A DNA stretch of 35,830 nucleotides from Deltaproteobacteria bacterium (lineage in GTDB: Bacteria > Desulfobacterota > Syntrophobacteria > BM002), in contig JAJDNT010000330.1 of the NCBI GenBank assembly GCA_022340515.1, forward strand, positions 1-35,830. Direction: 5' to 3'. Of this stretch, positions 1 to 35,830 are shown in pieces. Within the stretch, counting starts at the first letter, position 1; each line of letters opens with the position of its first letter. The position numbers were made by a program, and so were the translations under genes. The notes below the pieces were generated by a model. It had not been told where the DNA came from. It saw only the letters and a list, made by a program, of their open reading frames with translations, and did no database searches.

Positions 1-301
1 CAACGTACATCTGAGCAATCGATATTCACTCTCTCAGCCTCGAGAGGGCCTGCATGAAGATATGGGGCACACTAAAGAGGAATCCTGCCAATAAATAGCG
101 CGAATCATGCGCGTTGTGGAGTAGATTCCCCGTGGCCTATGTCGCTAAAATATTTTTGGGGAAACTCCTGGATAAGGAAATACTTGCAGTACCAAAAATA
201 ACTGACATTGGCATAGGGCATAGAGCATAGGGTGAGAGATACGCTGATGAATTTACTCTATGCTCTATGCTCCATGCCCCATGCTTGAGCGAAATACCCA
301 T
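1..301. other. Leader region with inverted heptamer repeats, no supported gene
   Basis: I see no convincing gene here. Positions 211-231 are three tandem heptamers (GCATAGG, GCATAGA, GCATAGG). Positions 256-283 are four heptamers in the complementary sense (CTCTATG twice, CTCCATG, CCCCATG). The two blocks can pair as a stem with a loop of about 24 bases. The second block abuts the ATP-grasp gene and would be translated into its N-terminus if the earliest in-frame start were used. That is the main reason for choosing the later ATG. Confidence 0.6.
211..283. repeat. Inverted heptamer repeat (GCATAGG / CTCTATG)
   Basis: Two arrays of 7-bp units face each other: 3 units at 211-231 and 4 units at 256-283, mutually complementary. 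The same word family recurs at 1205-1225 and 26304-26365, with relatives at 11351-11434 and 14152-14172. The units are exact in phase but vary at one or two bases. Function is unknown. Confidence 0.8.
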
Positions 302-1102
302 ATGGCTGCAAATAACCAAGCAACGATGCATAAACGAAAAGTCGCTTTGGGAAAAAGACTAAGACATAGCCCTCTTGTGCGGACTCTGGGGTTGCGTCCC
401 AACATAGAGGACTACAGCGAAACTGAGTTGGAGCTCCTGCGCAAAGCGGAAACCATCTACTACCCCAGCAGTCTTTACGAAGACGTATTTCTCGCCCTGG
501 GCAAAAGGGTTTTTCCCGCAAACTTCTATCGCTATATGGGAGATAAGGTCAAGCAAACAGAGCTCTTTATTCTCCTGGGCATCCCCCACCCTCACACCCG
601 ATTTTATGAGGGTGGACACAGAGCCGAAAGAATCTTGAAGGATTTCTCCTATCCCTTTATCGCCAAAATCCCTCGTGGCTCTTCACAGGGAAGAGGCGTT
701 TTTCTAATCCGTAGCCTTGAAGAGCTGCAGCGCTACTTGGAAACTTCTGCTTTGGCCTATATTCAGGAACACCTTCCCATTGACCGTGATCTACGCATAG
801 TCTTGGTGGGAGCCAAGGTGGTACATGCTTATTGGCGTATCGCTCCACCCGGGGAATATCGCAGCAATGTCTCTCTCGGAGGGCGAATATCCTTCCATGA
901 CATCAAAAACGGCCCCCTCCGGTTCGCTGAACAGGTGGCCCGCCTGTGCAAATTTGATGAAGTGGGGCTCGATATTTGCATTTGTCAAGGCAATTATCTG
1001 GTTTTGGAAGCTAACATGGTGTACGGTCTCAAAGGCTTCGAGAAAGCCGGTTTGAACGTCTATGAACTCTTGACAGAACGGGTTTCTGCCGGAACCATTT
1101 GA
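302..1102 (+). CDS. RimK-like ATP-grasp ligase family protein
   Basis: About 266 residues of the ATP-grasp fold, closest in feel to RimK-type carboxylate-amine ligases. What I see: a glycine-rich ATP-binding loop near residues 122-132 (KIPRGSSQGRG), a following QEHLPIDRDLR segment typical of the nucleotide pocket, and a metal-binding E-x-N at about E236/N238 in LEANMVYGLKGFE, which parallels the EVNSSPG.EG motif of RimK. Family members join an amino group to a carboxylate using ATP. The substrate here cannot be read from sequence. I chose ATG 302 because the longer frame from 260 runs through heptamer repeat. ATG 326 is also possible. It stands 160 bp upstream of mltG, so it may be co-transcribed with that gene, but the spacer contains repeats. 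A second, divergent ATP-grasp gene lies at 34589-35521. Confidence 0.8.
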   Translation: MAANNQATMHKRKVALGKRLRHSPLVRTLGLRPNIEDYSETELELLRKAETIYYPSSLYEDVFLALGKRVFPANFYRYMGDKVKQTELFILLGIPHPHTRFYEGGHRAERILKDFSYPFIAKIPRGSSQGRGVFLIRSLEELQRYLETSALAYIQEHLPIDRDLRIVLVGAKVVHAYWRIAPPGEYRSNVSLGGRISFHDIKNGPLRFAEQVARLCKFDEVGLDICICQGNYLVLEANMVYGLKGFEKAGLNVYELLTERVSAGTI

Positions 1103-1167
1103 GGACCTCCCTGGAGCTGGCAACTGGCAGCTGACAGAGGTCGGAGGTCAGACCACAGAGAGTCTTT

Positions 1168-1193
1168 AATTTCGAAATTCGAATTTCGAAATT
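1168..1193. repeat. Perfect 26-bp palindrome
   Basis: The 26 bases read identically on both strands, built from AATTTCGAAATTC and its complement. The element lies in the ATP-grasp/mltG spacer. A related imperfect inverted repeat containing AATTTCGAA words lies at 8138-8298. It could be an operator or an intergenic repeat fragment. The shared wording with the second site favours a repeat. Confidence 0.85.
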
Positions 1194-1204
1194 TTAACCT
1201 TATG

Positions 1205-1225
1205 CTCCATGCTCTATGCCCTTTG
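1205..1225. repeat. Heptamer repeat CTCCATG/CTCTATG/CCCTTTG
   Basis: Three consecutive 7-bp units of the same family as 256-283, about 40 bp before the mltG start. The third unit has drifted (CCCTTTG). Confidence 0.7.
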
Positions 1226-1263
1226 CCTAAGGGATTCTGACTACTGACTCCTTTTATCACTTA

Positions 1264-2307
1264 GTGACAAAAATGTCTGCAACAGCCCCCACAAAATATT
1301 CCCGGAAAAAACGGTTCCACCCCTTCCGGTGGTTCCTCCTCGTTCTTGTAATTGTCTTCCTGTGGCTCACGGCTGATGCATATCGTTTCCTTAGATCTCC
1401 TGCCAGTTCTGAGCCAGAGGCAGTGGTAATAGAAATCCCATCTGGGATGCCCCTTAGAGCCCTGAGCAACTTACTCCAAGAGCGGGGTTTGACTAGTAGC
1501 GCGGAGAGGTTCGGCTGGTTGGTAAGGTTTAAGGGGGCAGCTCGCCGGATAAAGGCTGGTGAGTATAAACTGTCAACTGGACTTCGGCCCGGAGAGTTGC
1601 TTGACAAGATTGTCCGCGGCGAGGTTCTCCTCCACCAGATAACCTTTCCCGAGGGCTACACCATAAAGCAAATGGCAGAACTCCTCGAGTCTCATGACCT
1701 GGCAAAGTCTGACGCCTTCATCGCCGCCGCAAGTAGCCCTGCCTTTGCCCAAGAGTTAAACATTCCCGCTTCTACTTTGGAAGGTTATCTTTTTCCAGAT
1801 ACCTACCAGTTCGCCAAAAACCTCCCAGTAGAAAGTATCTTAAAGGCATTGGTGCAAAGATTCGACCACCACTTTGGGCCAGTCCAGCAAAAGGAAGCTG
1901 ACGATCTCGGGTTAACTCGTCACCAGGTGGTTATTCTAGCCTCAGTGGTTGAAAAGGAAACCTCTGTGGCGGAGGAACGGCCTCTGATCGCTGGGGTGTT
2001 TTTAAATCGACTCAAGAAAGGGATACGACTTCAGAGTGATCCCACGGTGATTTATGGCCTTAAAAATTTCAACGGCAACCTCACTAAGGCCCACCTCGAG
2101 GCCGACACTCCCTATAACACCTACACTAGAAGAGGTTTGCCCGCCGGTCCCATTTGCAATCCTGGGGCTGCATCTATCCAGGCCGTGCTCAATCCAGCCT
2201 CTACTCCCTATTTGTACTTTGTCGCCAAAAAAGATGGGACCCATCATTTCTCCACAAGTCTGGCGGAACATAACGCGGCCGTTTTGCGCCACCAAAAAAG
2301 GCGATAA
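1264..2307 (+). CDS. mltG: Endolytic murein transglycosylase MltG (YceG-like)
   Basis: MltG cleaves nascent glycan strands at the outer face of the inner membrane and is thought to end glycan polymerisation. The 347-residue length is usual. Visible features are a basic N-terminus, one membrane anchor at about residues 22-40 (FLLVLVIVFLWL), and the YceG domain with YLFPDTYQF. The SVVEKET signature holds the catalytic glutamate (E230, equivalent to E. coli E218). The run from LQSDPTVIYGL to TPYNTYTRRGLPAGPICNPG is strongly conserved in the family. Start: GTG 1264 or ATG 1273; neither has a clear Shine-Dalgarno sequence. It lies just before the mraZ promoter, so it borders the division cluster without being in its main operon. 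Confidence 0.95.
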   Translation: MTKMSATAPTKYSRKKRFHPFRWFLLVLVIVFLWLTADAYRFLRSPASSEPEAVVIEIPSGMPLRALSNLLQERGLTSSAERFGWLVRFKGAARRIKAGEYKLSTGLRPGELLDKIVRGEVLLHQITFPEGYTIKQMAELLESHDLAKSDAFIAAASSPAFAQELNIPASTLEGYLFPDTYQFAKNLPVESILKALVQRFDHHFGPVQQKEADDLGLTRHQVVILASVVEKETSVAEERPLIAGVFLNRLKKGIRLQSDPTVIYGLKNFNGNLTKAHLEADTPYNTYTRRGLPAGPICNPGAASIQAVLNPASTPYLYFVAKKDGTHHFSTSLAEHNAAVLRHQKRR

Positions 2308-2443
2308 GAATTGATCTCTATCCCCTTGCCCTTTAGACACATAATGTAGTTGTTTGCTGGATAAATTTTCTATATATTGATATTTGTTTGCATATGTTAA
2401 ATTCACTCAAGAAACCTCTAATCGGTTGATTTTCTTTTTTAAG

Positions 2444-2472
2444 TTGACATTCATTGTTTAGAACTGTATAAA
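2444..2472 (+). promoter_or_regulatory. Sigma-70-type promoter of the mraZ/dcw operon
   Basis: The -35 hexamer TTGACA (2444-2449) is separated by exactly 17 bp from the -10 hexamer TATAAA (2467-2472). This is a near-consensus housekeeping promoter. Transcription would begin at about 2479, inside the MraZ box array and roughly 55 bp before the mraZ ATG. Confidence 0.8.
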
Positions 2473-2510
2473 GGGTGTCAATAAGTGGGTAAAAGTGGTC
2501 ATAAGTGTCA
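2471..2510 (+). promoter_or_regulatory. MraZ operator: four direct repeats at 10-bp pitch
   Basis: GTG triplets occur exactly every 10 bp (2475, 2485, 2495, 2505) within units resembling AAGTGGGT / AAGTGGTC / AAGTGTCA. MraZ proteins are known to bind TGGG-type direct repeats with helical-turn spacing upstream of their own gene. The array overlaps the predicted transcription start and the edge of the -10 box. Bound MraZ would therefore be expected to block initiation (inference). Confidence 0.8.
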
Positions 2511-2534
2511 ATTCTGTAACTTCATGGAGTCCAC

Positions 2535-2975
2535 ATGTTCAGGGGTCGCTCCATACATACCCTGGATGCAAAGGGACGTATCCGCATTCCTACACGGTTT
2601 CGAGACACTCTCAAAGCCCGTTATGACGACCGCTTAGTCATCACCAACCTCGACCGCTGCCTGATTGCCTATCCTTTACAAGAGTGGGAAATAATAGAAG
2701 AAAAGCTAGGGTCACTGTCTCTGGTTCGTCAGGACGTCAAGGCCTTTCAGCGGTTTTTTATTTCCGGCGCCACCGAATGCAGCTTCGACAAACAAGGACG
2801 AATTTTAATTCCCCAAACCCTGCGGGAACACGCATCCTTGGAGCGAGAGGTGGTACTGGCAGGGATGCTCAGAAGCTTCGAGGTGTGGAGTAAGGACTTG
2901 TGGGATGAAGAAATCAAGCGAGCCCATGATAATTTTGCCGAAATTACCACGACCCTAGCGGAGCTTGGAATCTAA
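2535..2975 (+). CDS. mraZ: Transcriptional regulator MraZ
   Basis: MraZ is the DNA-binding autoregulator at the head of dcw clusters and acts as a ring-shaped multimer on repeats before its own gene. At 146 residues the length is standard. Two SpoVT-AbrB-type swapped-hairpin domains are visible, each with the family D-x-x-x-R motif: DAKGR at 11-15 and DKQGR at 85-89. ATG 2535 is preceded by GGAG at 2526-2529. It is the first gene after the 2444-2472 promoter and its operator. A 319-bp spacer with a large inverted repeat separates it from rsmH, which is unusual because the two genes are commonly tightly linked. Confidence 0.97.
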   Translation: MFRGRSIHTLDAKGRIRIPTRFRDTLKARYDDRLVITNLDRCLIAYPLQEWEIIEEKLGSLSLVRQDVKAFQRFFISGATECSFDKQGRILIPQTLREHASLEREVVLAGMLRSFEVWSKDLWDEEIKRAHDNFAEITTTLAELGI

Positions 2976-3294
2976 TAATTAAGCAAAGAAAGATTCTTTG
3001 AAAATTATTTACCTCTTCCTCTCCTTCCCGGCGAGAGCCTTAGAAGGGAGAGTAAGCGGCACGGACAAACGGAGGCGCGGCGGCGCGGAGGGACTTAAAC
3101 CATCAAAGAAAGGATTATGGCGGGTGAAGACAACAGGGGCTTCACGGACCAAAAAAGATGAACAGCGCAGCAGACAATTTTTTGCCGCGCCGCCGCGTTT
3201 CCGTTTGTCCACTTCAACCTAGATAACCCTTACTTGGGTAGGGAACCATTTTGTAAATTGCCCCGCATCGCCCCATCCGATGAGGGGTTAAAAT
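2976..3294. other. mraZ-rsmH spacer carrying a long inverted repeat
   Basis: No gene is supported. Two overlapping open frames on opposite strands (about 2998-3222) simply read the GC-rich palindrome. The spacer contains the inverted repeat at 3063-3210, then a purine-rich GAGGGG at 3282-3287 that can serve as the rsmH ribosome binding site. Confidence 0.6.
3063..3210. repeat. Long imperfect inverted repeat (26-bp arms)
   Basis: The arms at 3063-3088 and 3185-3210 are complementary at 24 of 26 positions, separated by 96 bp. Arm wording is GGACAAACGG followed by GCGCGGCGGCGCGG. A looser palindrome with similar words (ACGGAGACGCGG) lies after the radical SAM gene at 20626-20701. It could act as an RNA hairpin between mraZ and rsmH, or be a small mobile or REP-like element. 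Confidence 0.85.
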
Positions 3295-4317
3295 TTGGGA
3301 TTCATATGCCCGGTGGTGAGCGTGTCACAGCAGCAGGAGCACAAGCCAGTTCTCCTCAGCGAGGTCATTGAATATCTGCGCTGTACTCCGGGAAAGCTAT
3401 TTGTGGATGGCACTGTAGGTGGTGGTGGCCACGCACGGGCCATCCTGGAAAAAACAGCGCCTGACGGCCGGCTGATCGGCATAGATTGGGACGAGGAGGC
3501 TTTGGTTAAGGCGCGCTTTAACCTGCAGTCTTACGAGGAGCGACTGGTCCTGGTTCGGGAGAACTTCGCCTTCATTGGCTCGGTCTTGGCGCGCTTGCAT
3601 ATACAGGAAGTGGACGGCATCCTCCTAGACCTCGGACTCTCTTCTTTTCAGGTGGATGAGGCCGAAAGGGGATTCAGCTTCGGCCTGGCTGGCCCTTTGG
3701 ATATGCGCATGGACACCAGGCAGAAGCGCAATGCAGCTCACTTGGTCAACACTTTGGGCGAGGACGAGCTGGCTGAAATAATCTGGAATTTCGGCGAGGA
3801 ACGGTGGCATCGAAGAATCGCCCGTCACATTGTCAGGGCCAGAAACGAGGAGGCCATAGAAACCACCGATCGTTTGGCCCGAGTGGTTTGTAAAGCTATT
3901 CCGGCAAGTAAGAGATCCAGGCAGCGACATCCGGCCACTCGCACTTTTCAAGCCTTACGATTGGCGGTGAACCGGGAACTCGATCACCTCCAAACCTTCC
4001 TTCAGGGAGCTCTAGACTGGCTCAAACCTGGTGGCCGACTAGCTATTATTTCTTTTCATTCCCTGGAGGATCGGTTGGTAAAGCAAACTTTCGTCCAGTG
4101 GGCCCGATCATGTCGCTGCCCGCCTCGCTCGCCCATCTGCCAATGTGAGGGTAGGCCTCTGGTGCGGCTAGTTAACAAAAAGCCAGTGGTGCCAGGCAAA
4201 TTAGAGATAAAGACAAACCCCAGAGCTAGGAGTGGCCGCCTCCGGGTGGTGGAAAAGCAAAAGTTGCATGAGCAAGAAGAGCAAAAAAAAGTCAGCCAAA
4301 AAAAAGACAGTGCCTAA
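3295..4317 (+). CDS. rsmH: 16S rRNA (cytosine(1402)-N(4))-methyltransferase RsmH
   Basis: RsmH (MraW) transfers a methyl group from S-adenosylmethionine to N4 of C1402 in the ribosomal P site. At 340 residues the length is slightly above average. The SAM-binding loop VDGTVGGGGHA lies at about 37-47. Later family blocks include DLGLSSFQVDEAERGFS, PLDMRMD, FQALRLAVNREL and ISFHSLEDRLVK. There is a cysteine cluster CRCPPRSPICQC near the C-terminus. The start is inferred as TTG 3295, with GAGGGG 8 bases upstream. GTG 3313, 3316 or 3322 are alternatives. Its 3' end overlaps the ftsL start. Confidence 0.96.
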   Translation: MGFICPVVSVSQQQEHKPVLLSEVIEYLRCTPGKLFVDGTVGGGGHARAILEKTAPDGRLIGIDWDEEALVKARFNLQSYEERLVLVRENFAFIGSVLARLHIQEVDGILLDLGLSSFQVDEAERGFSFGLAGPLDMRMDTRQKRNAAHLVNTLGEDELAEIIWNFGEERWHRRIARHIVRARNEEAIETTDRLARVVCKAIPASKRSRQRHPATRTFQALRLAVNRELDHLQTFLQGALDWLKPGGRLAIISFHSLEDRLVKQTFVQWARSCRCPPRSPICQCEGRPLVRLVNKKPVVPGKLEIKTNPRARSGRLRVVEKQKLHEQEEQKKVSQKKDSA

Positions 4318-4588
4318 CTGGAGACGGAGGAGGCTAACTACTGCAATTGCCATTTTTGTTTGGCTCTTGTTAAGCGGTTTTGGCTATGTCTGGTGTCGAG
4401 TTCAGGTTGTGGAACTTGGCTATCAGCTATCAGACAGCCACCAGCTCCACAGCCGGCTAATGAATGACAACAAAAAGCTCCACCTGGAACTGGCCCGACT
4501 CAAAGCTCCTGAGAGAGTGCAGCGCATCGCCATTGAGCAGCTGGGTCTCAAACAACCAACCAAGGACCAAATTGTGGTGCTGCAATGA
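4268..4588 (+). CDS. ftsL: Cell division protein FtsL (FtsL/DivIC-like)
   Basis: FtsL is a small bitopic membrane protein that bridges FtsQ/FtsB to the FtsW-FtsI synthase. From ATG 4268 the protein is 106 residues. It has a very basic cytoplasmic tail (SKKSKKKSAKKK), one membrane helix (about TTAIAIFVWLLLSGFGYVW), then a coiled-coil-like stretch and the family ending APERVQRIAIEQLGL. The frame is open further upstream to 4232, but the first codons there are read from within rsmH. The gene overlaps rsmH by 50 bp and ftsI by an ATGA, showing tight translational coupling. Sequence in this family is poorly conserved, so the name rests on topology, size and position. Confidence 0.85.
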   Translation: MSKKSKKKSAKKKTVPNWRRRRLTTAIAIFVWLLLSGFGYVWCRVQVVELGYQLSDSHQLHSRLMNDNKKLHLELARLKAPERVQRIAIEQLGLKQPTKDQIVVLQ

Positions 4589-6582
4589 CAGCAAAATCAC
4601 CATCAAATAGTCCCACGGTTCGCTGGATACGCTTCCGCCTCCTTCTCATAACCGGAGGTTTGCTTTGTGCCTTCCTCTTGTTGATCGCTCGGAGCTTTCA
4701 GATTCAGTTTTTCCAAAGGCAGGACTGGGCCGATTTTGCCAAAAAACAGATCCAGAGAAACCTCCGTCTTGAACCACTGAGAGGAGACATCTATGACCGG
4801 AACGGTCAAGAGCTGGCTGTTAGCATAGAGATGGAATCCCTTGCTGCCAATCCTCGCATGATAGAGAATCCCCGAGCCACTGCCCGGCAACTTTCAAAAG
4901 TAATTCAAATCCCAGCGGCGAGCCTCGCTAAAAAACTTCGCCAAAAGCGCGCTTTTGTATGGCTAAGACATTATCTCTCGCCTCGCCAAGCTGATGCCGT
5001 TCGGGCCCTTAATATCAAGGGAATGCATTTCGTCAAGGAAAATCGCCGTTATTACCCGAACGTAGAACTTGCAGGCCACGTAATTGGATTTGTTGGCCTA
5101 GACCACATAGGATTGGAAGGGCTGGAGGTTGCCCAAGATCTTCTCTTGCGCGGTCACTCTGGCACCCTTCCTGGAGCCAAAGACGCCCGGGGTCAGATAA
5201 TTTACACTCACGGCCTTCCAGATGAATCTCGCCCCCTTGGATATAGTGTACGGTTAACCCTGGACAAACGCATTCAGTACATTGCTGAAAGAGAACTAAA
5301 AAGTACAGTGAATGATTTCGAGGCCAAGGGCGGTATGACCGTGGTACTGCAGCCCCAATCTGGGGAGATCTTGGCCATGAGTGTGTTCCCAACATTCAAC
5401 CCAAACTCTTTTTCATCTTACGGGCCATCGGTTTGGCGCAATCGAGCAGTAACTGATGCCTTCGAGCCTGGCTCCACTTTCAAGATATTTTTGGCTGCGG
5501 CCGCCTTGGAAGAAGGCTTGGTCCATCCAAATGACCTTTTTTATTGCGAGCAAGGCAAATATAGGATTTTAAACCACACCGTCCACGATCTGAAAAAATT
5601 CGGCTGGCTTTCCCTGGCGCAGATACTCCGCTTCTCCAGCAATATAGGGGCCGTCAAGGTCGCAGAGAAGCTCGGCCCCAACCGCTTTTACCACTACATT
5701 CGCGCTTTCGGCTTTGGTGCGCCCACATCGATTGGCTTGCCGGGAGAAACCACCGGCCTCATACGTCCGCCTGATGAGTGGACCCCGGTAGATCTCGCTG
5801 CCGCCGGCTTTGGCCAAAGCCTTTCTGTATCTGCTATCCAACTTGCCATGGCTTTAGGGGCTGTTGCCAACGATGGCCTTCTTATGCGTCCCCTGCTCGT
5901 CAAAGAAGTGCTGGACGGGCAAGGGCGAGTGGTAAGGGAAAATAAGCCCAGGGTGGTGCGGAGAGTAATAAGTGCGGATACTGCCGGAAAAATGAAGGGA
6001 TTGCTTGCTGACGTGCTCAAGCCCGACGGAACCGGTGCGCGAGCCGCTCTCGCCCAATATCAGGCGGCTGGCAAAACCGGTACTGCTCAAAACAGTAATC
6101 GTCAAAGCGGCGGTTATTCAGATGATCGGTACACTTCCTCTTTTGTCGGCTTCGCACCGGTAAGTGACCCCAAAATCCTAGTTGTGGTGGTGGTCAACGA
6201 ACCTCAAAAGGGATTTCATGGTGGGGTTGTGGCAGCTCCAACCTTCCGTCGCATTGCCCAGCAGGCCCTCCATGCTCTGAAAGTGCCGCCGGAGAGGATA
6301 AAAGAAAAATCAGAAAAAGTTGTCTCCTTTGACGATGGTATACCATCACAACCGTCACTCGTAGCCCTACAGCCGGTGGCCTTTAGTCGGACAAAATATA
6401 ACCAAGCCATGGTGATGCCCGATCTCACTGGCCTTAGCCTCAGAGCCGCGCTGAATCGACTGAAAGATTTTGCTGGTTCGCTGGACATTCACGGAAGTGG
6501 CAGAGTAGTAGGACAGAATCCTGAACCGGGCAGGAATCTCAGCACGGTTGACTCCTGCAGTCTTATCTTGGCTGCAGATTAG
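4585..6582 (+). CDS. ftsI: Septal peptidoglycan transpeptidase FtsI/PBP3 with C-terminal PASTA domain
   Basis: A class B penicillin-binding protein that cross-links septal peptidoglycan in the periplasm with FtsW. Order of parts in 665 residues: a membrane anchor near 14-38, a PBP dimerisation domain (DIYDRNGQELAVS), and a transpeptidase domain with all three active-site motifs. These are S297-T-F-K300, S351-S-N353 and K497-T-G-T. The last 60 or so residues (from VMPDLTGLSLRAALNRL) are a single PASTA domain, a fold that in other bacteria contacts muropeptides or beta-lactams. PASTA tails are absent from gammaproteobacterial FtsI and are common in Gram-positives and some deltaproteobacterial lineages. 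It overlaps ftsL by 4 bp and is followed directly by murE. Confidence 0.96.
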   Translation: MTAKSPSNSPTVRWIRFRLLLITGGLLCAFLLLIARSFQIQFFQRQDWADFAKKQIQRNLRLEPLRGDIYDRNGQELAVSIEMESLAANPRMIENPRATARQLSKVIQIPAASLAKKLRQKRAFVWLRHYLSPRQADAVRALNIKGMHFVKENRRYYPNVELAGHVIGFVGLDHIGLEGLEVAQDLLLRGHSGTLPGAKDARGQIIYTHGLPDESRPLGYSVRLTLDKRIQYIAERELKSTVNDFEAKGGMTVVLQPQSGEILAMSVFPTFNPNSFSSYGPSVWRNRAVTDAFEPGSTFKIFLAAAALEEGLVHPNDLFYCEQGKYRILNHTVHDLKKFGWLSLAQILRFSSNIGAVKVAEKLGPNRFYHYIRAFGFGAPTSIGLPGETTGLIRPPDEWTPVDLAAAGFGQSLSVSAIQLAMALGAVANDGLLMRPLLVKEVLDGQGRVVRENKPRVVRRVISADTAGKMKGLLADVLKPDGTGARAALAQYQAAGKTGTAQNSNRQSGGYSDDRYTSSFVGFAPVSDPKILVVVVVNEPQKGFHGGVVAAPTFRRIAQQALHALKVPPERIKEKSEKVVSFDDGIPSQPSLVALQPVAFSRTKYNQAMVMPDLTGLSLRAALNRLKDFAGSLDIHGSGRVVGQNPEPGRNLSTVDSCSLILAAD

Positions 6583-6592
6583 GGAGCAAACA

Positions 6593-8131
6593 TTGCTGTT
6601 GCAGAACCTGATTCAGGGTCTTACCGTTCTTAAGCTACACGGCAACGTGGAACGTGAGGTCCGTGCCATTACCTATCATAGCGCCCAAGCCTCTGAGGAT
6701 AGTCTCTTTGTAGCAATTAAAGGAACTCAAAGCGACGGTCATAATTTTGTTGAGCAAGCCATTGACCGGGGTTGTCAAATCGTGGTTGTGGAAAAGCCGC
6801 TGGACCCTATGCCCGAGGTAACTATTATTGAGGTTGACAATAGCAGGGCAGCTCTAGCCCAACTTGCCAACCGTTTCTTCGGTTTCCCCTCCCACAGCCT
6901 CACGGTCATAGGCATCACTGGGACCAATGGTAAAACCACTACAACCTATTTACTGGAGTCCATTCTCGCAGCTTGCGGCCTGAAGGCGGGAGTAATAGGT
7001 ACGGTGGACGTTCGCTACCCTGGTTATATGCAGCCAGCATCGGTAACCACACCTGAATCAGTGGATCTGCAGCGCATCCTCAGGGAAATGCTGGACGCGG
7101 GGGTAACCCACGTGGTGCTCGAAGCTACTTCCCATGCCCTCGACATGCACCGCGTGGACGGGACCCGATTTGCCGTTGGCCTTTTCACCAATTTATCCCA
7201 GGACCATTTAGACTATCACCGCACCATGGGAGAGTATTTTGCCGCTAAAAGCAGACTATTTTCCCATATCCTGCAAGAAGAAACTGAAACGCCAGCCCTT
7301 GCAGTAATCAATACGGATGATCTGTGGTGCGAAAAACTTTTCGCCCTAATCGACGGTCCCGTCCTCCGTTTTGGTCTTTCAGATGATGCAGAAATAAAGG
7401 CCGAGGAAGTCAGGTGCGATTTTTCAGGCATCCGAGCCCTCATTCGAACTCCCAGGGGTGAGCTTCAGGTACACTCTCCCCTGCTCGGTCGGCTCAACCT
7501 GTACAATCTCCTCGCCGCCACAGCCGTGGCAGTGGGACTTGGTTTGCCCCTCGAATCCATTGCCTCAGGCCAGAAAACCTTGGCCAGGGTTCCGGGAAGA
7601 CTAGAGAACATTCCCAACCATGTGGGGGTGCACGTACTGGTTGATTATGCTCACACTCCCGATGCCCTGGAAAAGGCGCTAAGCTCCTTGAGAGAACTCC
7701 ATTCTGGAAGGATTATCTGCGTATTCGGCTGCGGCGGCGATCGAGATAGAGGTAAGCGTCCTCTCATGGGAGAGGCTGCAGCTCAGAGGGCTGACCTGGT
7801 GATTATTACCTCGGACAATCCAAGAAGTGAGGTGCCAGAGGCTATCATGGCTGATATTGAGGCCGGTGTTCGGGACCAAGGTCTCCCCTTTTTCTCTTCT
7901 CTCGCCCAGTGCGGGGGCAATTGCAAGCGTGGCTACACCATGTTGGTAGACCGGGGCGAAGCTATTCGCATGGCCATTGATTACGCCGCCGAAGGGGATG
8001 TGGTTTATATCGGTGGCAAGGGTCATGAGAACTACCAGATTCTCGGTAACAAGCGGGTGGATTTTGACGATCGCACCGTGGCTGCCAAGGCACTCGAACG
8101 ACGCAAACAAAAGGAGCGAGGTAAACAATAG
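6593..8131 (+). CDS. murE: UDP-N-acetylmuramoyl-L-alanyl-D-glutamate--2,6-diaminopimelate ligase MurE
   Basis: MurE adds the third stem-peptide residue to UDP-MurNAc-L-Ala-D-Glu, using ATP in the cytoplasm. The P-loop GTNGKTTTT is at about 110-117. The amino-acid-selecting motif D408-N-P-R411 marks meso-diaminopimelate as substrate; the next residues are SEVP where SEDP or similar is usual. The C-terminal KGHENYQ block is intact. I place the start at TTG 6593, because AGGGAG lies 6 bases upstream and the longer frame (TTG 6548) runs back into ftsI. This gives 512 residues and a 10-bp gap after ftsI. ATG is not available near the N-terminus. Confidence 0.96.
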   Translation: MLLQNLIQGLTVLKLHGNVEREVRAITYHSAQASEDSLFVAIKGTQSDGHNFVEQAIDRGCQIVVVEKPLDPMPEVTIIEVDNSRAALAQLANRFFGFPSHSLTVIGITGTNGKTTTTYLLESILAACGLKAGVIGTVDVRYPGYMQPASVTTPESVDLQRILREMLDAGVTHVVLEATSHALDMHRVDGTRFAVGLFTNLSQDHLDYHRTMGEYFAAKSRLFSHILQEETETPALAVINTDDLWCEKLFALIDGPVLRFGLSDDAEIKAEEVRCDFSGIRALIRTPRGELQVHSPLLGRLNLYNLLAATAVAVGLGLPLESIASGQKTLARVPGRLENIPNHVGVHVLVDYAHTPDALEKALSSLRELHSGRIICVFGCGGDRDRGKRPLMGEAAAQRADLVIITSDNPRSEVPEAIMADIEAGVRDQGLPFFSSLAQCGGNCKRGYTMLVDRGEAIRMAIDYAAEGDVVYIGGKGHENYQILGNKRVDFDDRTVAAKALERRKQKERGKQ

Positions 8132-8137
8132 ATGGTA

Positions 8138-8298
8138 AATCCGAATTTCGAATATCGAAATCCTAAACAAATCTTAATTAGCAAAATTCAAATGACCAAA
8201 ACAATAACTATAAATTGTACACCTGAGTGCAAGTTTTGGACATTTGAGCATTTGAATTTTGAATTTGTTTAGAATTTCGTGCTTAGGATTTCGAATTT
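8138..8298. repeat. Long imperfect AT-rich inverted repeat in the murE-murF spacer
   Basis: The left arm (8138-8194) contains CGAAATCCTAAACAAAT and AAAATTCAAATG. The right arm (8249-8298) contains the complements CATTTGAATTTTG, ATTTGTTTAGAATTTCG and GGATTTCGAATTT. The order is conserved, with small insertions. The centre (about 8195-8248) is AT-rich and unpaired. This resembles the intergenic palindromic repeats found in some deltaproteobacterial and planctomycete genomes (recollection, not checked). Confidence 0.75.
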
Positions 8299-8356
8299 AT
8301 CACCTTTTGGACGACTTTACTGGATATGCCTCTCGGACTGACCGGGCCGACGAGAT

Positions 8357-9802
8357 ATGACTGGCAACTCAGAAATTTGGACCCTGGACGATGTACTCGC
8401 GGCCACCGGAGGAAAGCTGCTAGGTGAGGCTAACAAGACAACTTTCCTTGGTATCTCAACCGATAGCCGAACCCTCCGTCCAGGTGAGTTGTTCGTCGCC
8501 TTGGTGGGGGAAAACTTCGATGGTCACCAGTTTGTTGCGCAGGCGGCAAGCACTGGTGCCGCCGGTGGGGTTGTGGCCCTCAGTTCGGCAGAAATATTAG
8601 AGGCCGAGTCCCGGCAGATCACGGTAATTGGCGTAACCGATACGCTCCGCGCCTTTGGTGACTTGGCATCCTTTTGGCGGAGTCAACATTCAGTACCGGT
8701 AGTGGCCATTACCGGGTCAAACGGCAAGACCACTACCAAAGAGATGGTTGCGGCTATTCTTAGCCGCTCCTGGAAGGTTCTCAAAAATTACGGGACTTTC
8801 AACAACCTCGTGGGTGTGCCCCTTACCTTGCTGCAATTAGACAGAACCCATGAGGCCGCAGTGATAGAGATGGGAATGAATCAACCGGGTGAGATAGAGC
8901 GCTTGACCGAAATAGTTCAACCAAGCGTGGGAATGATCACTAATATTCAGCCGGCCCATTTGGAAGGACTAAAAGATCTTGCCTCCATTCAGGCCGCCAA
9001 AGGAGCATTGTTCAAGGGTATGGCAACCACTGCCACCATAGTGGTCAACCAAGACGACCCCAGGGTCTTAGATGAAGCTTCCAGTTTCCCTGGCCGGCAG
9101 GTGAGCTTCTCATCAAAAGGTGATCCAGCAGAGGTGTCACTTGCACGAGTCCTTAGTATGAATGGGGAAGGGAGTCGCTTCCTTCTGAGACTAACAAAGG
9201 AAATTCTCGAGATTCACCTGCCCGTACTTGGCCTACACCACATCAAAAACGCTGTGGCCGCAGCAGCAGTTGCCTGGGCCTTGAACCTACCGGTGAGCAC
9301 CATTGGTGCTGCTCTGGCAGATTTCCACCCCGTTGATAAACGGATGGAAGTACTAACTCTTCCTGGTGACATCCACATAATAAATGACACCTATAATGCC
9401 AATCCTGGCTCTATGGCCGCCGCTCTGGAAACATTGATGCAGGTCAAGCAACAAGGAAGAGCTTTAGCAGCACTCGGTGACATGCTGGAAATGGGAGAAG
9501 AGAGTGCTTCTCTCCACAGGCAGGTGGGCAGGATAGCAGCTAAAGAGGGGGTTGATCACCTTCTGGCCATGGGTAAACAGGCTTCCCACCTCCTCGCTGG
9601 CGCTGCTGAGGCGGGTATGGCTAGGGACCAACTTTTCGAGGCCGGCAGCCATGAGGAAATAGCCACCCTAATCCAGAGCTTGATGGCGGCTGGCGACTGG
9701 CTATTGGTGAAAGGGTCCCGGGGAATGCAGATGGAGAAGGTGGTAGAGGCCCTCATTAAGCTGCTGGGCGGTTCGGCAGACACCGCTTCTGGAGAACCTT
9801 AA
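8357..9802 (+). CDS. murF: UDP-N-acetylmuramoyl-tripeptide--D-alanyl-D-alanine ligase MurF
   Basis: MurF attaches D-Ala-D-Ala to complete UDP-MurNAc-pentapeptide in the cytoplasm. At 481 residues the length is normal. Visible are the N-terminal substrate domain (STDSRTLRPGELFVAL), the P-loop GSNGKTTTKE with lysine at about 124, MGMNQPGEIERL, and NDTYNANPGSM, a hallmark of MurF. ATG 8357 follows a weak GACGAG. The 225-bp spacer after murE is mostly inverted repeat. In most clusters mraY follows murF; here murD comes next after only a short repeat-containing gap. The D-Ala-D-Ala supplier Ddl is not in the window. Confidence 0.97.
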   Translation: MTGNSEIWTLDDVLAATGGKLLGEANKTTFLGISTDSRTLRPGELFVALVGENFDGHQFVAQAASTGAAGGVVALSSAEILEAESRQITVIGVTDTLRAFGDLASFWRSQHSVPVVAITGSNGKTTTKEMVAAILSRSWKVLKNYGTFNNLVGVPLTLLQLDRTHEAAVIEMGMNQPGEIERLTEIVQPSVGMITNIQPAHLEGLKDLASIQAAKGALFKGMATTATIVVNQDDPRVLDEASSFPGRQVSFSSKGDPAEVSLARVLSMNGEGSRFLLRLTKEILEIHLPVLGLHHIKNAVAAAAVAWALNLPVSTIGAALADFHPVDKRMEVLTLPGDIHIINDTYNANPGSMAAALETLMQVKQQGRALAALGDMLEMGEESASLHRQVGRIAAKEGVDHLLAMGKQASHLLAGAAEAGMARDQLFEAGSHEEIATLIQSLMAAGDWLLVKGSRGMQMEKVVEALIKLLGGSADTASGEP

Positions 9803-9822
9803 CTGGGCGCACCGGGTAGAGT

Positions 9823-9853
9823 GTCTAAAGTGAGCTAAAGTGTTTAAAATGCC
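9823..9853. repeat. CTAAAGTG-type short repeat in the mraY slot
   Basis: GTCTAAAGTGAG, GCTAAAGTGTT and TAAAATGCC follow each other at 9-10 bp pitch between murF and murD, where mraY is usually found. A similar array lies at 12629-12664 in the murG slot. Both run on into AAAATTT-rich sequence. Confidence 0.7.
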
Positions 9854-9901
9854 AAAAAATTTAAGAATTAGAAATTGCGAAGCAACTCCACTAATAATGG
9901 A

Positions 9902-11338
9902 ATGAAAGAGATGAAAGACCTGAGAAATAAAAAGATACTGGTTGTTGGGTTGGGCAAGAGCGGTTTAGCCACTGCTGATTTTCTCGTGAGTAGAGGAGCC
10001 CACGTCACCGTCACCGACCAACTTTCAGCTTCACAACTTGGTCTGACCGCAGATGCTGCTCAAAAATTAGGCTGCTCCTTGGCATTAGCAGGCCATCCGG
10101 TGGAGGTGTTTACTCAGGCGGATTTGATTGTTGTTAGTCCAGGGGTCCCCTTGGACTTGCCAGCGTTAAGGGAAGCCCAGTCCAAGTCTATTCCTATCAT
10201 CGGAGAACTGGAATTGGCCAGCCGCTTTCTCCAGTTGCCGGTTGTGGCCATAAGTGGCACCAATGGTAAGACCACCACCACCGCTTTGGTGGGAGATATG
10301 CTCAAGCACAGTGGCAAGCGCGTCTTCGTGGGAGGAAACATCGGCAATCCTCTCGTTACCTTAATTAAAGAGGAAGAACCATTTGAAGTTGCAGTGGTAG
10401 AGGTGAGCAGTTTCCAGCTCGACTCAATGGAGTCATTTCATCCTCAAGTGGCAGTACTCCTGAACATCAGTGAGGATCACCTGGACCGGTATCCTTCTTT
10501 TGCCGATTATGTGGCGAGCAAGTGTCGCCTCTTCGCCAACCAAACGGAAGAAGATACGGCAGTGGTCCCCGCCCGCGATCCTTTAATTACCGTACGTTGT
10601 ACCATCCCTAGCCGTCAGCTCAACTTCAGCCTCACGAAAAACTCAGCCCATGCTTACTTGGACTCGGGCTGGCTTATGTGTCGGGTAATGCCTGGACCGT
10701 TGCGTCGTTATGATCTCCAACATTGGCAGCTCGCCGGCAAACATAATCAGCAAAACCTTTTGGCTGCGGTACTGGCAGCGACCCAAATGGGAGCCAAACC
10801 AGAAGCCATCCAAAAAACTATAGACAGTTTTGAACCCCTGCCGCACCGCATGGAACTGGTTCACCATTGGCGCGGCATCCGCTTCTATGACGATTCCAAA
10901 GGGACAAACGTGGATTCGGTGGTCCGTTCCCTGGAAAGCTTCTCTTCGCCCATCATCCTCATTGCCGGGGGAAGGGACAAAGAAGGTTCTTACGACCCCC
11001 TGGTTAGTTTGGTCCGGCAGCGCGTAAAAATGCTCGTGCTCTTGGGCGAAGCCAGATTTCTTCTGGCCGAGGCTTTGGGCAGCCTCTCCTGCACCGTAGT
11101 AGTGGAGGACATGGATGGAGCAGTTCAGGTGGCCCTGGGCGCTGCCGCAGCCGGGGACGTAGTCCTACTTTCCCCTGCCTGTTCCAGCTTTGACCAGTAT
11201 GAGGATTACAAAGCAAGGGGAGAGCACTTCCGCACCCTGGTTCATAAATATACTGCCATGGAAGCAGGTGTTGACAATCTTAGCTCTCCTTGGGTCGCAT
11301 CAAGAAAAGACACCAGGAAGCTTAATGCCCACAACTGA
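9902..11338 (+). CDS. murD: UDP-N-acetylmuramoyl-L-alanine--D-glutamate ligase MurD
   Basis: MurD adds D-glutamate to UDP-MurNAc-L-Ala. The N-terminal Rossmann-like motif is VVGLGKSGLAT. The ATP P-loop is SGTNGKTTTT (lysine at about 123). SEDHLDRY and the C-terminal DDSKGTN and LSPACSSFDQYEDYKARGEHF blocks are all present. Starts at ATG 9902 or ATG 9911 are both plausible, and neither has a strong ribosome binding site. TTG 9875 extends into repeat-derived sequence and seems unlikely. A tail of about 25 residues after the conserved end (VDNLSSPWVASRKD and beyond) has no recognisable motif. Confidence 0.96.
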   Translation: MKEMKDLRNKKILVVGLGKSGLATADFLVSRGAHVTVTDQLSASQLGLTADAAQKLGCSLALAGHPVEVFTQADLIVVSPGVPLDLPALREAQSKSIPIIGELELASRFLQLPVVAISGTNGKTTTTALVGDMLKHSGKRVFVGGNIGNPLVTLIKEEEPFEVAVVEVSSFQLDSMESFHPQVAVLLNISEDHLDRYPSFADYVASKCRLFANQTEEDTAVVPARDPLITVRCTIPSRQLNFSLTKNSAHAYLDSGWLMCRVMPGPLRRYDLQHWQLAGKHNQQNLLAAVLAATQMGAKPEAIQKTIDSFEPLPHRMELVHHWRGIRFYDDSKGTNVDSVVRSLESFSSPIILIAGGRDKEGSYDPLVSLVRQRVKMLVLLGEARFLLAEALGSLSCTVVVEDMDGAVQVALGAAAAGDVVLLSPACSSFDQYEDYKARGEHFRTLVHKYTAMEAGVDNLSSPWVASRKDTRKLNAHN

Positions 11339-11350
11339 AGGTGAAGCAGC

Positions 11351-11434
11351 AAAGCGCTAAGCGCAGAGCGCAAAGCGTAAAACTTGAACTGTCAAGATTC
11401 CTTGTATTTTTCTCTATGCGCTAGGCGCTATGGG
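11351..11434. repeat. Inverted heptamer repeat (AAAGCGC / CTATGCG)
   Basis: Four exact-phase 7-mers at 11351-11378 (AAAGCGC, TAAGCGC, AGAGCGC, AAAGCGT) face three at 11414-11434 (CTATGCG, CTAGGCG, CTATGGG). The second block is the reverse-sense relative of the first. The array fills the murD-ftsW spacer and ends 2 bp before the ftsW ATG, so it occupies the normal ribosome binding site position. Confidence 0.8.
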
Positions 11435-11436
11435 AA

Positions 11437-12633
11437 ATGGCAAACAACTCGATGGCTCATTTAAGCGAATATAAGAACAGATACGACCTTGTCCTTCTGG
11501 GCCTGACCCTCTCCCTCATAGGTATTGGACTTGTGATGTTATACAGTTCCAGTTCAATCATGGCTCAAGAACGCTTTGGCGACAGCATGTATTTCGTCAA
11601 GAGGCAGATTGTCTTTGCTCTTCTCGGTCTTGCTGTTCTGATCATTAGCAAGAACCTACCATATGTTCTTTACCGTCGTCTGGTATATGTCATTCTCGGA
11701 CTCACTTTCCTGAGCCTTATTTTAGTACTCCTTCCTCAAGTGGGGCACCGGGTCGGGGGAGCTAGGCGCTGGCTGCGTTTCGGGCCCATTTCCATCCAGC
11801 CAGCTGAGTTCGCCAAACTGGCACTCATAATCTACATCTCCTACTCTGTCGCCAAAAAGAAAGAACGGATGCGTGACTTTTCGGTTGGCTATGCACCGCA
11901 CCTGGTCATCTCTGCGGTCTTTATTGGTCTGGTTGTAATGCAGCCTGACCTGGGAACCGCCATTACCTTCGCAGTCTTGACTTTTCTCTTGCTCTTTGTT
12001 GCCGGTGTGCGTTTGCGCTATCTTTTGGCCACCGGCTTAGCGGTGACTCCCCTGCTGGCTCTTGCCATAGCCCTAAAGGGTTACCGGTGGGAGCGGTTCC
12101 TCGCCTTTCTAAACCCCTGGCGGGACCCGAGTAACACCAGTTTTCAACTCCTCCATTCCTTATTGGCCTTAGGCTCTGGTGGTCCTCTGGGAGTTGGCTT
12201 GGGCTCCGGCCAACAGAAGCTCTTTTATCTGCCTGAGCCACATACAGATTTTATCTTGGCTGTCATTGGCGAGGAGGCGGGCATATTTGGGGTCGCCATT
12301 GTACTCCTCCTTTATGCTTTGCTCATTTACCAGGGAGTCAAAATAGCCTTAAGAGCCCCAGAGCGCTTCGGAACTTACCTGGCTTTCGGCTTGACCATGG
12401 CAGTGGGGCTGCAGGCCTTAATAAATAGTGCTGTGGTCATGGGACTGTTGCCCACCAAGGGACTACCTCTGCCGTTCATAAGTTATGGCGGCAGTTCCCT
12501 GCTAACCAATTTATTCGCTATGGGCATACTTATGAATATAAGTAGTTACGCCAGGGACCACTCTCGGGACTGGCACGGGGATAACTGGTTGAATTCGCAG
12601 GCTAGAGGGAGGCGGGGTAAAGCAAATGCCTAA
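11437..12633 (+). CDS. ftsW: Septal peptidoglycan glycosyltransferase FtsW (SEDS family)
   Basis: FtsW polymerises lipid II at the septum with FtsI. The 398-residue protein is strongly hydrophobic, with about ten membrane helices. It carries the SEDS signatures QPAEFAKLALIIY, MQPDLGTAI and, near the end, KGLPLPFISYGGSS. The N-terminal segment (LVLLGLTLSLIGIGLVMLYS) and the polar C-terminal tail are as expected. ATG 11437 has no clear Shine-Dalgarno sequence because the heptamer array runs up to it; ATG 11452 is also in frame. murG normally follows ftsW but is absent. Confidence 0.96.
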   Translation: MANNSMAHLSEYKNRYDLVLLGLTLSLIGIGLVMLYSSSSIMAQERFGDSMYFVKRQIVFALLGLAVLIISKNLPYVLYRRLVYVILGLTFLSLILVLLPQVGHRVGGARRWLRFGPISIQPAEFAKLALIIYISYSVAKKKERMRDFSVGYAPHLVISAVFIGLVVMQPDLGTAITFAVLTFLLLFVAGVRLRYLLATGLAVTPLLALAIALKGYRWERFLAFLNPWRDPSNTSFQLLHSLLALGSGGPLGVGLGSGQQKLFYLPEPHTDFILAVIGEEAGIFGVAIVLLLYALLIYQGVKIALRAPERFGTYLAFGLTMAVGLQALINSAVVMGLLPTKGLPLPFISYGGSSLLTNLFAMGILMNISSYARDHSRDWHGDNWLNSQARGRRGKANA

Positions 12634-12664
12634 AGTGCTTAAAGTGCCCAAAATTTCTAAAATT
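12629..12664. repeat. Nonamer repeat CCTAAAGTG / CTTAAAGTG in the murG slot
   Basis: Consecutive 9-mers CCTAAAGTG, CTTAAAGTG, CCCAAAATT and TCTAAAATT begin at the ftsW stop codon and run into the ftsW-murC spacer. The wording matches 9823-9853 closely. Confidence 0.75.
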
Positions 12665-12715
12665 TTAAAAACAGTGCCAAGTATTAGATTTTATGACGAC
12701 TTTGTTACTCGGCCA

Positions 12716-12745
12716 AACAGGCTAAACCGGCTAACTGGCTAAACT
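12716..12745. repeat. GGCTAAAC-type short tandem repeat
   Basis: GGCTAAACC, GGCTAACT and GGCTAAAC run in tandem just before the murC ATG at 12750, with a variant CCAAACA ahead of them. The unit is 8-9 bp. It leaves no recognisable ribosome binding site. Confidence 0.6.
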
Positions 12746-12749
12746 TAAA

Positions 12750-14141
12750 ATGTACAAACGTTCTTACCATATTCACTTCGTCGGAATCGGTGGCATCGGC
12801 ATGAGCGGCATTGCTGAATTGCTCCTGAACCTCGATCATCAGGTCAGCGGCTCCGATTTACAAGAAACGGACATCACCCGCCGACTCGAAGATCTTGGGG
12901 CAACTATTTACTACAGTCATCAGCCTCACCAAGTGGCCGATGCTGACGTGGTCGTGGTTTCCTCGGCCATTGATTCCGACAATCCTGAAGTTCTGGCTGC
13001 TAATAAAGACTATCATGTTCCTGTTATCCGCCGGGCGGAGATGCTAGCTGAGCTCATGAGGCTGAAGTATGCAATTCTGGTCGCAGGAGCTCATGGGAAA
13101 ACCACCACTACCTCCATGGTGGGTACCGTGCTGGCCGAGGGAGGTCTGGACCCCACCGTAGTAATCGGCGGTCGTCTGAATGCCTGGGGAACCAATGCCA
13201 AGCTCGGCCAGGGTGACTTCGTAGTGGCGGAGGCAGATGAGAGTGATGGTACCTTTCTCCTCTATTCACCAACCATCTCTCTGGTTACGAACATCGACAC
13301 CGAGCATCTCGACTTTTATAGAAATCTAAATGAGATTAAAGAAACCTTTCTTGAATTTATGAATCAGGTTCCCTTCTACGGTCTCAATATCCTCTGCCTT
13401 GAGGATGAAAACATTCAGAGCCTGTTGCCAAGAATTAACAAGCGAGTGGTTACCTACGGTTTTTCGGCCCAGGCTGATTTCCAAGCCCGCGAGGTTTCCT
13501 TTACTGGACTCAATGCCTCTTACCTCGCCTACTATCGTGGTCAGGAATTGGGCAAAGTCAACCTCTCCATACCTGGGTGGCACAATGTGCTTAACTCCTT
13601 GGCAGCCGTTGCCGTGGGGCAGGAACTAGAAATTCCCTTCTCTGCTATTTGCCTTGGCCTGAAAGAGATGACTGGGGTGCAGCGTCGCTTTCAAATTAAA
13701 GGATCAGTGGCTGGAATTACCATAATCGATGACTATGGCCATCACCCAAACGAGATCAAGGCAGTGCTTAGAACTATAGCTGAGTCCTTTCCAGGCCACC
13801 GTCGCTACGTGCTCTTTCAGCCCCACCGCTTCACCCGAACCCAAGCGCTATTCGAGGACTTTACTACCGCCTTTTACCAGTCTGATGTTCTCATTGTCAC
13901 TGACATCTACGCAGCCAGCGAAAGGCCGATTCCCGGGGTGCATGCTGAAAAGCTGGCGGCGGCCATACAAGAGCATGGTCACGGCAATATCAGGTACATA
14001 GCCAATCCCGTGGATGTTATTCCCCTTCTTATGGAAGAAGTGCGGGAGAAAGATGTGGTTTTAACTCTCGGCGCAGGAAATATCTGGCAAACAGGAGAGG
14101 AGTTTCTGGAACGATTGCGAGAAAGGGAAGGAAGCACGTAG
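12750..14141 (+). CDS. murC: UDP-N-acetylmuramate--L-alanine ligase MurC
   Basis: MurC adds L-alanine to UDP-MurNAc, the first stem-peptide step. The 463 residues include the N-terminal HFVGIGGIGMSGIAELL Rossmann motif, the P-loop GAHGKTTTT (lysine at about 117), EADESDGTFL, and the metal/ADP region DDYGHHPNEI. The C-terminal domain ends with TLGAGNIWQTGE. All key segments look intact. ATG 12750 fits the family N-terminus. It is followed 39 bp later by murB through another heptamer array. Confidence 0.97.
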   Translation: MYKRSYHIHFVGIGGIGMSGIAELLLNLDHQVSGSDLQETDITRRLEDLGATIYYSHQPHQVADADVVVVSSAIDSDNPEVLAANKDYHVPVIRRAEMLAELMRLKYAILVAGAHGKTTTTSMVGTVLAEGGLDPTVVIGGRLNAWGTNAKLGQGDFVVAEADESDGTFLLYSPTISLVTNIDTEHLDFYRNLNEIKETFLEFMNQVPFYGLNILCLEDENIQSLLPRINKRVVTYGFSAQADFQAREVSFTGLNASYLAYYRGQELGKVNLSIPGWHNVLNSLAAVAVGQELEIPFSAICLGLKEMTGVQRRFQIKGSVAGITIIDDYGHHPNEIKAVLRTIAESFPGHRRYVLFQPHRFTRTQALFEDFTTAFYQSDVLIVTDIYAASERPIPGVHAEKLAAAIQEHGHGNIRYIANPVDVIPLLMEEVREKDVVLTLGAGNIWQTGEEFLERLREREGST

Positions 14142-14151
14142 CCTAAGATTG

Positions 14152-14172
14152 CTAGGCACTAGGCACTGAGCA
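14152..14172. repeat. Heptamer repeat CTAGGCA x2, CTGAGCA
   Basis: Three consecutive 7-bp units lie in the murC-murB spacer, ending 8 bp before ATG 14181. They are another member of the 7-bp-period spacer repeats. Confidence 0.7.
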
Positions 14173-14180
14173 TTAATTAC

Positions 14181-15116
14181 ATGTGGGGGATGACACTGGA
14201 TCCTCAATTAAAAAAACAACTTCAGCACCTGGACGGAGTAGAAGCCGACTGGGATATCATCCTGGCAGGGCACACATCATTGCGGGTAGGGGGGCCGGTG
14301 TCCTGCCTCCTCCGTCCTCTAGATCTGGCAGGGCTGCAAACCGCCGTCCAGGTGCTGAATCAAAAGCATCATCCCTATTTTATTCTTGGCCGGGGAACCA
14401 ATCTCTTGGTGCAGGATGGAGGTACCAAGGCTGTTGCAATTAGCCTGGAAAAAGGATTCTCCCAGGTCGAATGTATTGATCCCACGGGGAGGGTTAAGGC
14501 GGGTGCCGGGTTGCGTCTTAGTCGATTACTACGCTTCTGCCTCCAACAAGGTCTGAGCGGTCTTGAGTTCATTGCTGGCATACCAGGGTCACTGGGTGGT
14601 GCTTTGCGAATGAACGCCGGCACTCATGCGGGGAAAATGGCTGATGTCTGTGAAGCCGTGTACCTGCTTCTCTCTGACGGCACTCTAAAAAAACTTATGC
14701 GAACCAAACTCAGCTTTTCATACCGTAGACTCGAACTGCCACCAGCCGCTGTGGTCTTGGGGGCCGAGTTACTACTAACTCCGAGTTCTCGAGAGCAAAT
14801 TCGCCAAAGGATTCGTTCCTTGCTCGAGGTCAGGAAAGAAAAACAGCCATGGCAGCTTCCCTCTGCTGGTTCAGTGTTTAAGAATCCTCCAGGCGATTTT
14901 GCCGGCAGACTCATTGAGGCAGTTGGGCTTAAGGGTGTCCGCATTGGAGATGCTCAGATTTCTCCGAAGCACGCCAACTTTATCGTTAACCGAGGCCGGG
15001 CCCGGGCCAGCGATGTCCATGCTCTGATTCAGCTCGCCCAGGAGAAAGTTTCTGAGGAATTTGGCGTGCAACTAGAACTGGAAATTGAAGTGGTAGGAAA
15101 TAATTATAACTCTTAG
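14181..15116 (+). CDS. murB: UDP-N-acetylenolpyruvoylglucosamine reductase MurB
   Basis: MurB is an FAD enzyme that reduces UDP-GlcNAc-enolpyruvate to UDP-MurNAc with NADPH. The 311 residues show HTSLRVGGP, the FAD-binding LGRGTNLLVQDGG, IPGSLGGALRMNAG, and the active-site PSAGSVFKNPPG with the proton-donating serine at about 231. This pattern and the length fit type II MurB. The last part (SPKHANFIVNRGRARASDV) is also typical. ATG 14181 or ATG 14190 may be the start. The stop codon overlaps the ftsQ GTG. Usually ddl stands between murB and ftsQ; here it is missing. Confidence 0.97.
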   Translation: MWGMTLDPQLKKQLQHLDGVEADWDIILAGHTSLRVGGPVSCLLRPLDLAGLQTAVQVLNQKHHPYFILGRGTNLLVQDGGTKAVAISLEKGFSQVECIDPTGRVKAGAGLRLSRLLRFCLQQGLSGLEFIAGIPGSLGGALRMNAGTHAGKMADVCEAVYLLLSDGTLKKLMRTKLSFSYRRLELPPAAVVLGAELLLTPSSREQIRQRIRSLLEVRKEKQPWQLPSAGSVFKNPPGDFAGRLIEAVGLKGVRIGDAQISPKHANFIVNRGRARASDVHALIQLAQEKVSEEFGVQLELEIEVVGNNYNS

Positions 15117-16024
15117 TGATTGCAGGCAATGGGTTTCTGGAAATCAAGGTGGGCAAGAAACTAATGCAAATTTCGCTACCATTCGAAACTGTGAAAGGTT
15201 CAAGCAAGAAAAATAGCTATCGAGGCGACGGTGGCAAACTTCGTCGGCGACTTCGCTCGGTGGCGCAGTTTTTTCTGATATTACTAGCATTCACCGCATT
15301 GTGCGCTCTATGTGTAGCCTGCTACCGCACTTTGCTCACCTCGAATCTTCTCAATGTCACTAGTGTTCAGGTTAGCGGTTGTCAGGTGCTGGATCCGCAG
15401 ACCGTCATTCAACAAGCGATGATTCCTTCTGGGGTGAACATCCTTTCCCTCGATCTCGACGGGTTGAGGCAGAGAATCACAGAACATCCCTGGATAGCGT
15501 CTGCTGTAATCAGCAGGGAGATTCCAGATCGGATTCGTATAGAGATAGTTGAACGCAAGCCGGTGGCCCTAGTTAAAGGCCAGCAATTTTACCTGTTGGA
15601 CGATCAAGGCGTATGTTTCAGCCGTGCTGTGCCGGGGAAACATGCAGGCTTGCCCATAATAACAGGATTTGATCCCAAAATTTCCGCATCAGGGTGCGAA
15701 CTTCCCAGGGAGTTCACTGCTCTCATTCAGGATCTTTATCAAGAGAGCCAGCTGAGACTTCCTTGGAGGCTCATCTCAGAGATCCACTGGAGCAGGAATA
15801 AAGGGCTCAGTATTTTTGCAGTTCGAGGTGGTATCGAGATCGATTTGGGCCGCGATAATTATGGGCCCAAGATAGCCAGACTGGAGAAAGTCTTGCGCTA
15901 TCTCGAGGAAAAAGGGCTTCATTCCAAGTTGCGGGGGATCGATCTGAGCCACGGAGACCGTGTTTTTGTCAGAGGAAATTTTAAGGTTCGCAAGCAGGAC
16001 CGACCTGAGAAAAAGGGAGTTTAA
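15116..16024 (+). CDS. ftsQ: Cell division protein FtsQ/DivIB
   Basis: FtsQ is a bitopic inner membrane protein linking early and late division proteins. Cytoplasmic part 1-47 is basic (KLRRRLR); the membrane helix is about 48-70 (VAQFFLILLAFTALCALCVA). A POTRA domain follows at about 78-148 (VTSVQVSGCQVLDPQTV and IPDRIRIEIVERKPVALV). The FtsQ/DivIB beta domain makes up the rest. GTG 15116 overlaps the last base of the murB stop codon. GTG 15149 or ATG 15164 would trim the cytoplasmic tail without harming any domain. Three cysteines in the membrane helix are a minor oddity. It leads into ftsA with a 2-bp gap. Confidence 0.93.
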   Translation: MIAGNGFLEIKVGKKLMQISLPFETVKGSSKKNSYRGDGGKLRRRLRSVAQFFLILLAFTALCALCVACYRTLLTSNLLNVTSVQVSGCQVLDPQTVIQQAMIPSGVNILSLDLDGLRQRITEHPWIASAVISREIPDRIRIEIVERKPVALVKGQQFYLLDDQGVCFSRAVPGKHAGLPIITGFDPKISASGCELPREFTALIQDLYQESQLRLPWRLISEIHWSRNKGLSIFAVRGGIEIDLGRDNYGPKIARLEKVLRYLEEKGLHSKLRGIDLSHGDRVFVRGNFKVRKQDRPEKKGV

Positions 16025-16026
16025 AC

Positions 16027-17253
16027 ATGGCCAAAGATAATTCGTTGATCGTAGGGCTGGACATCGGCACCACCAAGATTTGCGCCGTAGTCGGCGAGAT
16101 GACCCCGGAAGGAATCGACATAGTGGGTATTGGCACCCATCCCTCTGAGGGATTGCGTAAAGGTGTGGTGGTCAACATCGAAAGTACAGTTGATTCGATC
16201 AAACGAGCAGTGGAAGAGGCAGAGTTAATGGCTGGTTGTGAGATCAATGCGGTATACGCCGGTATTGCCGGCGGCCACATCGAAGGCCACAACAGCCATG
16301 GTGTCATCGCCGTCAAAAATCGGGAAGTAAGCCAGCAAGACATCGACAGGGTGATCGATGCAGCCAAGGCAGTAGCAATTCCCTTCGACAGAGAAGTAAT
16401 TCACATTTTGCCCCAGGAATACATCATTGATGACCAAAGGGGTATTCAGAATCCTTTGGGCATGTCCGGGGTACGTTTGGAGGCCAAGGTCCACATTGTT
16501 ACTGGTGCTGTCACCTCAGCCCAGAATATCGTCAAATGTTGCCAACGGGCCGGCCTCGACGTCTGCGACATAGTCCTGGAGTCCCTCGCCTCCGCCGAAG
16601 CAGTGCTGAACCCACAAGAACGCAAATTGGGCGTGGCCTTGGTGGATTTTGGTGGTGGTACTTCGGATTTAGCCATCTTCTCGGGAAACAGTATCCGCCA
16701 TAGCTCAGTTCTCTCCCTAGGCGGCAACAACCTCACCAATGACATTGCCGTGGGTTTGCGGACCCCGGTGGAAGAGGCCGAGAAGATCAAACAACGATAT
16801 GGCTGTGCAGTCACCGCCATGATTCAGAAGGATGAGACTATTCAGGTTCCCAGCGTTGGAGGTGGCAAGCCAAGAGTGCTTAGCCGTCACATTTTAGGCG
16901 ACATCTTGGAGCCTCGAGTTGAGGAAGTGTGTTCCTTGCTTCAACGTGAACTTTTTCGTTCCGGTTATTCGGATCTTGTTGCCTCCGGTTTGGTGATTAC
17001 TGGCGGCTCCGCTTTGCTTCCAGGTATTGCCGATTTGGCCGAGCAGGTTTTCAACCTGCCGGTGCGAACCGGCGTACCCACCGCCATCGGCGGCTTGGTG
17101 GATGTGGTCAAGAACCCTATGTACGCAACTGGGGTAGGATTGGTCCTCTACGGGGCAAACTCCAAGCCTAAAAAACTGTTTCGCATACGTCAGAATAATG
17201 TCTTCAATCGGCTCTTAGATCGAATGCGAAAATGGTTCAAGGATGTAGTTTAA
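16027..17253 (+). CDS. ftsA: Cell division protein FtsA
   Basis: FtsA is an actin-like ATPase that tethers FtsZ to the membrane. The 408 residues begin with the phosphate-1 motif LDIGTTKICAVVGE and include the SHS2-like 1C region (GIDIVGIGTHPSEGLRKG). Phosphate-2 is DFGGGTSDLAIF at about 207-218. The adenosine motif is TGGSALLPG. The final helix (FNRLLDRMRKWFKDVV) is amphipathic with basic and aromatic residues, the usual membrane-targeting tail. AGGGAG precedes ATG 16027. It is followed by a 39-codon ORF and ftsZ. Confidence 0.97.
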   Translation: MAKDNSLIVGLDIGTTKICAVVGEMTPEGIDIVGIGTHPSEGLRKGVVVNIESTVDSIKRAVEEAELMAGCEINAVYAGIAGGHIEGHNSHGVIAVKNREVSQQDIDRVIDAAKAVAIPFDREVIHILPQEYIIDDQRGIQNPLGMSGVRLEAKVHIVTGAVTSAQNIVKCCQRAGLDVCDIVLESLASAEAVLNPQERKLGVALVDFGGGTSDLAIFSGNSIRHSSVLSLGGNNLTNDIAVGLRTPVEEAEKIKQRYGCAVTAMIQKDETIQVPSVGGGKPRVLSRHILGDILEPRVEEVCSLLQRELFRSGYSDLVASGLVITGGSALLPGIADLAEQVFNLPVRTGVPTAIGGLVDVVKNPMYATGVGLVLYGANSKPKKLFRIRQNNVFNRLLDRMRKWFKDVV

Positions 17254-17330
17254 TTGCTGACCATCAGTTGAGGTGAACTCTTACTCAATAACGTCCGACG
17301 ACTTGTGTCGCTAAATCAGGAGGGAGCACA

Positions 17331-17450
17331 ATGACTGAGTCGGACCTTTGCTTCGTGCTCACCGTGTTCATCACATGCATGGGCTGCTATGTAGTTCTGA
17401 CTATGGGGTTTGTCTTCTTCGCTCGCCGGCTGCAAGGCAAGGGCTCGTGA
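17331..17450 (+). CDS. Putative 39-residue single-pass membrane microprotein between ftsA and ftsZ
   Basis: A short frame, ATG to TGA, with one of the best ribosome binding sites in the window (AGGAGGGAG, 5 bases before ATG 17331). It encodes MTESDLCFVLTVFITCMG, then CYVVLTMGFVFFARRLQGKG and a final S. The frame is one hydrophobic helix of about 25 residues with an acidic N-terminus and a basic tail (ARRLQGKGS). By the positive-inside rule the tail faces the cytoplasm. Cysteines sit at 7, 16 and 19. I do not recognise a family. Position between the FtsZ tether and FtsZ suggests a division-related or regulatory role, but that is inference. It could also only couple translation of ftsZ. Confidence 0.6.
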   Translation: MTESDLCFVLTVFITCMGCYVVLTMGFVFFARRLQGKGS

Positions 17451-17499
17451 AGTGGTGCGGGTGAAGGTGTTTTAAACGCTTTAGTGCAGGAGGTGGATT

Positions 17500-18657
17500 A
17501 TGATGTTTGAGTTCGTTGAAAGTGATAACGGAGCCAAGATTAAGGTAATTGGCATAGGCGGTGGAGGCGGTAATGCGATTAACAACATGATCAATGCCAA
17601 TCTGCGAGGCGTTGATTTTATCGCCGCCAACACCGACGCCCAGGCCTTGGAGGTCTCCAAGGCCACCACTAAGCTCCAACTGGGCGTCAACATTACTAAA
17701 GGACTTGGGGCTGGGGCTAATCCCGAGATTGGTCGCAGCGCCGCCCTAGAAGACGCGGACAAGCTTCGCCAGGCCCTAGAGGGTTGCGACATGGTCTTCG
17801 TCACCGCTGGTCTGGGCGGCGGCACCGGTACCGGCGGTGCCCCTATAGTAGCACAGCTGGCCAAGGAACTGGGAGCCCTTACCGTAGCGGTGGTGACCAA
17901 ACCTTTTAATTTCGAAGGTCGTCAGCGCATGAGGACAGCCGACAACGGCATCAAAGAGCTCAAGGAAGTGGTGGATACTATCATTACCATTCCCAACAAT
18001 CGCTTGCTGAGCCTAGCGGCCAAGAAAGCTACTTTTCTGGAAATGCTTAAGAAGGCTGACGATGTGCTTCTCTATGCGGTGAAAGGGATTTCTGATCTCA
18101 TCACCATTCCTGGTCTGATCAATCTCGATTTTGCCGACGTCAAAACGATTATGAGTGAGATGGGCATGGCTCTTATGGGCACTGGTATGGCCAGTGGAGA
18201 AGATCGGGCTACTGAAGCGGCTCAGAAGGCCATATCGAGCCCCTTGCTGGAGGACGTCTCCATAAGTGGAGCCAAGGGCGTGCTCATGAATATCAGCAGT
18301 GGTCTTGATCTCACTATTGACGAGGTCCAGGAGGCATCTTCCCTGATCCAGAAAGAAGCCCATGAGGATGCCAACATCATTTGGGGTACGGTCTTGGATC
18401 AGAGCGCCGGAGACGAACTGCGAGTTACAGTGATTGCAACTGGAATTGGCGAAATAGATGCGAGGCCTAAACCCGACTTGGGAGTTATCCATGGCTCCCG
18501 TCGTGAGGATGATCTGGATATCCCCACCTTTTTACGACGGAATCGAAAGAGTGAAGACGGCAGGGGGGAGTTGAGTCGCCCCATGAGCTACAAGGACCTG
18601 CCCATAGATGAAGACGAACTGGAAATCCCCACCTTCCTCCGACGGCAGGCGGATTAG
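17500..18657 (+). CDS. ftsZ: Cell division protein FtsZ with two C-terminal IPTFLRR peptides
   Basis: FtsZ is the tubulin-like GTPase that forms the Z ring. It has the N-terminal [13 protein letters not shown], the tubulin signature [12 protein letters not shown] at about 104-115, and the T7 synergy loop NLDFADVK at 208-215, so it should polymerise and hydrolyse GTP. Length is 385 residues. The variable tail holds the conserved C-terminal peptide twice: [10 protein letters not shown] at about 338-347 and [13 protein letters not shown] at 373-385. In well-studied FtsZ proteins this peptide occurs once, at the end, and binds FtsA, ZipA, MinC and others. AGGAGGTGG upstream supports ATG 17500 or 17503. 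Expression is probably from the dcw operon. Confidence 0.98.
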
Positions 18658-18881
18658 GTCCACGGCCAATGATTGTCGCCCTGCGGGGCTAGGAAGGAGA
18701 ATTTTTTATCAGATGACTTTAGGTGGTGAAAAAGTGAGGACGCAGCGTGGTCTCTGTGGCATAATTGAGCTGTGTAAGCTGAGAGCTCTGAAATCACCAA
18801 GGAGTAATTTCCTCGCCAGACTCCTTCAGGGCAGCGGAAACTCGAAAATCTACTTTTGGCGAGAGCTTTTACAGGTTATCA
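18658..18881. other. ftsZ-radical SAM spacer
   Basis: No gene is supported. An open frame starting inside ftsZ passes through this spacer into the radical SAM gene in another frame, and looks like a shadow. The short GCCC/GGGC stem near 18679 is too weak to call a terminator. AAGGAG at about 18692 has no well-spaced start codon. Confidence 0.4.
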
Positions 18882-20624
18882 ATGTCTTGGCAACTGCAAC
18901 GCAGGCTGAAGCAGTGGCTGGCGGACGAGACCGGCGCGGTCATCAAAGACTGGGGTGGCAAGATTCCAATCGCCCTGGTGTATCCAAACCGTTACTTTCT
19001 GGGAATGTCCAACTTGGGTTTCCAGACGGTCTACCACCGTCTCAACCGGCTGCCCAATGTAGTTTGCGAGAGATTATTTTTACCGGAATCAGAGGACATG
19101 GCGGCCGCCAGCTCGGGTCCTGGTCCCCTTTCTTTAGAAAGCCAGAGGCCCATGGCGGATTTTCACATTGTCGCTTTTTCACTGGCCTTTGAAAATGATT
19201 TTACAAACCTTGTACACCTCCTGCAGCTTGGCAAGTTGAGCCTCTACAGCTCCCGCCGCCACCAGCACGAGCCCCTGGTGGTGGCGGGCGGCGTAGCCAC
19301 CTTCCTCAATCCCGAACCCATAGCACCGTTTATAGACGTCTTCCTTCTAGGCGAGGCGGAAAACCTTTTAGAGGATTTCATTCGCGCTTGGGAAGAAATA
19401 CTAGACCATGACTTTTCGCGGAAAGAACAGCTAACTCACATGGTGAAGCGGGTATCCTCCGCCTATGTGCCTTCCTTTTTTCAAGTTGAAAAAGACCCAG
19501 ATGGGCGACTGATCTCTTTCGAGCCCCTACTAGACATCCCCAAAAAAATCCCGGTCAGACCCGCATCTCTAGAGCGTGAAGAGCCCATTACCTCCACAAT
19601 CACTACACCTCACACCGAATTTCCCGACACGGTGCTGGTAGAGATCGGCAGAGGCTGTGGCCGGGGCTGCCGCTTTTGTGCCGCCGGATTTGTCTACCGA
19701 CCGGTGCGTCATCGACAAAGTGACAAAGTGGTTCGAGCAGCCTTGGATAGGTCCCCTCAAGGAGGCAAAGTCGGTTTGTTAAGCTCAGCCGTTTCTGATC
19801 ACCCTGATATAGACACCATCTGTCTACAATTAAGAAAGGCCGGAATACGTCTATCGGTCTCATCCCTGCGAGCCGATTCTGTAACGCCCACAATGCTTGA
19901 CTCACTCCGCCAAAGCGGTCTCCATACTGTAGCCATAGCACCCGAGGCCGGAAGCCAGAGGTTACGGCAGATGATAAATAAGAACCTCACTGAGAAGCAC
20001 ATCCTTGATGCTGTAAACGCGGTTGTCAGCGCAGGCATTCCCAACCTTCGTCTCTACTTTATGATTGGACTACCCACCGAGACGGAGGAGGACATTAGGG
20101 CAATCATTCAGCTAGTCAAGAGGATCAAGCACGAGCAACTGGTCATCGGCCGAGGGCAGAAACGCTTGGGTACCATTACTTTGAGTGTCAGTTCCTTTGT
20201 TCCCAAGCCTTTCACACCCTTTCAGTGGGTGCCATTCTGTGACCTCTCGGTTCTGAAGCAGCGGATTAAAAAGCTTAAACGTGGGCTAGGAGCGGTGGCC
20301 AATGTGAAGGTACATGCTGATGTGCCTCGCTGGGCTTACATTCAAGCGCTGCTTTCCCGTGGCGACCGGCAGCTGGCACCTTTGCTCGCCATTCTGGGAC
20401 AGCAAAACTCCACTTGGTCCAAAGCCACAAAAGCGGTCAATGTCAACCCGGAATTCTACGTCTATCGTGAGCGGGAGCGACAAGAGCTATTGCCCTGGGA
20501 TTTCATTGATCATGGGGTGACAAAAGATTATCTCTGGCATGAATACCAGCAGGCCCTGGCCGGGAAAACTACCGAACCCTGTGACCCTGAGAACTGCGTG
20601 GCCTGCGGGGTGTGTTCGCTCTAA
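18882..20624 (+). CDS. Radical SAM protein, TIGR03960-like (B12-binding-type N-terminus)
   Basis: A 580-residue radical SAM enzyme. The N-terminal half (IALVYPNRYFLGMSNLGFQTVY and VVAGGVATFLNPEPIAPF) resembles the cobalamin-binding-like fold seen in methylthiotransferase-type families. The catalytic 4Fe-4S motif is C259-x3-C263-x2-C266 (RGCGRGCRFCAAGF). RADSVTPTMLDSLRQSG and IAPEAGSQRLRQMIN are typical radical SAM barrel blocks. A second cysteine cluster ends the protein (CVACGVCSL, C-x2-C-x2-C). The overall pattern fits TIGR03960, whose reaction is unknown to me. Family partners are often fused to or followed by a DUF2344 protein, which is not seen here. It lies 224 bp after ftsZ. Confidence 0.85.
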   Translation: MSWQLQRRLKQWLADETGAVIKDWGGKIPIALVYPNRYFLGMSNLGFQTVYHRLNRLPNVVCERLFLPESEDMAAASSGPGPLSLESQRPMADFHIVAFSLAFENDFTNLVHLLQLGKLSLYSSRRHQHEPLVVAGGVATFLNPEPIAPFIDVFLLGEAENLLEDFIRAWEEILDHDFSRKEQLTHMVKRVSSAYVPSFFQVEKDPDGRLISFEPLLDIPKKIPVRPASLEREEPITSTITTPHTEFPDTVLVEIGRGCGRGCRFCAAGFVYRPVRHRQSDKVVRAALDRSPQGGKVGLLSSAVSDHPDIDTICLQLRKAGIRLSVSSLRADSVTPTMLDSLRQSGLHTVAIAPEAGSQRLRQMINKNLTEKHILDAVNAVVSAGIPNLRLYFMIGLPTETEEDIRAIIQLVKRIKHEQLVIGRGQKRLGTITLSVSSFVPKPFTPFQWVPFCDLSVLKQRIKKLKRGLGAVANVKVHADVPRWAYIQALLSRGDRQLAPLLAILGQQNSTWSKATKAVNVNPEFYVYRERERQELLPWDFIDHGVTKDYLWHEYQQALAGKTTEPCDPENCVACGVCSL

Positions 20625-20625
20625 G

Positions 20626-20701
20626 GCGGAACGGTGAAACGGAGACGCGGAGATTTGAGCTTATTTCGCCCCGTCACCGCGTCGTCCCATCGCCGTCTCG
20701 C
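20626..20701. repeat. Imperfect GC-rich inverted repeat after the radical SAM gene
   Basis: Arms at 20626-20650 and 20677-20701 match at about 17 of 25 positions and share wording (ACGGAGACGCGG, CCGCGTC) with the larger inverted repeat at 3063-3210. It begins 1 bp after the stop codon. It could serve as a transcript end hairpin but has no T-run. Confidence 0.6.
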
Positions 20702-20733
20702 TTCGATAGGCGCATAACCTTACTAGCTGGATA

Positions 20734-21513
20734 ATGACAGTTATGTTGGAGAGCACTTTTCTTCACCTGCCCCACGTTGGGCCAAAGACAGAGATCAACC
20801 TCTGGCGGCAATCCATTCTTACCTGGGACCAACTAGAGCTGCACCTGCGCCATTGGCCCAGCAACAGGGAAAACCGTAGACTGATAAAGTTCCGGCTCCA
20901 AGAATCAAGAGAGCACCGTAACCAGGCTTCTTATTTTCACAAAATACTGCCTCCCTCTGAACGCTGGCGGCTCTACAGAGATTTTCGACAAACTTGCGTT
21001 TTTTTGGATATCGAAACCACAGGTGTTACTATCTATGGTCATGAAATTACCGTGATCGGTCTCTACGACGGCCAACACACCTACCACTTCATCAATGGTC
21101 AGAATATGGACGAATTCGAGGATGCTCTGGAGTGCTACGATCTTTTGGTCACTTTCAACGGCGGCAGATTCGATCTACCTTTCATCTCCAGCTTCTTTCC
21201 CAACCTGCAGTTTCGCCAGGCTCATATCGACTTGCTGCATGTGGTGCGGCGGCTCGGCTATCGGGGCGGCCTGAAGAGCATTGAGCCCCTTTTTGGTATA
21301 GCGAGATCCCCGGAAATTCAGGAGATGAGCGGCTACGAGGCTGTTGTCCTCTGGCACCAATATCGCCAGGGTAATGCTGACGCTCTAGAAAAGCTCCTTC
21401 TTTACAATGAGGCCGACGTGGTCAACCTCAAAATCATCATGGATATTGTCTGGGAAAGGTTGCAAAGAGAGTTGGAGTTCGAAACAGGCCGTCTATTGCC
21501 CTTCGACCTCTAG
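20734..21513 (+). CDS. YprB-like RNase H-fold (DEDD) exonuclease
   Basis: A 259-residue protein whose C-terminal two thirds match the YprB/DnaQ-like RNase H fold. The first acidic pair is in FLDIETTG (D92, E94). The region TFNGGRFDLPFI supplies the next acidic site, and YNEADVVNLKII the last aspartate. Such proteins cut nucleic acid ends with two metal ions, but the true substrate of this subfamily is not established. The N-terminal 80 residues (FLHLPHVGPKTEINLW) resemble the helical preface of bacterial YprB proteins. ATG 20734 or ATG 20743 may start it; neither has a clear ribosome binding site. It follows the radical SAM gene in the same direction. Confidence 0.85.
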   Translation: MTVMLESTFLHLPHVGPKTEINLWRQSILTWDQLELHLRHWPSNRENRRLIKFRLQESREHRNQASYFHKILPPSERWRLYRDFRQTCVFLDIETTGVTIYGHEITVIGLYDGQHTYHFINGQNMDEFEDALECYDLLVTFNGGRFDLPFISSFFPNLQFRQAHIDLLHVVRRLGYRGGLKSIEPLFGIARSPEIQEMSGYEAVVLWHQYRQGNADALEKLLLYNEADVVNLKIIMDIVWERLQRELEFETGRLLPFDL

Positions 21514-21531
21514 CCCGGATGTTGCAAGAAC

Positions 21532-22044
21532 ATGATCACCATTCGCCAGGAACAGCCACAAGATCTAAAAACAATCCGTGAGGTGAACAGGCGGGCTTTC
21601 GCTCAAACGCAAGAGGCCGACCTGGTGGACAAGTTGCGGCAAAATTATCATAACCTATTGTCCCTGGTGGCTGTAATCCAGAATGAAGTTGTTGGCCACA
21701 TCCTTTTCACTCCAGTCACGATTGAGAATGCAGCCAGAACCGTTCAGGGAATGGGGCTGGCACCAATGGCTGTAATGCCTGAATATCAGCGCCAGGGCAT
21801 CGGTTCACAGCTTGTACGAAGTGGAATTGAACAGCTCAAGAAACGGCAATGCCCCTTCATCATTGTTTTGGGGCATGCAGAGTATTACCCTCAATTTGAT
21901 TTTGAACCAGCGAGTCGTTATGGCATCCGGAGCGAGTGGGAAGTGGAGGATGGGGCATTCATGATTTTGCTGTTGAATGAATCTGAGATGCAGGGTATCT
22001 CGGGAGTGGCCAGGTACTTGCCAGAATTTGCTGAAGCAATGTAG
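21532..22044 (+). CDS. GNAT family N-acetyltransferase (YhbS-like)
   Basis: A 170-residue GNAT enzyme that should transfer an acetyl group from acetyl-CoA to an amine. The acetyl-CoA-binding motif A is visible as VMPEYQRQGIGSQLV. Upstream MGLAPMAV forms the beta-4 strand. The later GHAEYYPQFDFEPASRYGI resembles the YhbS subgroup. The acceptor substrate cannot be told. It starts 18 bp after the exonuclease gene at ATG 21532 and is probably co-transcribed. Confidence 0.88.
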   Translation: MITIRQEQPQDLKTIREVNRRAFAQTQEADLVDKLRQNYHNLLSLVAVIQNEVVGHILFTPVTIENAARTVQGMGLAPMAVMPEYQRQGIGSQLVRSGIEQLKKRQCPFIIVLGHAEYYPQFDFEPASRYGIRSEWEVEDGAFMILLLNESEMQGISGVARYLPEFAEAM

Positions 22045-22169
22045 GACGCCGAACCACTAGCTGCAGTCAGCACCGCTCGACTCGCTCCAGTCGCTTCCCG
22101 AAACTGCGCCCGGGCCAGGCAGGGCGGCCGAGCTCGGTCCTTTACCCGCCCGTTGGAGGAAATAGCCAT

Positions 22170-22652
22170 ATGAACCAGAAAGCATTTCAGGACTACTACC
22201 CAGATGATCTCAGCTATTGCTATGGTTGCGGTCGCCTCAATGAGCACGGCTTGCAGCTCAAAAGTTATTGGGATGGCGGAGAAACAGTGGCCATTTTTGA
22301 CCCCAGGCCATATCACATTGCGATTCCCGGCTATGTCTACGGTGGTTTGATTGCTTCGCTCATTGACTGCCACGGCACCGGGACAGCTGCGGCAGCGGCA
22401 TACCGTGAGGAGAAGCGCGAGATGGGCACTGACCCACCACTGCGTTTCGTTACCGCTTCATTGAAAGTGGATTATTTACGCCCTACCCCATTAGGAGTGG
22501 AGCTCGAGGTCCGGGGGAAGGTAGAAGAGGTCAAGGGGCGAAAAGTGGTGGTAAGTGCAACAGTGGCAGCCCAAGGAAGAATCTGCGCCAAGGGTGAAGT
22601 GGTAGCGGTAAAGATGCCCGAGGATATGATCCCCAAGGGGGTGACAGTTTAA
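22170..22652 (+). CDS. PaaI/THEM4-like hotdog-fold thioesterase
   Basis: A 160-residue single hotdog domain protein predicted to hydrolyse an acyl-CoA thioester. The N-terminus YCYGCGRLNEHGLQLK and the central IPGYVYGGLIASLIDCHGTG fit THEM4/PaaI-like thioesterases; in this group an aspartate in the helix (here in LIDCHG) is the usual active-site residue. LKVDYLRPTPLGVELEVRGKV forms the beta sheet edge. GGAGG at about 22155 supports ATG 22170. The substrate is unknown. Confidence 0.86.
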   Translation: MNQKAFQDYYPDDLSYCYGCGRLNEHGLQLKSYWDGGETVAIFDPRPYHIAIPGYVYGGLIASLIDCHGTGTAAAAAYREEKREMGTDPPLRFVTASLKVDYLRPTPLGVELEVRGKVEEVKGRKVVVSATVAAQGRICAKGEVVAVKMPEDMIPKGVTV

Positions 22653-22690
22653 CCATTCAATGCAGCGGCCTTTTTGTATTTCCACCATCT

Positions 22691-22720
22691 CTTGAAAAAT
22701 TACAAAGCGTTATTAACATA
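22691..22720 (+). promoter_or_regulatory. Possible heat-shock-like promoter before hsp20
   Basis: CTTGAAA at 22691-22697 matches the -35 of sigma-32-type promoters. TAACAT at 22714-22719, 16 bp downstream, could be a -10 box for either sigma-32 or sigma-70. A small perfect stem (GCAAC, TGG, GTTGC) follows at about 22723. The -10 is a poor match, so this is tentative. Confidence 0.3.
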
Positions 22721-22845
22721 TTTGCAACTGGGTTGCCCTGTCTTTGTAGGCATTAAGGTTAGTGTCCATCCAGACATCCCGGCAATTAGCCGATCACAGC
22801 CGGGGATAATTGACAGATTCTCTACTTTTGCCCCTGGAGGGTTTG

Positions 22846-23289
22846 ATGAAATGGTTCGACGATGAGATTGAAAAGGAATTTGACCGCATGCGCCAGCGCA
22901 TGGAGAGGATGCTTGGCTCTCCCACGCGTCCTGGAGCGGCCACACTGTGCGGCGACACCGGTTGGCGTCCCTCATTGGATCTTTACGAAACCCCTGACGA
23001 ACTAATTGTACTGGTGGACGTTGCTGGTATTAATCCAAAGGACGTTGAAGTAGTGGTTGACGGGGAGACTCTAAGCTTAAGAGGTAACAGATGCCGCCCC
23101 CTGGAGAAAAAGGTCAACCGTGTCCATCACATGGAAATAGATTTCGGCCCCTTTAGCCACAGTTTTCGGTTGCCAGTACCGATTGATCCTGAAGGAGCCA
23201 GCTCTAATTACCGTGATGGTTTTCTCCTAATAAATTTGCCTAAGAAAGCCCGAGTATCGACATCCGTCTCCATCCAGTCGGATGAATAG
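22846..23289 (+). CDS. Small heat shock protein, Hsp20/alpha-crystallin family
   Basis: An ATP-independent chaperone that holds unfolding proteins. The 147 residues show a short charged N-terminus (MKWFDDEIEKEFDRMRQRME). The alpha-crystallin domain begins at about SLDLYETPDELIVLVDVAGI. The closing beta strand has the sequence YRDGFLLINLPK, close to the A-x-x-x-n-GVL signature. GGAGG at 22836-22840 is 5 bases before ATG 22846, which I prefer to TTG 22810. Lon follows 166 bp later, so the two form a proteostasis module. Confidence 0.94.
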   Translation: MKWFDDEIEKEFDRMRQRMERMLGSPTRPGAATLCGDTGWRPSLDLYETPDELIVLVDVAGINPKDVEVVVDGETLSLRGNRCRPLEKKVNRVHHMEIDFGPFSHSFRLPVPIDPEGASSNYRDGFLLINLPKKARVSTSVSIQSDE

Positions 23290-23298
23290 ATAGTTGGC

Positions 23299-23438
23299 AG
23301 CGCTCAGCCGTCAACTGTCAGCTTTCTAAAGGAGAATGGTTAAGCATTAATTTCCGCCCTAGCAGTGCTCATCAATCTAGGGAATGTTAACGTTCCTAAC
23401 CAAAAGTTCTCAAGGCTGATAGCTGATTACTGAACGCT
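23299..23438. repeat. Imperfect inverted repeat with CTGATAGCTGA-type words in the hsp20-lon spacer
   Basis: Arms at 23299-23325 (AGCGCTCAGCCGTCAACTG) and 23412-23438 (reading AGCGTTCAGTAATCAGCTAT on the other strand) match at most positions. Between them lies a near-perfect palindrome at 23380-23396 (GGAATGTTAACGTTCC), which could be an operator for lon. Confidence 0.6.
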
Positions 23439-23455
23439 AAAACAAGGAGATTTTA

Positions 23456-25810
23456 ATGGCTGAAGAAGCGGTAAATCCTGATGTTGCTCCCGAGGACCAG
23501 GAAATTCCTCAACAGCTGCCGGTGCTGCCCCTGCACAGCGGAGTCCTTTTTCCCGAACTAACCGTTCCTCTGCTGGTAAGCCGTCCTGAACACCTTAAGC
23601 TGGTGGACGAGGCTCTGGTAAAGGATAGAGCATTGGTTGCTGTCGCCCAGAGAGATGACAAAGTCGAAAAACCCGCTTTGATGGATTTATATCGTCTGGG
23701 AGTTGCAGTTTTCATCCTTAAAATGATGCGATCTCCCGAAGGATATTATCACCTGCTGGTTCGCACTTCAAAAAAGGTCAGGCTCCTGGAAACCATACAG
23801 GATGACCCTTTCCTGGTCGCCCGGGTGGAACCGATCGAAGAAATCGTCGAGACCGGCAAAGAGATCGAGGCCATGGTGGTCAACATTCGCAAACTATTCC
23901 AGAAATTTGTCGAACTGGCCAATATGCCTCCAGAACTGGCCATGTTGGCCGCCAATGTTGAGGGACCCTATCCCTTGATCTACTTAGTAGCATCCAACTT
24001 AGATCTAAAGTTGACTGAGGCTCAAGAAATACTGGAGACTCTCGAAACCAGAACGGTTCTGGATAAACTGACCATCCACCTAAACGAGAAACTAGAGACT
24101 CTTGAACTGAGTCAGGAAATTCAAAAAAGAGTCAAGGATGGTATGGATAAAAGTCAAAGAGACTATATGCTCCGGGAACAACTCAAAGCAATTCAAAAGG
24201 AGTTGGGCGAGGGCGATGAACGAACCATGGAAATCGATGAACTAAAGAAGAGATTGGCGGAGACGGATATGCCCGAGGAGGTAAAAAATGTCGCTGGCAA
24301 GGAGCTGGATCGCTTGAGCAAAATGCCTCCAGCTGCCGCCGAGTACACCGTTTCCCGGACTTATCTGGATTGGCTACTAGAACTTCCCTGGGAAGTCTCA
24401 ACTGAAGACACTTTGGACATCTCTGCTGCACAAGAAACCCTTGACGCCGATCACTATGACCTTGAAAAGGTAAAAAAGCGCATTGTGGAATATTTGGCAG
24501 TGCGTAAGCTTAAACAGGATATGAAGGGTCCCATTCTTTGTTTCGTGGGTCCACCTGGGGTTGGCAAAACTTCTCTGGGACAATCCATAGCCCGCACCCT
24601 CGGACGCAAATTCATTCGCCTCTCCCTGGGTGGAGTTCGAGACGAGGCAGAGATCCGCGGCCATCGGCGTACATACGTGGGCGCCCTTCCAGGCCGTATA
24701 GTCCAAGGTATTAGGAAAGCCGGCGCCAACAACCCGGTCTTCATGCTTGACGAAATAGACAAGGTGGGCACCGACTTTCGTGGCGATCCTTCCTCCGCCC
24801 TTCTGGAGGTCCTCGATCCCGAGCAAAATCACTCTTTTTCCGATCACTACCTCGAAGTGCCCATAGACCTTTCTAAGGTTATGTTCATTACCACCGCTAA
24901 CATTTTGGACACTATACCCCCTGCCCTGCGCGACCGCATGGAGGTCATGGAGTTGCCCGGTTACACTGAAGAAGAAAAGTTAATGATCGCCAAACGCTAT
25001 CTTATTCCCGAACAGATTGAGTCCCATGGGCTAAAAGCTGAGCTTATTGAATTGGAGGATGATGCTGTCCGGGCGATCATTCGTTCTTATACTCGTGAGG
25101 CTGGGGTTCGCAACCTCGAACGCGAAATAGCCGCCGTCTGTAGAGGTGTTGCTAAAGAGGTGGCAGCGGGCCGTGAAGAGAAAACCAGGATCGATGCTGA
25201 CGATCTGGAAAAATTTCTGGGACCGGTCAAGTTTATTCCTGAACTGGCCGCTCGTTCATGGGGGCCCGGATTGGCAACTGGGCTTGCTTGGACTCCTACC
25301 GGTGGTGACCTTATCTTTATCGAAGCAGCCCGGATGCGAGGAAAAGGTGGTCTCTCCCTCACCGGTCAGCTGGGTGAGGTTATGAAGGAGTCTGCCACCG
25401 CCGCCCTGACCTACATTCGGGCTCACGCCGCTGAACTGGGCATTGAAGAAAAGCTTTTTGAGGAATCGGACATCCACATTCACGTCCCTGCTGGGGCCAT
25501 ACCCAAAGACGGCCCATCTGCCGGTATCGCCATGTTACTTACCCTGGCTTCCTTGGTGAGTGCCAGACAAGTCCGGAGAGATGTGGCAATGACAGGAGAG
25601 ATCACTCTCAGGGGCGATGTTCTTCCGGTGGGGGGTATCAAAGAGAAGGTACTAGCCGCTCACCGTGCGGGTATACGGCAGGTGATCCTGCCCTTCGTCA
25701 ATCAGAAGGATCTGTCGGACGTCCCAGAAGCGGTACGGGAATCAATGCGGTTTCACCTGGTCAAGGCAATGCCCGAAGCCCTCGAGGTCGCCCTCGAACC
25801 CGCGGCATAG
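23456..25810 (+). CDS. lon: ATP-dependent Lon protease
   Basis: Lon degrades damaged and regulatory proteins in the cytoplasm. All three parts are present in 784 residues. The N-terminal LON domain starts at LPVLPLHSGVLFPE. The AAA+ module has Walker A GPPGVGKTS (K371), Walker B FMLDEIDK, and an arginine-rich sensor region. The C-terminal protease domain carries the Ser-Lys dyad: S688 in PKDGPSAG and K731 in GGIKEKV. Length is standard. AAGGAG before ATG 23456 supports the start. The upstream palindrome at 23380-23396 and the adjacent hsp20 suggest stress control. Confidence 0.98.
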   Translation: MAEEAVNPDVAPEDQEIPQQLPVLPLHSGVLFPELTVPLLVSRPEHLKLVDEALVKDRALVAVAQRDDKVEKPALMDLYRLGVAVFILKMMRSPEGYYHLLVRTSKKVRLLETIQDDPFLVARVEPIEEIVETGKEIEAMVVNIRKLFQKFVELANMPPELAMLAANVEGPYPLIYLVASNLDLKLTEAQEILETLETRTVLDKLTIHLNEKLETLELSQEIQKRVKDGMDKSQRDYMLREQLKAIQKELGEGDERTMEIDELKKRLAETDMPEEVKNVAGKELDRLSKMPPAAAEYTVSRTYLDWLLELPWEVSTEDTLDISAAQETLDADHYDLEKVKKRIVEYLAVRKLKQDMKGPILCFVGPPGVGKTSLGQSIARTLGRKFIRLSLGGVRDEAEIRGHRRTYVGALPGRIVQGIRKAGANNPVFMLDEIDKVGTDFRGDPSSALLEVLDPEQNHSFSDHYLEVPIDLSKVMFITTANILDTIPPALRDRMEVMELPGYTEEEKLMIAKRYLIPEQIESHGLKAELIELEDDAVRAIIRSYTREAGVRNLEREIAAVCRGVAKEVAAGREEKTRIDADDLEKFLGPVKFIPELAARSWGPGLATGLAWTPTGGDLIFIEAARMRGKGGLSLTGQLGEVMKESATAALTYIRAHAAELGIEEKLFEESDIHIHVPAGAIPKDGPSAGIAMLLTLASLVSARQVRRDVAMTGEITLRGDVLPVGGIKEKVLAAHRAGIRQVILPFVNQKDLSDVPEAVRESMRFHLVKAMPEALEVALEPAA

Positions 25811-25842
25811 GCCAAAGGGCTCGGGCGAGAGACCTTATTCTC

Positions 25843-26247
25843 CTATCTGCTGAACCGCAGCCATATTGCGGCGGTCACACCCCATACTCCATTGTAGAAT
25901 AGCACCAGCACTGGAGTCATAGTCCCCAGGTCAAGTCCGAACAGGGACTTTTTGGCCTTCATGGGAAAGATCACAAAGAACATGAGCAGAGATGGTCCCA
26001 GGCTTAAAAGGAGGCCACGAGCCAACAGTGAACTACGTAGTATGGGTAGCAAGAACAAAAATCCCCACAAGCCGCCCCAGACGATGCGGGGATAGAGCCA
26101 GGCAGGTGTCAGCTTTGGCGCTATTTTCACGCCCAAAGCCGCATTTATACCCAGATCGCCAAAAAGCCAGACCAGTAAGCTATTTGCCACTGCGCCCACA
26201 CATCCGGCTGCAAAAACCAGAGAAAGAGTTCGGAAGATACTCGTCAT
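25843..26247 (-). CDS. Uncharacterised four-helix membrane protein
   Basis: 134 residues, about 70 percent hydrophobic, with roughly four membrane segments (near LSLVFAAGCVGAVANSLLVW, IVWGGLWGFLFLLPIL, LLLSLGPSLLMFFVIF and MTPVLVLFYNGVWGVTAAIW). A polar loop between helices 3 and 4 carries KAKKSLFGLDLG. I do not recognise the family and see no catalytic motif. GGGGG lies ahead of the ATG at 26245-26247. It is convergent with lon, with only 32 bp between stops. Confidence 0.75.
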   Translation of the reverse strand: MTSIFRTLSLVFAAGCVGAVANSLLVWLFGDLGINAALGVKIAPKLTPAWLYPRIVWGGLWGFLFLLPILRSSLLARGLLLSLGPSLLMFFVIFPMKAKKSLFGLDLGTMTPVLVLFYNGVWGVTAAIWLRFSR

Positions 26248-26303
26248 CGTATACCCCCCGCAAGTCCGTATTACGTTGGATCATGAAGTCATTTGGCCAC
26301 TAA

Positions 26304-26365
26304 GCATGGAGCATGGGGCAAACAAATCAGGTCTTAACCCTATCCTCTATGCCCTATGCCCTATG
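26304..26365. repeat. Inverted heptamer repeat (GCATGGA / CCCTATG)
   Basis: Two units at 26304-26317 (GCATGGA, GCATGGG) and three at 26345-26365 (CTCTATG, CCCTATG, CCCTATG) are complementary across a loop of about 27 bases. The wording is the same as 211-283. It lies between the membrane protein gene and the 3' end of trmO. Confidence 0.8.
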
Positions 26366-26384
26366 CAGCGAACGAAGCGAGCCG

Positions 26385-26867
26385 TCACTTAAATCTTTCA
26401 TCAGCCTCCGTTTCTGTTGCTCGCTCCGCCCTGCCGCTGAGCCAACCTGTTCGTATCGCCTCCTTTACGTCAAATTCGGGCACATAGGGCTTAATATCCA
26501 GTAGAGGCGTGGAGTCGACAATGTCAACATCCTCGATATAAAGCGTGGCCCCCTCGATCTTTAGCAACTTTACAATCGAAAAGCCAACTGCGTTGGGACG
26601 CTTAGGAGCCCTGGTGGAGAAAACTCCTCGGGGGGTATCATCCAGAAAAGGTTTCACCGTTAGGGAGTACCCCTTTGAAAGGTGGAAGTGGTAGATGAGA
26701 ATTATGTGTGAAAACCCGTCCAGATCCTTTAAGCCTTCAACGCACTCAGGGAGGATTTCAACGGTGCCACGGACTCCCTTTGCCCCAGAGGTTTGAATTG
26801 GTGTGCCTTTGGTCTCTTTGTACGGAGAACGAATGATTCCAATAGGACTATAGCTTATCTCTTCCAT
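26385..26867 (-). CDS. trmO: tRNA (adenine(37)-N6)-methyltransferase TrmO
   Basis: TrmO uses S-adenosylmethionine to N6-methylate the threonylcarbamoylated adenosine 37 of tRNA-Thr. From ATG 26867 it is 160 residues, about the size of single-domain family members; enterobacterial TrmO is longer by a C-terminal domain. Typical blocks are YSPIGIIRSPYKE, GFSHIILIYHFH, TPRGVFSTRAPKRPNAVGFS and LLDIKPYVPEFD. The start is preceded by GGTGGATGA. The frame runs 48 codons further upstream, but that part has no family match and crosses a REP-like hairpin. Confidence 0.93.
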   Translation of the reverse strand: MEEISYSPIGIIRSPYKETKGTPIQTSGAKGVRGTVEILPECVEGLKDLDGFSHIILIYHFHLSKGYSLTVKPFLDDTPRGVFSTRAPKRPNAVGFSIVKLLKIEGATLYIEDVDIVDSTPLLDIKPYVPEFDVKEAIRTGWLSGRAERATETEADERFK

Positions 26868-27252
26868 AGTTTCATCCACCCAATTGACTGTTTGTAGGAG
26901 CAACCTCTGGCTGCGATCAGAGGGGTAAGGCTTAGATATCTTATAATTCGTCAGGGTCAATATGCAACCAAACAATACTAATGGCCACACTTTCACGCCT
27001 GCACGGTGCAAGTCTTAACGACTCACAGAATTGCCCTTCACATATTTCACTAAGCAAAACATCTCGTTTATTCCTCCTTGCCTTGACATGAGCCGACACC
27101 TTCACCTAATATGAATTTAAGTTCAAGTTCCCGCTCGAGTCCAACCTCAAAAGATAATACCTTTGCCCGTAAAGTTCCCGACTACGCCGCAGCAACGGAC
27201 TTATCACGCCCCTTGGTTACCCCTGATCTTGGCCAGTAGGTACGGAGGGGTC
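26868..27252. other. Divergent spacer between trmO and the acyltransferase gene
   Basis: No gene is supported. It holds the REP-like hairpin at 26891-26918 and the divergent starts of trmO (-) and the acyltransferase (+). An in-frame extension of each neighbour into the spacer (to 27011 and from 27163) is judged too long. Confidence 0.5.
26891..26918 (+). repeat. REP-like element with GTAG head
   Basis: TTTGTAGGAGCAACC is followed by TCT and GGCTGCGATC. The GCAACC/GGCTGC stem pairs with one mismatch across a 3-base loop, headed by a GTAG tetranucleotide. GTAG plus hairpin is the hallmark of REP sequences linked to RAYT (TnpA-REP) transposases, and the wording is close to Pseudomonas-type TGTAGGAGC repeats. 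Only one copy was noticed in this window. Confidence 0.45.
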
Positions 27253-27927
27253 ATGAGTAAATGGTCTCTGTCCCAATATAGAGTCGATAATGTGCCGCTA
27301 ATTCTCCGGCCAATCTTTTATCTCTATGGCTACGGAGTGGCTATTCTATTGTTTATCGGCTGCTTAGTCCTGAGAAAAATGATCAAAGTTGATATCTCAG
27401 GTCGAGAGAACCTCCGGAAATATGCGAGTTACATCTTTTGCACTTGGCATACCTTTGTTCCATTGGCCCTCATAAGCACCGCGCCAAACATTCCCATGGT
27501 CCTTGACCGAGCTTCTCATGCCTGGATGCAGCACCCAACCTGGTACATGAAAGTAATTCATGTTTTGCTGCGTTTGATGGGCGTAGAGAAGATAATTCTT
27601 GGTTCTACCGGACACGCTGGTCGTGAGGCCGCAGATCAGCTCGTTGAATATCTAAGAAGAGGATATTCGACCCTGCTTTTGCCGGATGGGCCTGCTGGGC
27701 CTCCTTGCGTACTCAAAAAAGGTATTCTCCACATTTCCATGCAAAGTGGGATTCCAATCGTTGCAATACAATTTAGTGCATCGAAGTTTTTTGAGCTTAA
27801 AACTTGGGATCGAAAAAAATGGCCGTACCCCTTTTCCACTGTAAAGATGAAAATCGCTGCCCCGATTCAAATTACCAGCGATAATTTTAATGAGGCACAA
27901 AAGAGAATTACAGCAGCTTTAAGCTGA
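27253..27927 (+). CDS. DUF374-type lysophospholipid acyltransferase family protein
   Basis: About 224 residues with an N-terminal membrane segment (GYGVAILLFIGCLVL). The LPLAT-like core has FCTWHTF near the expected catalytic histidine, a glycine-rich GSTGHAGREA, and the DUF374 hallmark LLLPDGPAGPPCVLKKG followed by SGIPIVAIQFSAS. DUF374 proteins resemble lipid A and phospholipid acyltransferases. The acyl acceptor cannot be told. ATG 27253 is preceded by GGAGGGG, clearly better than the longer frame from 27163. Confidence 0.8.
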   Translation: MSKWSLSQYRVDNVPLILRPIFYLYGYGVAILLFIGCLVLRKMIKVDISGRENLRKYASYIFCTWHTFVPLALISTAPNIPMVLDRASHAWMQHPTWYMKVIHVLLRLMGVEKIILGSTGHAGREAADQLVEYLRRGYSTLLLPDGPAGPPCVLKKGILHISMQSGIPIVAIQFSASKFFELKTWDRKKWPYPFSTVKMKIAAPIQITSDNFNEAQKRITAALS

Positions 27928-28296
27928 CATGGTAACTCTCGATTTTTCCCAACACATTGAGTTAGTCTCTCTGGAGCCCAAGTTTAGATTAAGGGATGTA
28001 ATATTAAGCCTAGTAAGCGAATAGAAAAATTCATATAACTCGATCTAAACGTTAATCTGCCTATCAAATTCACCCATTAGAGTTCCAGCTAACTTCGTCA
28101 GTACAGTAACGGATTATCTTTATTCTAACGAATCGAAGAGTGCAAGTTGCTGTTGTATCACTTCAAGATAAATCTCTTTTGGCAGTAATTCTCCGCTGTA
28201 TGGTCTAGTGACTTACTGCGAGGAGACATTCTCAAAAAATCAGTTATACTTATTCTCATTGAAGCTCTTGGTTTCGCCGAATTTAGGGGGAAGGAA
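27928..28296. other. AT-rich spacer with dispersed motif copy 1
   Basis: No gene is supported. It contains dispersed-motif copy 1 (27974-28045) and a possible -10 box TATACT at 28245-28250, about 47 bp before the next ATG, with no good -35 hexamer. Confidence 0.5.
27974..28045 (+). repeat. Dispersed intergenic motif, copy 1
   Basis: The core ATTAAGGGATGTAATATTAA lies at about 27988-28007. Copy 2 (28790-28863) matches over about 72 bp, including GAGCC at the 5' side, CCTAG in the middle and ATATAACTC near the 3' end, at roughly 75-80 percent by eye. Confidence 0.8.
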
Positions 28297-28722
28297 ATGC
28301 TTATTGATCAAACAGATCTTGGCCGAGGAATGAGTTGGGAGTTCACAAACGAACTATACGCCGTCACAACCACGGAATCGTTTTCCCAAGGAGATTTTCT
28401 CTTTCGTCAGGGGGACTACGCCAAATACTTCTATGTTCTCCTTGAAGGGCGCATCAGGTTGAGCATGGGAAAGAACGGCAAGGTGGTTTATATCGTGAGT
28501 CGTCCTGGAGAGGCTTTCGGTTGGTCGAGTCTTGTTGGTCGCGAGCTATACTCCGCATCGGCAGAGTGTGTATTGGCGTCAAAGTGCTTCAGGATTGACA
28601 GGGAAGCATTCGATAGGGTTTTGGAGAAAAAAACGGCCGATGGAGTGATTTTTTTTAGGCGTCTAGCAGGCATCCTCGGTGAGAGGCTGATCAATATCTA
28701 CGATACTCTCCTTCTTGCTTAA
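28297..28722 (+). CDS. Cyclic-nucleotide-binding-fold protein without a DNA-binding domain
   Basis: A 141-residue stand-alone cNMP-binding beta barrel: FSQGDFLFRQGDYAKYFYVL, then EGRIRLSM, VSRPGEAFGWSS and a C-terminal helix. No helix-turn-helix follows, so it is not a complete Crp/Fnr regulator. In Crp the phosphate cassette is G-E-x-x-G-E plus an R-x-A; here these positions read GEAFGW and YSASA. The glutamate and arginine that hold cAMP are thus missing. It may bind another ligand or act by protein contact. GGGGGAAGGA precedes ATG 28297. Confidence 0.8.
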   Translation: MLIDQTDLGRGMSWEFTNELYAVTTTESFSQGDFLFRQGDYAKYFYVLLEGRIRLSMGKNGKVVYIVSRPGEAFGWSSLVGRELYSASAECVLASKCFRIDREAFDRVLEKKTADGVIFFRRLAGILGERLINIYDTLLLA

Positions 28723-28789
28723 GCCGTTAGACCTCACTCCGCTCTTGCCCTTTCTCAGCCGCCCGCACATTTAGTAGTATCCTTACTTA

Positions 28790-28863
28790 GAGCCAAAAAT
28801 ATGAATTAAGGGATGTAATATTAAATCCTAGCGAGCCAATAGGCAACTTTATATAACTCAATC
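28790..28863 (+). repeat. Dispersed intergenic motif, copy 2
   Basis: The core GAATTAAGGGATGTAAT is at 28803-28819, in a 74-bp block aligning with copy 1. It lies 81 bp after the stop codon of the cNMP-fold gene and about 250 bp before the flavoprotein gene. Confidence 0.8.
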
Positions 28864-29032
28864 AAATCGCTCAAACTCGTCCATACTGCCCACGCAGTCT
28901 CCCCAGTTGTCTACCTGTTGAGAAAATCAGCAAACCAAATTAAAAAACCTACTAAAATGGTGGTTTTTCGTATTGAAAAAGGTTCCACTAGAGTTAGGCT
29001 CTTAGAATGAAGTACACATAAAGTTATGCAGA

Positions 29033-29055
29033 TTAGAGTCATCGCAAGACTCTAA
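29033..29055 (+). promoter_or_regulatory. Hairpin abutting the ribosome binding site of the flavoprotein gene
   Basis: TTAGAGTC (29033-29040) and GACTCTAA (29048-29055) are perfectly complementary around a 7-base loop. GGAGG follows at once (29056-29060), 5 bases before ATG 29066. Such a stem could limit ribosome access or protect the 5' end; this is inference. Confidence 0.6.
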
Positions 29056-29065
29056 GGAGGATATC

Positions 29066-30490
29066 ATGTTTAATACAACTACCATAAAAGAGTTCAAAGC
29101 GAGCCTTCGGGGCGAGCTTATCCAACCCAACGACCAGGGCTATGACGAGGCCCGCAGTCTTTACAATGGTATGATCGACAAAAGGCCGCGCTTGATCGCC
29201 CGCTGCGCAGACGTGGCGGATGTTATGACCGCGGTGCATTTTGGTCGGGACAATAATCTTCTCGTCGCCATACGAGGTGGCGGTCACAACGGGCCCGGAC
29301 TGGGTAGCTGCGACGGCGGTCTGGTAATCGATCTGTCTCTGATGAAGGGAGTGCACGTCGATCCGGGGAACCGAACTGTGCGTGTGGGCCCTGGCCACAC
29401 ACAAGGGGACATGGACCACGCCACTCATGCATTCGGACTGGCCGTGCCGGCCGGGATCGTCTCAACCACTGGCATTGGGGGCCTCACACTGGGCGGGGGC
29501 CATGGGTATCTCACGCGAAAGTACGGTCTGACCATCGACAATTTGATTGAGGCAGATGTCGTCTTGGCCGACGGCAGCTTTGTTACCGCCAACGAGTCGC
29601 AGCACCAGGATCTATTCTGGGCCTTGCGCGGCGGCGGCGGCAACTTTGGCGTCGTTACCAGCTTCGTTTATCGAGCTTACCCCGTGAGCACGGTGTACGC
29701 CGGGCCGATTTTCTGGGACGCGAAGGACGCCCGCCAGGTGATGCAGTGGTATCGGGAGTTTCTACCACAAGCACCCGAGGATCTTTTCTCTTTCTTTGGG
29801 CTGAAGACAGTACCATCGACAGAACCATTCCCGCAAGAGATTTGGGGGAGAAAGATTTGCGCCCTGATTTCTTGTTTCGATGGACCGGGTGAGAAGGCTG
29901 AGCAGGCTATGAGGCCCATTCGCCAAGATCTTCCTGCGCCAATCTTCGAACTTGTTGGCACTATGCCTTTCCCGGTTCTGCAGAGCCTTTTCGACCCGCT
30001 ACTGCCGAAGGGCTACCAATGGTATTGGAAGGGTGACTTCGTCAAAGAACTTTCCGACGAGGCGATCGAAGCCCATCTCGAGCACGCAGCCAAAGCTCCG
30101 AGCGAGCTGTCGTTGATGCATCTTTATCCGATAGACGGCGCAGTGCATCGCATAGGGCCCAAGGAGACGGCATGGAATTGCCGGGATGCTACGTGGTCCA
30201 TGGTTATCGCTGGTATCGATCCAGACCCTTCCAAGGCTCAGGCCCTTAAGACTTGGGCCAAGGCGTATTGGGAAGCTGTCCATCCTTACACAATGGGAGG
30301 CGCGTATGTGAATTTCATGATGGAGGAGGGTGAGGATCGAGTAAAGGCGACCTATGGTGAAAACTATGAGCGTCTGGTTGAGGTCAAGAACAAATACGAT
30401 CCGACCAACCTGTTCCGGGTGAACCAGAATATTAAGCCGACGGCGCAGCAGGAAGCACAGCAGCCCTTGAAGCGAAGCAGCCTGCAGTAG
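29066..30490 (+). CDS. FAD-linked oxidoreductase, berberine-bridge-enzyme-like
   Basis: A 474-residue oxidoreductase with an N-terminal PCMH-type FAD-binding domain and a C-terminal BBE segment (VEVKNKYDPTNLFRVNQNI). RGGGHNGPG carries H74, the residue that usually forms the 8-alpha-histidyl bond to FAD. The second attachment point, a cysteine in the GGGHGYLTRKYGL region, is absent, so FAD would be singly linked. Such enzymes oxidise sugars, alkaloids or polyketides; the substrate is unknown. The start follows a strong GGAGG. G+C looks clearly higher than in the flanking AT-rich spacers, and similar genes are often transferred between lineages. Confidence 0.92.
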   Translation: MFNTTTIKEFKASLRGELIQPNDQGYDEARSLYNGMIDKRPRLIARCADVADVMTAVHFGRDNNLLVAIRGGGHNGPGLGSCDGGLVIDLSLMKGVHVDPGNRTVRVGPGHTQGDMDHATHAFGLAVPAGIVSTTGIGGLTLGGGHGYLTRKYGLTIDNLIEADVVLADGSFVTANESQHQDLFWALRGGGGNFGVVTSFVYRAYPVSTVYAGPIFWDAKDARQVMQWYREFLPQAPEDLFSFFGLKTVPSTEPFPQEIWGRKICALISCFDGPGEKAEQAMRPIRQDLPAPIFELVGTMPFPVLQSLFDPLLPKGYQWYWKGDFVKELSDEAIEAHLEHAAKAPSELSLMHLYPIDGAVHRIGPKETAWNCRDATWSMVIAGIDPDPSKAQALKTWAKAYWEAVHPYTMGGAYVNFMMEEGEDRVKATYGENYERLVEVKNKYDPTNLFRVNQNIKPTAQQEAQQPLKRSSLQ

Positions 30491-31115
30491 GATCATTTCG
30501 AGGCGGTCGGTACAACGAGCCAGGCAACACCACCCAAAAATCGCTAGCGCTCGGCACGGCAGCAGTGAAGACTTTCTGATGTTTTGAAACAGCTTCGGAG
30601 AAGGTCGAAGAAGACTCACTATGCTTTGCACTGTGTTGACGCTGCATTATTTTAGTATCTGATCGAAAATGGAGCAGGTCGCCGAGAGTGCAAAGTATGG
30701 GGCCCAGGCCGATAAGGACTCAACAGGCAAAATTGGAAGACGGTGCTTAATGACTATATGTCGGTCGCTAGCGTGAGGTGCTGGCATACATGCATACGGG
30801 GGTCTTTGAATTCATTCAAGTCCCGGTCTCCAAGACGCGGACATCCCCTCACCACTGTCCCGTAGCCCCGGTCTTGACAAAACCGAAGGACACCAAACCA
30901 CCATATGTTGCCCTTTATGGCACTTGACACACAAGAATCTGTCACCCTATACTTCATCACTGCAGGACACCCGGCGGTTGCAGCGAAGGAAGGTTGAATC
31001 GGCCGGACGCATCGAGGCGTTTAACAAGCTCGCCCTTGCCGGCGGGCGACGGGGAGCGGTAATCGCTGGGGCAGGATATCGCTGATATCGACCTTTTACT
31101 GGAAAATACCTGACC
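30491..31115. other. 625-bp spacer with no supported gene
   Basis: I find no gene I can defend. A 68-codon - strand frame (30754-30960) has no ribosome binding site or known motif. A + frame ending at about 31086 reads VESAGRIEAFNKLALAGG and then stops; it looks like the tail of a decayed gene, but I cannot name it. Base composition shifts to higher G+C toward 31000. Confidence 0.4.
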
Positions 31116-32330
31116 ATGTCACAAGCACGCCTTCGAAGGACCTTACCGACTCCGGCCACCGGGATACTGCTGGCCGGAATCGTCCTGCTGTCGGCGTTGC
31201 TGGGGGCATGCCAGCCCAAGGCGAGCCGGCCGACGGCGCCGTGGCCGGTTCCCGCAGACGTCGATCACACCACACCAGCCCAGGCCTATGCTGGTGAGGT
31301 TCTCAGCTACATGATACAGGTTGTCCTGGGGGCGGCCGGACCGGTGGACAACCGGGAGCGCTGGCAACGGCGGGGGTTGGAAGTCCCACTTGATTATCAC
31401 GAAATCGACGCCATCTTGAAAAGTCCGGAGGCAGACAAAACCCGTTTGATGGTCTTGGACCCTCACATCCTCGGCCTTTCAAGCGTGCTCTATCACTACG
31501 ACCAACGCCTAAATCAATTCAAAGGGCGCACGGTGTTCAACAGCCTCTACCCGTCAACAGAGCTTCTGGCGTTACGGCTGCTCTTGGTTCGAAAGCAGAA
31601 GACCGGCGACAAGATAGATCTGTCGGCCCTGTGGCGGCACCAGGAACTGCTGCGGTCAACGGATCGGTCTACGGATCCGGCGCAGCTGCAGAAGTTCAAC
31701 CTTTCGGCCGAGGAGTTGACGTTGCTGCAGGCGGTCATAGAGGCGGAGCCCCACTTTCTAGAGTATCTACACCACCCCAACATCGTCGGTGCCCTGACCG
31801 ACATGCAACTGGTTCAGGAGGATACCGCGATCCAGCGCAGCCAACACCTGGTCGGCACACCTGAGTTGGCCTTCGAACACATCTCCGGACCGCGGGACAA
31901 CCGCGCTTTGCGGGTTGCCATTCTGCCCTCATTGACCGCAGCCTTCTCATTCGGACCCCAGGCCGGAGAACTGTCGCGCCACGGTTTTCGGCCGACAAAA
32001 CCCTATGTAGACGCGGTCAACCGGGTTGCCGCAGAGTTGTCCGCGGCCGAAGCCGCGGAAGGGACGCCGACCCGTCCCGGAGTTGACGTTTTCGCTTTGA
32101 TGGAAAGGCCTCTGGTAGTCACGCCCGAAAACGATCTGGCGGTGGTGGAGCGCATCTGCCCCTGGGCCAAGGTGGTCTTCATCCTGTTGGGCAAGGACGT
32201 CTATCTGTCTCTGGGGCCCAAATCAGCCGGCCGACCTCCCCGGATCTATCTGGACATCGAAGATGTTCTTTACGGAATGGTATCGGACGAAATCGAGATG
32301 GCGGCCGCCTTTTTGCGCTTGTCCACCTGA
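31116..32330 (+). CDS. Uncharacterised GC-rich lipoprotein
   Basis: 404 residues with a lipoprotein signal: basic start (MSQARLRR), hydrophobic core (TGILLAGIVLLSALL) and lipobox LLGAC with the acylated cysteine at 32. The mature part begins QPKASRPTAPWPVPADVD, a proline-rich linker. The rest is helical and charged with no catalytic motif I recognise (for example YPSTELLALRLLLVRKQKTG and DIEDVLYGMVSDEIEMAAAF). Residue 33 is not aspartate, so an outer-membrane destination is likely in a Gram-negative. G+C and codon use appear higher than in the neighbours, which suggests separate acquisition. The start has no clear ribosome binding site. Confidence 0.75.
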   Translation: MSQARLRRTLPTPATGILLAGIVLLSALLGACQPKASRPTAPWPVPADVDHTTPAQAYAGEVLSYMIQVVLGAAGPVDNRERWQRRGLEVPLDYHEIDAILKSPEADKTRLMVLDPHILGLSSVLYHYDQRLNQFKGRTVFNSLYPSTELLALRLLLVRKQKTGDKIDLSALWRHQELLRSTDRSTDPAQLQKFNLSAEELTLLQAVIEAEPHFLEYLHHPNIVGALTDMQLVQEDTAIQRSQHLVGTPELAFEHISGPRDNRALRVAILPSLTAAFSFGPQAGELSRHGFRPTKPYVDAVNRVAAELSAAEAAEGTPTRPGVDVFALMERPLVVTPENDLAVVERICPWAKVVFILLGKDVYLSLGPKSAGRPPRIYLDIEDVLYGMVSDEIEMAAAFLRLST

Positions 32331-32394
32331 CCCAGCTTGCGTTAACTGGAGCACATAGACAACACCAAAAGTAACACAGTAGTGTTTACCGATT

Positions 32395-32429
32395 GAGGCC
32401 CCGTATGTTCACTTAACAGGCGGGGCTTC
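32395..32429 (+). terminator. Stem-loop after the lipoprotein gene, possible terminator
   Basis: GAGGCCCCG (32395-32403) pairs with CGGGGCTTC (32421-32429), 9 bp with one G-U, across a 17-base loop, 65 bp after the stop codon. The following bases (ATATTTCATC) are not a good T-run, so intrinsic termination is uncertain. Confidence 0.4.
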
Positions 32430-32620
32430 ATATTTCATCATCAGTTAACACTAGATAACAGCTTCTTTTAAATGGCTCGCTGGGCCTAGAGGTAGTCTGC
32501 TTTACCTACCCATATCATATAATAACATTTACAAAACTAAACATATTGGCAAGACATGTTTGGTCACTACCGAGAAAGTTTTACTCCAGCATTCTGTGCC
32601 GAGGCCTCAGAAGCCGAAAG

Positions 32621-32642
32621 CGTAAATTAAGGGATGTAATCG
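32621..32642 (+). repeat. Dispersed intergenic motif, copy 3
   Basis: AGCGTAAATTAAGGG plus ATGTAAT. It shares a 22-bp stretch with copy 5 (35683-35704) with one mismatch, and GAAGCCGAA upstream parallels GAGCCAAA of copies 2 and 4. Confidence 0.8.
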
Positions 32643-32976
32643 AAATTTTTGCTTTGATCGAGGTGTGTTTATATTAATCATCAATAAAGGAAATTTGGGA
32701 TGAACCACAAATCACGTCCATCTGTAGTTCTGCCTATCCTCTCACCCTTATTTGCTGTGCGCCCGGCAGGTGGAAGTATTTTTCTTGCACCTCTGGTCAT
32801 GGTTTTGTAAACTGTAACAATTAGAGCCTCATCTTCTAACTCATCCTGGCCAGTACTATAACTCCTTCGTACTCTGCTCGGGTAAAAAGCCCACACCGAT
32901 ATAGCCGCTCAAAGTTGCAAAAGCAATAAGCCATCACAATCGTTCGGAATTCAGCCTTATTAGTTAGAAAGATACC

Positions 32977-33450
32977 ATGAAAGACGACGATAAGACAAAA
33001 GAGCAATTCATTCATGAATTGGAGGAAATGCGCCGACGGGTTGTTGATTTTGAAAGGTCAGAAGGCGAGCGGAGGCAGAGGGGAGAGGAACCGCAAAAGA
33101 GAGAGTAGAAGCTTGCGAGGATTATTCATTCTGTGAAGGATCACAAGAGCATAATAGACGAGGAACACAATATCGTATGGGCCAACGATGTCGCAGGGCA
33201 GCTATTTGGGTCAGACATCGTTGGAAAGAAGTGCTACACCATATACCAGGGCCGCAACGAACCTTGCGAGGAATGCGTGGTGAGGCAGACTTTTGCGGAT
33301 GGCAAGGCCCACAAAAATAAGATGGAAGTTATCGGGATCGATGGCAACAAGATGACCTTTTGTTGTATAGCGAGCGTGGTCGCACGCTGGGAAGATGGTC
33401 GACCCGAGTGGGTAGTAGGGATTTGCCGCGGTATCACCGAGCGCGAGTAA
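32977..33450 (+). pseudogene. PAS-domain sensor protein interrupted by an in-frame TAG
   Basis: From ATG 32977 the frame encodes a charged helix (KEQFIHELEEMRRRVVDFER). It meets TAG at 33106-33108 and continues in the same frame to TAA-free sequence ending at 33450. The distal part (KLARIIHSVKDHKSIIDEEH then NIVWANDVAGQLFG) is a PAS domain with a four-cysteine pattern near CYTIYQGRNEPCEEC. The coiled-coil preface and PAS normally precede a kinase or other output domain, which is missing. The codon before KLARII is often glutamine in such proteins, so CAG to TAG would explain the stop (inference). Reinitiation at GTG 33133 is possible. Confidence 0.75.
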
Positions 33451-33594
33451 TTGGTGTTAACCTCAAGCGTCATTAAAAATAAAGCCCTACAGAAGCGCTA
33501 CGAAATTTTACATCTCATACTTTAATCTAAACTACGCCTTCTTTAGAACTACCTCCAACATCTTGTGCTATAATCTTTCTACCGAAAATGCGAA

Positions 33595-34212
33595 TTATGG
33601 GAAAAGGCCAATTATCTTTTCCCTATGTGTCAACAGCGAAGGATTAAGTTCAAAGATTACGGCTCCTGCTCGAGACACTTCAGCTGGCGACCTCATTTTC
33701 GGACTTATCACTCCGCTTCCTTTGAGTTCCACAATAAGTGCATCAACCCTATCTCCCAAGCACAGCCCACCGCATATTTCCTTTATTTGGATTGCCGTGA
33801 TCCTGTAATTCTTAGACTTCTCCCAAAGGCTTTCGACTAGACTTGGTATAATGTTCCAGTCAGGATCTCCCATCTTCCTGAAAAGCTCAGATAGCGCAAC
33901 CCCTGGCTCCCAGAGCCCTGTTTCGCTGGCGTTTTCCACTAGATATCTGACAATGTTGGGCACTTCATACAATTCGACAGGGCCAAAAAACAACAGTCGA
34001 TCCTCCCATGCAGAGGTTCTACGTGTCCTCATTGGAAGAATTAACCTCCATTCGTCACCCAGAAGCAGAGCTTCCTCGGCATTATCACCAACCGTTTCCG
34101 CCACTTCATGAAAGGTTACTCTACCCTCTTTTGATACACAGGTAAGGATCTGCGCCAAAGAGCCTGTAAGCTCGGTATTGTCTAAGAAACTACTCAAGGC
34201 CTTTTTTAGCAT
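33595..34212 (-). CDS. Unrecognised 205-residue protein, possibly winged-helix
   Basis: Long - strand frame from ATG 34212, with no clear Shine-Dalgarno sequence (upstream is AT-rich). I do not recognise the family. Two segments have a helix-turn-helix-like helical rhythm: LAQILTCVSKEGRVTFHEVA near residue 20, and ITAIQIKEICGGLCLGDRV near residue 140. This would fit a DNA-binding protein, but it is weak evidence. The centre (WEDRLLFFGPVELYEVPNIV) is mixed alpha/beta in character. No membrane segment or signal peptide. It is the only - strand gene in the last 8 kb. Confidence 0.65.
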   Translation of the reverse strand: MLKKALSSFLDNTELTGSLAQILTCVSKEGRVTFHEVAETVGDNAEEALLLGDEWRLILPMRTRRTSAWEDRLLFFGPVELYEVPNIVRYLVENASETGLWEPGVALSELFRKMGDPDWNIIPSLVESLWEKSKNYRITAIQIKEICGGLCLGDRVDALIVELKGSGVISPKMRSPAEVSRAGAVIFELNPSLLTHREKIIGLFP

Positions 34213-34588
34213 TTTATTGTGATATTTGTTGTTTATAGGATATGGGGTTGCTCATATTGGTCACTAATCAGTATTTCTGATATTTCCATATAATGCAATT
34301 TAATCATTCTAATAAAATTAATTAGTTCAAATTATAGTGAGATGGCATATGAAGCCCCAGTAGCATGGAATTAAACTGCATCTTACATACTTTAATCCTC
34401 ACTTCTGCCCTTTCAGACCGGCCTCTACATGGTGGTCGTACCCTTCCCCGAGCCAAAGCTGTGACTTAGGGGATGTAATATAAAGCCCATTTTGACTGGC
34501 TTTAGTATTTTGTGCTAACGTTTACTGTCCGTATTGTACCTTGCTGGTCACAGGCCATGAAGCTCGAGGGAAAGAGAAGATTAAAGCA
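34213..34588. other. AT-rich spacer with dispersed motif copy 4
   Basis: No gene is supported. It separates the divergent - strand unknown gene and the + strand ATP-grasp gene and carries motif copy 4 at 34449-34484. The sequence CATACTTTAATC at about 34387 also occurs at about 33517. Confidence 0.5.
34449..34484 (+). repeat. Dispersed intergenic motif, copy 4 (diverged)
   Basis: CGAGCCAAAGCTGTGAC leads into TTAGGGGATGTAATATAAA, matching the core with one or two changes. The 5' side GAGCCAAA is shared with copy 2. It lies about 110 bp before the ATP-grasp start. Confidence 0.7.
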
Positions 34589-35521
34589 ATGAGTGGTTAC
34601 GATCTCTGCCTTCTATGGAACTGGGAATACGATGCTGATTTTGTTTCCCTGCTCAATAGCGCGTGCCGGTCACACGGTATATCACTCATGCAGATTACCC
34701 CTCAGAACCTCATGCAACATTTGCGGGCTCTTGCCGATAATCAGATTAGCTTCCGGGCACTTTTTGACCGAGCCTCGGACACCGATCCACGTGTTATGCC
34801 TATCATACAATGGGCCCGCAATAATGCTGCGTATCGGATCAACCCGTATGAACACGCAACTCGCACCTGGGACAAAGCCACAATGCATCAGGTCCTAACA
34901 AGTTTCTGCCTTCCCACTCCATATACCATGATTCTCCCATCTTATGAGCAGGAGCCAGTTCTAGGACCTCTTGATCTTAGCCCACTGGGTGATAGATTTA
35001 CTATCAAACCCGCACACGGTAGTGGTGGCGAAGGAGTGGTCAACAATGCCAACTCGCTTAGTCAAGTGCTCTCGGCGAGACGGGATCACCCCAGCGATAG
35101 ATACCTGTTGCAGGCTCATGTAGTTTCGGCTCAGCTTGACTTTCACAAGGCATGGTTTCGCGTTATCTACTGCGGGGGAAAAGTATATCCGTGCTGGTGG
35201 GATAGTAGTAAACGCTTTTATACCCCGGTCACCCTCGTCGAAGAAAGCCGCCACAGTTTAGGAAGATTGCGCGAAACCGTCGTTTCTATAGCAAGGCTTT
35301 GTAAGCTTGATTTATTTTCTACTGAAATCTCGTTAACTCCTGATGGTTTTTTCGTGGTTGTAGACTATGTCAATGATGTGCTCGATCTACGTCTACAATC
35401 GAAGACGCCTGATGGAGTGCCCGATGATATTGTGCACGATATTGCAGAACAGCTGACTCTTCTTGTCAAGAACCACACTCCTCTCCAGGATGAGTACTGG
35501 GGCTCGCCAACTAACTCTTAA
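34589..35521 (+). CDS. ATP-grasp family protein (RimK-like), unknown substrate
   Basis: About 310 residues. N-terminal domain (MSGYDLCLLWNWEYDADFV), then the ATP-grasp core. The glycine-rich loop is TIKPAHGSGGEGVV. It is followed by RYLLQAHVV, the WFRVIYCGGKVYPCWW strand, and LDLFSTEISLTPDGFFVVVDY. The metal-site segment reads DYVNDVLDLR rather than the E-x-N of RimK or the 302-1102 protein, so metal binding may differ. Members of this broad group ligate amino acids or peptides to a carboxylate. ATG 34589 is preferred to TTG 34541. It is divergent from the unknown gene at 33595-34212. Confidence 0.8.
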   Translation: MSGYDLCLLWNWEYDADFVSLLNSACRSHGISLMQITPQNLMQHLRALADNQISFRALFDRASDTDPRVMPIIQWARNNAAYRINPYEHATRTWDKATMHQVLTSFCLPTPYTMILPSYEQEPVLGPLDLSPLGDRFTIKPAHGSGGEGVVNNANSLSQVLSARRDHPSDRYLLQAHVVSAQLDFHKAWFRVIYCGGKVYPCWWDSSKRFYTPVTLVEESRHSLGRLRETVVSIARLCKLDLFSTEISLTPDGFFVVVDYVNDVLDLRLQSKTPDGVPDDIVHDIAEQLTLLVKNHTPLQDEYWGSPTNS

Positions 35522-35830
35522 TAGTTGCAAAAGCCACCTGCTGTGTCGGCGGATTCGTTACTACAAAGGTAATGATTTCAAATCAAGACCAGCCCACCGA
35601 CAATTAGAATTACATATTTTCATCTACCCTTTTCCTCTGAGGGATTAGCTACCATATCGTGTACCAGGTTTTCGGGGGGTGAAGCGTAAATTAAGGGATG
35701 CAATCTTTCTTTTCGCACTCACCCACTCCATTATCCCACTCTTTCTTGACTACTTGACTTCCTCGGTGTGGATCTTGCAAGATTGGTTTGATTGCAAGGG
35801 CTGTGTACGTAATGTTTTGTGGTATATGCT
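35522..35830. other. Terminal spacer with dispersed motif copy 5
   Basis: No supported gene up to the window end. It contains motif copy 5 at 35683-35704, 162 bp after the ATP-grasp stop codon. Confidence 0.5.
35683..35704 (+). repeat. Dispersed intergenic motif, copy 5
   Basis: AGCGTAAATTAAGGG then ATGCAAT. It is identical to copy 3 over 22 bp except T to C in the last part. Confidence 0.8.

Follow-up and report, generated by a model that had tools for sequence, protein, structure and literature searches.

FtsZ is tethered to the membrane by the membrane-targeting helix of FtsA, by ZipA and by SepF, and MciZ of Bacillus subtilis is a small, soluble, sporulation-specific FtsZ inhibitor. The link between FtsZ and the membrane is also a possible place of action for the microprotein described here, which is encoded between ftsA and ftsZ. 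Its 9-residue tail, however, is far too short for an FtsZ-binding domain of the ZipA or SepF kind, and an intact ftsA already lies beside its gene. MciZ, listed as a division SEP (PMC6385055), is similar in length (about 40 residues) and in its connection to FtsZ, but the microprotein has a transmembrane helix. Among membrane proteins, Blr (41 aa) and YmgF (72 aa) of Escherichia coli are small and divisome associated (PMC7648144), and they resemble the microprotein in being very short, membrane located and tied to division, with Blr having nearly the same length. The division role of Blr and YmgF comes from two-hybrid data, with caveats given in that paper, and interaction assays of the co-purification or split-reporter type can yield false positives when the proteins are small and membrane bound (PMC7648144); the division role of the microprotein, by contrast, is a proposed one. 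A further difference is that searching the family libraries with the microprotein gave no match. We know of no ftsA-ftsZ location for either Blr or YmgF.

SidA of Caulobacter and YneA of B. subtilis inhibit division from the membrane by acting on FtsW (PMC4211646; PMC13396833), and YneA binds FtsW through its own transmembrane helix (PMC13396833). Both are small single-pass membrane proteins, as the microprotein is predicted to be, and the YneA helix offers a model for how a bare helix could act in the microprotein, showing that a helix can suffice for targeting. In contrast to the microprotein, which is encoded in a division operon with a spacer devoid of promoter-like sites, SidA and YneA are checkpoint inhibitors inducible upon DNA damage, and YneA additionally has a LysM domain. 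Among small-protein families that have at least three members, more than half are genus specific (PMC11364881); small families of this kind are common, and what is unusual here is that the gene always keeps its place between ftsA and ftsZ.

Reading frame, translation signals and predicted product

The window, i.e., the whole 35,830-nucleotide stretch of DNA that was analysed, holds a standard division and cell-wall cluster in the order mltG, mraW, ftsI, murE, murF, murD, ftsW, murC, murB, ftsQ, ftsA, microprotein, ftsZ (murE and murB named from position and sequence, the other cluster genes by domain scan; Table 1). A preliminary description of this DNA had pointed to an uncalled 39-residue frame between ftsA and ftsZ, and its start, its clean end and its product are as claimed: MTESDLCFVLTVFITCMGCYVVLTMGFVFFARRLQGKGS, 39 residues, is read from ATG 17331 to TGA 17450. 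The strong Shine-Dalgarno sequence said to precede it, AGGAGGGAG, is present, but it lies 4 bases from the ATG and not 5, while the distance from the GGAGG core is 7 bases, a normal spacing. The duplex of this site with the anti-Shine-Dalgarno 16S tail (−10.8 kcal/mol) ranks third among the window's 19 scored gene starts, behind ftsZ (−11.6) and one other start (−12.0), in agreement with the earlier view that the site is stronger than most ribosome binding sites here; some of the 19 starts are longest-ORF guesses, however, so that the sites of other genes may be understated. Only 6 of the 526 plus-strand ATGs of the window reach −10.8 kcal/mol. Furthermore, among the window's ORFs of 20 to 120 aa with a strong Shine-Dalgarno sequence, the microprotein alone has a helix of transmembrane grade (Kyte-Doolittle [KD] 2.31; runner-up 1.20).

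Table 1. Positions of the microprotein gene, its parts and neighbours in the window, and of MurJ-MurG-HEAT frames at other loci (prefixed L)
Feature	Coordinates	Strand	Basis or remark
Microprotein gene, 39 codons + TGA	17331..17450	+	single-pass membrane product (predicted); kept in 10/10 congeners
Shine-Dalgarno AGGAGGGAG of microprotein gene	17318..17326	+	sequence, anti-Shine-Dalgarno duplex energy, kept in 10 genomes
Transmembrane helix hydrophobic core, codons 8-30 (predicted)	17352..17420	+	alignment, KD, AlphaFold2, uncharged; F8, L10, C16-x-G18-C19, F27, F30 invariant
Basic C-terminal tail ARRLQGKGS, codons 31-39	17421..17447	+	R32, R33, K37, G38, S39 invariant; predicted cytoplasmic
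ftsA	16027..17253	+	PF14450 E 2.7e-53, PF02491; upstream neighbour
ftsZ	17500..18657	+	PF00091 E 1.7e-50, PF12327; downstream neighbour
ftsZ Shine-Dalgarno region TGCAGGAGGT	17485..17494	+	invariant in ten genomes; −11.6 kcal/mol
MurJ-MurG-HEAT	L124:2040-5654	-	G010, all domains
MurJ-MurG-HEAT	L127:1594-5193	-	G007, all domains
MurJ-MurG-HEAT	L128:1635-5285	+	G002, all domains
MurG + HEAT parts only, cut by contig end	L125:2064-3980	-	window's own genome

With respect to the product, KD window values (1.82 to 2.83 across the genus), the hydrophobic stretch without charge at residues 8 to 30 and the single AlphaFold2 helix over residues 3 to 37 (mean pLDDT 89) all bear out the one hydrophobic helix of the preliminary description, and its acidic N-terminus and basic C-tail likewise agree with the charges: the first seven residues carry 0 to −2 in each orthologue checked, and the last nine carry a net +3 in the window protein and +3 to +6 in the genus. 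The product is thus strongly predicted to be a 39-residue single-pass inner-membrane protein. According to the positive-inside rule, the basic flank of a transmembrane helix lies on the cytoplasmic side, so the C-tail is predicted to be cytoplasmic and the acidic N-terminus periplasmic (N-out/C-in). A single conserved helix face that could act as a packing surface was not supported (conservation periodicity, P = 0.47 to 0.86).

Conservation, selection and distribution

A protein search of 60 relatives recovered the frame in all 9 other genomes of the genus (E 1.4e-3 to 1.6e-16) and gave no match with a credible E-value outside the genus among these 60. In the ftsA-ftsZ spacers of relatives, where the preliminary description had suggested looking, a short one-helix frame sits at the syntenic place in 9 of the 9 other congeners (relatives with named records are MAGs), and a profile search found one copy per genome in the ten genomes, with no second copy elsewhere. 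The 39 codons contain no indels and no stops across the ten genomes, and the distance to ftsZ is 48 to 51 bp throughout, while the leader 5' of the gene ranges from 58 to about 450 bp and the whole ftsA-ftsZ spacer from 227 to 618 bp. Large spacer insertions lie immediately 5' of the gene at two loci (L024 and L029). The coding sequence of L024 is that of L028, and its upstream DNA is unrelated to that of L026 and L028 up to the Shine-Dalgarno sequence, which despite this stands at about the usual distance, as it does in all ten genomes.

Orthologue identity to the window protein falls from 82% to 38% over the ten-genome alignment, in which 14 positions are invariant (M1, D5, F8, L10, C16, G18, C19, F27, F30, R32, R33, K37, G38 and S39). 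The most distinctive feature is the C16-x-G18-C19 step inside the helix, which is retained in L022 at 38% residue identity. At the nucleotide level, the final 12 bases of the gene (AAGGGCTCGTGA, 17439-17450) are invariant in 10/10 genomes, synonymous sites included, and unchanged even in the most diverged of the ten; a rough estimate puts the chance of this at a few percent.

Pairwise pN/pS in the frame is 0.40, against a column-shuffle mean of 0.85, with a value as low in 1 of 2,000 shuffles, and stops appeared in one or more rows in 1,975 of the 2,000. The other five frames show pN/pS of 0.54 to 1.25 and contain stops, the microprotein frame alone being stop-free in 10/10 genomes. Under a codon model on the ftsA + ftsZ tree, maximum likelihood gives omega = 0.215 (lnL −584.24), and omega = 1 is rejected, reaching at best lnL −602.19 over a grid of kappa values (worse by 18 log units, 2ΔlnL about 36); the dN/dS comparison proposed earlier thus reveals the synonymous bias expected of a gene. 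Neither outcome named in the preliminary description as refuting the gene, a frame not conserved in close relatives or codon changes unbiased toward synonymous sites, was observed. Omega is 0.046 for ftsA and 0.051 for ftsZ, indicating that the microprotein is constrained, yet evolves about four times faster than these two genes relative to the synonymous rate. Because the frame is conserved in 10/10 genomes and is under purifying selection, 17331-17450 is, by sequence comparison, almost certainly a genuine protein-coding gene, a statement that refers to coding function and not to accumulation of the product. Short membrane proteins in core operons can easily escape notice when length cut-offs are applied, and the microprotein passes the evolutionary test.

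Beyond the genus, the spacers of the sister genera G010 and G011 (215 and roughly 280 bp; FtsZ identity 85% and 77%, respectively) contain no such frame, and a profile search of the rest of G010, G011 and G012 found no microprotein. The absence from sister spacers rests on G010 and G011, the assembly of G012 being incomplete and lacking an ftsZ match. The spacer of one sister-genus locus (L030, about 3786-4000) holds no microprotein and has an inverted repeat, TTCCCTGCAGC ... GCTGCAGGGAA, before ftsZ. No short frame with a transmembrane helix was seen in the ftsA-ftsZ spacers, about 70 in number, of Desulfobacterota that are less closely related and of other bacteria; the only hydrophobic frames lay in two gaps of unusual length (about 2 and 2.5 kb). 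Profile searches of 56 genomes of the class and 395 of the phylum returned nothing credible outside the genus; a match in G231 (E 7e-4 over 21 residues, among the 395 genomes), located between signalling genes, was rejected as a homologue, being at chance level. Viral contigs, plasmids and phages gave no credible match, and the window protein matched nothing in Pfam, NCBIfam, PHROG or the PDB, with other family members showing only scattered library matches at E ≥ 0.014. Within the genomes searched, the gene is, as far as homology searches tell, confined to one uncultured Desulfobacterota-type genus, to which it is dated because it is absent from the readable sister genera, and the most parsimonious scenario is that it was acquired in the ancestor of the genus. 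The entry of a new small protein into a conserved operon can thus be studied here within the bounds of one genus, which makes the case a tractable one.

Proposed role and rival explanations

Scanning 17100-17600 (promoters with a sigma-70-type scan on both strands) revealed no promoter- or terminator-like site. Given this, the gene order on one strand and its own strong Shine-Dalgarno sequence, the microprotein is most likely translated from a common ftsQ-ftsA-(microprotein)-ftsZ message, its synthesis keeping pace with that of FtsA and FtsZ. Its basic 9-residue tail would then lie at the cytoplasmic face, beside FtsA and the acidic FtsZ tail, where it may tune the seating of FtsA/FtsZ filaments on the membrane, and the helix that carries the invariant CxGC step may pack against a transmembrane helix of FtsW, FtsQ/L/B or FtsI; the microprotein would in this way serve the early divisome as an accessory subunit that is constitutively present. 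An accessory role in the FtsA/FtsZ divisome, specific to this lineage, is the likeliest reading, with chances that we consider about even, and it is drawn from position and topology. Any role would be accessory and not core, because the gene is limited to one genus. The location within the core division cluster and the charge asymmetry in each checked orthologue count for a divisome role, while the lack of a conserved helix face and an omega about four times the values for ftsA and ftsZ count against it; gene order reflects shared history and is no proof of shared function. That the microprotein modulates FtsA-FtsZ attachment, as first proposed, is possible in view of its genomic position and predicted topology. 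More tentatively, and with somewhat less than even probability, it may have become a permanent subunit of the machinery that anchors the Z-ring, binding FtsA, FtsZ or FtsW through the CxGC helix and the basic tail. If a division role is true, FtsA-FtsZ coupling can gain lineage-specific parts; if the subunit reading is true, a machine that ranks among the most conserved in bacteria would have been extended recently by the microprotein.

The main rival to a divisome role, which we regard as unlikely although deserving of weight, is that of a real single-helix membrane microprotein working elsewhere, e.g., stabilizing a transporter or respiratory complex, with the operon location explained by steady expression at this site. 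Many characterised small single-helix proteins are transporter or oxidase subunits, and, the gene having been gained within one genus, its location may be accidental; yet in ten genomes it is never found outside the ftsA-ftsZ spacer and has no second copy, even though the spacer tolerates insertions. AcrZ and KdpF appear among the transport SEPs listed in PMC6385055. Membrane peptides silenced by antisense RNA, i.e., type I toxins of the Hok/Ldr/TisB kind, are short and have one helix and a basic tail, and this general resemblance in size and form is the reason to consider them here. We judge a toxin to be very improbable, since the gene is present as a single copy per genome at a fixed place and not in multiple copies, has a strong Shine-Dalgarno sequence with no exceptional structure burying it, shows no promoter-like site on either spacer strand (sigma-70-type scan) and has neither a match in plasmids, phages or viral contigs nor a confident family match.

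Alternatively, translation of the ORF could open RNA structure over the ftsZ start, with the peptide itself mattering little. RNAalifold pairs codons 11 to 20 with the ftsZ Shine-Dalgarno/ATG region in 10/10 genomes (94 to 98% of cells paired), the codons for CMGC pairing in the consensus with bases around the ftsZ Shine-Dalgarno sequence and start. However, this suggestive fold and its pair counts did not survive the column-shuffle null (consensus fold z = −0.4, with 99 of 300 shuffled alignments as stable), individual minimum free energy z-scores are around 0, and duplex P values range from 0.01 to 0.32. Selection at the amino acid level and a constant membrane topology would also be unexpected if the peptide were dispensable. 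We therefore reject the fold as indicating an RNA element and consider a translated leader or coupling element improbable, keeping it in view on account of the final 12 bases (AAGGGCTCGTGA), whose invariance extends to synonymous sites. A frame that is open by chance and yields no product would be in keeping with a length of only 39 codons, but frame, start, stop and Shine-Dalgarno sequence are kept in 10/10 genomes while most of the surrounding spacer diverges, and omega = 1 is rejected, which leaves this explanation with hardly any probability.

The surrounding cluster and the MurJ-MurG-HEAT frames

At the 3' end of ftsZ (18516-18657), the protein ends in two IPTFLRR C-terminal peptides, a doubling found throughout the family, with looser second copies in many other Desulfobacterota. 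The idea that the doubled peptide goes together with the microprotein was rejected, as sister genera without the microprotein also have the doubling. Elsewhere in the window, 31116-32330 is a 404-codon open frame without a Pfam match at E 1e-4.

In the cluster, mraY is absent between murF and murD (9802-9875) and murG between ftsW and murC (12633-12750), and the two adjoin each other elsewhere in the genome. In G010, G007 and G002, a single frame of 1,199 to 1,216 aa adjoining mraY combines MurJ (PF03023), MurG (PF03033 + PF04101) and C-terminal HEAT repeats, while the contig of the window's own genome holds the MurG and HEAT parts only. MurJ is the lipid II flippase and MurG the lipid II synthase; the literature searched contained no text naming a MurJ-MurG protein. 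In a natural enzyme-flippase fusion of this kind, the synthesis of lipid II would be coupled with its export. In most family genomes searched, the best MurG match sits in a frame of similar length.
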